This document shows positions 1 to 64,000 of a stretch of 64,000 nt of DNA, one piece after another. The position numbers and the translations under genes are program-made. The notes below the pieces were generated by a model. That model made no database searches, was not told the origin of the DNA, and saw nothing but the letters and a program-made list of their open reading frames with translations. Every line of letters begins with the position of its first letter. Position 1 is the stretch's first letter. Origin of the DNA: an uncultured Gammaproteobacteria bacterium (GTDB lineage Bacteria > Pseudomonadota > Gammaproteobacteria > Steroidobacterales > Woeseiaceae); the NCBI GenBank assembly GCA_937899415.1, contig CALBPI010000062.1:124001-188000 (forward strand). The letters run 5' to 3'.

Positions 1-1
1 T

Positions 2-208
2 GTCAAAGCCATGGGTACGGGTTTCTCCAATGGTATGTGGATTCGCGATGTCGGTGTGGTCAGCGACCCGCTCGGTAAGCCGCTGGTCGTCTTCAGCGAG
101 CGCGGCCGCGCCAAGTGTGAGGCGCTGGGCATCGGTGAGGCACATGTGAGCCTGACGGATGAAGCCGGGCTCGTCGTGGCCATGGCCATCATGGAACGCA
201 GGACCTGA
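2..208 (+). CDS. acpS: Holo-[acyl-carrier-protein] synthase (AcpS), C-terminal part, truncated by window start
   Basis: KAMGTGFSNGMWIRDVGVVSDPLGKPLVVF...AHVSLTDEAGLVVAMAIME resembles the AcpS C-terminus; open at the 5' edge. Confidence 0.8.
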   Translation, partial: VKAMGTGFSNGMWIRDVGVVSDPLGKPLVVFSERGRAKCEALGIGEAHVSLTDEAGLVVAMAIMERRT

Positions 209-213
209 CGGCC

Positions 214-996
214 ATGCACTACATGACCTTTGACATCGAGACCGTGCCTGACCTTGAGTCGGGGCGCCGACTGTACGGGCTCGAATCGCTCGACGACGAG
301 GGCGCCCACGCGGCGATGGTGGCACTGCGCGAGCAGAAGGCCGGGACCGACTTCATGCCCCTGCACCTGCACCGCGTCGTGGCCATCTCGGTGGCGCTGC
401 GCAGCGGCGCTGACTTCAAGGTCTGGTCGCTGGGCGACAGCGACGCCGATGAGGCCGAGATCGTGCGCCGCTTCTTCGATGGCATCGAGCGCTTCGCGCC
501 GGATCTTGTGACCTGGAACGGCTCGGGCTTTGATTTACCCGTCCTGCACTACCGCGCGCTGCGGCACGGCATCGATGCCTCGCGCTACTGGGAGGTAGGC
601 GAGGGCGAACGAGAGTGGCGCTTCAACAATTACCTGGGTCGTTTCCACTGGCGTCACATTGACCTCATGGACGTGCTGGCCGGCTACCAGGCGCGCGGGC
701 GCGCACCACTCGACGAGATTGCCGTCATGCTCGGGTTCCCCGGCAAGCTCGGTATGAGCGGCGACAAGGTCTGGTCGGCCTTCAATGCGGGCGAGATCGA
801 GCGGATTCGTAATTACTGCGAGACGGATGTCGTCAACACCTGGCTTGTGTTCCTGCGCTTCGAGCACATGCGGGGTCACATTGATGCGGCCGGGCTCGAG
901 CGCGAGCTGGCGCTGGTTCGGGGCGCACTCCAGGAGTCAGGTGGACCGCACTTTGAGGAATACCTGGCTGCCTGGTCCGAGGCCGGTCATGGGTAG
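214..996 (+). CDS. Predicted 3'-5' exonuclease related to PolB exonuclease domain (RNase H-like)
   Basis: MTFDIETVPD exonuclease motif I (DIE), LVTWNGSGFDLPVL motif II, YCETDVVNTW motif III. Confidence 0.85.
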   Translation: MHYMTFDIETVPDLESGRRLYGLESLDDEGAHAAMVALREQKAGTDFMPLHLHRVVAISVALRSGADFKVWSLGDSDADEAEIVRRFFDGIERFAPDLVTWNGSGFDLPVLHYRALRHGIDASRYWEVGEGEREWRFNNYLGRFHWRHIDLMDVLAGYQARGRAPLDEIAVMLGFPGKLGMSGDKVWSAFNAGEIERIRNYCETDVVNTWLVFLRFEHMRGHIDAAGLERELALVRGALQESGGPHFEEYLAAWSEAGHG

Positions 997-2341
997 AAGA
1001 GCCAGCAAGTTTTCGCGAGAGCCGGTGACGAGTGGTATCCGGGCGCTGACGCATGACGGTCGGGGCATTGCCGACACAGAGGGCAAGACGGTGTTTGTGG
1101 ACGGTGCGCTGCCCGGTGAGACTGTCGAGTGGGTGCGCACGCGGCGCAAGCGGAATTTCGACGAGGCACGGTGCGAGCAAGTGCTCGTGGCCTCTGAGAA
1201 CCGCGTCGAACCGGCCTGTCCCGTCTTCGGGCAGTGCGGCGGCTGCGTCATGCAGCACATGAGTAATAGACAGCAAGTCACTGCAAAGAATGATGTTTTA
1301 ATCGACAATCTGCGCAAGATCGGCCAGGTATCACCCGAGCGCTGGCTCGAGCCGCTGGCCGCGGATCCCTGGCACTACCGACGCCGCGCGCGGCTCGGTG
1401 TGCGTTACGTTGACGCCAAGGAGCGGGTCCTCGTCGGCTTCCGCGAACGCTTCAAACCCTACATCACCGACATGCGACGTTGCCCCGTACTCGTTGCGAG
1501 CGTCGATGCCCTGCTCGAGCCGCTGGCTGAGTGCATTGCCGGGCTGTCGATTGTGCGCCGCCTGCCGCAGGTTGAGGTCGCCGTAGGCGACGGCGACAAG
1601 GGGCCCGTCACCACGCTCACAATGCGGGTGCTCGATCCGCCGTCGGCCGCGGACCGCGAACAGCTGGCCGCGTTCAGTGCGGCGCACGATTGCTGGGTCA
1701 CGCTGCAGCACGGCGGGCCTGACGCACTCGAACCCCTGGCGCGTCCTGACGGGGCGCCGCCACCCGCACTCGAGTACCGTCTGCCGGAGCACGACCTGAC
1801 GATTGGTTTCGGGCCGACAGACTTCATCCAGGTCAACGCCGCTATGAATGCGCTGATGATCGATCAGGCGCTTGAGCTGTTGGCACCCGAATCGTCCGAT
1901 CGGGTACTCGACCTGTTTTGCGGCATCGGCAATTTCAGTTTGCCTATCGCGCGGCGCGTGGCGCACGTGCTGGGTGTCGAAGTGGCGGTTGGCCAGGTCG
2001 AGCGCGCACGCGACAACGCGGCGCGCAATGGAATCGACAATGCCACGTTTCGCGTCGCCGACCTCGACGACGAGGCCGCCGTTCGCGCGCTGGCGAAGGA
2101 AGACTGGGACCTGGTGCTGCTGGATCCGGCACGCGCCGGTGCCGCGCAGTTTGCGGCGCAGGCGGCGGCCTTCGGTGCGCGGCGCATCGTGTATGTGTCC
2201 TGCCACCCGGGCACGCTCGCGCGCGATGCCGGTGTGCTCGCGACAGAGCAGGGCTATCGACTCACCGCTGCGGGCATCATGAACATGTTCCCGCACACGG
2301 CTCACGTGGAATCCGTGGCCGTATTCGAGCGGGCGGCCTGA
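989..2341 (+). CDS. rlmD: 23S rRNA (uracil(1939)-C(5))-methyltransferase RlmD
   Basis: Fe-S Cys cluster CPVFGQCGGCVMQ, SAM motif VLDLFCGIGNFSLPIA, DPARAGA, YVSCHPGTLARD; true start is ATG 989, not the ORF-track start at 785. Confidence 0.92.
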   Translation: MGRRASKFSREPVTSGIRALTHDGRGIADTEGKTVFVDGALPGETVEWVRTRRKRNFDEARCEQVLVASENRVEPACPVFGQCGGCVMQHMSNRQQVTAKNDVLIDNLRKIGQVSPERWLEPLAADPWHYRRRARLGVRYVDAKERVLVGFRERFKPYITDMRRCPVLVASVDALLEPLAECIAGLSIVRRLPQVEVAVGDGDKGPVTTLTMRVLDPPSAADREQLAAFSAAHDCWVTLQHGGPDALEPLARPDGAPPPALEYRLPEHDLTIGFGPTDFIQVNAAMNALMIDQALELLAPESSDRVLDLFCGIGNFSLPIARRVAHVLGVEVAVGQVERARDNAARNGIDNATFRVADLDDEAAVRALAKEDWDLVLLDPARAGAAQFAAQAAAFGARRIVYVSCHPGTLARDAGVLATEQGYRLTAAGIMNMFPHTAHVESVAVFERAA

Positions 2342-2343
2342 CC

Positions 2344-3387
2344 GTGGCGCTGGGTCCGCTCATGCTCGACGTGGAGGGCCAGACGCTCTCGCCGGTCGAC
2401 CGCGAACTCATCGCAAGCCCTGCCGTGGGCGGTGTGATCCTGTTTAAGCGCAACTTTGAGAGTCTGCAGCAAGTCACTGAGCTTTGTGCAGAAATTCGCA
2501 AGGTCAAGTCACCAGACGTTCTCATTGCAGTCGACCAGGAAGGCGGGCGCGTGCAGCGCTTCGGCGCGCCGTTTGCGCCGCTACCGCCACTGGGTTTTTT
2601 CGGGCATCTCTATGACCGGGACGCGCCGGCGGCGCTGAACCTCATTCGCGAGACAGGGTGGCTGCTGGCGGCAGAGCTCTTGTCCGCCGGTCTTGATTTG
2701 TCGTTCGCGCCCGTGCTGGATTTGTCGCGCGGCGTCAGCTCAGTGATCGGTGATCGGGCTCTGCACAGAAACCCCGAGATCGTTGCGGAACTCGCGACGG
2801 CGATGATGCGCGGCATGGCCGAGGCCGGAATGCAGGCTACAGGCAAGCATTTCCCGGGCCACGGCGCCGTCGTGGCCGACTCGCATCACGAGCTGCCTGT
2901 AGACAGGCGCGAGTACGCCGACATCACCGAGGATTTGCGTGTGTTCGAGCAGCTGGTCCGCGCTGGCCTGCCGGCGGTCATGACCGCGCACGTGGTCTAC
3001 AGCGAGCTTGACCCGCTGCCGGCCAGTTTCTCGCCCTGGTGGATCGGTTCGGAGCTGCGCCAGCGCATTGGTTTCCGCGGCACGGTGTTCTCCGATGACC
3101 TAACCATGAAGGCCACGCTCGGCCTCGGTGACATCATTGCGCGCGCGGACGCCGTATTGACGGCGGGCAGCGATATGCTGCTTGTGTGTAATGACCGACC
3201 GGCAGCAGAGCGCGTCGCCGAGCACCTTGCAGACGTCGTGATGCCGCAATCGATGGCGCGTCTTGCGCGCATGCGCGGCACACCCCATTTTGATACTACG
3301 TCGCTGAAACGCGAGCCGCGCTGGAAAGCGGCGCGCGAGGCCCTGGACCTGGCACTGGAGCGACCGCCCCTGGAGCTCGAGTTTTGA
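2344..3387 (+). CDS. nagZ: Beta-N-acetylhexosaminidase (NagZ)
   Basis: GVILFKRN, DQEGGRVQRF, KHFPGHGAVVADSHHELP, FSDDLTMKA; GTG start at 2344. Confidence 0.93.
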   Translation: MALGPLMLDVEGQTLSPVDRELIASPAVGGVILFKRNFESLQQVTELCAEIRKVKSPDVLIAVDQEGGRVQRFGAPFAPLPPLGFFGHLYDRDAPAALNLIRETGWLLAAELLSAGLDLSFAPVLDLSRGVSSVIGDRALHRNPEIVAELATAMMRGMAEAGMQATGKHFPGHGAVVADSHHELPVDRREYADITEDLRVFEQLVRAGLPAVMTAHVVYSELDPLPASFSPWWIGSELRQRIGFRGTVFSDDLTMKATLGLGDIIARADAVLTAGSDMLLVCNDRPAAERVAEHLADVVMPQSMARLARMRGTPHFDTTSLKREPRWKAAREALDLALERPPLELEF

Positions 3388-4121
3388 ACGTAGCGATCAT
3401 TGGTGGCACGGGTGTCGAGTCGTGGCCTGGCGCCGAAGTCATCGAACAGCGAGAGATCGAAACGCCATACGGGGAACCGAGCGCGCCGCTCGTGCGCGCG
3501 CGCGTCGCGGACACTGAGGTCTGGTTCTTGTCCCGGCACGGCCTGGGCCACGAGATTGCGCCGCACCGGATCAACTACCGCGCGAACATCGATGCGATTG
3601 CAGGCCTCGGGTGCGACACGGTCGTCGCACTCAATGCGGTCGGCATTATTGGCGATGCCACGCCCGTTGGCGGTCTCGCGCTGCCCGATCAACTGATCGA
3701 TTACACCTGGGGCCGTGAGTGCACCTATCTGGACGGCGACCGCGAGTCGCTCGACCACCTCGACTTCACGGAGCCGTTTGATGGTGCGCTACGCCGCGCG
3801 CTGATCGCAGCCGGGGCCGCTGCCGGAATCGCCGTGGCCAGCACGGGAGTTTACGGCGTGACACAGGGGCCGAGGCTCGAGACCCGCGCTGAAGTGGACC
3901 GGCTCGAGCGTGATGGCGTCACCCTCATCGGCATGACGGCCATGCCTGAAGCCGCGCTCGCCTGTGAACGGGGTCTGGACTACGCCTGTGTGGCACTCGT
4001 GGTCAATGCGGCCGCCGGGCGCGGCGATGCGCCCATCCACGACGATCTCGTGGGGTCGATGGCGAGCGCCCGCTACCAGGCGACGGAACTGGTTCGCAGT
4101 TTCCTGCGCGCCTCGCGCTAA
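3384..4121 (+). CDS. S-methyl-5'-thioinosine phosphorylase / MTA-phosphorylase family
   Basis: AIIGGTGVESW, FLSRHGLGHEIAPHRINYRANI, GVYGVTQGPRLETRAEV; ATGA overlap with nagZ, as in Pseudomonas. Confidence 0.88.
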   Translation: MNVAIIGGTGVESWPGAEVIEQREIETPYGEPSAPLVRARVADTEVWFLSRHGLGHEIAPHRINYRANIDAIAGLGCDTVVALNAVGIIGDATPVGGLALPDQLIDYTWGRECTYLDGDRESLDHLDFTEPFDGALRRALIAAGAAAGIAVASTGVYGVTQGPRLETRAEVDRLERDGVTLIGMTAMPEAALACERGLDYACVALVVNAAAGRGDAPIHDDLVGSMASARYQATELVRSFLRASR

Positions 4122-4222
4122 GGCGCGACTTTGCTCGCATTTTCAGCGCGCTAGGCTCGATTTCTGATGCCAGCGCTGATAATACTGCATGTTCCATAAG
4201 ACACCCCTGACGCCCCATCCCG

Positions 4223-5131
4223 GTGAAGAGCCCGTCCAAAAACCTGTTGCTGCAGCTCGTCAACGGGACGCGCGAGCCGTTGCTCGTCGTCGATACAGCG
4301 CGGGACGACTGGCGGGTCAATTTCTTCAATCCGGCCCTGCAAAGACTGCTGGGTATCGCAGCGGGTGAGATCAGCCATCAGGCGGCGGAACCCATCCTGA
4401 TCAAGCTTGCGGGATCCACCGCCGTTGATGCCGTACGCCCGTGCGGCGCCGAGCAGCCGCAGACGCAGGTTGACAGCGTGCTCCTGCGCCCCGACAAGCC
4501 CGACCGGGCGATCGACGGTCAGGTGCTCATGCTGGGCTCGGGTGGTCTTCGCGCCATCTACCTGTCCGTGGCGGCGCCCGTGGAGCACGCTTCGACCTCG
4601 ACGAGCTCCGTGCAACTCCGGGCGTTGGCCAGTGATCCGGTCACAGGCTTCCTCGAGCGCGAGCACTGGCTCGATGTCCTGGGTCGCGACGCGGCCATTG
4701 CGGCGCGCGAGCAGGCCTGGCTCGCGGTCATCGCGCTTCGCGTCGACGCGATGTCGGCCTACATTGACACCTTTGGTCAGCACGCCGGCGATTCGGCGCT
4801 GAAGCGTATTGGTCACAGCATCCGGCGGCGACTCAAGCGTGCCGGCGACATGGGTGGCCGCATAGGGCCAGACATGATGGCGTTGCTCGTGCACGGCAGC
4901 AGCGCGCCCATGGCGCTCGAGTTCGCTGAGAGTATTGCCGAAGACATCCGCGCGCTGGCGATTCACCATCCGCGCTCGCCGCGCTCACGGCATATCTCAC
5001 TGTCGGCGGGAGTCTGCGCAGAAGTGCCGACGGGCGACGTCAACGCAGCGCTCTTGTTGCAGCGGGCCGTCGCCCAAATCGATGCGCCGCCCGAGAACGT
5101 ACACATCGCGGACAGCTTGCCGGTTCGTTAG
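4223..5131 (+). CDS. PAS-like plus degenerate GGDEF domain protein
   Basis: N-terminal PAS-like segment (PLLVVDTARDDWRVNFFNPALQRLLG); DPVTGFLEREHWLDVLGRD GGDEF entry motif; A-site GPDMM instead of GGDEF; I-site-like RAGD retained; GTG start. Confidence 0.8.
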   Translation: MKSPSKNLLLQLVNGTREPLLVVDTARDDWRVNFFNPALQRLLGIAAGEISHQAAEPILIKLAGSTAVDAVRPCGAEQPQTQVDSVLLRPDKPDRAIDGQVLMLGSGGLRAIYLSVAAPVEHASTSTSSVQLRALASDPVTGFLEREHWLDVLGRDAAIAAREQAWLAVIALRVDAMSAYIDTFGQHAGDSALKRIGHSIRRRLKRAGDMGGRIGPDMMALLVHGSSAPMALEFAESIAEDIRALAIHHPRSPRSRHISLSAGVCAEVPTGDVNAALLLQRAVAQIDAPPENVHIADSLPVR

Positions 5132-5970
5132 CCCCCGGGCTGGCCCGCAGGTTGACCGCCCGGGCTCAGCACGTCCGTGTCGTCGTACACGGGTTCTTCT
5201 TCCACTTCGTAGCGGCTGATCAGTGCCAGCGCGCCGAATCGCGGGTGGTCGAAGAAGTGCAGCTCCGTGCTGCGCATCTTTCGCCGCTCTTCCATCTTGT
5301 AGATGAGCGTGCCTGATTCTGTGATTGGCGCGCGCGTGTCAGCCAGGTTCAGGTCCAGCGTCAGGTGCAAAAACCGTGTGACGTAGATAGAAGCCGTGCC
5401 ACCCAGCTCGGGCGGTAGCTGGCCCACGCGGTCAAGGTCGAGGCTCGTTTCCTCGTCGGGCCCGTACACGGGCTGGCGCCATGACGCGTGTAGCAAGCGT
5501 TCGAACTCGCCGCGACGTTCGATGGCCGCGGAGGTGTCTGCGAGGCGAAACGTCTCGGGTGGCAGCGGTGTGAATTCCAGCGGGCGCGGGCCGTCGACAG
5601 GCATCAGCTCGCCCGTTTCGGGGTCGATGGCCAGCCCTTCGGTGACGGCCTGCTCAATCGGGTCGGTGAGGTCTTCGACGAGCTTGTCGAAGGCGTCATC
5701 GAAGCTCGGTCCAGGATCGGCCAGCAAGGTCTCACGCGCCTGCTGCACGGCCTCACGCCCCGTGTCCTCGTAGGCGAAGTCCTCGCTACGGCCGCTGATG
5801 CCATCGGCATAGGCAAAGATGATGAGCTCAATGTCGTAGACGGGTGCCGCTTCCTCGACGAGGTCCTCGTCCAGCAGGGCATCCGCATCGGGTGTCGCGG
5901 GCGTTTGCGCCTGCACTTGCGCGGCTGCGAGCAGGCAGGTGGCCCACCAGCCTCGGTGTCTTGCGTGCAT
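5128..5970 (-). CDS. csiV: CsiV family protein (peptidoglycan-binding/cell envelope)
   Basis: Signal peptide; VYDIELIIFAY start typical of CsiV; position downstream of mfd; LHFFDHPRFGALALISRYE C-terminus. Confidence 0.75.
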   Translation of the reverse strand: MHARHRGWWATCLLAAAQVQAQTPATPDADALLDEDLVEEAAPVYDIELIIFAYADGISGRSEDFAYEDTGREAVQQARETLLADPGPSFDDAFDKLVEDLTDPIEQAVTEGLAIDPETGELMPVDGPRPLEFTPLPPETFRLADTSAAIERRGEFERLLHASWRQPVYGPDEETSLDLDRVGQLPPELGGTASIYVTRFLHLTLDLNLADTRAPITESGTLIYKMEERRKMRSTELHFFDHPRFGALALISRYEVEEEPVYDDTDVLSPGGQPAGQPGG

Positions 5971-6007
5971 GGAGCGTCTCGTGGTCGTTACGGCTTACGC
6001 CAGTTTA

Positions 6008-9000
6008 TCACCCGAGCGTGCGCAGCTTGTCGAGCAGTGCATTGACGGCGTCCACGCGCGCGGGGCCGTCTGGCATGGGTTCGCGGAAGCTCAGGCGTTC
6101 GGCGTCGGGCATGCGGTAGCGGCGCGAATCGCGCTGCACGAGCTCGACCAGCGATAACGGGTCGACCGCGCCGCCCGAAGCGAACTTGAGGTAGCCCGAC
6201 TCGGGGCCCGCGTCGATCTTGGTGATGCCCAGCGCGGCCGCACGCTGCTTGAGGCGTGTGACTTCGATGAGCAGCTTGGTGGGTTCGGGCAGCAGGCCGA
6301 AGCGGTCGATGAGCTCGACCTGCAGCTCGCGCAGTGCCTCGTCGTCGCCGCAGCCCGCCAGGCGCTTGTAGAGAATGAGCCGCAGGTGCACGTCGGGCAC
6401 GTAGTCTTCGGGCAGCAGCGCGGGTTCGTGCAGGTTGATCTCGACACCGGCATCGAGCGGCTTGTCAAAGTCCGGTTCGTGACCCGACTTGAGCGAGGCC
6501 ACAGCCTGCGCGAGCAACTCCGAGTACAGCGAGAAGCCGATCTCCTGGATCTGGCCGCTCTGGCCGTCACCGAGCAATTCGCCGGCGCCTCGAATCTCGA
6601 GGTCGTGGCTGGCCAGTGCGAAACCGGCACCCAGGTCCTCGAGCGACTCGATGGCTTCAAGGCGCTTCTGCGCGTCGGCAGTCATCGCCGCCTTGGGCGG
6701 TGTGATCAGGTAGGCGTAGGCGCGGTGGTGCGAACGCCCGACACGGCCACGCAGCTGGTGCAGCTGCGCCAGGCCAAAGCGATCGGCGCGGTTGATGATA
6801 ATCGTGTTGGCGGTAGGCACATCGATACCGCTTTCGACAATCGTGGTGCAGACGAACAGGTTGAAGTTGCGGTGGTAGAAATCGAACATCACGGACTCGA
6901 GTTCCCGCTCCGACATCTGGCCGTGGCCGATACCGATCGTCGCCTCGGGCACAAGTTTGCCGAGCTCCTGCGCGATGCGCTCGATGTCCTCGACCCGGTT
7001 GTGCACGAAGTAGACCTGGCCACCACGCTTGATCTCGCGCAGGCAGGCCTCGCGAACGAGACCGTCGTTCCAGCGACTGATGAAGGTCTTGACCGACAGT
7101 CGGTCTGCGGGTGGCGTCGAGATCAGCGACAGTTCACGCAGGCCGCCGAGCGCCATGTTGAGTGTGCGCGGAATGGGTGTCGCCGTCAGCGTGAGGACGT
7201 CGATCTCGGCGCGCAGCTTCTTGAGCGCCTCTTTGTGACGTACACCGAAACGGTGTTCCTCGTCGATGATCACAAGGCCAGCGTTCTTGAACGCGCCGGT
7301 GTGGCTCAGGAGCTTGTGCGTGCCGATGACGATGTCGACGGTGCCGTCGGTGAGACCCGCGAGCACATGGTCCGTTTCTTTCTTTGACCGGAATCGCGAG
7401 AGCTGCTCCACGCGCACGGGCCAGTCTGCGAAGCGGTCCGAGAAGGTCTGGTAGTGCTGCTGCGCGAGCAGCGTGGTGGGCACGAGCACGGCCACCTGGC
7501 GGTTGTTCTGCACGGCCATGAAGGCGGCGCGCAGCGCGACCTCGGTTTTGCCGAAGCCGACGTCGCCGCAGACGACACGGTCCATGGGGGTAGTCGCGTG
7601 CAGGTCGGCGAAGATGTCGTCAATCGATTGCGCCTGGTCTTCGGTGAGTTCGAACGGAAAGTCCGATTCGAACTGCCGGTACTCGGCGTCGGGTAGTCGG
7701 AACGACACGCCCTTGCGGGCGGCGCGTCGGGCGTAGACATCGAGCAGCTCGACGGCGACGTCGCGCGCCTTCTGTGCGGCCTTGCGGCGGGCACGGGCCC
7801 ACTGGTCGCTGCCCAGTCGGTGCAGCGGTGCCTTGTCGGGCGCGGCACCTGTGTAGCGCGAGATCAGCTGCAGCGCGTGCACGGGCACGTAGAGCTTGTC
7901 GCCGCCCGCGTACTCGAGCGTCAGGAACTCATTGGTGTGGTCGCCAACTGTGAGCGTTTGCAAGCCAAGGTAGCGGCCCACGCCATACGCCTCGTGCACC
8001 ACAGGCGCGCCGATACTGAGGTCGCTGAGCTGGCGAATGACATTTTCAGGATCAGCGGCGCCGCGACGCCGGCGCGAGCGCGTCTTGACGCGGCGGCCGA
8101 AGACGGCTTGTTCCGTGATGACGGCTGTGCCGTCCACGGCAAGGATCATGCCCTGCGCGAGTAGGCCCGTGGTGACGCCCAGGACGGCACCGTCGTTGCC
8201 GAAGTCGTGCCAGCCATCGAATCGTTTGGGCTGGATGCCATTGGCGGCACACACCTCGATAAGCGCCTCACGACGGCCCGCCGATTCAGCAACCAGCAAT
8301 GTGCGCGGCCCTGACGCGCGGTCCTTCAGGAAATTTACAAACGCGGCGGCGCCGTCGTCGCGCTGCGCGTCGAGCGCCATGGGCGGCAGCGGCGTGGCCA
8401 GCGCGGCTGCCCCGTCGAGCCGCTTCTCGCGGCTCAGCGTCAGGTTTCGGTGCTGACCCGCCTGGGCGCGCCAGTCGTCGCGGGTGAAGAACGCCTCGTC
8501 GGGTTTGAGTAGTGGCCGGTCTTCGGCCACGTTGAGGACTTCGAATCGCTCGGCGATGTCTGCCGCGGTCTGTCCCAGCAAATCGTCGAGCGCGTCGCCG
8601 TGGCTCAGCACCGTGCCACCCGGCAGGTAGTCGAGCAGGCTTGCCGTACCTTCAAAAAACAGCGGCAGGAAATATTCGATGCCGCCGTGCGCGATGCCCT
8701 CGGAGACATCACGATAGACCTGCGACTGCTGTGCCTCGCCCGGGAAACGTTCGCGGTAGCGCTGGCGAAACGCGCGCACAGCGTCGCTGTCGAGCGGCAC
8801 TTCGCGCGCGGGCAGGATGTCGAGCCGGTGCAGCGTGTTGCCCGAGCGCTGCGTGTCCGGGTCAAAGTGGCGCAGGCTGTCGATCTCGTCGTCGAACAGG
8901 TCGATGCGCAGCGGGGCATCGCTGCCCATGGGGAACAGGTCGATGATGGCGCCGCGCACTGCGAATTCGCCGTGCTCCGTGACCTGCGGGACGCGCAGGT

Positions 9001-9514
9001 AACCGGCGTCGGCGAGGCGTGCCGTGAACGCATCGCGATCGAGCGTGTCGCCGGCCGCCAGCGACAACGAACGCGCTGCCACGTAGTCCGTCGGTGGCAA
9101 GCGGTGCAGCAGGCACTCCGCGGCCACAATGAGCAGGCCGCGCTCAAGCCCGGGCAGCTCCGCGAGCACGCGCAGTCGTTGCGAGATAATGTCCTGGTGC
9201 GGCGAGAAGCTGTCGTAAGGCAGCGTCTCCCAGTCCGGGAAGTGCAGCACGGGTAGTGCGTCACCGGCGAAAAACCGAGCCTCGCTTTCGAGCCGATCGG
9301 CGTCCTGCTGATTGTCCGCGATGTGCAGCACGGGGCGATCCAGGCCGCTCGCGATTTGCACGAGCAACAGCGCATCCGCCGCACCGGCCAGGCCGCCGAT
9401 TTCGGCGGGCAGGCTGTCTGCGGTTACGGGCGTTGCGTCGCCATTGGCCAGCGCCGCGGCGCCGGTCTGCATCAGTCGAGCTGCATTCATGAGTCTGGGC
9501 ATGTGAGCCCGCAA
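6008..9514 (-). CDS. mfd: Transcription-repair coupling factor Mfd
   Basis: 1168 aa; RID, Walker A GDVGFGKTEVALRAAF, DEEH box, LTLTATPIPRTLNMAL, GRVGRSHHRAYAYLI. Confidence 0.98.
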   Translation of the reverse strand: MRAHMPRLMNAARLMQTGAAALANGDATPVTADSLPAEIGGLAGAADALLLVQIASGLDRPVLHIADNQQDADRLESEARFFAGDALPVLHFPDWETLPYDSFSPHQDIISQRLRVLAELPGLERGLLIVAAECLLHRLPPTDYVAARSLSLAAGDTLDRDAFTARLADAGYLRVPQVTEHGEFAVRGAIIDLFPMGSDAPLRIDLFDDEIDSLRHFDPDTQRSGNTLHRLDILPAREVPLDSDAVRAFRQRYRERFPGEAQQSQVYRDVSEGIAHGGIEYFLPLFFEGTASLLDYLPGGTVLSHGDALDDLLGQTAADIAERFEVLNVAEDRPLLKPDEAFFTRDDWRAQAGQHRNLTLSREKRLDGAAALATPLPPMALDAQRDDGAAAFVNFLKDRASGPRTLLVAESAGRREALIEVCAANGIQPKRFDGWHDFGNDGAVLGVTTGLLAQGMILAVDGTAVITEQAVFGRRVKTRSRRRRGAADPENVIRQLSDLSIGAPVVHEAYGVGRYLGLQTLTVGDHTNEFLTLEYAGGDKLYVPVHALQLISRYTGAAPDKAPLHRLGSDQWARARRKAAQKARDVAVELLDVYARRAARKGVSFRLPDAEYRQFESDFPFELTEDQAQSIDDIFADLHATTPMDRVVCGDVGFGKTEVALRAAFMAVQNNRQVAVLVPTTLLAQQHYQTFSDRFADWPVRVEQLSRFRSKKETDHVLAGLTDGTVDIVIGTHKLLSHTGAFKNAGLVIIDEEHRFGVRHKEALKKLRAEIDVLTLTATPIPRTLNMALGGLRELSLISTPPADRLSVKTFISRWNDGLVREACLREIKRGGQVYFVHNRVEDIERIAQELGKLVPEATIGIGHGQMSERELESVMFDFYHRNFNLFVCTTIVESGIDVPTANTIIINRADRFGLAQLHQLRGRVGRSHHRAYAYLITPPKAAMTADAQKRLEAIESLEDLGAGFALASHDLEIRGAGELLGDGQSGQIQEIGFSLYSELLAQAVASLKSGHEPDFDKPLDAGVEINLHEPALLPEDYVPDVHLRLILYKRLAGCGDDEALRELQVELIDRFGLLPEPTKLLIEVTRLKQRAAALGITKIDAGPESGYLKFASGGAVDPLSLVELVQRDSRRYRMPDAERLSFREPMPDGPARVDAVNALLDKLRTLG

Positions 9515-9639
9515 CCGGCGGTGTCGCGTGTCGGGCTGGACGGGCTGGCCGCCACGGTCCGCTGGACAGGCCTGCGACGCGTTCGCGTCAGGCGGGTAAA
9601 GTACGGGACTGGGACAAAAACGCAGGAAGCGTAAACGAC

Positions 9640-9663
9640 GACGCCCGCTGCGAAGCGGGCGTC
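9640..9663 (-). terminator. Hairpin, possible transcription terminator downstream of 9708-9989 gene
   Basis: GACGCCCGC-tgcgaa-GCGGGCGTC perfect 9-bp stem; only a weak T-run follows. Confidence 0.45.
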
Positions 9664-9707
9664 AGTATGCCACAGATGCTCTGCCGGCGGAGGGCTGGCG
9701 GCGGCCG

Positions 9708-9989
9708 TCAGCCGCGGTCGAGAACCGTGTGGATCACGCGGTCGTGCTCAAAGTAGACGGTAAAGCCGTCGTACTGCCAGCGCGAAATGGGCGGCTCGCC
9801 AACTGCAGCAACGCGGCGTGTGGGTTCACCCCAGCGTTCGCTGACGCGCTGCATGGTCATGCCACGCTGCGGCGCCGAAGCATCCACGAGCGCATCGGTG
9901 TTGACGTCGAGTTCATCTGCGCCTGCGGGGGCCGACAGCAGGGCCAGCGAGAGCAGGGCGGCGGAAACTGTAATACGGATCATGGTCAT
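9708..9989 (-). CDS. Small exported hypothetical protein
   Basis: MTMIRITVSAALLSLALLSAPAGADE signal peptide; QRGMTMQRVSERWGEP...YDGFTVYFEHDRVIHTV resembles small periplasmic SmpA/OmlA-like repeats. Confidence 0.65.
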   Translation of the reverse strand: MTMIRITVSAALLSLALLSAPAGADELDVNTDALVDASAPQRGMTMQRVSERWGEPTRRVAAVGEPPISRWQYDGFTVYFEHDRVIHTVLDRG

Positions 9990-10132
9990 TACCTCGACTG
10001 CCGGGCCGTTCTGCCCGGTGCAGATTTGATCATAACACCGGTGTTTCCGGGGCCCGCACGCCGCATGCGTCGAAATCGTGACGCAGGTCTCGTTTCCGCC
10101 AGAATCAGAGTGAGTGTGGTTTAATTCGCGCG

Positions 10133-11368
10133 ATGTCACGCCCCGTCGAACTACTGATTGCGCTCCGGTATCTGCGTGGGCGACAGACCTCGCGATTCGC
10201 GTCGTTTATCAGTGTGGCGTCGATGTTGGGGGTCGCGATTGGTGTCGCGGCGCTGATCACCATCCTTTCTGTCATGAACGGCTTCGAGAGTGAGCTCAAG
10301 CGCCGTCTGCTCGACGTGCAGGCGCACGCCGTGATTACGGGCGAAGGCGGGCGCATTGGCGATTGGCCGACGTTGGCGGCGACGCTCGAACGCGACCCGC
10401 GTGTCGAGGCGGCTGCGCCACAGGTCACAATCGAAGGTATGGCCAACGCGGCCGGGCAACTCGTTCCCGTGCTGGCCGAGGGCATCGTGCCCGAGGCGCT
10501 CGAAGAAGAGCTCGGCGACAATGTCGTTGTCGGCTCACTCGACGCGCTCGAGGCGGGCGCACGGCGCATTGTGCTGGGACGATATCTCGCGCTGGACCTG
10601 GGCGTCGCGCCCGGGGACGACATCGTGCTGCTCGTGCCGCGCAACGAGGGCGGCGACATCCGTCCTGCGCTGACACGCTTTGCCGTTGCCGCACTGTTTG
10701 AGTCGGGCGTTCCGGACTTCGATGCGAGCGTGGCCTACCTGCACTGGCGAGACGCGGCCGAGCTCGCGGGAATCGGTGATGCGGTAAATGGCATACGTCT
10801 GACCCTGGTCGATCCGTTCGACGCGCCGGCCGTGGCCGGCGATCTGGCCGCGCTCGCAGGCGAGGGCGCAGGCGCGACGGACTGGACGCGAGAGAACGCG
10901 AGTTACTTCCGCGCGATCCGCCTTGAGAAAGCCATGATGGCGCTGATCCTCTCGCTGGTGATTGGTGTTGCCGCGTTCAACATCGTTGCGAGTCTCGTCA
11001 TGGTCGTGACCGACAAGGAAACGGACATCGCCATCCTTCGCACACTCGGTCTGTCGCCCTCGGGCGTGGTGCGCGTGTTTCTCACACAGGGCATCGTCAT
11101 TGGCTGGCTTGGTGTCCTGATCGGCATCATGGGTGGTGTCGCGCTCGCATTGAACGTGACGGAAACTGCGGCGTTCATCGAGGGTCTACTGGGTTTCCAG
11201 GTAATGCCCGGTGACGTCTACGTGATGAGTCGTATCCCCTCTGAGGTGCGCCCGGCCAATGTGGTCTGGATTGGTGCCGTGGCGCTGATCGTGACGGCCC
11301 TCGCTACGGTGTATCCGGCGCGCCAGGCTGCGTCTGTGCACCCCGCGCAAGCGTTGCGCTACGGCTGA
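10133..11368 (+). CDS. lolC: Lipoprotein-releasing ABC transporter permease LolC/LolE family
   Basis: [45 protein letters not shown]; 411 aa. Confidence 0.9.
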   Translation: MSRPVELLIALRYLRGRQTSRFASFISVASMLGVAIGVAALITILSVMNGFESELKRRLLDVQAHAVITGEGGRIGDWPTLAATLERDPRVEAAAPQVTIEGMANAAGQLVPVLAEGIVPEALEEELGDNVVVGSLDALEAGARRIVLGRYLALDLGVAPGDDIVLLVPRNEGGDIRPALTRFAVAALFESGVPDFDASVAYLHWRDAAELAGIGDAVNGIRLTLVDPFDAPAVAGDLAALAGEGAGATDWTRENASYFRAIRLEKAMMALILSLVIGVAAFNIVASLVMVVTDKETDIAILRTLGLSPSGVVRVFLTQGIVIGWLGVLIGIMGGVALALNVTETAAFIEGLLGFQVMPGDVYVMSRIPSEVRPANVVWIGAVALIVTALATVYPARQAASVHPAQALRYG

Positions 11369-11371
11369 TCT

Positions 11372-12610
11372 ATGGCATTTGAATGGGACATCGGCAAGCG
11401 CTACGTCCGCCCCCGTCGCGGCGGCGGTTTCGTGTCATTCATCTCTGTGATCTCGATGCTGGGTGTCGCCATTGGCATTGCCGTGCTGATTGTCGTGTTG
11501 TCCGTCGTCAACGGTTTCGAACGCGAACTCACCGATCGGCTGCTGGCGATGTCCTCGCATGCCACCGTCGAAGGGCTCGACGGCGACCTTAACGACTGGC
11601 AGGGCCGACGCGAGCAGGCGCTGACGGACCCTCGGGTTGAGGCGGCGGCGCCGTTCATTGAGGCGCGGGCCCTGGCGTCGGCGGAAGAGGCGCTGTCGGG
11701 CATCGTCCTTCGCGGCGTGTTGCCTGAGTCCGAGCGCGATGTCGCCGACCTGCGCGCGCTCATGCAGGAAGGCGGGCTCGGGGACCTCGTTCCCCGCGGT
11801 TACGGCATTGTTGTGGGGGACGCACTGGCCGAGTCACTGGGCGTCGGGCTGGGCGACAAGATCATGGTGATGATCGCCGAAGGCAATGTGACGCCTGCGG
11901 GCATCGTGCCGCGCATGCGTCGCTTCTCGGTTGTCGGCATCTTCCGCGCGGGCATGTACGAGTTCGACCGCCGTTTTGGTTTCGTGCACCTGGAAGACGC
12001 CGCCCGCTTGTACCGCAAGCGCGATGTCACGGGCATCCGGCTTCGCGTCGATGACCTGTTTGCAGCACCCGACATCGCCCGCGACGTGGCCGTGGCGCAG
12101 GGCGGGGGTGTCATGATCAGCGATTGGACGCGGCGCCATCGCACGTTCTTCCGCTCCATCCAGATCACCAAGTCGATCCTCTTCGTCATCTTGTCGCTGG
12201 TGATTGCCGTGGCGGCCTTCAACATCGTATCCACGCTCGTGATGGTCGTGCGCACCAAGCGTCGTGACATCGCCATCCTGCGAACGCTGGGCGCGTCGCG
12301 CGGCAGCATCACGGGTGTCTTTGTCACGCAGGGCACACTGATCGGTGTGGTGGGTGCGCTCGCGGGTGTCGCGCTGGGCACACTATTGAGTCTCAATCTC
12401 GAAGGCATCGTGGGCTTTGTCGAAAGCACCTTTGGCATCACGCTGCTTGCGGCCGACGTGTATTTCATCAGCGACCTGCCCAGCGAATTGCGTGGTGCGG
12501 ATGTCACGCTGGTCACCGCCATCGCGCTCGTGCTTGTGTTCGCGGCCACCCTGTATCCCGCTTGGCGCGCGTCGCGCACCGAGCCCGCCGAGGAGCTTCG
12601 GTTTGACTGA
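11372..12610 (+). CDS. lolE: Lipoprotein-releasing ABC transporter permease LolC/LolE family
   Basis: Paralogous to the preceding gene: [38 protein letters not shown]. Confidence 0.9.
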
Positions 12611-13304
12611 TTCGAAAACAGACGGCGAGGTCGTTCTCTCCTGTCGCGGCGTACGTCGTGCCTTTCGCGAAGGCGAGAATGCGCTCGTCGTGCTCGACGG
12701 GGTCGACTTCGACATTTTGGCGGGTGAGACCATCGCCATTGTCGGTGCGTCGGGCAGCGGAAAAACGACGCTGCTGCAGTTGCTGGGTGGCCTCGATTCG
12801 CCGGATAAGGGGGCCATCGAAGTGGTGGGCCGCGATATGGCGAGGCTTGATGACGCTGAACGCGGCCGCGTGCGCAACCAGGCGATTGGTTTCGTCTACC
12901 AGTTCCATCATTTGCTGCCCGAGTTCACGGCCTGGGAAAACGTCGCCATGCCGCTGCTGATTCGCCGTGAGGTACGTGAATCGGCCATGGCGGCCGCGCG
13001 TGAGTTACTCGAACGTGTGGGTCTCGGTGAGCGTCTGGATCACCGCCCGTCAGAGCTTTCCGGTGGCGAGCGTCAGCGCGCGGCCGTGGCGCGTGCGCTC
13101 GTCACGGGACCGCGCGTGGTGCTGGCCGATGAACCGACGGGTAACCTGGATCGCAGCACCGGCGAACGCGTCCTGGGCCAGATGCTCGAGCTCAATCGGG
13201 ACCTCGGTACGGCGCTCGTGATTGTGACCCACGACGCCGATATCGCGGCGCGCATGGACCGCGAGCTCACGCTGCAGGACGGCCGGCTGGCTCAGCTGCG
13301 CTGA
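12603..13304 (+). CDS. lolD: Lipoprotein-releasing ABC transporter ATP-binding protein LolD
   Basis: [45 protein letters not shown]; probable TTG start at 12603 overlapping lolE stop. Confidence 0.92.
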
Positions 13305-13822
13305 CGCCTGGCGAGCCGCCGCGCGCGGCGCGCCTGCAGGTACTGCCCGATGCGCGTGCGCCAGGCCAGCTCGACGAACAGGAAGCCGAGCGCTGCCGTG
13401 GCGATGCCCAGCAGGATGCAGCCCGCGAATAGCGGCTGCCAGATCAACCCTATCTGCGTCATGAGCGTGTCGAGCGTTATGGGGCCCGTAATGAGCTCCG
13501 GCGTGCCCAGTACTGACTGGCCAAAGCGGTAGCCCGAGTAGTAGAGCGGGAAGATCGTCACGGGGTTGACGATCATGGTCACGAGCATCGCCAGTGGCAG
13601 GTGCACGCGCAGCCCAATCGCACTGAGTCCGGCGGCCAGGCTGTGGCCGGGGATCGGCATCCACATCCAGAACAAGCCGAGGGCGACGCCGGGTGCCACG
13701 GCGCGGCGCCGTATGGCCCAGAGATCGGGGTGATCGAGAAAGCTCCTGAGCGGCCGCAGCCACGGCTGGCCGACGACGCGATGTCGTGGCGGGCTCAGTC
13801 GGCGGAACAGTCTGCGCGGCAT
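13292..13822 (-). CDS. DUF2062 domain membrane protein
   Basis: [49 protein letters not shown]; typical position next to lolCDE/comEC. Confidence 0.85.
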
Positions 13823-13968
13823 GATGGGTTGACCGTTTGGGGTCGTTTATTGTCACACGGGCGCGCGGCCCCGGCTGTGCCCTGTGTCGCCAAATTGGCC
13901 ACATCGCCGGGTAAGCCGCGATGCTGCCGTTGTCTGTCGCTGGAATGCTGTTGCGGTGCGGCTTGTAA

Positions 13969-16251
13969 GTGGTGGGCTCCGTGTCGGACCGGGTTCTCTG
14001 GACCGCTGTCGCGCTCGTGGCCGTGGCTGCTGCGCGCCACGCGATGTCGCCCGCATTGGTGGTTGTGCTCTGTCTTGGGCTCGCGTGCGCTTTGCGTGGC
14101 GCGTCACCGCCGCGGCGGCTGGCGATTGCCGTGATGCTGGGTCTCGCGATGCTCTGGGTGGTTCGCGGCGTCGACGGCGTGCACGGGCGCGACCTGCACG
14201 TGGCACTCGGCAAGATCACGCTGGACCTCAAGGTGCGCGTCGCGGGTAACGTGGTCCGTGACGGCGGGTCGCTCCGGTTTACAGCAGCCACGAACGACCC
14301 GACGCTGCCGCGCCGGATTCGCGTGACCTGGCAATCACCGGGCGCGTCGCGACCGCGTACGGGTGACTGCTGGCAGCTGCGGCTGCGGCTCAAGCCGCTG
14401 ACGGCGCGCGACAATCCGGGTGCGTTCGATCGGCGCCGCTGGTCACAGCGACGTGGCATCGGCGCCGTCGCCCAGGTGCGCCCCTGGCGGCGCAACGGGC
14501 CCTGCGAGTCGCATGCGACGGCGCAATTTGCGGCCTGGCGTGCCGCACTTGGTGCACGCATCGACGCTGTCACGGCGCGAGCCGACGCGGCGGCTGTGTT
14601 GCGCGCCGTGACGCTTGGCGACCGGGCCGACCTGCCTGCCGGCACGCGCGACGTGCTGGCACGAACCGGTACCGCGCATCTGGTCGCGATCTCAGGCCTG
14701 CACGTCGGCATGGTGGCTGGCCTGGGCTTTGTGCTCGGGCGCCGGCTGGCGCCCGGGACCTTTGTGCACCGTGAGGCGTTAGCGCTTGCCCTGGGCGTGG
14801 TGCTCGCGACGGCTTACGCGGCGCTGTCAGGCTTTGCGCTGCCGGCGCAGCGCGCGCTGTTCATGCTGATGGGAGTTGCCGTCCTGCGGCTGGCCAACCG
14901 CCGTGTGGCGCCGCTGCGCCTGGTGGCACTGGCGGCGAGTGTGGTCACCCTGATGTCGCCTGCCTTCGTTGCCGATGCCTCGTTCCAGTTTTCCTTTGCG
15001 GCGGTCACGGTGTTGGCCGTGTGCGCGTTGCGCATGCGTGCCCGGCGTCACGTCGGGCGAGCGGCACGCATCACGGTGCATCTGCAGTGTGCACTGGGGC
15101 TCGTACTGCTGCCGCTGACTGTGCACGCGTTCGGTTTTGCGAGCGCGCTGTCGCTGCCCGCGAATCTGGTGGCCGTGCCCCTGTTCGCGCTGGTCGTCGT
15201 CCCTGTGGCTTTGCTCGGTGTTGCCGTCTCGTCGCTGTCGGTTGCCGGTGCGGCGTTCCTGTGGGCCCTGTGCGGTCACGCCATCGCGGTGATGCTAGAC
15301 GCACTCACGTGGCTCGCGTCAACGGGGCTCGGCGTGGCCGAGGCGCGGTTGCCCGGTGTCGGTGTCACACTGGCCGCGACGGTCCTGCTGGCCGTGGTCG
15401 CGCTCGGTACCGCGTTGCCAGGACGGCTGCTCGCGGCTTGTGGGTTGTTTGCTGTGCTTGGCAGCGCACCCGATCGCCCCCAAGCGGGCTGCGCGCGCGT
15501 GGCGTTCCTCGCCGTCGGGCACGGAACGGCCATTGTCGTGCGCACAGCGGTCGAGAACGTGGTCTACGACACCGGCCCGGCGTGGCCCGGCGGCGCAACT
15601 GCCGCGTCGGGGTCGTTGCTGCCGTTCCTCAGTCGCGCGCGTGTGGGCGCCGTCGATGTGGCCGTTCTGAGCCACGCGGACCGCGATCACACGGGCGGCG
15701 CAGCGGTGCTTGGCGCTGCCGTCCCCGTCACGACCTGGCTTGTGGGGCCGCATGTCGACACCGTCGCGACGCCCACGCGTTGCACGGCCGGTCAGCGCTG
15801 GACGGCCGGCGGTTTGCGGTTTCAGGTCGCGTGGCCGGTGGCGCCATTCTGGCCGGGTGCGCGGGACAATAATGGTTCCTGCGTGGTTCGCGTCACCGCC
15901 GGCGATACGACGCTGTTGCTGGCCGGCGACGTAGAGGCGCGCGCGGAGCGCGAGCTTGTCGCGCTGCGTGCGGTCGGCGCGCAGGCGACGACAGTGCCGC
16001 ATCACGGCAGCATCACGTCGTCGACGCCACCCTTTGTGCGGGCGTCAGGTGCCCGAATCGCGGTTGCCAGCACCGATGTTGGCGGACGCTGGACGCTGCC
16101 AGCGCCCACCGTGGTCGCGCGCTGGCGCGACGCCGGCGCCGAGCATGTGACCACGTCGCGCGCAGGCGTGGGCCTGGCGCTCTGCGCGCGCCGCGACGCG
16201 CGGCTGCAAGACCCTGATCCTTGGGCCGAAAGTCGATCTGCATTGTGGTAG
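13969..16251 (+). CDS. comEC: DNA internalization competence protein ComEC/Rec2
   Basis: HLVAISGLHVGMVAGLGF, FALPAQRALFMLM, C-terminal metallo-beta-lactamase domain LSHADRDHTGGAAVL; 760 aa. Confidence 0.92.
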   Translation: MVGSVSDRVLWTAVALVAVAAARHAMSPALVVVLCLGLACALRGASPPRRLAIAVMLGLAMLWVVRGVDGVHGRDLHVALGKITLDLKVRVAGNVVRDGGSLRFTAATNDPTLPRRIRVTWQSPGASRPRTGDCWQLRLRLKPLTARDNPGAFDRRRWSQRRGIGAVAQVRPWRRNGPCESHATAQFAAWRAALGARIDAVTARADAAAVLRAVTLGDRADLPAGTRDVLARTGTAHLVAISGLHVGMVAGLGFVLGRRLAPGTFVHREALALALGVVLATAYAALSGFALPAQRALFMLMGVAVLRLANRRVAPLRLVALAASVVTLMSPAFVADASFQFSFAAVTVLAVCALRMRARRHVGRAARITVHLQCALGLVLLPLTVHAFGFASALSLPANLVAVPLFALVVVPVALLGVAVSSLSVAGAAFLWALCGHAIAVMLDALTWLASTGLGVAEARLPGVGVTLAATVLLAVVALGTALPGRLLAACGLFAVLGSAPDRPQAGCARVAFLAVGHGTAIVVRTAVENVVYDTGPAWPGGATAASGSLLPFLSRARVGAVDVAVLSHADRDHTGGAAVLGAAVPVTTWLVGPHVDTVATPTRCTAGQRWTAGGLRFQVAWPVAPFWPGARDNNGSCVVRVTAGDTTLLLAGDVEARAERELVALRAVGAQATTVPHHGSITSSTPPFVRASGARIAVASTDVGGRWTLPAPTVVARWRDAGAEHVTTSRAGVGLALCARRDARLQDPDPWAESRSALW

Positions 16252-16302
16252 TGCTGCCGCGCAGGCGGTATATTCGCGGCTACTTTTTGTCGCAGGTTCA
16301 GC

Positions 16303-16929
16303 ATGCTCGAAATCGTACAAGCCGGTGGCTGGCTCATGGCGCCGATCATCCTGTGCGCGATCATTGCAACCGGCATCATCATCGAACGGTTCTGGACGCT
16401 GCAGCAGCAGCGCGTGATCCCCAAAGACCTGACCTCGCAGGTCTGGGCCTGGGTCAAGAACGACGAGCTGACGCTCAAGCATTTGCAGTCGCTGCACCAC
16501 GGCTCGCCGCTGGGCCAGGTCCTGGCTGCTGGCCTGGCCAATCTCGACCGCGACCGTGCCGCCATGAAAGAGTCCATCGAGGACACGGGGCGCCATGTGG
16601 TGCACGAGCTCGAGCGCTACCTCGATACGCTCGGCACCATCGCGGCCATCACGCCGCTGCTGGGCCTGCTGGGTACCGTCATCGGCATGGTGAAGGTGTT
16701 CACGGCCATCACGGCTGCGGGCGTCGGTAACCCGGCCGTACTCGCCGGTGGCATCTCCGAAGCGCTCATCACGACGGCCGCAGGACTGACCGTGGCCATC
16801 CCGGCACTCATCGGTTACCGCTACGCGCGCAACCGTGTCGACGGGCTCGTCGTGCAGATGGAGAAAGAAGCGCTCAAACTCATCGAGGCCATCGGGCGAC
16901 GCAAGGACCCGGGCGAGGCCGAGGGATGA
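16303..16929 (+). CDS. exbB: MotA/TolQ/ExbB proton channel family protein
   Basis: VQAGGWLMAPIILCAIIATGIIIERFWTL; ITPLLGLLGTVIGMVKVF; EALITTAAGLTVAIPALIGY. Confidence 0.92.
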   Translation: MLEIVQAGGWLMAPIILCAIIATGIIIERFWTLQQQRVIPKDLTSQVWAWVKNDELTLKHLQSLHHGSPLGQVLAAGLANLDRDRAAMKESIEDTGRHVVHELERYLDTLGTIAAITPLLGLLGTVIGMVKVFTAITAAGVGNPAVLAGGISEALITTAAGLTVAIPALIGYRYARNRVDGLVVQMEKEALKLIEAIGRRKDPGEAEG

Positions 16930-17348
16930 ACCTCATCACGCGCCCGCGTGAGGAGCCGCAGGTCAATCTGACCTCGCTCATCGATGTTGTCCTGCTGTTG
17001 CTCGTGTTTTTCATGGTTACGACGAGTTTCGTGCGTGAGTCGAGTGTGACCGTACAGCTGCCCGAAGCGAGTCCTGAGCCCACGGCAACCGTCGACGACA
17101 ACCGCCTCGAGATCACGATCACGGCCAGCGGCGACTACTACGTCGACAACCGCCCGCTGATCAACAAGCAACGCCAGACGCTGACGCGCGCGCTCGAACA
17201 GATCGCCTCCGGTCGCCAGGGTCTCGCGCTGACGATCGTCGCCGACGCCGATGCCAGCCACCAGTCCGTGATCACGGCCATGGATGTCGCGGGCAAGCTC
17301 GGCTTCACGTCGATCAGCATCGCCACGCTTCAGCCTTCGAATGACTGA
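16926..17348 (+). CDS. exbD: Biopolymer transporter ExbD
   Basis: QVNLTSLIDVVLLLLVFFMVTTSFV; ATGA overlap with exbB. Confidence 0.92.
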   Translation: MNLITRPREEPQVNLTSLIDVVLLLLVFFMVTTSFVRESSVTVQLPEASPEPTATVDDNRLEITITASGDYYVDNRPLINKQRQTLTRALEQIASGRQGLALTIVADADASHQSVITAMDVAGKLGFTSISIATLQPSND

Positions 17349-19128
17349 GCAGGCCATCGCGGCCCCTGCGGCCGCCCGTGAGTCGGATGTCGGCGCCGTG
17401 TATCGGCGTGTGCTCGGATACTCCGCGCGCTACTGGCCCATGTTCATTATTGCGGCGTTCGGCATGGTCGTCACGGCCATGGTCGAGGCGGGTCTTGCAT
17501 TGATGATGAAACCGCTCACCGACGAGGCACTCGTGGGTGAGGCGGGCGGCGTCGCGGCGTGGATGGCGGCGGCCTTCGTCGGCATCTTCTTCGCGCGCGG
17601 GCTCGCAGGCTTCATGTCGGAGTACGCCCTGGGCTGGATCGGGCGCAATGTGATCACGGAGCTGCGCAGCGATGTGTTCCGAAAGTACCTGCGGCTGCCC
17701 TCGCAGTTCTTCGATGAGCGATCGTCGGGTCCCTTGCTGTCGCTCATGACCTACAACATCGAGATGATTGCGGAGTCGGCGACCAATGTGGTCACCATTG
17801 TCATTCGCGACACGCTCAAGTTGTTCTCGCTGATCGGCGTCATGCTCTACACGAGCCTGAAACTGTCGGCGTTTGTGGCCATCGTGTTGCCGCTGATCGC
17901 CTGGCTCGTGCGCATCCTTGGTCGCACGTTTCGCCGCTATTCATCACGCATTCAGAACTCTATCGGTGATGTCACGCAGGTTACCGAAGAGGTGGTGCAG
18001 GGGCATCGCGTGGTCAAGATCTTCGGCGGCCAGGATTACGAGCGCGGCCGCTTTGATCGCACCAATGCGTCCAACCGCGCACTTAACATGAAGCTTGTGT
18101 TTGCGAAGGCCTCGGGCGTCGCCGTGACACAAATTCTGTTTGCGTTCGGCGTTGCGGGCGTCGTCTGGATGGCCAGCCGCGAGTCGGCAGCGGGCAACCT
18201 GAGCCCGGGCACCTTTGTGGCATTTATCTCGGCACTCATCCTGTTGCTGCCGCCGATTCGCAAGCTCACCAACATCAATGCGGCGATTCAGCGGGGCATC
18301 GCTGCGGCACAAAGCGTGTTCGATATTCTGGACCGCCCCGACGAGCGCGATACGGGCACGACGCTCGTTGAGCGCGCGCGCGGCGACATCGCGTTCGAGG
18401 GTGTGTCGTTCTCCTACGGCCGCGATGCTGACAATCTGCCCGTACTTCGAGACGTGTCCGTCAGCGTGGCGCCCGGCGAGACGCTCGCCATAGTGGGCCG
18501 CAGCGGCAGCGGTAAGTCGACACTGGTCAGTCTGTTGCCGCGGTTTTACGATGACCACGAAGGCCGCATTTTGCTCGACGGTGTACCCATCGATGACTAC
18601 CGCATCGACGCGCTGCGTGACCAGATCAGCCTCGTGAGTCAGGACGTCGTACTGTTCAACGACACGATTGCGCGTAATCTGGCCTACGGCGCACTGGGCG
18701 ATGTCACCGAGGCCGAGATTCTCGCGGCGGCCGAGGCGGCCCATGTCATGGAGTTTGTCAATGAGTTGCCGGCCGGGCTCGAGACGATCGTCGGCGATCG
18801 CGGTGTGTTGTTGTCGGGGGGGCAGCGCCAGCGTATTGCCATCGCACGCGCATTGCTCAAGAACGCGCCCGTCCTGATTCTCGATGAGGCCACCTCGGCG
18901 CTCGACACCGAGTCGGAGCGTCGCATTCAGGCGGCCCTCGAAGCGCTGATGCACGAACGCACGACGCTGGTCATCGCACACCGGCTATCCACGGTCGAGC
19001 GCGCCGACCGCATCATCGTGCTCGACGAAGGTCGCATCATCGAGCAGGGCAACCACGAGAGTCTGTTGGCGGCGGGTGGTCACTACGCCTCGCTGTACCG
19101 GATGCAGTTCTCCGATAATGGCGACTGA
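17341..19128 (+). CDS. msbA: Lipid A export permease/ATP-binding protein MsbA
   Basis: ABC exporter; GRSGSGKSTLVSLLPRFYD, LLSGGQRQRIAIARALLK, LILDEATSALDTESE; start ATG 17341 overlaps exbD stop. Confidence 0.95.
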   Translation: MTEQAIAAPAAARESDVGAVYRRVLGYSARYWPMFIIAAFGMVVTAMVEAGLALMMKPLTDEALVGEAGGVAAWMAAAFVGIFFARGLAGFMSEYALGWIGRNVITELRSDVFRKYLRLPSQFFDERSSGPLLSLMTYNIEMIAESATNVVTIVIRDTLKLFSLIGVMLYTSLKLSAFVAIVLPLIAWLVRILGRTFRRYSSRIQNSIGDVTQVTEEVVQGHRVVKIFGGQDYERGRFDRTNASNRALNMKLVFAKASGVAVTQILFAFGVAGVVWMASRESAAGNLSPGTFVAFISALILLLPPIRKLTNINAAIQRGIAAAQSVFDILDRPDERDTGTTLVERARGDIAFEGVSFSYGRDADNLPVLRDVSVSVAPGETLAIVGRSGSGKSTLVSLLPRFYDDHEGRILLDGVPIDDYRIDALRDQISLVSQDVVLFNDTIARNLAYGALGDVTEAEILAAAEAAHVMEFVNELPAGLETIVGDRGVLLSGGQRQRIAIARALLKNAPVLILDEATSALDTESERRIQAALEALMHERTTLVIAHRLSTVERADRIIVLDEGRIIEQGNHESLLAAGGHYASLYRMQFSDNGD

Positions 19129-20131
19129 GCATGACGGCTGGTTGCAGCGGGTCTGGTACGGAAAGGCGCCCGGTGGCTTTCTGCTCTGGCCGCTCGAGTG
19201 GCTGTTTCGCGGGCTGGCCGCGTCGCGACGCGCCGCGTTTCGCACGGGGCTTTCCGACACGCGTTGGGTCTCTGCGCCCGTGATCGTGGTAGGCAACTTG
19301 AGTGTTGGTGGCAGCGGCAAGACGCCGCTTGTCGGCTGGCTCGCGCGCGCGGCGCAGGAGAGCGGCTGGCAGCCCGCGATTGTGTCGCGCGGTTACGGCG
19401 GCTCGGAACCTCGGGAGCCACTGGCTGTGACCTCGGAGACGGCTGCCACAGTGTCCGGTGACGAGCCGCTCATGCTCGCGCGCGACACGGGCTTGCCCGT
19501 ATTCGTGTCACGCGACCGCTATGCCGCGGCCGCGCAAGCCGTGGCCGAGGGCGCCGACCTCGTGATTGCCGATGATGGCTTGCAGCACTACGCGTTGGGC
19601 CGCGACGCCGAAGTGGTTGTTGTCGACGCGACGCACGGGCACGGCAATGGGCATTGCCTGCCTGCGGGGCCCTTGCGAGAACCGGTGTCGCGTCTGGCGC
19701 AGGCGGACCTGGTCGTGCGCTCCAATGGCGAGGGTGGGACGTCGTACCGGCTGGCGATCACCGAGGCCGTCAATCTCGAAACGGGTGAACGCCGGCCGCT
19801 CGCGTCGTTTGCGGGCGCTGCGGCACATGTAGTCGCGGGCATCGGTCACCCGGCACGATTTCACGCGGCACTCGAAGCATTCGGCATCGCGGTGCAACCC
19901 ATTGCCGTGCCCGACCACGGCCGGCTTGAGCCGTCAGCCTTATCGCCCGGAGATGGGTCGCCCGTTTTGATGACGGCCAAGGACGCGGTGAAGTACACCG
20001 CGCTCACGGCACGGCACTGGGTGGTGCCGGCGCGCGTCGATATGGATGACGCAACAGCGACTGCACTGCGCGGTTTGCTCGAGCTCGCGCGTACGCGCTT
20101 TAACGAACGACAGGGCGGGCCCCATGAGTGA
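19118..20131 (+). CDS. lpxK: Tetraacyldisaccharide 4'-kinase LpxK
   Basis: [47 protein letters not shown]; start ATG 19118. Confidence 0.95.
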
Positions 20132-20861
20132 TGCCTGGCACATCGTGATTCCGGCGCGGCTCGCCTCGACGCGCCTGCCCGACAAGGTGCTCGCGGATCT
20201 CGCGGGCAAGCCTGTGGTGCAGCACGTCTGGGAACGGGCCAGTGCTGCGGGCGCCGATTCGGTTCGTATCGCCACGGACAGCGCGCGTATCGCTGCAGCC
20301 TGCGGTGCTTTTGGTGCACAGGTGGTGATGACACGTGACGATCACCCGTCAGGCAGTGATCGGATCGCCGAGGTTGCTGCAGCGGCAGGCTGGAAGCGCG
20401 AGCGCATCGTCAACGTGCAGGGGGATGAGCCCTTCATTCCTGTACCGGCAATCCGTCAGGTGGCCGAGATGCTCGCCGAAGACGCGGCTGCTGACATCGC
20501 GACGCTCAGTGTACCCATCGACGATGCAGAGCAGTTTGCAGATCCCAATTGCGTGAAGGTTGTCGTGGACGGACGGGGCGACGCGCTCTTATTCAGTCGC
20601 GCGCCGATTCCGTATCCGCGTCACGACGCGGGCGTGGTCCCGCAACGGCACATCGGCATCTACGGGTACCGGGCCGATAGTCTGGCGCGCATGGTCTCAG
20701 CACAGCCTTGTGCGCTAGAGCAAACAGAACGGCTGGAACAGTTGCGAGCGCTGTGGCTTGGCATGCGTATCCGCGTGGCGCAGGCCGTAGAGGCGCCGCC
20801 GCCGGGCATCGACACGGAAGCAGACCTGGCCGCCGCGCGGGAGCGCGCGACCGCGCACTAG
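20124..20861 (+). CDS. kdsB: 3-deoxy-manno-octulosonate cytidylyltransferase KdsB
   Basis: [55 protein letters not shown]. Confidence 0.96.
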
Positions 20862-20862
20862 A

Positions 20863-21438
20863 TCAGCTGTCGTCGGTGTCGAGCGCCTTCTCGATGGCGC
20901 CCACGATACTGTCGTCGTAAGGCTGCGTGCGCGCGCTGAACGTGGCAATGAACTCGCCGTCGCGCCCGATCAGATATTTGTGGAAATTCCAGCCGGGCTC
21001 GGTGCCGGCTTTGTCGGCGAGTGCCTTGTAGAATGGGTGCGCGCCGTCGCCCTTGACCACGATCTTCTTGAACATCGGAAACTGCACGCCGTAGGTGAGA
21101 CGGCAGAATTCCTGGATCTCCGCTTCGGTGCCGGGCTCCTGGCCCATAAAGTCATTCGAGGGGAAACCCAGCACGACGAGGCCGCGCTCGCCGTATTCCT
21201 GGTAGAGCTTCTCGAGCCCGTCATACTGCGGTGTGTTGCCGCACTTCGAAGCCGTGTTGACGACGAGGATCACCTTGTCCTCATAAGCTTCGCAGAGCTG
21301 CTCCGTGTCGTCAGAGGCGAGTCGCTTGAAGTTCTGGTCGAGCAGGGCGCCCTCATCGCAATCGGCTTTGGCGTCACCGGTCGCAAGCGCAAGGCCTGCT
21401 GCAAGGGTCAAGAGGATCGTTGCGAGTCGCATATTCAA
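20863..21438 (-). CDS. Glutathione peroxidase family protein (Cys-type, exported)
   Basis: Signal peptide; VNTASKCGNTPQYDGLEKLY, GFPSNDFMGQEPG, WNFHKYLI. Confidence 0.9.
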   Translation of the reverse strand: MNMRLATILLTLAAGLALATGDAKADCDEGALLDQNFKRLASDDTEQLCEAYEDKVILVVNTASKCGNTPQYDGLEKLYQEYGERGLVVLGFPSNDFMGQEPGTEAEIQEFCRLTYGVQFPMFKKIVVKGDGAHPFYKALADKAGTEPGWNFHKYLIGRDGEFIATFSARTQPYDDSIVGAIEKALDTDDS

Positions 21439-22013
21439 AGTCTCCTTGAGGCCATAACGCCTGCCGCGCTGCCCGTCTCGACGACGCGTGCCCAGGCGCG
21501 GGCAATCATGCCATCGTGTTCCATGATGCGCGCTGCCGCGTCATCGCGGTGATCAATTTCGTCCTGCCGAAAGGCCTGCAACTGTTCGCGAAGGGGTTGC
21601 CAGTGGCGGTTACCCTCGAGCAACTCGATTTGCGCGAGGTAGTGGTCGTCGACGAAAGTCTCGACGGCGCGGATAGTTGCGAACACGGCGCGGCGGCCGA
21701 ACAGCACGGGCAGGGCGCCCAGCAGCCAGCCCGCGAGTTTCCAGAGCGGCGTAAGGCGCGTATGCCAGCGTTTGGGCATCCAGCGTTCGAAGAAAGCGAG
21801 GTGCTTTTGTTCGGTTTCGAGATGCTCTGCAGCGAAAGCGCGCACGTCGTCGTCACGGCTCACGGCGAGGATCCCTTTGTAGATCCAGACGGCGCCGGTT
21901 TCACCGGCGTGGGCGGAGCGCAATTCACGCGCCACGCTAAGCGGCAAGTTCAGTTTGTCGAAGGCGGGAACCATGTGAACAGCCCTCCATTCGTGTGACT
22001 GGAGAGTGGACAA
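21435..22013 (-). CDS. Demethoxyubiquinone hydroxylase/COQ7-like di-iron protein
   Basis: ELRSAHAGETGAVWIYKGIL, EHLETEQKHLAFFERWMP, QDEIDHRDDA di-iron carboxylate motifs. Confidence 0.82.
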   Translation of the reverse strand: MSTLQSHEWRAVHMVPAFDKLNLPLSVARELRSAHAGETGAVWIYKGILAVSRDDDVRAFAAEHLETEQKHLAFFERWMPKRWHTRLTPLWKLAGWLLGALPVLFGRRAVFATIRAVETFVDDHYLAQIELLEGNRHWQPLREQLQAFRQDEIDHRDDAAARIMEHDGMIARAWARVVETGSAAGVMASRRL

Positions 22014-22110
22014 TACGTGATTTTGGCCTATTTGTCTAAGTTAGATCGAACATAAACCTAGACAAAAACGTGATTTTCAACCAGATCTTGCTTTTGTCTT
22101 CGTCAAAAAA

Positions 22111-22287
22111 TCAACGAGCAGGCGCTGGGACCGCGTTGGCGATCTTCTCGCGCCGGTCCTTGGATTCTCGGCGTTTGCAGACCTCCTGGATGGCGATCAT
22201 GCGGGCCGCAGCGGGGGTCAGGTCGTCGCGCTCGAGCTCTTGGGCACGACGCCGGATCCACGCAATGTCGATCTCGGTCATTTCCAT
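22111..22287 (-). CDS. Small hypothetical protein (58 aa)
   Basis: MEMTEIDIAWIRRRAQELERDDLTPAAARMIAIQEVCKRRESKDRREKIANAVPAPAR; independent ATG within longer ORF. Confidence 0.5.
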   Translation of the reverse strand: MEMTEIDIAWIRRRAQELERDDLTPAAARMIAIQEVCKRRESKDRREKIANAVPAPAR

Positions 22288-22408
22288 CTGCGCAGCATAC
22301 ACCTGCGCGGCCGACGCTGGTAATGTAGACAGGGCCTGCTCGGCGGGAAAAACCGAACATAAACAAAGCGATGCTCGATGCATTCGACGCGTCGTACGGG
22401 GGAGCAAC

Positions 22409-23368
22409 GTGCCACTGCATCTCGTCAATGGTGATTCAGCGCGCGGCGCGGTCACCGCGGCGACCAAATCGGCAGAAGTCATCGCCTGTCGCGACGTCCT
22501 GTCCGTCGGGCCGCTGCGCACCGGGATGCCGCCGGCGCGCTTCGCAGCGTTACGAAACGACTTCTGGCAGACCGTATTTGGGGAGGCGCCTCTGCCGCAC
22601 AGCACGCGTCTTGCCCAGGTGCTGGATCGCTGCCGCCACGCAGCACACACGGACGGTCTCATTATCTGGGTCGGTGCCGCCGCCAGCGATCAATGCATGC
22701 TGGCCTGGGTCCTCGATGCACTCTGCAGCGACCGCGACCAGGGCAAAGTGCTGCTCGTCGATCTTGCGGCCGGTGGCAATGGGGTTCGCGGACCGGCGGA
22801 ATTTACACCTGAGGCTTTGGCCGCCTGCGCGGCACCCGAGGCCGTCCGGGAACAGGACTGGCAGGCCTACGCCGAGGCCTGGCGCGCGCTGACATCGCAG
22901 ACGCCCGAGTCCTGGCCCGCGTTGGCCGGCAAGCGCCGCACGCCCGCGGCCCTGGCGGCGGCGCTGCGCATCATGGTGCGCCGGTTCCCGGATCGGGCGC
23001 GCGGTCTGTCGCGACTCGACGAGAAGTTGCTGACGGCGCTGACGGGTGGTCCGCTGAGCCACGTCGACGTTTTGCGCTTCGCGATGCGCACGGGTGATGC
23101 CGACTGGCGAGATGTCGACTACGACACGGTGGGTGACAAGTACTTGAGCTGGCGTTTGACGCGAATGATCGACTCGGGTTTGTCATCACGTCTGGTAACA
23201 GGCGATGACGATTCGCTATCGCTGACCGATGCAGGCCGAGACGTTCTCGCGGGGCGCGCAAGCGCGGTTGCGCTCAACGGCCTCGATGACGACGTCGGGG
23301 GCGTATCGCTTCGCGACGGCGGCCCCGTCTGGTTACGCGATGCGGACCGCGTGCTGAAGGCCCCGTGA
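22409..23368 (+). CDS. DUF1835 domain-containing protein
   Basis: VPLHLVNGDSARGAV...VIACRDVLSVGPL, typical DUF1835 N-terminus; GTG start. Confidence 0.75.
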   Translation: MPLHLVNGDSARGAVTAATKSAEVIACRDVLSVGPLRTGMPPARFAALRNDFWQTVFGEAPLPHSTRLAQVLDRCRHAAHTDGLIIWVGAAASDQCMLAWVLDALCSDRDQGKVLLVDLAAGGNGVRGPAEFTPEALAACAAPEAVREQDWQAYAEAWRALTSQTPESWPALAGKRRTPAALAAALRIMVRRFPDRARGLSRLDEKLLTALTGGPLSHVDVLRFAMRTGDADWRDVDYDTVGDKYLSWRLTRMIDSGLSSRLVTGDDDSLSLTDAGRDVLAGRASAVALNGLDDDVGGVSLRDGGPVWLRDADRVLKAP

Positions 23369-23433
23369 AGTGCTAGCGTTGGCGCTGCTCATTCAGGGCG
23401 CGCATTTACTCAAGATCACTGGAGCCTCGCTGC

Positions 23434-23970
23434 GTGTTTGGCAGGAAGCAGAAAGACGTCGCCGATGTGGCCGTATTGTTCGTGTGCATGGGCAACATCT
23501 GTCGCTCGCCCACAGCCGAAGCGGTGTTTCGCTCGCAGGTTGATGCCGCCGGACTCAGCGCGCGCATTCGCATCGATTCTGCCGGGACGCACGCCTATCA
23601 CGTTGGCAGTTCACCCGATCAGCGCTCACAGGAAACGGCCGCAGGGCGGGGCATCTCTATGTCCGGGCAGCGTGCTCGGCGTATCCGTGTCGAGGACTTC
23701 GCGGAGTTCGACTACATCGTGGCCATGGACGCCGACAACCTGTCGATTCTCGCGGACCTGGAGCCAGAAGCAGCGCGCGCCACGTTGTCGCTGATGCTCG
23801 ATCACCACCCCGAGCCGCCGTTTCGCGAGGTTCCCGACCCGTACTACGGCGGCACCCGCGGATTCGAGCAGGTGTTCGATCTCGTGGACGCGGCGTCGGC
23901 GGGACTGCTGGATCAGATCGCAGCGCGGCTCGAGGCCGCGCGCGAATCCGAATCCGAATCTGACGCGTAG
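23434..23970 (+). CDS. Low-molecular-weight protein-tyrosine phosphatase
   Basis: VLFVCMGNICRSPTAEAVFR (C-x5-R-S), EVPDPYYGGTRGFEQVFD (DP loop). Confidence 0.95.
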   Translation: MFGRKQKDVADVAVLFVCMGNICRSPTAEAVFRSQVDAAGLSARIRIDSAGTHAYHVGSSPDQRSQETAAGRGISMSGQRARRIRVEDFAEFDYIVAMDADNLSILADLEPEAARATLSLMLDHHPEPPFREVPDPYYGGTRGFEQVFDLVDAASAGLLDQIAARLEAARESESESDA

Positions 23971-23973
23971 CGA

Positions 23974-26640
23974 CTAGTCGTCGTTGCTGGACCAGACCGT
24001 GTAGGTCTTGTCATTGTCGCTCGACGGCGCGCTTTCCCAGGGCAGCAGTTGCGGACGGTCACCGCCCGAAGGCTTGTCTGACGCCTGCGGTTTCGGCTTG
24101 TCCGCTTTAGCTGCGGGCTTGGGTGCTGGTTTGGTATCACCACCGCCATTGTCGCCTGCATCGCCGTTACCGCGGGCAGCGGTCGGCTGCTCTGGCTTCG
24201 GCTGAGCGGGTTTTTCTGCCGTGGCCGGCTTCGCGTCCGCACGCGGTTCGCGCTTCGGTTCCTGAGCCGGCTTGTTTTCGGGTTTGGCTTCCGCATTCGG
24301 GGCCTGCGCTGGACGGTCGCCCGCATCCTTGCGCGGACGTTCGCCGCGCGGCTTCGCGTCTTGCGCCTTGTCGGCACCGTTACCGGTCTCCGCCTTGGGC
24401 ACAGCGTCGTCTTTGCGACGCGGCTGTTCGGCCTTCTGCGGTGCCGCCTCAGCTGCAGGCTTGTCCTGCGCCTGCTGATCAGGCTTGCGCTCCTGCTGCT
24501 GTGCCGCGTTCTCGCCGCCTTGCCCTTCGGCGTTCTGTGACTTGCGCCTGCGACCGCCGCGCGAGCGACGGCGCCGCTTGCGCTGACCGCCCTCGGCATC
24601 CGCGTCGGCGTTAGTCTGCTTCGCGTTCTGTTGCTGGTTGCCGCGACCCTTGGCCTGTTCCTTTTTCTCGGTGTCGGCCTCGTCGCGACGACGACCGCGC
24701 TGCTTGCGTTCGCCTTGCTTGGACTGTTGCTGCTTGCGCTCGTCCTGCTGCTTGCCGCGGCGTGCATTGCGACCGCCTTCCTTGCGGCTGTCCTTGCCGG
24801 AAGGTTTCTTGGCCTGTTGCGGCTTGCCGCGCGACTTGCGCTCGGCATGCTTCTTGGCGCGGCGTTCGGCGTCGCGTTTCTTGCGCTCGAGGCGTTCGCG
24901 CTCCTTGCGCTTTTTCTCGATCTCGACGGGGTCGGGCTCGCCGAACAGCCAGTACCAGATGCGTACAAAAATGCCCGGGCGCGGGCCCGTGGCTTCGGAC
25001 GATTGTTGCTGCAGGCGACGCGGCGTCGGCGCGGGCGTTGCCGGCGTGGATATCTGGACAGCAGCCTTTTCGGGCTCGACCTTCTCGCCACCCCATTCGG
25101 TCGTTTCTTCGGTTTCCTCCGTCGCGGCCAGCTCGTTACTCGCACCTGTGTTCTCGGGCAGGTCGACCTGGTCATCACGCACACGGCGGATTTCGTAATT
25201 GGGCGTTTCGAAACTCGCGTTGGCCACGAGGATCACTTGCGTCTTATTGCGAGACTCGAGCTTTTGAACACCCTCACGCTTTTCGTTAAGCAAGTAGGTG
25301 GCGATGTCAGGCGGCAGCTGCGCGATGACTTTCGACGTGCGTTCCTTGCGTGCTTCTTCACCGAGCACGCGCAGGATCGCGAGTGCCAGCGACTCGACGG
25401 TGCGGAAGTGGCCCATGCCGTTACAGCGCGGGCAGGTGACGTGTGCGGACTCACCCAGCGACGGGCTCAGGCGCTGGCGCGACATCTCAAGCAGGCCAAA
25501 GCGCGAGATCTTGCCGATCTGGATACGCGCCCGGTCGGCGCGCACCGCGCCGCGCAAACGGTTTTCCACCTCGCGCTGGTTCTTCGAGCTCGACATATCA
25601 ATGAAGTCGATGACCACAAGACCGCCGAGGTCGCGCAGACGCAACTGACGCGCCACTTCATCGGCGGCTTCGAGGTTCGTATTGAACGCCGTGGCCTCGA
25701 TGTCCGAGCCCTTGGTCGCACGCGCCGAGTTGATGTCGATCGCGATCAGCGCCTCGGTCATGTCGATCACGATGCTGCCACCTGAGGGCAGGCGCACTTC
25801 GTGGGCGAACGCGGTCTCGATTTGCGACTCGATCTGGTAACGCGTGAACAGCGGCACGCTGTCCTGGTAACGCTTGAGCTTGCCCGCATTGTGGGGCATC
25901 ACGCTTTCCATGAACTCGCGCGCTTCTGCGTGCGTTTTCTCGGCGTCGATGAGGATCTCGCCGATGTCATTCGAGAGGTAGTCGCGCAGCGAGCGAATGA
26001 CGGCATTCGATTCCTGATAGATCAGGAATGGCGACGACTTTTCGACGACGACTTTCAGGATCGCGTCCCAGACCTTGAACAGGTTGTCGAGGTCCCACTG
26101 CAGTTCTTCGGGTGTGCGGTCGATGCCGGCTGTGCGCACAATGATGCTCATGCCATCCGGAATCTCGAGCTCGGAGAGTGCTTCACGAATCTCTTCGCGG
26201 TCTTCGCCCGTGATCCGGCGGGATACGCCACCGGACTTCGGCTTGTTGGGTTTCAGAACCAGGAAGCGGCCCGCGAGGCTCACGTAGGTCGTGAGTGCGG
26301 CGCCTTTGTTGCCGCGTTCTTCCTTTTCGATCTGGACGACGATGTCCTGGCCCTCTTTGAGGACCTCCTTGATCGAAGGCTTGTTCTTGTCGGACGGCTC
26401 GCGAACGTAGTACTCGGGCGAGATGTCCTTGAACGGCAGGAAGCCGTGGCGTTCGGCGCCGTAGTCGATGAAGGCCGCTTCGAGGCTGGGCTCGATACGT
26501 GTGATGCGGCCCTTGTAGATGTTGGCCTTTTTACGAGCCTGGGACGGCGCCTCGATGTTGAGGTCGTAGAGACGCTGGCCATCGACCAGCGCCATGCGCA
26601 ACTCTTCTTCCTGAGTCGCGTTGATCAGCATTCTTTTCAT
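23974..26640 (-). CDS. rne: Ribonuclease E
   Basis: [31 protein letters not shown]1 domain, CPRCNGMG zinc link, long low-complexity basic C-terminus. Confidence 0.97.
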
Positions 26641-27155
26641 GGGGTGAGGGAATCCGTAGGTGTGCGGGCGTCAGGCCTGCCGACACCGAACGGGCTGCAG
26701 CCGGGGCTGCGGCCGGTCGCAGCCACACACATGACACTGCACGACCCACGAAGGGCGCAAGCAGTGTTTCAACGAGCGCCGGGAAGACGCTGTGGATGTA
26801 TGCGGTCAGGACCATTGTGCTTCTTTGTGGGCGCGAGGCGCCTTTGAAGTCCGTTCGGGCGGGCCCGGTTGCACCGGGGCCATTCGCCTATGCTGGTCGC
26901 GTGGCACAGGGCGACGCGGCCGGGTTGAACATCGGGCCAGACCGCGCCGAAGCGCTGGCAGCCCGTGAGCATTCGTTGTGCGTTTGCCGAATTCATAAAC
27001 AGTTTTGAGGCCTCGAACCAAAGTCCGGGGCAAAAAACCTGGAAACCTGGCGCGGGCTCCGATGAGCCCGAAGTGCACACAGCAAGCGTCGGCACAGCCG
27101 ACGTGCTTGGGGGATAATATAGCAAGGCGCGTCGCCGCAGCAATCGAATAAGTCA

Positions 27156-28118
27156 TTGTCCAAGAAAGAGAACACGCATTCCGGCGTGCGCCACGTGCGC
27201 ATCGGTCCCGACGCAGATGGTCAGCGCATAGACAACTTTCTGGCCTCGGAACTGCCCGGCGTGCCCAAGGGCCGGATCTACCGGATGCTGCGCAAGGGCG
27301 AAGTGCGCATCAATAAAGGGCGTGTTCGCCCTACCTCGCGGGTCCGCGAGGGCGACGATGTGCGGATCCCGCCCGTCTCGCTTGAGGTCCGCGAACAGCC
27401 TGCCGTGCCACGCGGTTTGCAGGCCCAGCTCGAGGCCGCAGTCCTGTTCGAGGACCGCGATCTGCTCGTCATCGACAAGCCCGCCGGTGTTGCTGTACAC
27501 GGTGGCAGCGGGGTGTCGCTCGGGTGTGTCGAGGCGCTACGCGCGATGCGCGACGACTGGCAGGATCTGGGGCTCGCACATCGGCTTGATCGCGAGACAA
27601 GCGGGGTACTCGTGCTTGCGAAACGGCGTAGCGCACTACGTCGCCTGCACGCGGCATTTCGAGAGGACCGCGTGAGCAAAGTCTACGAGGCGCTCGTCGA
27701 CCGGCACTGGGACCACGGCAACCGGACAATCGACGCACCCTTGCAGGTGCACACCCGGCGCGGCGGTGAGCGACACGTTACGGTCGATGCGGGCGGCAAG
27801 CCTTCGGTGACCGAGGTGCAGCGCGTTGACTCGTGTCGTGACGCCTCACTCATGGTGGCGCGACCGCTCACGGGCCGCACGCACCAGATCCGCGTCCACC
27901 TGCAGCACATGGGCCACCCGATTGTGGGCGATGCGCGCTACGGGGACCCCGAGCGCAACGACTGGCATGCCAAGCGCGGGCTCAAACGCCTGTTCCTGCA
28001 CGCGCAATCGATTGCTTTTGATTTCGGGGACGGCAATGAGCGCCTGTTCACGGCCCCGTTGCCCGATGCGCTCAACACCTACGCGCAGCGCCTGTTCCGC
28101 TCCGGGGGCAAGCGCTAG
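27156..28118 (+). CDS. rluC: 23S rRNA pseudouridine synthase RluC family
   Basis: S4 domain DGQRIDNFLASELPGVPKGRIYRMLRKGEVRINKGR; GLAHRLDRETSGVLVLAK; TTG start; divergent from rne. Confidence 0.93.
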   Translation: MSKKENTHSGVRHVRIGPDADGQRIDNFLASELPGVPKGRIYRMLRKGEVRINKGRVRPTSRVREGDDVRIPPVSLEVREQPAVPRGLQAQLEAAVLFEDRDLLVIDKPAGVAVHGGSGVSLGCVEALRAMRDDWQDLGLAHRLDRETSGVLVLAKRRSALRRLHAAFREDRVSKVYEALVDRHWDHGNRTIDAPLQVHTRRGGERHVTVDAGGKPSVTEVQRVDSCRDASLMVARPLTGRTHQIRVHLQHMGHPIVGDARYGDPERNDWHAKRGLKRLFLHAQSIAFDFGDGNERLFTAPLPDALNTYAQRLFRSGGKR

Positions 28119-28744
28119 CCCGGTTCGGGTAGCGACGCAAATCCGGCGGCACGCAGAGCTTCGGCGACGAAAATCAACGGCAACCCGATCAGCGCTGTGG
28201 GGTCTTCGCTGGCCACGCGGCGAAACAGGCTGATGCCGGCCTGTTCCACCTTGAAGCCACCGGCGCACTGCCAGGGTTCGTCGGCGTTGACGTAGCGCAC
28301 CACGTCCTCGCGCTGCAAAGTGCGAAAGGCGACCGACGTGTGGTCCAGGTGGATTCGAGGGGCCTCAAAACCGTCGTCAAGGACGATCACGGCGGTGTAG
28401 AAGTGGACCTCCTGACCCGACAAGCCCATCAGCATCTCGATGTTGTTCGCGGCGTCCCCGGGTTTGCCCAGGATGCGGCCGGAGCACTCGGCGACCTGAT
28501 CGGAGCCAATCAGCGTCAGCGAACCCGTGGGCGCGCCCAGCCTGCGCCAGACCGCTGCCGCTTTCTCCCGGGCAAGGCGCTGGGATAGCGCCCGTGGCGG
28601 CTCTCCGGGCAGCGGCGTTTCGTCAATATCGGCGGGCTCCACGTCGAACCGACCCGCGATGCGCGCCAGCAGCGCCCTCCGCGCGGCCGAGGCGGAGGCC
28701 AGTACGAGCCGTTTCTGGGGCCTTTGGCTGGCTGTGTCAGGCAT
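28115..28744 (-). CDS. Maf/YceF-type nucleotide pyrophosphatase
   Basis: RLVLASASAARRALL, IGSDQVAE, YTAVIVLD, GGFKVEQAGISLFRRVASEDPTALIGLPL. Confidence 0.93.
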   Translation of the reverse strand: MPDTASQRPQKRLVLASASAARRALLARIAGRFDVEPADIDETPLPGEPPRALSQRLAREKAAAVWRRLGAPTGSLTLIGSDQVAECSGRILGKPGDAANNIEMLMGLSGQEVHFYTAVIVLDDGFEAPRIHLDHTSVAFRTLQREDVVRYVNADEPWQCAGGFKVEQAGISLFRRVASEDPTALIGLPLIFVAEALRAAGFASLPEPG

Positions 28745-28836
28745 CCCGGCGGGCTCCTCGGTCGGGCAACTAAGCGTCTATTTTAGCGTTGTTTTTCTTT
28801 GACACGACCTCATCGGCCTCTTATCCTTCGCCGGTT

Positions 28837-29415
28837 ATGGCCAGTCAGGCAGCAAACGCAGTCGCCACGGTGGTGCTCAGCGAGGCTGCCGAGCGCCAGG
28901 AGCAGGTCTCGGTGCACTACGGTGCCGCCGAGCTACCGCGGCTTGCCGCGCTTGTGGAAGAGGCGGCAAAAGATGCCGCTGGCGGCGAGGTTATCGCGCC
29001 TGATGTGTGCGCGGTGTTGTCGTTCTCTGAGCACGAGGCGCCGAGCTTCGTTGCGGTCTCGGTTCAGATCAAAGGCGTCTACACCTTGCCGTGTCAGCGC
29101 TGCCTCGAGCTGGTTGCCGTGAACGTGAAGATCGATCAGCAATTGGCTGTGGGTGACGGGCTCGACGGTACGGTGCTCGAAGCGCTGGAGGCCGACTTTG
29201 AACAATGGGACCTCGAGGGCGACTCACTCGCGCTCGTGGAACTGGTGGACGAGCTTGTGATGCTCGATCTGCCACTGGTCGTTGCGCACGCGACGCTTGA
29301 GGACTGTGGTCCGCTGGCAACGCAATTGGCGGGCGATGATGTGGCGGCCGTGAGCCAGCGACCCTTTGCCGGGCTGCAGGCACTCATGGCCGACAACGAC
29401 AAACAGGACAACTGA
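28837..29415 (+). CDS. yceD: YceD/DUF177 family protein
   Basis: [31 protein letters not shown]; position directly upstream of rpmF. Confidence 0.9.
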
Positions 29416-29459
29416 GGTGGGCGCCTGGTGCCCGCCGCTACGAAAACCGGAGAACGGAA

Positions 29460-29654
29460 ATGGCAGTACAGAAAAGCAAGCGCACGCCGTCGACGCGCGG
29501 CGCACGTCGTGGACACGACAAGCTCAGCAAGAAGACGCTCTCGATCGAGCCTACGACGGGTGAAACGCACCTGCGCCACCACGTGAGCCCCGACGGCTTC
29601 TACCGCGGCCAGCAGGTGATCGCGGATACCGCCGTCGAGTCCGACGACGAGTAA
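29460..29654 (+). CDS. rpmF: 50S ribosomal protein L32
   Basis: [53 protein letters not shown]. Confidence 0.98.
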
Positions 29655-29721
29655 GCGGCGCACGGCCCCGCCCAGCCGGGTGGGGCGCCCGCACTAACGG
29701 ACGCGTTCGAGGCGCTCCGAC

Positions 29722-30753
29722 TTGGCACCGCACGCCCGCGCGTCGATTGACGCGTCGCGACCGGTCCGACTGGCCCTGGATGCCATGAGTGGCGATGAGG
29801 GACCATCGGTCGTGGTTGCGGCTGCCCGCGCCATTACCCAACGCCACCCCCACGTCTCGCTCGACCTTGTTGGCGACCAGCGCGTGCTCGGTGATTTGCT
29901 CGGTGACCAGCCTGAGCGCATCGACATCGTGCACGCAGACCAGGTCGTCACCATGGACGAGCCGCCTGCCGACGCACTGCGGCGCAAGAAGCAGTCGTCG
30001 ATGCGCATCGCCATCAACCGGGTCAAAGAGGGTGAGGCCGCTGCCTGCGTGAGCGCGGGTAACACGGGTGCGCTCATGGCCACGGCCAAATTCGTCCTGA
30101 AGACCGTCAGCGACATCGAGCGGCCGGCCATCATGGCCGAACTGCCGTCGATGGCCGGTGGCGTCTACCTGCTCGACGTCGGTGCCAACGCCAGTTGCTC
30201 GGCCGGCCAGCTCTACCAGTTTGCTGTGATGGGTAGCGTTGTGGCTGCCAACCTTTCTGGCAGCGCCGCGCCGCGCATCGCGCTGCTCAACATCGGCCAG
30301 GAAGACATCAAGGGCAACCCGGTGGTGCGCGAGGCCGCGGCGCTGATCGAGGCCAGCGGCCTCAACTACGTGGGCTTCGTCGAAGGGGATGCCGTCTGCC
30401 AGGGTGGGGTCGACGTCGTTGTCACGGATGGCTTCACGGGCAACGTGGCGCTGAAGACGATGGAAGGGACGGCGACGCTGATCACCCATTTCCTGCGCCA
30501 GTCGTTCCTGCGCTCGCTCTGGTCGCGCCTGCAGGCGCTCGTTGCGCGGCCTTCGCTGAATCACTTGCGCGCCACGCTCGACCCCAGGGCCTATAATGGC
30601 GCCAGTTTCGTGGGCTTGAATGGCATCGTCATCAAGAGCCACGGTGGGGCGGACGCGGTCGCTTTCGAGCATGCGATCGAGACGGCGTTGCTCGAAGTGC
30701 AGGACAATGTGCCCGCGGGAATCGCCCGTTGGCTCTCGAACGAGGCAGCTTGA
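29722..30753 (+). CDS. plsX: Phosphate acyltransferase PlsX
   Basis: [60 protein letters not shown]. Confidence 0.97.
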
Positions 30754-31718
30754 TGTACGCACGAATCGCCGGAACCGGCAGCTACGCACCCGAGAAGGTG
30801 CTGACCAACGCTGATCTCGAAAAGATGGTCGAGACCAGTGACGAGTGGATTCGTTCGCGCACGGGGATTGAGCGGCGCTGCATCGCGGCCGACGATGAAT
30901 TCACCTCGACGCTGGCCATGCACGCGGCGCGCAATGCCATGGACATGGCCGGGGTGTCTCCTGAGGAGATCGACTTCCTCGTTGTTGGCACGACGACACC
31001 CGATGTGGTGTTCCCCAACGTGGGCTGCCTGATCCAGGAAGACCTGGGTATCCCGGCCTGCCCGTCGTTCAGCGTCGAGGCGGCCTGCACGGGTTTCATT
31101 TACGGCCTGAGTCTGGCCGACCAATACATGCGCAACGGCCAGGCGAAGTGCGCGCTCGTCATCGGCGCCGAGACGTTGTCGCGCATCACGGACTGGACTG
31201 ATCGCAACACCTGTGTGTTGTTTGGCGACGGTGCGGGTGCCGTCGTGCTCAAGGCCGACGACAAGCCCGGCATCGTGTCGACGCACCTGGGTGCCGACGG
31301 GCGCTACCGCCACCTGCTCAAGATGGAAGCAGGTCCGTCCAAACATCTGAACGATGTCGTGAAAGGCGAGGCGTCTATCCAGATGGCCGGCAACGAAGTG
31401 TTCAAGGTGGCGGTGAAGACGCTCGAGCGCATCGTGGATGTCACGCTCGAAGCCAACAACATCGAAAAAGAAGCCATTGACTGGCTCATTCCGCACCAGG
31501 CCAACATCCGCATTATCCAGGCGACGGCCAAGCGCCTCGGCATGTCGATGGATCAGGTCGTTCAGACCGTGCAGGACTACGGCAATACCTCTGCAGCATC
31601 TGTGCCCATGGCGCTCGACGTCGCGGTGCGCGACGGCCGCGTCCAGCCGGGCCAGCTCTTGCTGCTGGAAGCCTTCGGCGGCGGTTTCACCTGGGGCTCG
31701 GCGCTCGTCCGATTCTAA
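30753..31718 (+). CDS. fabH: 3-oxoacyl-ACP synthase III FabH
   Basis: [73 protein letters not shown] overlap with plsX. Confidence 0.97.
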
Positions 31719-31784
31719 GGTCGGGTTGACGCCGGCGCGCAGCCGGCGGCAGGCTCGGGGCATCACACATCAGGGGTGCCCGAC

Positions 31785-32090
31785 ATGCCCGCTTACATGA
31801 TCGTCACTGCGGTCGTTCACGACCGCGATCGTTTCCTTGCCGACTACGGTGCGCCTGCAGGTGCACTCGTCGAGAAATTCGGCGGACGTTATCTGTTGCG
31901 AGGTCCTGGTGCCGAAAGCCTTGAGGGTGACTTTGGTGACGGCGCGGGTATGGTCATTTCGGAATGGCCCGACAAGGCGGCCGCGCGACGCTTCTGGGAG
32001 TCGCCTGAATACGCCGCGCTCAAGAAAAAGCGCGAAGGGCTCGCCGACTGCCAGGTGTTGTTGATCGAGGCACCGAGCCTCACGGGATGA
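31785..32090 (+). CDS. DUF1330 domain-containing protein
   Basis: PAYMIVTAVVHDRDRFLADYGAPAGALVEKFGGRYLLRG...ISEWPDKAAARRFWESPEYAALKKKRE. Confidence 0.88.
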   Translation: MPAYMIVTAVVHDRDRFLADYGAPAGALVEKFGGRYLLRGPGAESLEGDFGDGAGMVISEWPDKAAARRFWESPEYAALKKKREGLADCQVLLIEAPSLTG

Positions 32091-32095
32091 CGCGC

Positions 32096-32638
32096 CTAGA
32101 TCAGCGGGCGCTCGGGCAGGCCCGACCGGTCAGTCTTGCTGCGCCGTGACATGCGCCCGTGCAGCGCCCAGCGCCGTTTCTCGAGCCGCTGCTCGCGAAT
32201 ATCGGTCGGTACCGTCTTGAGCAGGCTCGCGCGGTAACGCGTGAAGTCGCGGTAGGCCTCGATGACGTGTTTGAGCTCCATGAGGAGCAGCTCGATCATG
32301 ATGGCGTCATCGAGCAGACCCAGGCCGGGCACATCATCTGGGATGAGGTCGTCGGGGTCGCAGAAGTAGACGAGGGCGGCGAGGATTTTCTCGCGCTCGC
32401 GCTTGGGCAGTGCCCAGTCCTGATCCTCGAGCATATCGACCATCGCCTCGAGCCGCGGCACGCGCTCGCGCACGAAGTCGGGCGCCTTGCGGGAGTCGAA
32501 TTCGGCCAGCATGGTGCGGGCCGCATCGACGATGTCGACCTCGTCGGCACAGGCGATGGTCTGACGCGCGGCGTGCATGGCGCGACGCAGTGCGTTGATG
32601 TCCTTGCTGGAGATCTTGATCTTGACGACGATCGTCAC
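32096..32638 (-). CDS. YkvA/DUF1232 family protein
   Basis: ILAALVYFCDPDDLIPDDVPGLGLLDDAIMIELLLMEL. Confidence 0.8.
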   Translation of the reverse strand: MTIVVKIKISSKDINALRRAMHAARQTIACADEVDIVDAARTMLAEFDSRKAPDFVRERVPRLEAMVDMLEDQDWALPKREREKILAALVYFCDPDDLIPDDVPGLGLLDDAIMIELLLMELKHVIEAYRDFTRYRASLLKTVPTDIREQRLEKRRWALHGRMSRRSKTDRSGLPERPLI

Positions 32639-32698
32639 GTTGGCGTTGTCCTTGCTGGCGGCCGCTCCGTTAGAATAGCGCGAAGGCTACGTCGCAAG

Positions 32699-33778
32699 AT
32701 GGCAGGGGTCAACGAGATGCAGAGCACAAAGCGCAGACTGGCGCGGGGCGCCGGGGGGCTTTTGGCCCTGGCGAGCCTTGCGGTTGCCGCGCGCGCCGAG
32801 GTCTTTCCGCTGCCGCCTGAGGGCGACGATGTCATCGGCAGCGTTGCCGTCATCCAAAGCGTAGCCGAAGACACCTTTGTCGACATCGCGCGGCGCCACG
32901 GGCTCGGTTACACGGAGTTGCGGCGGGCCAACCCCGATGTGGACCCCTGGTTGCCAGGTGCCGGTACGCGCATTGTGCTGCCGACCCGGTTTGTACTACC
33001 CGACGCCCCACGGCGCGGCGTGGTGCTCAACCTGCCCGAGTACCGGCTCTACTACTACCCGCCGGCCGTCGACGGGAAGCCACGCACCGTGCACACCTAC
33101 CCCATCAGTATCGGGCGCATGGACTGGGAAACGCCGCTGGGGTCGACGCGTGTCACGGCCAAGGCCGAGCGCCCGACCTGGTACCCGCCAGCTTCGATCC
33201 GCGCAGAGCACGCCGCTGACGGTGATCCGTTGCCCGGTGTCGTGCCGCCGGGTCCCGACAATCCGCTCGGTAACCACGCGTTGCGACTCGGCTTGCCGGG
33301 TTATCTCATTCACGGCACGAACCGTCCCGCGGGCGTTGGTATGCGCGTGACACACGGCTGCATTCGCATGTTCCCCGAGGACATTGCGGTTCTGTTTGGC
33401 ATGTTGCCTGTGGGCACACCCGTGAACATCGTCAATCAGCCCATCAAGTTCGGCTGGGAGCAGGAACAGCTGTTCGTCGAGGCGCACGAGGTGCTGGCGC
33501 GCGTCGCGCCCGATGCAACTGAAGCCGCTGACACAGAAGTCGAGGGCGTGGCTGCCGACGAACGCGCGCCCGCCGATGCCGAAACGACCGTTGCGGCAGC
33601 CGAGGACGATGCACTGACCGTGATGACGCGCGCGTTCGTTGCGGCAACGGCGTCGCGCGAGGCCGTTGCGGACTGGGCCGCCATGGAAGCGGCCGTGGAT
33701 GAGGCACGCGGTATTCCGACGGCGGTCGGGACACCGGCGCCCGAGGCGGCACCGGAATTCCTGACCGTGATGGAGTAA
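32699..33778 (+). CDS. L,D-transpeptidase (ErfK/YbiS/YcfS-like) with N-terminal LysM-like segment
   Basis: GVVLNLPEYRLYYYP, GLPGYLIHGTNRPAGVGMRVTHGCIRMFPEDIAVLF catalytic HGC motif. Confidence 0.92.
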   Translation: MAGVNEMQSTKRRLARGAGGLLALASLAVAARAEVFPLPPEGDDVIGSVAVIQSVAEDTFVDIARRHGLGYTELRRANPDVDPWLPGAGTRIVLPTRFVLPDAPRRGVVLNLPEYRLYYYPPAVDGKPRTVHTYPISIGRMDWETPLGSTRVTAKAERPTWYPPASIRAEHAADGDPLPGVVPPGPDNPLGNHALRLGLPGYLIHGTNRPAGVGMRVTHGCIRMFPEDIAVLFGMLPVGTPVNIVNQPIKFGWEQEQLFVEAHEVLARVAPDATEAADTEVEGVAADERAPADAETTVAAAEDDALTVMTRAFVAATASREAVADWAAMEAAVDEARGIPTAVGTPAPEAAPEFLTVME

Positions 33779-33832
33779 CGCCGCGCCGCTGCGTCGAGGC
33801 CCTGTTTGTCGCCCATTTTTGTCGGGCAATAA

Positions 33833-33867
33833 AAAACGCCGCGCTGGCCAGGCCACCGCGGCGTTTT
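33833..33867. terminator. Bidirectional intrinsic terminator between convergent genes
   Basis: AAAACGCCGCG-ctggccaggccac-CGCGGCGTTTT perfect 11-bp stem with A/T tails on both sides. Confidence 0.85.
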
Positions 33868-33910
33868 CGTGGATGCGTCTAGCGCACCCGTGTCTTCGGT
33901 AACGCGTCCG

Positions 33911-34213
33911 TTACTTCGACATCGACTTCTGGAACATACGCTCCAGACGTTCCGTGTTGGCATCAGCGGCCGACTGGGCCGAGTTTGCCTGCTGCAGGGC
34001 CTGGCTGGCCGTCGACTGCGCGCTGGCAGCCTGCTGTGCAGCACGGTCTGCTGCGGCACGCGCAGCTTCTGCAGCCGATTTGGCAGCAGCAGCGTCAGCT
34101 GCGGCGGCTTCGGCCGTGGCACGTACTTCGTCGATCGAAGTCGTGTTGGCGCAACCGGATGCGAGTCCGAGGACGAGCGCAGCTGCGCCGACTTTCAGAA
34201 CGTTCTTGATCAT
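33911..34213 (-). CDS. Alanine-rich Lpp/OprI-like outer membrane lipoprotein
   Basis: Lipobox LGLASGCAN; Ala-rich heptad coiled coil; C-terminal lysine (QKSMSK). Confidence 0.85.
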   Translation of the reverse strand: MIKNVLKVGAAALVLGLASGCANTTSIDEVRATAEAAAADAAAAKSAAEAARAAADRAAQQAASAQSTASQALQQANSAQSAADANTERLERMFQKSMSK

Positions 34214-34450
34214 TACGAGAAACCCCATTGGTTTTTGTACAAAACTGTGTTGCAACACTGTTGAACCACAGGCCCAAGCCTGAAGTCGGCGTAATGATGC
34301 CAGATATTATGTGGCGGGTTAAGAAATTTGCTGTCTGGCTTTGGCGACAAAAAAACACTGTAGAAGAAGGGAGTTGCGGAGCTTGTCATCAGCGTGTGCA
34401 GGTGGCGATCGCGGGCCGCGCGTAACGATGCCCTTGCGCTCCTGAAAGGC

Positions 34451-34466
34451 CTGTATATAATCACAG
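34451..34466. promoter_or_regulatory. LexA/SOS box 1
   Basis: CTGTATATAATCACAG fits CTGT-N8-ACAG perfectly, 28 bp upstream of lexA ATG. Confidence 0.93.
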
Positions 34467-34469
34467 GTG

Positions 34470-34485
34470 CTGAATATCCATACAG
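34470..34485. promoter_or_regulatory. LexA/SOS box 2
   Basis: CTGAATATCCATACAG (CTG-N10-CAG), 3 bp after box 1. Confidence 0.85.
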
Positions 34486-34494
34486 GTGCGCGCC

Positions 34495-35112
34495 ATGAAT
34501 GAACTCACGCCCCGACAGTCGCAGATTCTCGAGCTGATCCAGGACTTTATCAGCGAGACGGGCATGCCGCCCACACGCGCCGAGATCGCACGCGAGCTGG
34601 GCTTCAAGTCGCCGAACGCGGCTGAGGAGCACCTGCGCGCCCTGCAACGCAAGGGGGTCATTGATCTCATCCCGGGCACCTCACGCGGCATCCAGCTCAA
34701 GGACTCGCTGCGTGACCAGATCGGCCTGCCGCTCATCGGCCGTGTCGCCGCCGGTCACCCGATCCTGGCGCAGCAGAACATCGAGGCCCATTACCGTGTC
34801 GATCCGGCGTTCTTCAGCCCCAAGCCGCACTACCTCCTGCGGGTACACGGTATGAGCATGAAGGACATCGGCATCCTCGATGGCGATCTTGTGGCCGTGC
34901 ACCGCACGCCTGAGGTGCGCAGCCGCCAGGTGGTCGTGGCGCGCGTTGAAGACGAGGTCACGGTCAAACGTTACCGCCAGGAGGGCAGCACCGTCTGGCT
35001 GTTGCCTGAGAACGAAGATTTCGAGCCCATTGAGGTCGACCTCAAGGAACAGTCGCTGGTGATTGAGGGTGTCGTTGTCGGTGTCATTCGCGATGGCGTC
35101 CAGGTCCACTAG
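34495..35112 (+). CDS. lexA: SOS repressor LexA
   Basis: [58 protein letters not shown] cleavage site, [13 protein letters not shown]. Confidence 0.97.
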
Positions 35113-35962
35113 GTCCAGCCCGCCAGGGGCGGGTCGCGACACGAAAAAAACTCCGGAAGCTAACGCCGGGGTTTTTTTTTCCCCGGACGATGCCGAAGTC
35201 GGTGATGAGACGGGTGTTGCACCCGGCCTGAACGGCCTGTCCCCCCTGTTCGAGCGCGCCGAACTCTGGCGAGGCACGAACCTGCAGGTCAGTGGCGGCG
35301 CCACCTGCGCGACGGGTTACCCGCAGCTCGACGCTGCGCTGCCGGGCGGCGGCTGGCCCGTGACGGGCCTCACGGAGCTCATGAGCGGCACACCGGGTGT
35401 GGGCGAGTTGCGGCTGCTGATGCCCGCGCTAGCCGCTCTGGCGGCGCGTCAGCCGGGCTGGGTGGTCTGGATTGCCCCGCCGTACCTGCCTAATGCCCCC
35501 GCGTTGCAGCAGTGGGGTCTGCCGCCCGAGCGTGTGTTGCTCATCCATCCCCGTTCGGCCGCCGACGCGGCCTGGGCTGCCGAGCAGGCGCTGGCTTCGG
35601 GTACCTGCATTGCTGTGATGCTCTGGACGGACACGCTCGAGTCCGGGCGTGCGTTTGCCCCCGCGCGACGTCGTGACCCGGCGGCGTTGTCGATGCAACA
35701 GTTCAGTCGTCGGCTGCAGCTGGCCGCGGCCGCGCACCAGTGCTGGGCCGTGTTACTGCGTGCCGCGACAGCGCGGCGGCAGCCTTCCGCTGCGGCACTG
35801 CGGCTGTTCATCGAGGTCGCGTCGGGTCAGCGCAACCTGCATGTCGTGAAAGTGCGGGGCGGTAAGCCCACCGTGATTCCGGCCTTTGACGACGGCGTCG
35901 ATGTCGGCGCGGCCATGTTGCACGAGGCGCTGGGCGCTGCTGACGACAACGGCGTGGCCTGA
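35093..35962 (+). CDS. imuA: Translesion synthesis-associated protein ImuA (SulA/RecA-like)
   Basis: [42 protein letters not shown]; located between lexA and imuB; ATG 35093 overlaps lexA by 20 bp; no in-frame ATG/GTG/TTG close upstream of the conserved region after the T-tract. Confidence 0.85.
35144..35180 (+). terminator. Intrinsic terminator hairpin between/overlapping lexA end and imuA 5' coding region
   Basis: AAAAAAACTCCGG-aagctaacg-CCGGGGTTTTTTTTT; 13-bp stem with one G-U wobble followed by T-run. Confidence 0.75.
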
Positions 35963-35964
35963 GC

Positions 35965-37713
35965 ATGGTGCGTACCGCCCGCACCAATCCGCACCGCGAC
36001 CTGTTCGCTGGCCTGGGGCCGCCGGCGCCACCTGCGCAACACCCCGAGACGGCGACCACCCCCCCGGTTGCCTCCGAGGTGGCTTCCGAGGTTGCGCCCG
36101 ACAGCCGGCGGGTGCGTGCCTCGGTCTGGGTGTGCGTGCAGTTTCCGGGCCTGCCGCTGCAGGCCGTACGCGCCCAGTGCGAGCCGGGTGGTGGACGTGC
36201 TCATGTCGTTGTCGACAACGACCGCCAGCGCACAGTCATCGCCCGGGACCGCGCCGCGCGTGGTGCAGGTATCGTGCCTGGCCAGCGACTCAAGGCGGCC
36301 ATGGCACTGGCTTCCGACGCCACCATCATCGACCGCGATGTCGTGGCCGAGGCGGCGTTGCTCGAAGACATCGCGCGCGACCTCATCGCGTTCAGTGCCA
36401 CAGTATCGCTGGCGCCACCCCAGGCCGTGCTTATCGAGGTGCGGGGCAGCCTGCGCCTGTTCGGTGGCATCGCGGCACTGCTCGAGCGGCTCACGCAGCA
36501 GCTGCACACGCGCGGCTGCCACCTGCGCTACAGCGTTGCACCAACGGCGACGGCCGCCACCTGGCTGGCGCTGGCCGGTGCGGCGCCTGATCCCGATGAG
36601 GTGGTTGCCAACGGGGTGGCCGCGGGCAGCTACCTGCGGGCGCTCAATGCGCTCGACATCGGCGTTACGGGCTGGCCTTCCCAAACCGTGGCGGCATTGC
36701 GCGAGATGGGTGTGGCGACGATTGCGGATTGCCGGCGTCTGCCGCGCGCGGGTCTGGCGCGGCGCTTCGGGCCGGCGCCCCTACACGCGCTGGCGCAGGC
36801 GTTCGGTGAACTGCCCGAAGTGCGTCAGCACGTCGAGGCGCGTCAGCAGTTCGAGTCGTTGCTGCAGCTCGAGGCCGAGATCGAGGCCGCGCCGCAGCTC
36901 CACCTCGGTTGCGAACGTCTGCTCGGCGAGCTCGAGGACTGGCTGCGGCGCCGGCAGGGCGCCGTGCGGCAGCTCGCCTTTCGCTTTCACGGCTGGCGCG
37001 GACTGGCCGGTGTGCTCGACATCGCGCTCTCGGCGCCGGGCCACAGGCTCGCCGACTGGCAGCGCCTGCTGGCCGCACACCTCGAGCGGTGCACGTTGTC
37101 GCAGCCGGCCGTGGCCGTGTCGCTGGCCGCGCAGATCAGCGATCCGTTGGGTGCTCGTGCTGCGGCGCTGGCATTCGAGCCCGGCCAGACCTCGGTGCCC
37201 GATGCGCCCGAGCTGCACGCGCTGCTGGACCGGCTGCAGGCGCGCCTGGGCGAGTGTTCGGTGCAGGCGCTACGCCATGTCGCCGAGCACCGCCCCGAGT
37301 ACGCCTCACGCACCGTGACGCCCGATGCCGGCACCCACGCAGGCAACGCTTCCGGTGCGTCCCTGCCTGCGGCCTGGGTGTTGCGCGATGTGCCGGCCGG
37401 CGTGCTCGCGCTGCAGCGCGAGGCGGCGTTGTTACTGCAACGGCCGCTGTGGCTGACGGGCCGGCCTGTGGCGTTGACCACGGTCGCCGGGGTCCCCCAT
37501 TTCGAAGGCGCGCTGACGCTGCGCCACGGTCCCGAGCGCATCGCCTCGGGTTGGTGGGAAAACGCGCAGGCGGGCGAGGCCGACGTGGCTGACGACAACC
37601 GGGCGCGCGACTATTTCGTGGCCGAGAACCCGGCCGGGGTCCGGCTCTGGATCTTCCGTGAGCGTATCGATGACACCGAGGTGCGCTGGCGGCTGCACGG
37701 CATCTTCGGCTGA
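35965..37713 (+). CDS. imuB: ImuB, Y-family polymerase-like mutasome protein (catalytically degenerate)
   Basis: VWVCVQFPGLPLQAV replaces the Y-family DMDAFF motif; GIVPGQRLKAAMAL; RLFGGIAALLERL; followed by dnaE2. Confidence 0.92.
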   Translation: MVRTARTNPHRDLFAGLGPPAPPAQHPETATTPPVASEVASEVAPDSRRVRASVWVCVQFPGLPLQAVRAQCEPGGGRAHVVVDNDRQRTVIARDRAARGAGIVPGQRLKAAMALASDATIIDRDVVAEAALLEDIARDLIAFSATVSLAPPQAVLIEVRGSLRLFGGIAALLERLTQQLHTRGCHLRYSVAPTATAATWLALAGAAPDPDEVVANGVAAGSYLRALNALDIGVTGWPSQTVAALREMGVATIADCRRLPRAGLARRFGPAPLHALAQAFGELPEVRQHVEARQQFESLLQLEAEIEAAPQLHLGCERLLGELEDWLRRRQGAVRQLAFRFHGWRGLAGVLDIALSAPGHRLADWQRLLAAHLERCTLSQPAVAVSLAAQISDPLGARAAALAFEPGQTSVPDAPELHALLDRLQARLGECSVQALRHVAEHRPEYASRTVTPDAGTHAGNASGASLPAAWVLRDVPAGVLALQREAALLLQRPLWLTGRPVALTTVAGVPHFEGALTLRHGPERIASGWWENAQAGEADVADDNRARDYFVAENPAGVRLWIFRERIDDTEVRWRLHGIFG

Positions 37714-40700
37714 TGGCGGCCGGCTACGCCGAGCTGCACGCGCTCAGTAATTTCACGTTCCTGCGCGGCGCCTCGCACCCCGAGGAACTGGTCGCGCAGG
37801 CTGATGCGCTGGGATACACGGCACTGGCCGTCACCGATGCCTGTTCGCTGTCGGGCATCGTGCGCGCACACGCCGCGGCCAAGTCGGCATCGCTCAAACT
37901 CATCACGGGTGCTGAGTTCCAACTCGAAGACGGTCCCCGGCTCGTGTTGCACGCGCTCTCGCGGCGCGGCTACGCGGGGCTGTGTCGACTCATCACCGCA
38001 GCCCGGCGTGCGGCACCCAAGGGCGACTACCGGCTCACGGCGGGGATGGTGCAGGACATTGCGGCCGGCGATGAGGGACGCACGCTGACCGACTGCACGG
38101 CGCTCTGGCTGCCCGGCAACGACTTTTCACTGGGCGACGATGCGGACTGGCTTACGGGGCTGTTCCCGGGTCGGCTCTGGATTGCGGCCGAGCTGTTCCC
38201 CGACGGCATGCACCGCCTGCGCCTCGAGGCGCTGCGTCGCACGAGCGCGCGCTACGGCTTGCCACTCGTCGCCGCGGGTGACGTGCACATGCATTGCCGC
38301 GAACGTCGTGCGCTGCAGGACACGCTGACGGCGGTCCGGCTCAAGACCACGGTGCACGAGGCCGGCTACGCACTGCACGCCAATGCCGAGCGCCACCTGC
38401 GCCGACGTGCTGTGCTCGAGGCCGTGTACCCGGCGCCGCTGCTTGCCGAGACGCTGGCCATCGCCGAGCGTGTCGACTTCTCGCTTGATGAGCTGGCTTA
38501 CGAATACCCGCGCGAACTTGTACCCGAGCACGAGACCCCGGCGGGCTGGCTCGCACGACTGACCTGGCAGGGTGCGGCACGGCGTTGGCCCGACGGCGTG
38601 CCCGCGAGCACGCGTGCGCAGGTCGAGCACGAGCTCGCGCTCATCGCCGAGCTCAACTACGAGCCGTATTTCCTGACGGTGTATGACATCGTCAACTGGG
38701 CGCGCGAGCACGCCATCCTTTGCCAGGGCCGCGGCTCGGCGGCCAACTCGGCCGTGTGCTTCTGCCTCGGCATCACCGAGGTCGACCCCGCGCGCCAGTC
38801 GACACTGTTCGAGCGCTTCATCTCCAAGGAGCGTAACGAGCCGCCCGACATCGATGTCGACTTCGAACATCAGCGCCGCGAAGAGGTGATCCAGTACATC
38901 TATTCGAAGTACGGCCGGGATCGCGCGGCGCTGGCGGCCACGGTCATCTGTTACCGCCCGCGCAGTGCGATGCGCGACGTGGGCAAGGCACTGGGCCTGG
39001 CCGACCTGCAGGTCGACCGGCTGGCGCGCAGCATGCAGTGGTGGGACGGCGATGTGGTCGATCCCGAGCGCGTGCGCGACGCGGGGCTCGACCCGCACAA
39101 CCCGCTCATCGCGCGGCTTATCGGGCTCGTGAGCGCGCTCATCGGTTTTCCGCGCCACCTGTCACAGCACGTGGGCGGGTTTGTCATCAGCGAAGGTCGT
39201 CTTGACGAGCTCGTGCCTGTCGAAAACGCGAGCATGCCCGAGCGCACTGTGATCCAGTGGGAAAAGGACGACCTCGAGGCGTTGGGTTTGCTCAAGGTCG
39301 ACGTGCTCGGGCTTGGCATGCTCAGTGCGATCCGCCGCTGCTTCGACCTCATCGCGGTGCATCACGACCGGCGCTACACACTGGCCACGGTGCCCGCCGA
39401 GGACCGCGCCACCTACGACATGATTTGCAAGGCCGACACGATGGGCGTGTTTCAGATCGAGTCGCGCGCGCAGATGAGCATGCTGCCGCGCCTTCGGCCC
39501 CGCAACTTCTACGATCTCGTTATCGAGGTTGCGATCATCCGCCCCGGACCGATCCAGGGCGACATGGTGCACCCCTTCCTGCGGCGGCGGAACGGTGAAG
39601 AACCTGTCACCTATCCGAGCCCCGAGGTTGAAGGCGTGCTCGAGCGTACGCTCGGCGTGCCCATCTTCCAGGAACAGGTCATGGAGCTGGCCGTGGTGGC
39701 GGCGGGCTTCAGCCCGGGTGAGGCCGACAGTCTGCGCCGCGCCATGGCCGCCTGGAAGCGCAAGGGTGGGCTCGGGCCGTTCGAGGAAAAGCTCAAACGG
39801 GGCATGCACGAGCGCGGCTACAGTGAGCGGTTCGCGAACCAGATCTTCGAGCAGATCAAGGGCTTTGGTAACTATGGCTTTCCCGAGTCACATTCGGCGA
39901 GCTTCGCGCTGCTTGTGTACGTGTCGTGCTGGCTCAAGCGGCACTATCCGGCCGCGTTCATCTGTGCGCTCATCAACAGCCAGCCCATGGGGTTCTACAG
40001 TGCGTCGCAGCTCACGCAGATGGTGCGTCGCAACCACGGCGTCGAAGTGCGGCCCGTCGACGTACGCCACAGCCACTGGGACTGCACGCTTGAGCCGTGC
40101 GAGGAAGGCGGTCCCGCGCTTCGGCTGGGTCTGCGCCTCGTGAAGGGATTCGGCGATGTCGCCGCGGAACGACTGCAGCGCGTTCGTGAGGGGCAGGGTT
40201 TCCGCACGGTGCAGGAGATGGCCACACGCGCGCAGCTCAACCGCGCCGAGCTGGGCGCGCTGGCGGCGGCGAACGCCTTGTCGCGACTGGCGGGTCACCG
40301 CCATCTCGCGCGCTGGCAGGTGGCCGGCGTCGAGCGCCAGGACGACCTGCTCAAGGGCATCGAGGTGCGCGAGGCGACGCCCATGCTGCGTGCGCCCAGC
40401 GAGGCGCAGGACATCGTCGCCGACTACCAGCACCTGGGCCTGACGCTGGGGCGTCATCCCATGGCGCTGTTGCGCTCACGCTTCGAGGGGCACGGGTTCC
40501 TGACGGCTGACGCCCTCGTGGATTGTGCCGACGGGCGGCCCGTGCAGGTTGCGGGCATTGTGGTCACACGGCAGCGTCCCGGCAGTGCCAATGGCGTTAA
40601 CTTCGTCACGCTCGAGGACGAAACGGGCTACATCAACCTCGTGATCTGGCAAGACCTTGCCGAAACGCAACGGCGCGTGCTCGTTGGCGCGCGGCTCATG

Positions 40701-40817
40701 GCTGCGGCAGGAACAGTGCAAAAGCAGGGCGATGTCATTCACGTCGTGGCGCGTGAACTGCGCGACTACAACAGTCTGCTCGGCGAGCTGACCACCGTGT
40801 CGCGCGACTTTCACTAA
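37713..40817 (+). CDS. dnaE2: Error-prone DNA polymerase III alpha subunit DnaE2
   Basis: PHP domain YAELHALSNFTFLRGASHPEELV; PDIDVDFEHQRREEVIQYIY; 1034 aa; C-terminal SRDFH. Confidence 0.97.
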   Translation: MAAGYAELHALSNFTFLRGASHPEELVAQADALGYTALAVTDACSLSGIVRAHAAAKSASLKLITGAEFQLEDGPRLVLHALSRRGYAGLCRLITAARRAAPKGDYRLTAGMVQDIAAGDEGRTLTDCTALWLPGNDFSLGDDADWLTGLFPGRLWIAAELFPDGMHRLRLEALRRTSARYGLPLVAAGDVHMHCRERRALQDTLTAVRLKTTVHEAGYALHANAERHLRRRAVLEAVYPAPLLAETLAIAERVDFSLDELAYEYPRELVPEHETPAGWLARLTWQGAARRWPDGVPASTRAQVEHELALIAELNYEPYFLTVYDIVNWAREHAILCQGRGSAANSAVCFCLGITEVDPARQSTLFERFISKERNEPPDIDVDFEHQRREEVIQYIYSKYGRDRAALAATVICYRPRSAMRDVGKALGLADLQVDRLARSMQWWDGDVVDPERVRDAGLDPHNPLIARLIGLVSALIGFPRHLSQHVGGFVISEGRLDELVPVENASMPERTVIQWEKDDLEALGLLKVDVLGLGMLSAIRRCFDLIAVHHDRRYTLATVPAEDRATYDMICKADTMGVFQIESRAQMSMLPRLRPRNFYDLVIEVAIIRPGPIQGDMVHPFLRRRNGEEPVTYPSPEVEGVLERTLGVPIFQEQVMELAVVAAGFSPGEADSLRRAMAAWKRKGGLGPFEEKLKRGMHERGYSERFANQIFEQIKGFGNYGFPESHSASFALLVYVSCWLKRHYPAAFICALINSQPMGFYSASQLTQMVRRNHGVEVRPVDVRHSHWDCTLEPCEEGGPALRLGLRLVKGFGDVAAERLQRVREGQGFRTVQEMATRAQLNRAELGALAAANALSRLAGHRHLARWQVAGVERQDDLLKGIEVREATPMLRAPSEAQDIVADYQHLGLTLGRHPMALLRSRFEGHGFLTADALVDCADGRPVQVAGIVVTRQRPGSANGVNFVTLEDETGYINLVIWQDLAETQRRVLVGARLMAAAGTVQKQGDVIHVVARELRDYNSLLGELTTVSRDFH

Positions 40818-40844
40818 GGGACGCGGGTGCGCCGGGCGAGAGGC

Positions 40845-41141
40845 TCAGTTCGCTTCGAGATCGTCGATGCCGAAGTCGTCGTCTTCGTCGAGCAGGCGGT
40901 TGAGCCGCTTTTCTTCGAGCAGCGCCTCGAGCCGGCGGCGTGCGGCCGCGCCGTCCTTACCCGGGTCTTTCGCCTGCTCGATGTCGGCGACAAGTTCCTC
41001 GACGTTGACTTCAACAGACATGCCGCCGACGTTATCGCCGGCTTCAATGACGATGGTCTCCGAAAAGTCCTTGTCGTCTTCCCCGTCGTCGATGTCGTCT
41101 TCGGGTGTATCTCTTTCTTCACTGATCATGCACGTCCCCAA
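40845..41141 (-). CDS. Acidic conserved hypothetical protein
   Basis: 98 aa; EALLEEKRLNRLLDEDDDFGIDDLEAN C-terminus; good isolation between flanking genes. Confidence 0.65.
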   Translation of the reverse strand: MGTCMISEERDTPEDDIDDGEDDKDFSETIVIEAGDNVGGMSVEVNVEELVADIEQAKDPGKDGAAARRRLEALLEEKRLNRLLDEDDDFGIDDLEAN

Positions 41142-41234
41142 GAGCGGCTCACAGTGTTGGGTTGTCGCGAATATAAACCCGTGCTTCGCGCGCGTGCAAC
41201 TACGTTGTCGACAGATTGCGAACTCGCGCGTGAG

Positions 41235-42452
41235 CTAGCCCACAAGCTCGTTCATATTGAAGATCGGCAACAGGATCGCCAGCACGATGAGCAGCACGAC
41301 AATGCCCATGATGACGATGATCAGGGGTTCGATAATACTCATGAGTGCGGAGATCAGGCTGTCCGACTCGCGCTCCTGGTTGACGGCTGCGCGCTCGAGC
41401 ATTTCGTCGAGACGGCCGCTGGCTTCACCACTTGAAATCAGGTGAATGGTCATAGGCGGAAACACGCCGCGCTCGCCAAGTGAGCGGCTGATAGGTGCGC
41501 CCTCACGAATGCGAACGGCAGCCTCGTCAACGGCTTCGCGCATCGGCACGTTCGATATGACCTCGCCGGCAATACGCAGCGACTCGAGTACGGGGACGCC
41601 GCTGGCCGCGAGGATCGCCAACGTACGCATGAAGCGCGCCGTGTTCAGGCCGCGTGTGAGCCGCCCGAAGACGGGCATGCGCAGTTTCGTACCGTGCCAG
41701 CGCTTCTTGGGCCCGGGTTGGGCCAGCAGCAGCCGGATGCCGATGAACCCTGCGACTGCGCCCATAATCAGGAGCCACCACCAGGCTTGCACAAACTCGC
41801 TGAGACCGATCAGAGCGCGCGTGAGGCCAGGCAATTGGTTGCCTGTCGACACGAAGACGCTAACGATCTTCGGCACGACATAGGACAGCATGAAGGCGAC
41901 CACGGCCAGCGACATGAGTACGAGCAGAATCGGGTAGACGAGCGCTGTCTTGGCCTTCTGCGACAGGTTCTGGCGGTTTTCGGTGTAGTCGGCCAGCCGG
42001 TCGAGCACGTTGTCGAGTTTGCCGGATTGTTCGCCGGCATCGACGGTTGCGCGGAACATGGCCGGGAAGGCCTGCGGGAATTCGGCCAGGCTACCGGCCA
42101 GCGAATAGCCTTCGCGGACCCGGGCGCGTACGCCCATGATGATGCTGCGCGTTTTCGACTGCTCCGACTGGTCGGCAATGGCCTGCAGGGCTTCTTCAAG
42201 CGGCAGGCCCGCTTGCGACAGCGTCGCCAGCTGGCGCGTAACGAGCGCGAGTTCGGCGCCCGACAGGGCACGACGGATCGTGACGCGTTTTTTGTCGTCG
42301 CTGCGCCCGCGCGTTGCAACGGGATCGACGGACAGCGGCGTCAGTGACTGTTCGCGCAGCGCGCCGCGCACGGCACGCGCCGTGTCTCCCTCGAGCACCC
42401 CTTTGCGTTGCTTGCCGCGGGGGTCGAGTGCGATGTATTCGAAAGCGGCCAT
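41235..42452 (-). CDS. gspF: Type II secretion system inner membrane protein GspF
   Basis: MAAFEYIALDPRGKQRKGVLEGDTARAVRGALREQSLTPLSV; three hydrophobic segments. Confidence 0.95.
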   Translation of the reverse strand: MAAFEYIALDPRGKQRKGVLEGDTARAVRGALREQSLTPLSVDPVATRGRSDDKKRVTIRRALSGAELALVTRQLATLSQAGLPLEEALQAIADQSEQSKTRSIIMGVRARVREGYSLAGSLAEFPQAFPAMFRATVDAGEQSGKLDNVLDRLADYTENRQNLSQKAKTALVYPILLVLMSLAVVAFMLSYVVPKIVSVFVSTGNQLPGLTRALIGLSEFVQAWWWLLIMGAVAGFIGIRLLLAQPGPKKRWHGTKLRMPVFGRLTRGLNTARFMRTLAILAASGVPVLESLRIAGEVISNVPMREAVDEAAVRIREGAPISRSLGERGVFPPMTIHLISSGEASGRLDEMLERAAVNQERESDSLISALMSIIEPLIIVIMGIVVLLIVLAILLPIFNMNELVG

Positions 42453-42471
42453 GACTCAGACGTCTCGCGCG

Positions 42472-44001
42472 TCAGTCATCGCGCGTGACCCGCAATACCT
42501 CTTCCAGTGTCGTGATGCCCTGAAGCACCTTGGCGCGGCCATCGGCACGAATACTGGGGCCACGTTCTCGCGCGTAGCGTTCGAGCTCATGTTCACCCGA
42601 GCCATCGTGAATCATGGTGCGCATCGTGTCATCGACGGTCACGAGTTCGTAGATGCCCGAGCGACCACGAAACGCCATGGGATCGTCGGCCGGCGGGCGG
42701 TATAGCGTCGGACGTTGCTCGCGGCTGACGCGCAGCATGTCGCATTCAGCGTCGCTGGCCGGGTAGGCCTCGCAACGCTCCGAATCGAGTGTGCGCACGA
42801 GGCGCTGTGACAGCACGCCGATGAGGCTCGACGACAGCAAAAACGGCTCGACGCCCATGTCGCGCAGTCGGGTCACGGCGCCCACGGCTGTGTTGGTGTG
42901 CAGGGTGGAGAGTACGAGGTGACCGGTGAGCGAAGCCTGGACAGCGATTTCCGCCGTTTCGAGGTCGCGAATCTCACCGACCATCACCACGTCAGGGTCC
43001 TGGCGCAGAATGGCGCGGAGTCCGCGCGCGAAGGTCATGTCGACCTTGGTGTTGACCTGCGACTGACCGATGCCATCGATGTAGTACTCGATGGGGTCTT
43101 CGACGGTCATGATGTTGCGCGTTGCGTTGTTGATGCGCTCGAGCGCCGCGTACAGCGTGGTCGTTTTACCCGAACCCGTCGGGCCTGTGACGAGAATGAT
43201 GCCGTGCGGCTTGTGGATCAGCGCGTCGATGTTGCGTTGGTCATCGGCGCGCATGCCCAGCTGCGCGAGATCAAGTCGACCGGCCTGCTTGTCGAGCAGA
43301 CGCATGACCACGCGCTCGCCATGACCGGACGGCATCGTCGAAACGCGTACGTCTACGGCACGACCCGCAACACGCAGCGAGATATGGCCGTCCTGCGGCA
43401 GGCGCTTCTCGGCAATGTCGAGTTTCGACATGACCTTGATGCGGGAAACGAGCAGGGGTGAGACGCCGCGCGCGGTCTGCAGTACTTCGCGCAGCACGCC
43501 GTCGATGCGCATCCGCACGATGAGCCGGTTCTCGTAGGGCTCGATGTGAATATCCGAGGCGTTTTCCTTGATGGCCTCGGTGAGCAACGCATTGATGAGG
43601 CGAATGATGGGCGCCTCGTCGTCAGATTCGAGCAGGTCCGACTGTTCGGGCAGGTCCTGCGCCAGCATGAGCAGGTCGGTCTCTTCCTCGAACCCGTCCA
43701 TCATCTGCATGGCGGGGCCCGTACCGCGCTCGTAGGCCTGCTGCAGTTCCATGTCAAACTGCGCTTCGCTCACGCGCTCGATGTTCAGCGTCTGACCCAG
43801 GAAGCGTTGCGCTTCAGCCAGGCTCGCGAGGCTGGCGCCTTCACGGTAGAGCAGGGCCTCGGGCACGCCATCCTGTTCGCGCACGAGCAGGCCGTGGCGC
43901 TTCGCGAACGAGAAGGGCAACTGCGTTTTGGTCGCGGTTTCCTCTTCCACGGCCAGTGTGCTGATCGTCTCGTCTTCTAACGTGTCCGTGGTGACCGCCA
44001 T
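42472..44001 (-). CDS. gspE: Type II secretion system ATPase GspE
   Basis: VTGPTGSGKTTTLYAALERIN, RQDPDVVMVGEIRDLETAEIAVQASLTGHLVLSTLHTN; start ATG 44001. Confidence 0.95.
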   Translation of the reverse strand: MAVTTDTLEDETISTLAVEEETATKTQLPFSFAKRHGLLVREQDGVPEALLYREGASLASLAEAQRFLGQTLNIERVSEAQFDMELQQAYERGTGPAMQMMDGFEEETDLLMLAQDLPEQSDLLESDDEAPIIRLINALLTEAIKENASDIHIEPYENRLIVRMRIDGVLREVLQTARGVSPLLVSRIKVMSKLDIAEKRLPQDGHISLRVAGRAVDVRVSTMPSGHGERVVMRLLDKQAGRLDLAQLGMRADDQRNIDALIHKPHGIILVTGPTGSGKTTTLYAALERINNATRNIMTVEDPIEYYIDGIGQSQVNTKVDMTFARGLRAILRQDPDVVMVGEIRDLETAEIAVQASLTGHLVLSTLHTNTAVGAVTRLRDMGVEPFLLSSSLIGVLSQRLVRTLDSERCEAYPASDAECDMLRVSREQRPTLYRPPADDPMAFRGRSGIYELVTVDDTMRTMIHDGSGEHELERYARERGPSIRADGRAKVLQGITTLEEVLRVTRDD

Positions 44002-44017
44002 CGTGCCTGCCTCCGGC

Positions 44018-46000
44018 TTACTCGCCGCCGCTGTCTTCCTGCATGATATCGGCAGGTGGCTGTGTTGGTGGAGTGTCGCGCACCTGCTCTTCAAGTGGCG
44101 GCAGCGTCGGGCGCACAGCGTCACGAATGAGCGGTACGCTTCGGTCACCCTGCTGCAGGTTGCGCAGGTAGTTGTACTTCTCGCCCGTCACCTGCATCGA
44201 GCCGATGCCATCGAGAAGGATCTTGGGTTTGATGAAGACCATGAGGTTGGTCTTGATCTTCTCCGAGGTGCGAGAGCGGAACAGGTTGCCGATGATCGGA
44301 ATGCTGCCCAGCACGGGTACGCGCTGATCGGTCTCGAGCACCTGGTCGTCAATGAGGCCGCCCAGCACAAGGATGCCGCCATCCTCGACGATAACCGAGG
44401 TCTCGATGAGGCGGGTGTTTGTGATCAGGTCGACGGCGCCGGCGCTGGAGCTCAGGCTTGAGATCTCCTGAGTGATCTCGAGCAAGATCGTGCCGTCGTC
44501 GGTGATCTGCGGTGTGAGCTGCAGGTTGGTGCCGACCTGCTCGCGGTTGACGGTCTGGAACGGATTCACGGCGCCGGCGTTGTTGCCGCCCGTGTTGGTG
44601 AACTGGCCCGTGATGAACGGCACTTCCTGACCGATCTCGATCTTCGCCTCTTCGTTGTCCATCGTGACGATGACGGGCGTCGAGATCACGTTCGTATTGG
44701 CGTCGCCCTGCAGCGCATTGAGGATCGCGGCAAAACTCACACCCGAATCCGATATGCGGCCCACTCCTAACGTGATGCCCTCGGAGATCGCGCCGGCCAG
44801 GGCTGCGGCATCGTTACCTTCGCTGGCACCGGCCAGCGGCACGATGCGGCTGCCTGCGGAGGCGAAGTCCGTAACGCCCACAATATTGTCGTCGTTGCTG
44901 CCATCGAGTGCCCAGGTCACGCCCAGCTGCGAGTCGCGGTTGATGTTGACCTCGACGATCAGAGCCTCGACGAGCACTTGTGCTCGGCGAATGTCGAGCT
45001 TGTCGACGACCGACATGATCGAACGCATCGACGCGGGCGGTGCCGTGATGACGAGTGCGTTGGTGATTTCATCGGCCCAGATGTTGACCTCAATGTCTGC
45101 GTTCGCCGCCGTCTCCTGGCCCTCGGCACTCTGTACCTGGCCCTGCAGCTTACCCGCGAGGTCTTCTGCGTTGGCGTATTTGAGGTAGCGTACCTGGGTG
45201 TCGCCACCGGCTTCGCGCGGCGTATCGAGATGTGCGATGAGTGTGCGGATCTTGACGCGGTCAGCGGGTACGCCGCTGATGAGCACGCTGTTGGTGCGCC
45301 CGTCAGCGACGAGGTTTATGGGTGCGCTGGCACCCGCCTCGACGCGGTTGCCGCCGTTGAGCGCGTTGATCGTCGTGACGATGTCTGTGGCCGACGCGTA
45401 GGTCAGCGGCACCACCTCGACATCGGCGTCGATGGGCCTGTCAATCTGGCGCAGCAGGTACCGAATCCGATTCACGTTGCGCTGCGTGTCGCTGATGATC
45501 AGCGAGTTTGAGCTGGCCTGCGCCGCCAAGTGGGCGTTGCTGGGAAGCAGCGGACGCAAGACCGGCACCAGCTGTGCGGCCGACACGTTTTCGACACGCA
45601 ACACCGTGGTGACCGTCTCGTCGGCAAGCGCGCCCGTGACATTGGCCGGCGCCTGGCGCGCGTTGGCGTTGGGTACGATGCGCGTCACGCTGCCCGCTTC
45701 GATGGCCACGAAGTTGTTGACCTCGAGCAGCTGCAGGAAGGCCAGGTAGAACTCCTCGGCGTTCATGGGCTCGCTGGCGATGAGCGTCACTTTGGCATTG
45801 ACGCGCGGGTCGACGATGAACGTGCGGCCCGTGGCCATTTGCACCGCATCGATAACCGCCTTGATATCGGTCTCACGATAGTTCGGCGTGATTTCATCGA
45901 TGCCCTGCGCCAGGACGCCTTGTGCGGTGGTCAGCGCAGTGGCAAGCGCCAGTGCTGCGACGATCAGGCGCTGCCGGGGCGCGCGTTGCGAGTGGTTCAT
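44018..46000 (-). CDS. gspD: Type II secretion system secretin GspD
   Basis: Signal peptide; N0/N1 domains; EEAKIEIGQEVPFITGQ; IVEDGGILVLGGLI. Confidence 0.95.
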   Translation of the reverse strand: MNHSQRAPRQRLIVAALALATALTTAQGVLAQGIDEITPNYRETDIKAVIDAVQMATGRTFIVDPRVNAKVTLIASEPMNAEEFYLAFLQLLEVNNFVAIEAGSVTRIVPNANARQAPANVTGALADETVTTVLRVENVSAAQLVPVLRPLLPSNAHLAAQASSNSLIISDTQRNVNRIRYLLRQIDRPIDADVEVVPLTYASATDIVTTINALNGGNRVEAGASAPINLVADGRTNSVLISGVPADRVKIRTLIAHLDTPREAGGDTQVRYLKYANAEDLAGKLQGQVQSAEGQETAANADIEVNIWADEITNALVITAPPASMRSIMSVVDKLDIRRAQVLVEALIVEVNINRDSQLGVTWALDGSNDDNIVGVTDFASAGSRIVPLAGASEGNDAAALAGAISEGITLGVGRISDSGVSFAAILNALQGDANTNVISTPVIVTMDNEEAKIEIGQEVPFITGQFTNTGGNNAGAVNPFQTVNREQVGTNLQLTPQITDDGTILLEITQEISSLSSSAGAVDLITNTRLIETSVIVEDGGILVLGGLIDDQVLETDQRVPVLGSIPIIGNLFRSRTSEKIKTNLMVFIKPKILLDGIGSMQVTGEKYNYLRNLQQGDRSVPLIRDAVRPTLPPLEEQVRDTPPTQPPADIMQEDSGGE

Positions 46001-46944
46001 TGAGTGGCCTGGTCCGAAAAGTCGAGTGAGCTCGTGTCGAGCGTTAGGTTTTGTTGTTGGCCGCCACGCTCGAGCGTGACGGAAATGCTCTGGGCATTGC
46101 CCAGCTCACTGAAAACGCGTGCGCCCTGCGAAGGGTTATTAAGCGGTGTGCCGTTGATGGCCGTCACGATGTCACCCGGGCGCAGGCCGAGCTTGGCGAA
46201 GCTCTGCCGGTCGGAGCCCGGGTAGAGCCGGTAGCCGCGCTGTTGCCCGCCCACGTAGTAGGGCCGCGGCGAGATGATCTGGGTGAACTGTGCCGCGTTT
46301 TCCGTGAGGACCTGGGTCATCGACGGGCCACTGGCGCGGCGAATGCTGGTGCGGGAGCGGTTGGCCTGCGGTGCAATGCCTGCGAGTTCTTCGGGTTTCG
46401 GTAGTTTTAGGGATTCGAAAGCGCCACTGCGACTGAGTATCACCTGTTCACGTCGCACCGAGTGCAAGGTTAGGCCCGGGCGAACGGTGTCGCCGATTGC
46501 GAAAACACGTTCATCGCGACCGTCTGCGATGATGGCGAGCGCATTTTCGTCGGAGTCCGCAGCCAGGGTGCCCTTAAGCGTCAGAGGTTCACGGGTTTCA
46601 GGTACGTCTACAGGCGGCGGCGGACCGCAATCGGGCGGACAGTTCTTTTTAATCTCCTCCGCCACCCCGAACAGGCTAGCTTTGATGATGGCAGAGACAT
46701 CGGTAGACGCAGCCGCGATCTGCCCGGAGTCACTCGACGCAGGCGCCAGCGCCACAGGCGGCGCAATGTTGGCATCCGCGCGAGCGGGCAGCAGGGCGAC
46801 CACAAGCCCGGCCAGTTGCCAGGCGATCACGATCGCTAAAAGCAACGCCGCGAGCCCGGGGCCGCGTCGCTGCATGGTGGTCAGCCACGGTTGCTGACCC
46901 AGGCGTTGGAACCGGTCCAACGCGTCCGCGCCACTCATCGCCAT
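45997..46944 (-). CDS. gspC: Type II secretion system protein GspC (HR and PDZ domains)
   Basis: LFGVAEE...EPLTLKGTLAADSDENALAII, GYRLYPGSDRQSFAKLGLRPGDIVTAINGTPL. Confidence 0.9.
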   Translation of the reverse strand: MAMSGADALDRFQRLGQQPWLTTMQRRGPGLAALLLAIVIAWQLAGLVVALLPARADANIAPPVALAPASSDSGQIAAASTDVSAIIKASLFGVAEEIKKNCPPDCGPPPPVDVPETREPLTLKGTLAADSDENALAIIADGRDERVFAIGDTVRPGLTLHSVRREQVILSRSGAFESLKLPKPEELAGIAPQANRSRTSIRRASGPSMTQVLTENAAQFTQIISPRPYYVGGQQRGYRLYPGSDRQSFAKLGLRPGDIVTAINGTPLNNPSQGARVFSELGNAQSISVTLERGGQQQNLTLDTSSLDFSDQATQ

Positions 46945-47259
46945 GATTTGGTTTCCGCCTCCAGACTGCGCTTGTTCATGTCCGCGTTACCTTTATGGGT
47001 GTTATTAGTGCCTGGTGCAGGCCCGGATCCGCGCAGTCCTCGCCGCATGATACGGCAGTCCCAGCGGGCCGAACAAGCGTGCCCAAGCGTCTGAACAGCT
47101 TAGAATCCGGCCGTTTGCGTTGGTTCCGCTGGCCCAGCCAGTTGATTGACGTATGCCCTTGCGTCGCGGCCCCTCTGACCCCATCTCCTGACCTCGGAGA
47201 CACGTAACAGACACCGCCTCCGGTCTTATGGTATGTATCGATTGAGTGTGAAAAACGGA

Positions 47260-47622
47260 ATGAGCACGAGCAGGGCGATGGCAGAGCACGATCCCGACGA
47301 GCCAACCGGACCCGACGAACACGTCGGTGATACCGGTACGGTCACTGAGGAAGCGCGGCCGAAACTCAAGAAACCACCGCTCTACCGGGTGGTGCTGCTC
47401 AACGACGACTACACCCCCATGGAGTTCGTCGTGCAGATCTTGGAGCAGGTGTTTTCACACGACCGCGCGCTCGCCACGCGCATCATGCTCGAGGTCCACA
47501 CGAAAGGAAAAGGCGTTTGCGGGGTCTTTACGTATGACGTCGCTGAAACCAAGGTCGCCCAGGTGACCAAAGCGGCAGAACAGCACCAGCACCCGTTGCT
47601 GTGCACCATGGAAGCCGACTGA
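47260..47622 (+). CDS. clpS: ATP-dependent Clp protease adaptor ClpS
   Basis: [27 protein letters not shown]...[22 protein letters not shown]. Confidence 0.97.
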
Positions 47623-47650
47623 TGGCGCAAGCCACGACACGGAGAGCAAG

Positions 47651-49978
47651 ATGCTGAACAGTGAATTGGAGTTCTGCCTCAACGAGGCATTCCAGTCAGC
47701 ACGTGACCAACGGCATGAATTCATGACTGTTGAGCACTTGTTGCTCGCGATCCTCGATATCCCCGAGGTTTATGACCTGCTGCGCGCCCTCGAAGCCGAC
47801 ATTAACCGGTTGCGGCGCGAGCTCAATGAAGTGATTGGACAAACCACGCCCCGTCTCGGCGAAGACGTCGACCAGGAAGTGCAGCCCACGCTGGGATTCC
47901 AGCGCGTCGTGCAGCGCGCCGTGTTCCACGTGCAGTCGAGCGGCAAGAAAGAGGTCACGGGCGTCAACGTGCTCGTGGCGATCTTTAGCGAAAAGCAGTC
48001 GCAAGCCGTCTACCTGCTCAACCTCCAGGACATCACGCGTCTCGATGTCGTCAATTACATCTCGCACGGCGTCAGCCGCGCCGGAGAGTACGGCGAAGAG
48101 GGCGAGAGTATCGGTACCACGAGCGAGGGCGAGGACGGCGAGGCGCCGCGCTCGGCACTCGACGAATACGCGACAAACCTCAACAGCGAGGCGGAGTCAG
48201 GCCGTATCGACCCGCTTATCGGCCGCACGCTCGAAGTCGAGCGCACGATCGAGACCCTCTGCCGCCGCCGCAAGAACACCCCGCGGTACGTGGGCGAGGC
48301 GGGCGTGGGCAAGACGGCCATCGCCGAAGGCCTGGCGCGGCTGATTGTTGAGGGCGAGGTGCCCGAGGTACTCGCCGACGCGACGATCTACTCGCTGGAC
48401 ATGGGTGCACTCGTCGCGGGCACCAAGTACCGCGGCGACTTCGAGAAACGACTCAAGGCCGTCGTCAAGGAGCTCTCTGAGGAGCCCAACTCGGTGCTGT
48501 TTATCGACGAGATCCACACCATCATCGGGGCCGGCGCCGCCTCGGGCGGTGTTATGGACGCCTCGAACCTCATCAAGCCCGTGCTGGCCAACGGCCGGCT
48601 TCGTTGCATTGGTTCCACGACCTACCAGGAGTACCGGGGCATTTTTGAGAAGGACCACGCACTCGCGCGGCGCTTCCAGAAGATCGATATCCCGGAGCCC
48701 TCGGTCGAGGAGACGGTGCAGATCCTCGCGGGGCTGCAAAGCCGCTTCGAAGCCCACCACGGCGTGCGCTACGACAGTGATGCCCTGCAGGCCGCTGCCG
48801 AGCTTGCGGCGCGGCACATCAACGACCGGCACCTGCCCGACAAGGCCATCGATGTCATCGACGAGGCGGGCGCGAACCTGCGCCTGCAGCCTGAGGCCAC
48901 GCGGCCCGAGTCGGTGACGGTCCAAGCCGTGCAGAACATTGTCGCGCGCATGGCACGAATCCCTCCAGCCAGTGTGTCGGTGTCGGACCGCGCCACGCTG
49001 CGCAACCTCGAACGCGACCTCAAGATGGTCATCTTCGGTCAGGACGCGGCTATCGAGGCGCTCTCCTCATCGATCAAGATGGCGCGCTCGGGCCTTAACG
49101 ACGACGAGAAGCCGGTCGGCTCGTTCCTGTTTGCCGGCCCAACGGGCGTGGGCAAAACCGAGGTCACGCGTCAGCTCGCAGCCTCTTTGGGCATCGAGCT
49201 GCTGCGTTTCGATATGTCGGAATACATGGAGCGGCACACGGTGTCGCGTCTGATCGGCGCCCCCCCGGGCTACGTCGGTTACGACCAGGGTGGTCTGCTT
49301 ACGGAAGCCGTGAACAAGAACCCGCACGCGGTCGTATTGCTCGACGAGATCGAGAAGGCGCACCCCGAGGTCTTCAACCTGCTGCTGCAGGTCATGGACC
49401 ACGGCACACTGACGGACAACAACGGTCGCAAGGCCGATTTCCGCAACGTGGTCCTCGTGATGACGACCAACTCGGGCGCGCAGGAAATGAGTCGCGCCTC
49501 GATTGGCTTCACGCAGCAGGACCACACGAGCGACGGCATGGAAGTCATCCGCCGCACGTTTACGCCGGAATTCCGCAACCGACTGGACGCCATCATCCAG
49601 TTCGAGCCGCTGGACCCGCATTCGATTGCTCGCGTCGTCGACAAGCTCGTCGTCGAACTCGAGGGTCGCCTGCTGAGCTCCAACGTCACGCTGGAACTTA
49701 CAGACGAGGCGCGCGACTGGATTGCAGACCGCGGCTACGACAAGTCGATGGGTGCCCGCCCCATGGCGCGCATCATTCAGAAGTACGTCAAGCGCCCGCT
49801 GGCTGATGACCTGCTGTTTGGCGAACTGTCAGAGGGCGGGCACGTGCGCGTGTGTGTCGTTGACGGCGAACTCAAGCTCGAGTTCGAGCGCCAGACACCG
49901 CGGCTGACGCACCAGTCCGCGGAATCGGGTGATGCGTCAGATGCGCCTTCGGATGAACCACAGGAACCCGGCGCCTGA
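47651..49978 (+). CDS. clpA: ATP-dependent Clp protease ATP-binding subunit ClpA
   Basis: MLNSELEFCLNEAF; GEAGVGKTAIAEGLA; FAGPTGVGKTEVTRQLA. Confidence 0.97.
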   Translation: MLNSELEFCLNEAFQSARDQRHEFMTVEHLLLAILDIPEVYDLLRALEADINRLRRELNEVIGQTTPRLGEDVDQEVQPTLGFQRVVQRAVFHVQSSGKKEVTGVNVLVAIFSEKQSQAVYLLNLQDITRLDVVNYISHGVSRAGEYGEEGESIGTTSEGEDGEAPRSALDEYATNLNSEAESGRIDPLIGRTLEVERTIETLCRRRKNTPRYVGEAGVGKTAIAEGLARLIVEGEVPEVLADATIYSLDMGALVAGTKYRGDFEKRLKAVVKELSEEPNSVLFIDEIHTIIGAGAASGGVMDASNLIKPVLANGRLRCIGSTTYQEYRGIFEKDHALARRFQKIDIPEPSVEETVQILAGLQSRFEAHHGVRYDSDALQAAAELAARHINDRHLPDKAIDVIDEAGANLRLQPEATRPESVTVQAVQNIVARMARIPPASVSVSDRATLRNLERDLKMVIFGQDAAIEALSSSIKMARSGLNDDEKPVGSFLFAGPTGVGKTEVTRQLAASLGIELLRFDMSEYMERHTVSRLIGAPPGYVGYDQGGLLTEAVNKNPHAVVLLDEIEKAHPEVFNLLLQVMDHGTLTDNNGRKADFRNVVLVMTTNSGAQEMSRASIGFTQQDHTSDGMEVIRRTFTPEFRNRLDAIIQFEPLDPHSIARVVDKLVVELEGRLLSSNVTLELTDEARDWIADRGYDKSMGARPMARIIQKYVKRPLADDLLFGELSEGGHVRVCVVDGELKLEFERQTPRLTHQSAESGDASDAPSDEPQEPGA

Positions 49979-50045
49979 GGCGCCGGTGTTCGTTCATTCT
50001 GGGTAGAGCGTCAGGCGCCGGACGGCACCCGCGCGAGACCGGGTA

Positions 50046-50264
50046 CTAGCGACCGCGGTAGACGATACGGCCTTTGCTCAGGTCGTAGGGTGTCAACTCG
50101 ACCGTGACCTTGTCGCCGGTCAGGATACGAATGTAGTGCTTGCGCATCTTGCCTGAGATGTGCGCGGTCACCGTGTGACCGTTCTCAAGCTCCACGCGAA
50201 ACGTCGTGTTGGGCAGCGTGTCGATGACGACGCCTTCCATCTGAATGGCTTCTTCCTTTGCCAA
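50046..50264 (-). CDS. infA: Translation initiation factor IF-1
   Basis: (M)[74 protein letters not shown] start. Confidence 0.97.
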
Positions 50265-50337
50265 GTAGCCGTACCTCTTCAAAAAAGTGGCGGAATTGTC
50301 CGCAAATGCCTGCGCAATTGCAATGCGCCAGCGCCGA

Positions 50338-51042
50338 TTACGCCAGCGCTTCCGAAATGGGGGCCGGTTGCCAGGCTTTCAAGCGCGTGCAGCACTGACC
50401 CAGCAGCTCGCAAAACGCCCGCCGGGGCAGGGTGGTGGCACCCAGCGTTTCCAGGTGGGCCGTGTGCATCTGGCAATCGAGTACCGCGAAGCCGTCGCGT
50501 TCGAGCAGCGTGCACAGATACCAGAGCGCGAGCTTCGAGGCGTCGGTAAGCCGGTGGAACATCGACTCGCCGAAAAAGGCGCCGTCGATGGCAACGCCGT
50601 AGATGCCGCCTACGAGCTGTCCATTGCGACAGACCTCGACACTGTGGGCCCATCCGGCCTGATGCAGGTCAACATAGGCCCGCCGCATGGCGGGTGTGAT
50701 CCAGGTGCCTTCCTGGCCTGGGCGCGACTCGGCGCAGGCATCGATAACGCCCTCGAAATCGCGATTGGTTGTGAACGACCAGTCACCGCGTCGTAGCGTC
50801 CGTCGCAGTGAACGGCTCGCGTGAAAGTCCTCGGGCCGCAGCACCATGCGCGGGTCCGGGCTCCACCAGAGGATGGGCTGGCCCTCGCTGTACCAGGGGA
50901 AAATGCCGCGCTGGTAAGCGGCCAGTAGCCGTTCGACAGCCAGGTCGCCGCCTGCTGCGAGCAGCCCGTTGGGCTCGTCGAGCGCCGATTCCGGGTCGGG
51001 GAAACCCACGCCGGGCTGGGTGCCCAGCCAGTACAGGCTCAC
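50338..51042 (-). CDS. aat: Leucyl/phenylalanyl-tRNA--protein transferase
   Basis: [69 protein letters not shown] start 51042. Confidence 0.96.
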
Positions 51043-52205
51043 GACGCATCCCCGCTGTCGACGGCGCGAAACGGCGAGTGACCATCGATGTAGCGCATGT
51101 ACTGGTCGACGCCCGCGGCCTCGCGTTCGATGTAGTCGCCGATGGCGGCTGCGAACTGCGGGTGGGCGAGCCAGTGCGCTGATGCGGTGCGCACAGGCAG
51201 GAAGCCGCGTGCCACTTTGTGCTCGCCTTGCGTGCCGGGCTCGAAGCGCGTGATGCCCTCGTTGATGCAGTGCTCGATACCCTGGTAGTAACAGGTTTCG
51301 AAATGCAGGCTGTGGTAGTCGCGGTCGCTGCCCCAGTAACGGCCGTAGAGGCTGTCCGCGCCGCGCAACAGGATGGCTGCGGCGACGTTGCGTTCCCCGT
51401 GCCGCGCTAGTACGACCTCGAGCGCCTCGGGCTTGGTGTCGCGCAGCGTCTGGAAGAACTCGAGGTTCAGGTAGGGCGTGTGGCCGCGCGCGGCAAACGT
51501 GTAACTGCACAGGCGCCAGGCGTCGGCCAGATCGGCGTCGCTGATCGCCGTTGCGCGAAGGTCGTCGGGACGAATACCCGCCTCGGCGACGCGCCGGCGT
51601 TCGCGGCGCGCATTCTTGCGTTTTTTGCTCGTGAACGCGGCCAGAAACTGATCGAAGTCCGTGTAGCCCGCGTTGTGCCAGTGGAACTGACAGTCCTGGC
51701 GCAGGATCATGCCCGCGGCCTCGCAGGGCGCGCATTCGTCATCGGCGATGAATTGCAGGTGCAGCGACGGAAAGGACTGCTCGCGGGCGAAAGACAGTAC
51801 GGCTGTGAGTATAGCCTTGCGAATCGCCGCCGCGTCGTCGCCGGGCGCCACGCAGAGCTTGCTGGCCGTGGCCGGCGTGAAAGGCGTCGCGCTCACGAGT
51901 TTCGGGTAGTACTCGAGCCCGGCGCGACGGTAGGCATCGGCCCAGCCCCAGTCGAATACGAATTCGCCCCAGGAGTGGGCCTTCTGGTAGAGCGGCATGA
52001 CGCCAACGAGCGCATCGCCGCGCTCGACGGTGACGTGGCAGGGCAGCCAGCCCGTGTCGGTTGAGACGCTGCCCGATGTCTCGGCTGCGTCGAGAAACGC
52101 GTGTGACAGGTGCGGCAAATCGGGCGCCACGAGGGCGTCCCAGTCGTCGGCACGAATGTCGGACATGGCGGCCTGAAACCGCACGATCAGGCGTTGTTGC
52201 GCCAT
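51039..52205 (-). CDS. FemAB-like/DUF482 (COG3146-type) predicted N-acyltransferase, GNAT fold
   Basis: HLSHAFLDAAETSGSV, FVFDWGWADAYRRAGLEYYPKLVSATPFTPATASKL, SKKRKNARRERRRV, RGHTPYLNLEFF, RYWGSDRDYHSLHFETCYYQGIEHCI. Confidence 0.88.
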   Translation of the reverse strand: MAQQRLIVRFQAAMSDIRADDWDALVAPDLPHLSHAFLDAAETSGSVSTDTGWLPCHVTVERGDALVGVMPLYQKAHSWGEFVFDWGWADAYRRAGLEYYPKLVSATPFTPATASKLCVAPGDDAAAIRKAILTAVLSFAREQSFPSLHLQFIADDECAPCEAAGMILRQDCQFHWHNAGYTDFDQFLAAFTSKKRKNARRERRRVAEAGIRPDDLRATAISDADLADAWRLCSYTFAARGHTPYLNLEFFQTLRDTKPEALEVVLARHGERNVAAAILLRGADSLYGRYWGSDRDYHSLHFETCYYQGIEHCINEGITRFEPGTQGEHKVARGFLPVRTASAHWLAHPQFAAAIGDYIEREAAGVDQYMRYIDGHSPFRAVDSGDAS

Positions 52206-52266
52206 GTGGACGGGCACTCCCTGCACGAGACCAGTGCGGGTGGTGGGTTTGTAATAATATTGCGGA

Positions 52267-54600
52267 ATGGCTCAGGGAAATTCCACAACGACCTCACCGG
52301 AGAGTTCGCCGCTGCGCGCCGTTCAGACGACGATGTCGCGAACCCTGCGCGAGGGCGCCATGTATCTCGCGCTCGTGACGGCCTTTATGTTGCTCGTCGC
52401 GCTCGCCACCTGGCACCCGGATGACCCGGGCTTCAGCCAGGCCGCATCGACGGACCGGATCCACAACCGGATCTCGGTGACGGGGGCCTGGTTCTCGGAT
52501 TGGGCATTTACGTGGTTTGGGATCGCTGCCTACCTGTTTCCCGTCATGATGCTCACCGCGAGCCTCATGCTCTATCGCGAGCGTCGTAACCCCGAGCCGC
52601 TCGACAAGACGGTGTTTGCCGTTCGCTTCGCGGGCTTTTTGCTCATGCTGGCCGCGAGCTGCGGCTTGGCGACGCTGCACTTTTCGCCGGGCGAGCTGCG
52701 TCAGTCCGCGGGCGGTGTGCTCGGGCAGATTGTCGGCGAGGGCTTGCTGGCGCCGCTCGGCATGCTGGGCACGACCTTGCTGCTGCTCGCCGGCTGGTTT
52801 GCGTCGGTGTCCGTATTTACGGGCGTGTCCTGGCTTGCCGTGATGGACCGCACGGGGCGGCTCGTGCTCAACGGCTTCGAGCGTCTGGGTGCCTGGCGCG
52901 ATGGCATGAAGGACCGTGCCGAGGGCCGGCGTGTGCAGGCGGAGCGCAAGGCGACCATCGAGGTTGAACGCAAACGCAAGGCAACGCGCGTCAAGCCGCG
53001 GATCGAGCCCACGTTGCCGCGGCCGGAGCCCAGCGACCGCGCCCAGCAGGAGCGCCAGGTGCCGCTGTTCGATCCGGCCGAAGCCGGCGAGCTGCCGCCG
53101 CTGTCGCTGCTCGACGATCCGGAGCCCGTCGAGGGTGGTTACTCCGAAGAGTCGCTCGAGAAAATGTCGCGGCTCGTCGAGCTCAAGCTCAAGGACTTCG
53201 GCATCGACGTCGAGGTGGTCTCGGTGCAGCCCGGCCCGATCATCACGCGCTTTGAACTCGAGCCGGCAGCCGGCGTGAAGTCGGCGCAGATCTCGAACCT
53301 GGCGAAGGACCTCGCGCGCTCGCTGTCGGTGATCGCTGTTCGCGTGGTCGAAGTCATTCCGGGCCGGTCTGTCATTGGGCTTGAGATTCCCAATGCCAAA
53401 CGCGAGCTCGTGACGCTGGGCGAGATCCTGCGCTCACGCGCCTACGACGATTCCAACTCGCCGCTCACGCTGGCGCTGGGCAAGGACATCGGTGGCGCCT
53501 CAAAGATCGCCGATCTCGGGCGCATGCCGCATCTGCTCATTGCGGGTACGACGGGCTCGGGCAAGTCCGTCGCCATCAACGCGATGGTGCTGAGCCTCTT
53601 GTACAAGTCGACGCCCAACCAGGTGCGACTCATCATGATCGACCCGAAGATGCTCGAGCTGTCGGTCTACGAGGGTATTCCGCACCTGCTCGCGCCCGTG
53701 GTGACGGACATGAAAGAGGCCGCCAACGCGCTGCGCTGGTGTGTCGCGGAGATGGAGCGGCGCTACAAACTCATGGCCGCACTCGGTGTGCGCAATATTG
53801 GCGGCTACAACCGCAAGGTGCGCGAGGCCGCGGAAGCGGGCACCCCACTCAAGGACCCGCTCTGGCAGCCGCCCGACCTCTTCGACGAAGAGAAGCCCAT
53901 GCCTGAAGCACCCGAGCTCACGACGCTGCCATTCATTGTGGTGATCATCGACGAGCTGGCGGACATGATGATGATCGTCGGCAAAAAGGTCGAAGAACTC
54001 ATCGCGCGGCTTGCGCAGAAGGCGCGCGCATCGGGCATCAACATGATCCTGGCCACGCAGCGCCCGAGCGTCGACGTGATCACGGGCCTGATCAAGGCCA
54101 ATGTGCCTGCGCGCATCGCCTTCCAGGTGTCGGCCAAGGTCGACTCGCGCACGATTCTCGATCAGCAGGGCGCCGAGAACCTGCTCGGCCACGGCGATAT
54201 GCTCTACCTGCCGCCCGGCACCTCGTTACCCGAGCGCGTGCACGGAGCCTTTGTGTCCGACAACGAAGTGCACGCCGTGGTGAAGCAACTGCGCGCTTTG
54301 GGTGCGCCGACCTACATCGACGAGGTGTTGTCGGGCCCGAGTACGCCTGTTCCAGGCATGCCCGACGTGGGTGGGCCGATGCCCGATGCGGACACGGAGC
54401 AGGACGCGCTCTACGACCAGGCTGTGGCGATCGTGCTCGAGACGCGCAAGGCGTCGATCTCGGGTATCCAGCGCCGTCTCAAGATTGGCTACAACCGCGC
54501 GGCGCGCATGGTCGAGGCCATGGAGGAGGCGGGCCTCGTCGGACCACTCGAAGCCAACGGCAGCCGCGAGGTCCTCGCACCCGCGCCGCCCAAGGACTGA
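52267..54600 (+). CDS. ftsK: DNA translocase FtsK
   Basis: Four N-terminal TM segments; [24 protein letters not shown]; gamma domain [20 protein letters not shown]. Confidence 0.97.
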
Positions 54601-54663
54601 ATGCCGAGGCCCATCGTCCAAGGCATCAGGGAACCCCTGTACGCGACCACGCTCTGAGGTGTC

Positions 54664-55383
54664 ATGAAGCACGCATTCGCATTTCTGGTTCTGCTGTTTG
54701 TTGCAGGACCTGCAACGGCTCAGGATTCTGAGCTTGACGCCCGCGCTCAAGTCTTGCTTAAGGCGCTTGCCGAAGATGTTGAATCTCTGAGCGGTCGCTT
54801 CTACCAAACCGTCACCGGCAATGACGGTCGCGTGAAGGAACGCGCGGAAGGCGATTTTGCGATCGTGCGACCCGGCCGCTTCGACTGGGTCTACGTGAAT
54901 CCCTATGAGCAACGCATCGTGGCCGATGGCACCAACCTCTGGTTGCACGATGTCGACCTGGAACAGGTGTCGGTGCGCGATCAGACCGATGCGCTGGCCA
55001 GCTCACCGGCCGGCATCCTCGGTGGCGGGGCCGACGCACTGGAGGCGTTCGCGTTCGAGGGCGCTTTCGAAGCCGACAACATCCTCTGGGCGCAGCTTGC
55101 AGCGACCGATGACAGCAGCGACTTTCGTGCCGTGCGTATTGGCTTCGATCCTGAATCGGGTGCGCTGGCCGCGATGGAGCTCGGTGACAGTCTCTCGCAG
55201 CGCACCTTTATTGAGTTTTCCCGTGTGGTGCAGGACGAACCCGTCGACGCGTCGCGCTTCGAGTTCACGCCGCCGCCGGGTGCGGACATCAGCGGCACGC
55301 CGGCCGGCATGGTGGCGCCCGAGTCAGCCCTTGGGCCTAAAGCCCCCAAAACGCCTGTCACGATCGTTCCCGGGCTCGGCTAA
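54664..55383 (+). CDS. lolA: Outer membrane lipoprotein carrier protein LolA
   Basis: Signal peptide; VESLSGRFYQTV, RPGRFDWVYVNPYEQRIVADGTNLWLHDVDLEQVSV. Confidence 0.92.
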   Translation: MKHAFAFLVLLFVAGPATAQDSELDARAQVLLKALAEDVESLSGRFYQTVTGNDGRVKERAEGDFAIVRPGRFDWVYVNPYEQRIVADGTNLWLHDVDLEQVSVRDQTDALASSPAGILGGGADALEAFAFEGAFEADNILWAQLAATDDSSDFRAVRIGFDPESGALAAMELGDSLSQRTFIEFSRVVQDEPVDASRFEFTPPPGADISGTPAGMVAPESALGPKAPKTPVTIVPGLG

Positions 55384-55385
55384 CC

Positions 55386-55772
55386 GTGCGCGACCTGCGC
55401 TTTGCGCAACTGTGGCGGGTCGGTGGGTTCGGGCTGCTGGTCTTCATGGTGGTAGCGCTGCTGTTGCCGGGCGGTGGTCAGGTCCTGCCGCCGGGCAATT
55501 TCGACAAAGCGGCACACATTATCGGCTTCTTTGGCGCGACGTTGTGGTTTGCGGGCGTGTATGAACGGTCGCGCTGGTGGCAGGTGGCCGTCGGCATGAT
55601 GGCGTTTGGTGCGATCACAGAACTCGCGCAAGGCTTGCTGACGCGCTCGCGCAGCGCTGATCCCATAGATTTTGTCGCCGACGCTGGGGGGGTGCTGCTG
55701 GCACTCGCTGTCGCACGCCTTGGGTTTGAACACTGGGCGCGTTGGCTCGAACGCCTCGTGCCGCGCTCGTGA
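55386..55772 (+). CDS. VanZ family protein
   Basis: KAAHIIGFFGATLWFAGV, GAITELAQGLLTRSRSADPIDFVADAGGVLLAL. Confidence 0.85.
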   Translation: MRDLRFAQLWRVGGFGLLVFMVVALLLPGGGQVLPPGNFDKAAHIIGFFGATLWFAGVYERSRWWQVAVGMMAFGAITELAQGLLTRSRSADPIDFVADAGGVLLALAVARLGFEHWARWLERLVPRS

Positions 55773-57073
55773 GCGTCGACGCCCGACCACTTGCCGACCG
55801 CGCGCGGCCCACTCAGGTCGCGGAACTATCGGGGCAGCAGCATGTCTTGGCGCCCGGTAAGCCGCTCGCCGAGATTCTCGAACGCGGCCTGCCCGCATCG
55901 ATGATCTTCTGGGGGCCGCCGGGCACGGGCAAGACCACGCTCGCGCGGCTCATCGCCGCGAGCGGCGACGCCGAGTTCATTGCACTGTCTGCTGTCATGG
56001 CCGGGGTCCGCGACGTGCGTGCCGCGGTTGACGCGGCCAGGGCCACGCAGTCCGCTCAAGGTCGGCGCACAGTGCTGTTTGTCGATGAGGTGCACCGCTT
56101 TAACAAGGCGCAGCAAGACGCCTTCCTGCCCTTCATCGAGGACGGCACGATTCTGTTTGTCGGTGCGACCACCGAGAACCCGGCGTTTGCGCTTAACAAC
56201 GCGCTGCTCTCGCGCGCGCGGGTCATCGTGCTCAAGGCACTGCAGGCCGCCGATCTCATCGCGCTCTATCGCGGTCTCGCAGACCGACTCGAGCCCAACG
56301 ACCCCGTCCTTGGGCTGACACTCGCTGACGAACAGCTGGCCTGGCTTGCCGATGTCGCCGATGGCGATGCGCGGCGGTTTTTGAATCTCATTGAGCTCTG
56401 TGCGCAGCTCGCGGAATCTGACGGCAGTCTTGGTGACGCCGCGCTGTCGGAGGTGGCCGAGGGGCGGACCGCGCGCTTCGACAAGGGCGGCGATGCCTTT
56501 TACGACCAGATCTCGGCACTGCACAAGGCCGTGCGGGGATCGGACCCTGACGCATCGCTGTACTGGCTGCAGCGCATGCTCACGGCCGGTTGTGATCCGC
56601 ACTACATTGCGCGCCGCGTGATCCGTATGGCCAGCGAGGACATCGGCAATGCGGATCCGCGTGCACTGACCATTGCGCTTGACGCCTGGCAGGCACTGGA
56701 GCGCCTCGGCAGTCCCGAGGGCGAGCTCGCGCTGGGGCAGGCCGTCGTGTTCATGGCTGTGGCCGCCAAGAGCAACGCCGCCTACACGGCTTTCAAGGCC
56801 GCCGCCGAGGACGCGAAGCAGGGCGCCTCGCACGAGGTCCCGGCACACCTTCGAAATGCGCCGACGCGGCTGGCCAAGTCGCTGGGTCACGGCAGCGGGT
56901 ATCGCTACCCGCACGATGAGCCCGATGGCTTCGCGGCCGGCGTGGACTACTTTCCGCCGGAAATGGGGCGGCGAACGTACTATCATCCCGTGCCGCGCGG
57001 GCTTGAACTCAAAGTGCGTGACAAGCTTGCCGCATTAGCGAAGGCCAATGCCGCAGCTCGCGACGACGACTGA
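55769..57073 (+). CDS. rarA: Replication-associated recombination protein RarA (MgsA)
   Basis: ILERGLPASMIFWGPPGTGKTTLARLIA, VLFVDEVHRFNKAQQDAFLPFIEDG, RMASEDIGNADPRAL; GTG start. Confidence 0.96.
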   Translation: MSVDARPLADRARPTQVAELSGQQHVLAPGKPLAEILERGLPASMIFWGPPGTGKTTLARLIAASGDAEFIALSAVMAGVRDVRAAVDAARATQSAQGRRTVLFVDEVHRFNKAQQDAFLPFIEDGTILFVGATTENPAFALNNALLSRARVIVLKALQAADLIALYRGLADRLEPNDPVLGLTLADEQLAWLADVADGDARRFLNLIELCAQLAESDGSLGDAALSEVAEGRTARFDKGGDAFYDQISALHKAVRGSDPDASLYWLQRMLTAGCDPHYIARRVIRMASEDIGNADPRALTIALDAWQALERLGSPEGELALGQAVVFMAVAAKSNAAYTAFKAAAEDAKQGASHEVPAHLRNAPTRLAKSLGHGSGYRYPHDEPDGFAAGVDYFPPEMGRRTYYHPVPRGLELKVRDKLAALAKANAAARDDD

Positions 57074-61236
<4,163 letters not shown>

Positions 61237-61323
61237 TGCTGTTCCCCCGGTGGTTGCACCGAGTATAGCTGTGCGTGTCGACAGCCGCCAAACTCATTGA
61301 TCTTTAGGGAACTTGCGAAGTAC

Positions 61324-61415
61324 GGGGGTGGGATTGGCTCCGCCGGTCTCGGCGCGCTGTTCGCGCCGCGGCTCGAACCCTGTTGTTTGAATTCGTGGGT
61401 TCGAATCTCGGCTCC
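61324..61415. repeat. tRNA-Ser-3'-end-bounded repeat, copy A
   Basis: gggggtgggattggctccgcc...ttcgtgggttcgaatctcggctcc; about 85/92 identical to copy B, no indels. Confidence 0.85.
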
Positions 61416-61462
61416 CGAGAATTGGTCGCGATAGTGAAGGTCGTGCTGAGTTGGGGGCGGAG

Positions 61463-61554
61463 GGGGGTGGGATTGGCTTCGCCGGTCTCAGCGCGCTGTG
61501 CGCGCCTCGGCTCGAACCCTGTTGTTTGATTTCGTGGGTTCGAATCCCCGCTCC
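61463..61554. repeat. tRNA-Ser-3'-end-bounded repeat, copy B
   Basis: gggggtgggattggcttcgcc...ttcgtgggttcgaatccccgctcc; offset exactly 139 bp from copy A. Confidence 0.85.
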
Positions 61555-61603
61555 AGACCGACTATCGCAGCGATTAGGGCTGCGAAGCGTTTGAACGGGA
61601 AAG

Positions 61604-61693
61604 TGGCGGAGGGGGTGGGATTCGAACCCACGAAGGAGTTTAACCCTTGCCGGTTTTCAAGACCGGTGCATTCAACCGCTCTGCCACCCCTCC
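61604..61693 (-). tRNA. tRNA-Ser(TGA), CCA encoded
   Basis: GGAGGGGTGGCAGAGCGGTTGAATGCACCGGTCTTGAAAACCGGCAAGGGTTAAACTCCTTCGTGGGTTCGAATCCCACCCCCTCCGCCA; anticodon loop CTTGAAA, long variable arm. Confidence 0.96.
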
Positions 61694-61796
61694 GAAGGTC
61701 GCGATTTTCGCTGCAGACCGGGGCCGATGCAAGGCGGGGGACTTTTCGTCTCGTAAAATGGTCCCATAATGAAGCTATGGGCTACCGGGCGACGCA

Positions 61797-62138
61797 ATGA
61801 ACTCACAGGATCCGCGACTGACACAAATCGGCTTTGGCGGCAGCAACGCCACAGCGTCACCTGTCGCCCGAGTGCTGGGTGCCATCGCGGGTGCTGCGAT
61901 GTTCGTCGTCGCCATCATCGTGGGTGGCGTGCTGTTGTTGGGGTTCCTTGCGCTTGCTGCCGCGCTGGCTGTGGCCTTCGCAGTGCGCTTCTGGTGGTGG
62001 CGTCGCCAGATGTTGCGCAACGCGCGTTCCCGCCCGACGCGGGGCCCTGGTTCCGGACCAAGTGGTGGCGCGAACGGGCCGGGGCAGGCAGGTCCTCGCT
62101 CGACCATTGAAGGCGACTACCGAGTTGTGGACGAATAA
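61797..62138 (+). CDS. Small single-region membrane hypothetical protein
   Basis: 113 aa with hydrophobic ARVLGAIAGAAMFVVAIIVGGVLLLGFLALAAALAVAFAV. Confidence 0.6.
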   Translation: MNSQDPRLTQIGFGGSNATASPVARVLGAIAGAAMFVVAIIVGGVLLLGFLALAAALAVAFAVRFWWWRRQMLRNARSRPTRGPGSGPSGGANGPGQAGPRSTIEGDYRVVDE

Positions 62139-62182
62139 CGACCGCTGGCGGCTTTGGAACAATCTGAGATAAGCTCCGGCGC

Positions 62183-62782
62183 GTGGCCTACAACGAGATG
62201 GAAAGACAGGCGCGCCGTCGTCGTCGGCGCCGCAACCGGACACTCAGCCTCTTGCTGGTCATCACGGCCTGCATCGGCCTTGCCTGGTTCTTTGAGTCCC
62301 AGGCCACGACGACCCTGCTGTTTGTTCGCCATGCGGAAAAGGCGGAGTCGCCTGCTGAGAATCCCGGCCTGTCCACTGCAGGCATTCAGCGCGCCCTCGA
62401 ACTCGAACGTGTGCTCGCCGACCTCGACGTCGTAGCCGGTGTCGATGCCATCTACGTGTCGCAGTACCGGCGTACCGTGGACACGGCCAGACCCGCTGCG
62501 CGTGCGGCGGGGCTCGACCCCAGACCATTTGATGTCAGTAACGTCGAGCAGGCCGTCGTCGACATTGTTGAGCGGCACAAGGGCAAGATCGTGCTTATCG
62601 TGGGACACAGCAACACCATTGCGCCCATGATCGCCGAGCTGGGTGGCAGCAAGAAGGTGCCCGAAATCGGTGAGGACGAGTACGACAACCTCTACATCGT
62701 CACGATCCCCTGGTTTGGCAAGGTCAAAACGCTACGGCTCAAGTACGGTGCGCCGTATGTGCCTGCCACCGACCCGGGTTAG
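62183..62782 (+). CDS. Membrane-anchored histidine phosphatase (phosphoglycerate mutase-like) protein
   Basis: N-terminal RRRRRRRNR + TM; LLFVRHAEKAE (RH motif), LIVGHSNTIAPMIAELGG. Confidence 0.88.
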   Translation: MAYNEMERQARRRRRRRNRTLSLLLVITACIGLAWFFESQATTTLLFVRHAEKAESPAENPGLSTAGIQRALELERVLADLDVVAGVDAIYVSQYRRTVDTARPAARAAGLDPRPFDVSNVEQAVVDIVERHKGKIVLIVGHSNTIAPMIAELGGSKKVPEIGEDEYDNLYIVTIPWFGKVKTLRLKYGAPYVPATDPG

Positions 62783-62788
62783 CTACGC

Positions 62789-63199
62789 GTGAGCAGCACG
62801 CTGTCGATTGAGACGCGGGGTCGCGGGCTCTATGAATTCACGCGCGACGTCGCCGCACTTGCGCCCGCGACCGGCGCGGGGCTCTGCCACCTGTTCATCC
62901 GCCACACCAGCGCGTCACTGATCATCACCGAAAATGCGGCGCCGGCCGTCCGTGGTGATCTGGAGCGGTTTTTCGGTGACCTCGTGCCTGACGGTGATCC
63001 CCGCTATGCGCATGACGACGAGGGCCCGGACGACATGCCGGCGCACGTGCGCAGTGTGCTGACACAAATGTCGCTGTCCATCCCGTACAGGAACGGCCAG
63101 TTGCTGCTGGGTACCTGGCAGGGCGCGTTTCTCTGGGAGCACCGGCACGTCGCACACCGCCGCGAGGTGGTCGTGACGTTTGTCGCCGAAGCCGCCTAG
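62789..63199 (+). CDS. YjbQ/UPF0047 family protein
   Basis: GLCHLFIRHTSASLIITENAAPAVRGDLERFF, QGAFLWEHRHVAHRREVVVTF; GTG start. Confidence 0.93.
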   Translation: MSSTLSIETRGRGLYEFTRDVAALAPATGAGLCHLFIRHTSASLIITENAAPAVRGDLERFFGDLVPDGDPRYAHDDEGPDDMPAHVRSVLTQMSLSIPYRNGQLLLGTWQGAFLWEHRHVAHRREVVVTFVAEAA

Positions 63200-63648
63200 C
63201 TTTGCGCCACCATGGCGCGCTCGATGAACTCGAGATGGCGCGCGATGGCGATGTCGGCCATGACGGCGTCGACGATGACACCGTCCCCGTCGATAAGGTA
63301 GGTGCCGCGCCGCACGCCAAAGCCCAACGGGCCGTCGACGTCATAGGCACGCACAGCCGTTTTGTCCGGGTCGCTGAGCAACGGGAAGGGCAGGGTGTGC
63401 CGGGCAGCGAAGCGTTGGTGGCTGTCACCGTCCTGCGGACTCACGCCCACGATGCGCAGACCGCTCGCGATGAGGTCGTCGTGGATGTCACGAATCGCGC
63501 ACGCTTCCTTCGTGCAGCCCGGTGTGAAATCGGCCGGGTAGAAGTAGAGCACCAGCGGCCCTTCGGCGATCAGGTCTTCCAGTGTCACCGGGTCACCGTC
63601 CGCATCTGGCAGCGTAAAGGACGGTGCCTGGGTTCCAGGCTTTAGCAT
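63196..63648 (-). CDS. Peroxiredoxin, BCP/PrxQ type
   Basis: FYPADFTPGCTKEACAIRDIHDD. Confidence 0.95.
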   Translation of the reverse strand: MLKPGTQAPSFTLPDADGDPVTLEDLIAEGPLVLYFYPADFTPGCTKEACAIRDIHDDLIASGLRIVGVSPQDGDSHQRFAARHTLPFPLLSDPDKTAVRAYDVDGPLGFGVRRGTYLIDGDGVIVDAVMADIAIARHLEFIERAMVAQS

Positions 63649-63660
63649 GTCGGGCTCCGT

Positions 63661-63996
63661 TTAGTCGTCAAAGGTGAGTTCGAGCATGGCGTAGCCAGCG
63701 TCGATCATACCTAGTGCGCGGTAGGTATCTGCGGCGGCCGTGTTGTCATGCTCGACGTACAGACGCAATCCGCACGCCTTCGCGCTGCGCGCCTGCTCGC
63801 GCACGTGTTCGTAGAGTGCACGGAAGACGCCGCGTCGGCGAAAATCCGGCGCGATGTACACGCTCTGCAGCCACCAGAACCAGGCGTTGCGCCAGTCGCT
63901 CCATTCGCGCGTGATCATGACCTGGCCGATGGGGTTGCCGTCGGACTCGACGACCCAGTAGCGGCCCCGGTTGTCGTCCTCGAGCAGGCTGCGCAC
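63661..63996 (-). CDS. GNAT N-acetyltransferase, N-terminus cut by window end
   Basis: QSVYIAPDFRRRGVFRALYEHVREQARSAKACGLRLYVEHDNTAAADTYRALGM; frame open to window end. Confidence 0.88.
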   Translation of the reverse strand: MRSLLEDDNRGRYWVVESDGNPIGQVMITREWSDWRNAWFWWLQSVYIAPDFRRRGVFRALYEHVREQARSAKACGLRLYVEHDNTAAADTYRALGMIDAGYAMLELTFDD

Positions 63997-64000
63997 GCCG

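What the first reader, a model, noticed from the sequence alone, without database searches (positions are those of the whole stretch)
50338..52205. FemAB-like/DUF482 transferase coupled to aat inside the clpS-clpA-infA N-degron cluster
Gene order is clpS-clpA-infA-aat-[DUF482]-ftsK-lolA-rarA-serS. In Pseudomonas the comparable island has ate (arginyl-tRNA-protein transferase) and trxB between infA/aat and ftsK; here those are absent and a FemAB-like predicted N-acyltransferase occupies the slot, with its stop overlapping the aat GTG start (GTGA, 51039-51042). FemX/FemAB and Aat share the GNAT-type aminoacyl-tRNA-dependent transferase fold. Inference: this protein may be an aminoacyl- or acyl-transferase acting in N-degron tagging or protection, i.e. 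an unrecognised branch of the ClpS/ClpA pathway.
Basis: partly seen in the sequence, partly recalled or inferred. Interest (0 to 1): 0.7.

Follow-up and report, generated by a model that had tools for sequence, protein, structure and literature searches.

The report
Uncharacterised transferase translationally coupled to aat
A conserved enzyme of unknown function, shaped like enzymes that move amino acids from tRNA onto other molecules, is kept right beside the bacterial N-degron tagging gene aat in much of the Gammaproteobacteria; it does not replace the tagging gene ate, but it is a good candidate for an unrecognised step of that protein-degradation pathway.

Summary
A 388-aa PF04339 (FemAB_like/DUF482) gene at 51039-52205(-) overlaps the aat start by 4 bp (GTGA) inside clpS-clpA-infA-aat-[PF04339]-ftsK. 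The genome has no Ate/Bpt homologue.

PF04339 neither replaces ate nor anti-correlates with it. In 140 gammaproteobacterial families, 69 of 84 PF04339 genomes have ate, against 14 of 56 without PF04339. Many loci read PF04339-aat-ate-infA, so ate's slot is on the other side of aat.

PF04339 lies directly upstream of aat in 50 of 82 families that carry both, and 25 of 35 named relatives share the stop/start overlap. PF04339 almost never occurs without aat (2 of 84), and this holds within genomes that carry an unrelated control gene. In Alphaproteobacteria it lies within 12 kb of clpS in 32 of 75 genomes.

The predicted structure (pLDDT 95) is a tandem GNAT; its best PDB matches are tRNA-dependent transferases (FemX, streptothricin peptide synthases, MprF). 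Donor, acceptor and any effect on N-degrons are untested. Alpha- and betaproteobacterial contexts point elsewhere, so function stays open.

The parts
51039..52205 (-). PF04339 (FemAB_like, DUF482, COG3146) protein, 388 aa, predicted tandem-GNAT transferase
   Evidence: Pfam 459.5 bits over 367/369 positions; AlphaFold2 model pLDDT 95.1, pTM 0.92
51216..51230 (-). Conserved QGEHK motif (residues 326-330); K330 is the proposed counterpart of FemX Lys305
   Evidence: Q, G, H and K invariant in 72/72 sequences, E in 71/72; K330 aligns next to the YK lysine of a PF13480 protein; spacing matches N325/F328/K329 of DhpH-C described in PMC12945691; correspondence inferred
51582..51629 (-). Strongly basic helix between the two GNAT domains (residues 193-208, SKKRKNARRERRRVAE)
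   Evidence: Helix 193-208 in model; R196 and R203 invariant
51039..51042 (-). GTGA overlap: PF04339 stop / aat GTG start, predicted translational coupling
   Evidence: overlap conserved in 25 of 35 adjacent relatives
50338..51042 (-). aat, leucyl/phenylalanyl-tRNA-protein transferase, GTG start
   Evidence: TIGR00667 215 bits against 143.55 cut-off; PF03588 253 bits
50046..50264 (-). infA (IF-1), apparent TTG start
47651..49978 (+). clpA
   Evidence: TIGR02639 1087 bits
47233..47622 (+). clpS
   Evidence: NF000669 157 bits; PF02617 123 bits
52267..54600 (+). ftsK, divergent from PF04339 (61-bp gap)

Best explanation
The gene encodes a cytosolic tandem-GNAT transferase of the FemX/MprF-like structural class. 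It is co-expressed, by translational coupling, with the L/F-transferase Aat. The most likely role is an accessory amino-group transferase of the ClpS/ClpA N-degron pathway. It would take an aminoacyl (or acyl) group, most likely from aminoacyl-tRNA, and transfer it to an amine in the cleft between the two GNAT domains, with K330 in the place of FemX Lys305. The substrate would be a protein or peptide N-terminus that Aat does not use, either to create or to mask an N-degron. It works alongside Aat and Ate/Bpt, not instead of Ate. Shown here: gene identity, coupling to aat, near-restriction to aat+ genomes, proximity to clpS in a second class, predicted fold, and conservation of the putative active-site motif. 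Inferred: donor, acceptor, catalytic lysine and pathway role.
For: Direct upstream adjacency to aat, same strand, in 50 of 82 families with both genes. By comparison, aat and its known pathway partner ate are within 2 kb in 59 of 83 genomes. Stop/start overlap conserved in 25/35. 82 of 84 PF04339 genomes have aat and 83 of 84 have clpS. The aat link persists within genomes that carry the unrelated control glnE: 77/77 against 20/26, p=1.6e-4. In the 14 control genomes PF04339 occurs only where aat and clpS occur: Caulobacter vibrioides and Synechococcus elongatus. In Alphaproteobacteria it is within 12 kb of clpS in 32/75 genomes, 13 of 20 families. Structure: the top ten PDB matches are FemX, the aminoacyl-tRNA-dependent peptide synthases Sbb17/Sba18 and the soluble domain of MprF (E 1.5e-13 to 1.4e-10). 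No CoA P-loop motif [QR]xxGx[GA] in the window protein, and at most 8 of 72 sequences have one at any position. QGEHK motif invariant or nearly so.
Against: Alphaproteobacterial operon partners are RidA, a GDPD phosphodiesterase and a HIT protein, and clpS-clpA there is mostly convergent rather than co-transcribed. In Betaproteobacteria the gene sits by nadE and glnB, not aat. 24 of 106 aat genomes lack PF04339, and E. coli lacks PF04339 in the control set although its N-degron pathway works. Genome reduction explains part of the co-occurrence, since glnE also correlates with aat. Acetyl-CoA tandem GNATs (VipF, Eis2, ORF14) also match the fold. Sequence profiles show no significant FemX match and no relation to Aat beyond the shared PF13480 profile.
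Confidence: 0.42

Rival explanations
1. A housekeeping aminoacyl- or acyltransferase acting on a small molecule or lipid head group. It sits beside aat through old, stable gene order and shared expression rather than shared function.
For: MprF soluble domain and A-PGS are close structural matches. Alphaproteobacterial operon with RidA, GDPD and HIT, and betaproteobacterial context with nadE/glnB. Silencing the cotton homologue GhACNAT changed fertility and fatty-acid gene expression (PMC4488762), though no substrate was seen in the passages read.
Against: The stop/start overlap with aat is kept across many families. PF04339 rarely exists without aat.
Confidence: 0.33
2. A CoA-dependent N-acetyltransferase that caps N-termini and so shields proteins from Aat/ClpS.
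For: Tandem-GNAT acetyltransferases VipF, Eis2 and ORF14 are among the structural matches. Plasmid homologues are annotated 'GNAT family N-acetyltransferase'.
Against: No conserved CoA P-loop motif. tRNA-dependent enzymes score better.
Confidence: 0.15
3. A peptidoglycan interpeptide-bridge transferase, as the Pfam title suggests.
For: Closest fold is FemX.
Against: No PF02388 match for the window protein at E<=10. Found in Gram-negative bacteria that do not build FemX-type bridges (established knowledge), and a COG3146 homologue is present in Arabidopsis (PMC3223725).
Confidence: 0.05
4. A replacement for Ate/Bpt in lineages that lost ate.
For: The window genome lacks ATE_C, and 13 sampled families have PF04339 and aat without ate.
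Against: PF04339 is more common in ate+ than in ate- genomes, also within aat+ genomes. PF04339-aat-ate operons are common. Ate's slot is downstream of aat.
Confidence: 0.03

Closest known systems
FemX of Weissella viridescens (FemABX family, Ala-tRNA-dependent)
   Same: Tandem-GNAT fold, best PDB match (7z6a, E 1.5e-13, TM 0.54/0.61); lysine in a comparable C-terminal position (K330 against Lys305; inferred)
   Different: 10-13% identity; no PF02388 match; no significant sequence-profile match; gene context not peptidoglycan
Streptothricin peptide synthases Sbb17/Sba18, and DhpH-C
   Same: Tandem-GNAT, aminoacyl-tRNA-dependent; high structural score for Sbb17/Sba18; DhpH-C residues N325-F328-K329 have the spacing of Q326-H329-K330
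   Different: About 12% identity for Sbb17/Sba18; those act in antibiotic biosynthesis
MprF / A-PGS soluble domains (lipid aminoacylation)
   Same: Tandem-GNAT, aminoacyl-tRNA-dependent; E 1.4e-10 and 2.8e-10
   Different: No membrane-spanning flippase part; no lipid link shown
Aat (L/F-transferase) and Ate/Bpt
   Same: Encoded in the same operon; GNAT superfamily, both Aat and PF04339 match PF13480 above its cut-off
   Different: Not a family member: no PF03588 or PF04377 match; profile comparison with Aat probability 0.4%
At2g23390 / GhACNAT (plant COG3146 homologues)
   Same: Same COG (PMC3223725); detected in a soluble chloroplast preparation (PMC3531887)
   Different: Substrate unknown. 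A 2010 study found no L/F-transferase gene in Arabidopsis (PMC2988409), so any plant partner would have to differ

Membership tests
PF04339 FemAB_like / DUF482 | Full-length match over the curated cut-off | tested here: met
   459.5 bits against 27, positions 2-368/369
FemABX (PF02388) | Match to the family profile | tested here: not met
   No PF02388 hit for P0001 at E<=10
FemABX (PF02388) | Double GNAT fold | tested here: met
   AlphaFold2 model and Foldseek match to FemX
FemABX (PF02388) | Catalytic lysine (FemX Lys305) | tested here: inconclusive
   Invariant K330 in QGEHK; equivalence from motif spacing and a profile alignment to a PF13480 protein only
FemABX (PF02388) | Use of aminoacyl-tRNA and a MurNAc-peptide acceptor | not testable with these tools
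   Needs biochemistry
Aat (PF03588) | Leu_Phe_trans profile | tested here: not met
   No match; hhalign probability 0.4% to the window's Aat
Ate/Bpt (PF04377) | ATE_C profile | tested here: not met
   No PF04377 match anywhere in the genome
Acetyl-CoA-dependent GNAT | P-loop motif [QR]xxGx[GA] | tested here: not met
   Absent from P0001; at most 8 of 72 sequences have it at any one position
XrtA/PEP-CTERM FemAB (TIGR03019) | Score over the curated cut-off | tested here: not met
   25.5 bits against 260.35
Bacterial N-degron pathway component | Conserved genomic coupling to aat/clpS/clpA | tested here: met
Bacterial N-degron pathway component | Alters N-termini or stability of ClpS substrates | not testable with these tools
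   Needs N-terminomics and ClpS trapping

The most novel reading that the evidence does not exclude
PF04339 is a third bacterial aminoacyl-tRNA-protein transferase, beside Aat and Ate/Bpt, with its own amino acid and its own class of N-termini. It would define a new set of N-degrons or N-terminal shields. The family persists in plants, in which no Aat gene was found, where it could supply N-terminal tagging in plastids.
Probability: 0.25. Interest if true: 0.85.

Novelty: new variant of a known kind. Interest (0 to 1): 0.58.

Why it matters
Only two transferase families, Aat and Ate/Bpt, are known to make bacterial N-degrons, and natural substrates of the pathway are few (general knowledge). 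A widespread gene that travels with aat, has a FemX-like fold and lacks any assigned substrate is a concrete, testable candidate for a missing step. Searching the held library for PF04339, COG3146, DUF482 or At2g23390 found no paper linking the family to the N-degron pathway. The one published function test we found rejected a predicted pterin-dependent activity for the Xanthomonas member (PMC3223725).

Tried and rejected
Replacement of ate: rejected on counts and geometry. Peptidoglycan transferase: no PF02388 match. Direct homology to Aat by profile: not found. Sequence search of the PDB, single and profile: nothing significant; a 0.0099 match to a glucosyltransferase and weak FemX matches do not count. 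Mapping FemX residues through the genome's PF13480 paralogue against the PDB failed. Plasmid copies (Pseudomonas aeruginosa, Azospirillum, Sphingomonas) showed no aat or clpS nearby and gave no functional clue.

Full report
What is there. The window (a genome of 3.94 Mb, 98.4% complete, whose relatives are Gammaproteobacteria) carries clpS(+), clpA(+), then on the minus strand, in transcription order, PF04339-aat-infA, divergent from ftsK-lolA-rarA-serS. PF04339 is 388 aa and matches the Pfam family over its full length. Its TGA overlaps the GTG of aat. The genome has one full-length PF04339 gene plus one sub-threshold match, which is a PF13480-type protein on another contig. It has no ATE_C match.

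Survey in the class. 140 genomes, each carrying a different family label, were searched for PF04339, ATE_C, aat and clpS (counted). Genomes with full-length or near-full-length PF04339: 84. Of these 82 have aat, 83 have clpS and 69 have ate. PF04339 lies directly upstream of aat on the same strand in 50 of 82. In 19 of the other 32 the two genes are on different contigs, and in 13 they are farther apart on one contig. For comparison, aat and ate are within 2 kb in 59 of 83. Genome reduction is a confounder, so an unrelated control gene, glnE, was searched in the same genomes. glnE correlates with both aat and PF04339, but within glnE+ genomes all 77 PF04339 genomes have aat against 20 of 26 others (p=1.6e-4). 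Within aat+ genomes glnE no longer predicts PF04339 significantly (p=0.11). No tree-based correction was made, so these p-values overstate the independence of the families.

Relation to ate. PF04339 and ate are positively associated (69/84 against 14/56). Within aat+ genomes it is 69/82 against 14/24, p=0.011; within aat+ glnE+ genomes the trend is the same but not significant (p=0.12). In named relatives the order is either PF04339-aat-ate-infA (for example Thiocystis L044, Chromatiaceae L061, Competibacteraceae L078) or PF04339-aat-infA as in the window (Woeseiaceae L038, L039, L051). The window therefore shows a lineage that lacks ate, not a substitution.

Coupling. In 35 adjacent relatives where a start could be assigned, 25 have the PF04339 stop overlapping the aat start, most often by 4 bp. 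Start codons were assigned by position, not by experiment.

Outside this arrangement. In Alphaproteobacteria the gene is in a cluster with RidA, GDPD and HIT genes, in part of the sampled loci convergent to clpS-clpA(-azlCD). Of 75 such genomes with both positions listed, 32 have clpS within 12 kb (13 of 20 families). In Betaproteobacteria it lies next to nadE and glnB. A P. aeruginosa plasmid carries a homologue with no aat nearby. In the 14 control genomes, PF04339 occurs in Caulobacter vibrioides and Synechococcus elongatus, both with aat and clpS; only the former has ate.

Structure. An AlphaFold2 model from 72 natural sequences has mean pLDDT 95.1 and pTM 0.92. Foldseek against the PDB ranks FemX, the aminoacyl-tRNA-dependent peptide synthases Sbb17 and Sba18, and the soluble domain of MprF as the ten best matches; A-PGS and DUF2156 follow, mixed with acetyl-CoA tandem GNATs. 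TM-scores of the ten best are moderate (0.47-0.55 by query length), so this fixes the fold class, not the reaction. Aat is not among the 50 matches listed. A CoA P-loop motif is missing, QGEHK (326-330) is invariant but for one E, and G288, R289, W291 and G292 are invariant. A review gives Lys305 of FemX and N325/F328/K329 of DhpH-C as active-site residues (PMC12945691). Q326/H329/K330 have the same spacing, and K330 aligns next to the YK lysine of a PF13480 protein. This equivalence is a proposal, not a structural superposition.

Literature. COG3146 was once predicted to be a pterin-dependent enzyme, and the Xanthomonas protein failed the test (PMC3223725). The plant homologue At2g23390 was detected in a chloroplast soluble fraction, though listed with an M (mitochondrial) prediction (PMC3531887). 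The cotton homologue affects fertility and fatty-acid gene expression when silenced (PMC4488762). No L/F-transferase gene was found in Arabidopsis (PMC2988409). GNAT-fold transferases that use aminoacyl-tRNA are known to include the Fem ligases, MprF and the N-end-rule transferases (PMC2922099). No held paper was found that ties PF04339 to N-degrons; subscription literature was not covered.

Verdict. The association with the N-degron genes is real and broad in Pseudomonadota; the ate-replacement idea is wrong. The most likely role is an accessory, probably tRNA-dependent, amino-group transferase of the pathway (0.42), with a metabolic or lipid transferase as the main rival (0.33).

Noticed in passing
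window 50046-50264 (-): infA appears to start with TTG; no ATG lies at the conserved IF-1 start.
   Followed up: partly
window 58381-60834 (-): A MscS-type mechanosensitive channel carries a C-terminal AHSA1 (activator of Hsp90-like) domain, an unusual fusion.
   Followed up: no
window 44018-46944 (-): Type II secretion gspD and gspC lie next to clpS.
   Followed up: no
L075: A contig filed under a Phycisphaerales MAG carries a ftsK-PF04339-aat-ate block typical of Gammaproteobacteria; probably misbinned.
   Followed up: no
L133 (NZ_CP042268.1 54001-75119): A P. aeruginosa plasmid, pHOU1-1, carries a block of housekeeping-type genes that includes a PF04339 gene, as if a chromosomal segment had been captured.
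   Followed up: no
L113-L132: In Alphaproteobacteria PF04339 clusters with RidA, GDPD and HIT genes, an operon whose logic is unexplained.
   Followed up: partly
G088:C16:5329-5845: aat in this sampled genome is split into two matches in different frames, possibly a frameshifted gene; that genome has no PF04339 match listed.
   Followed up: no
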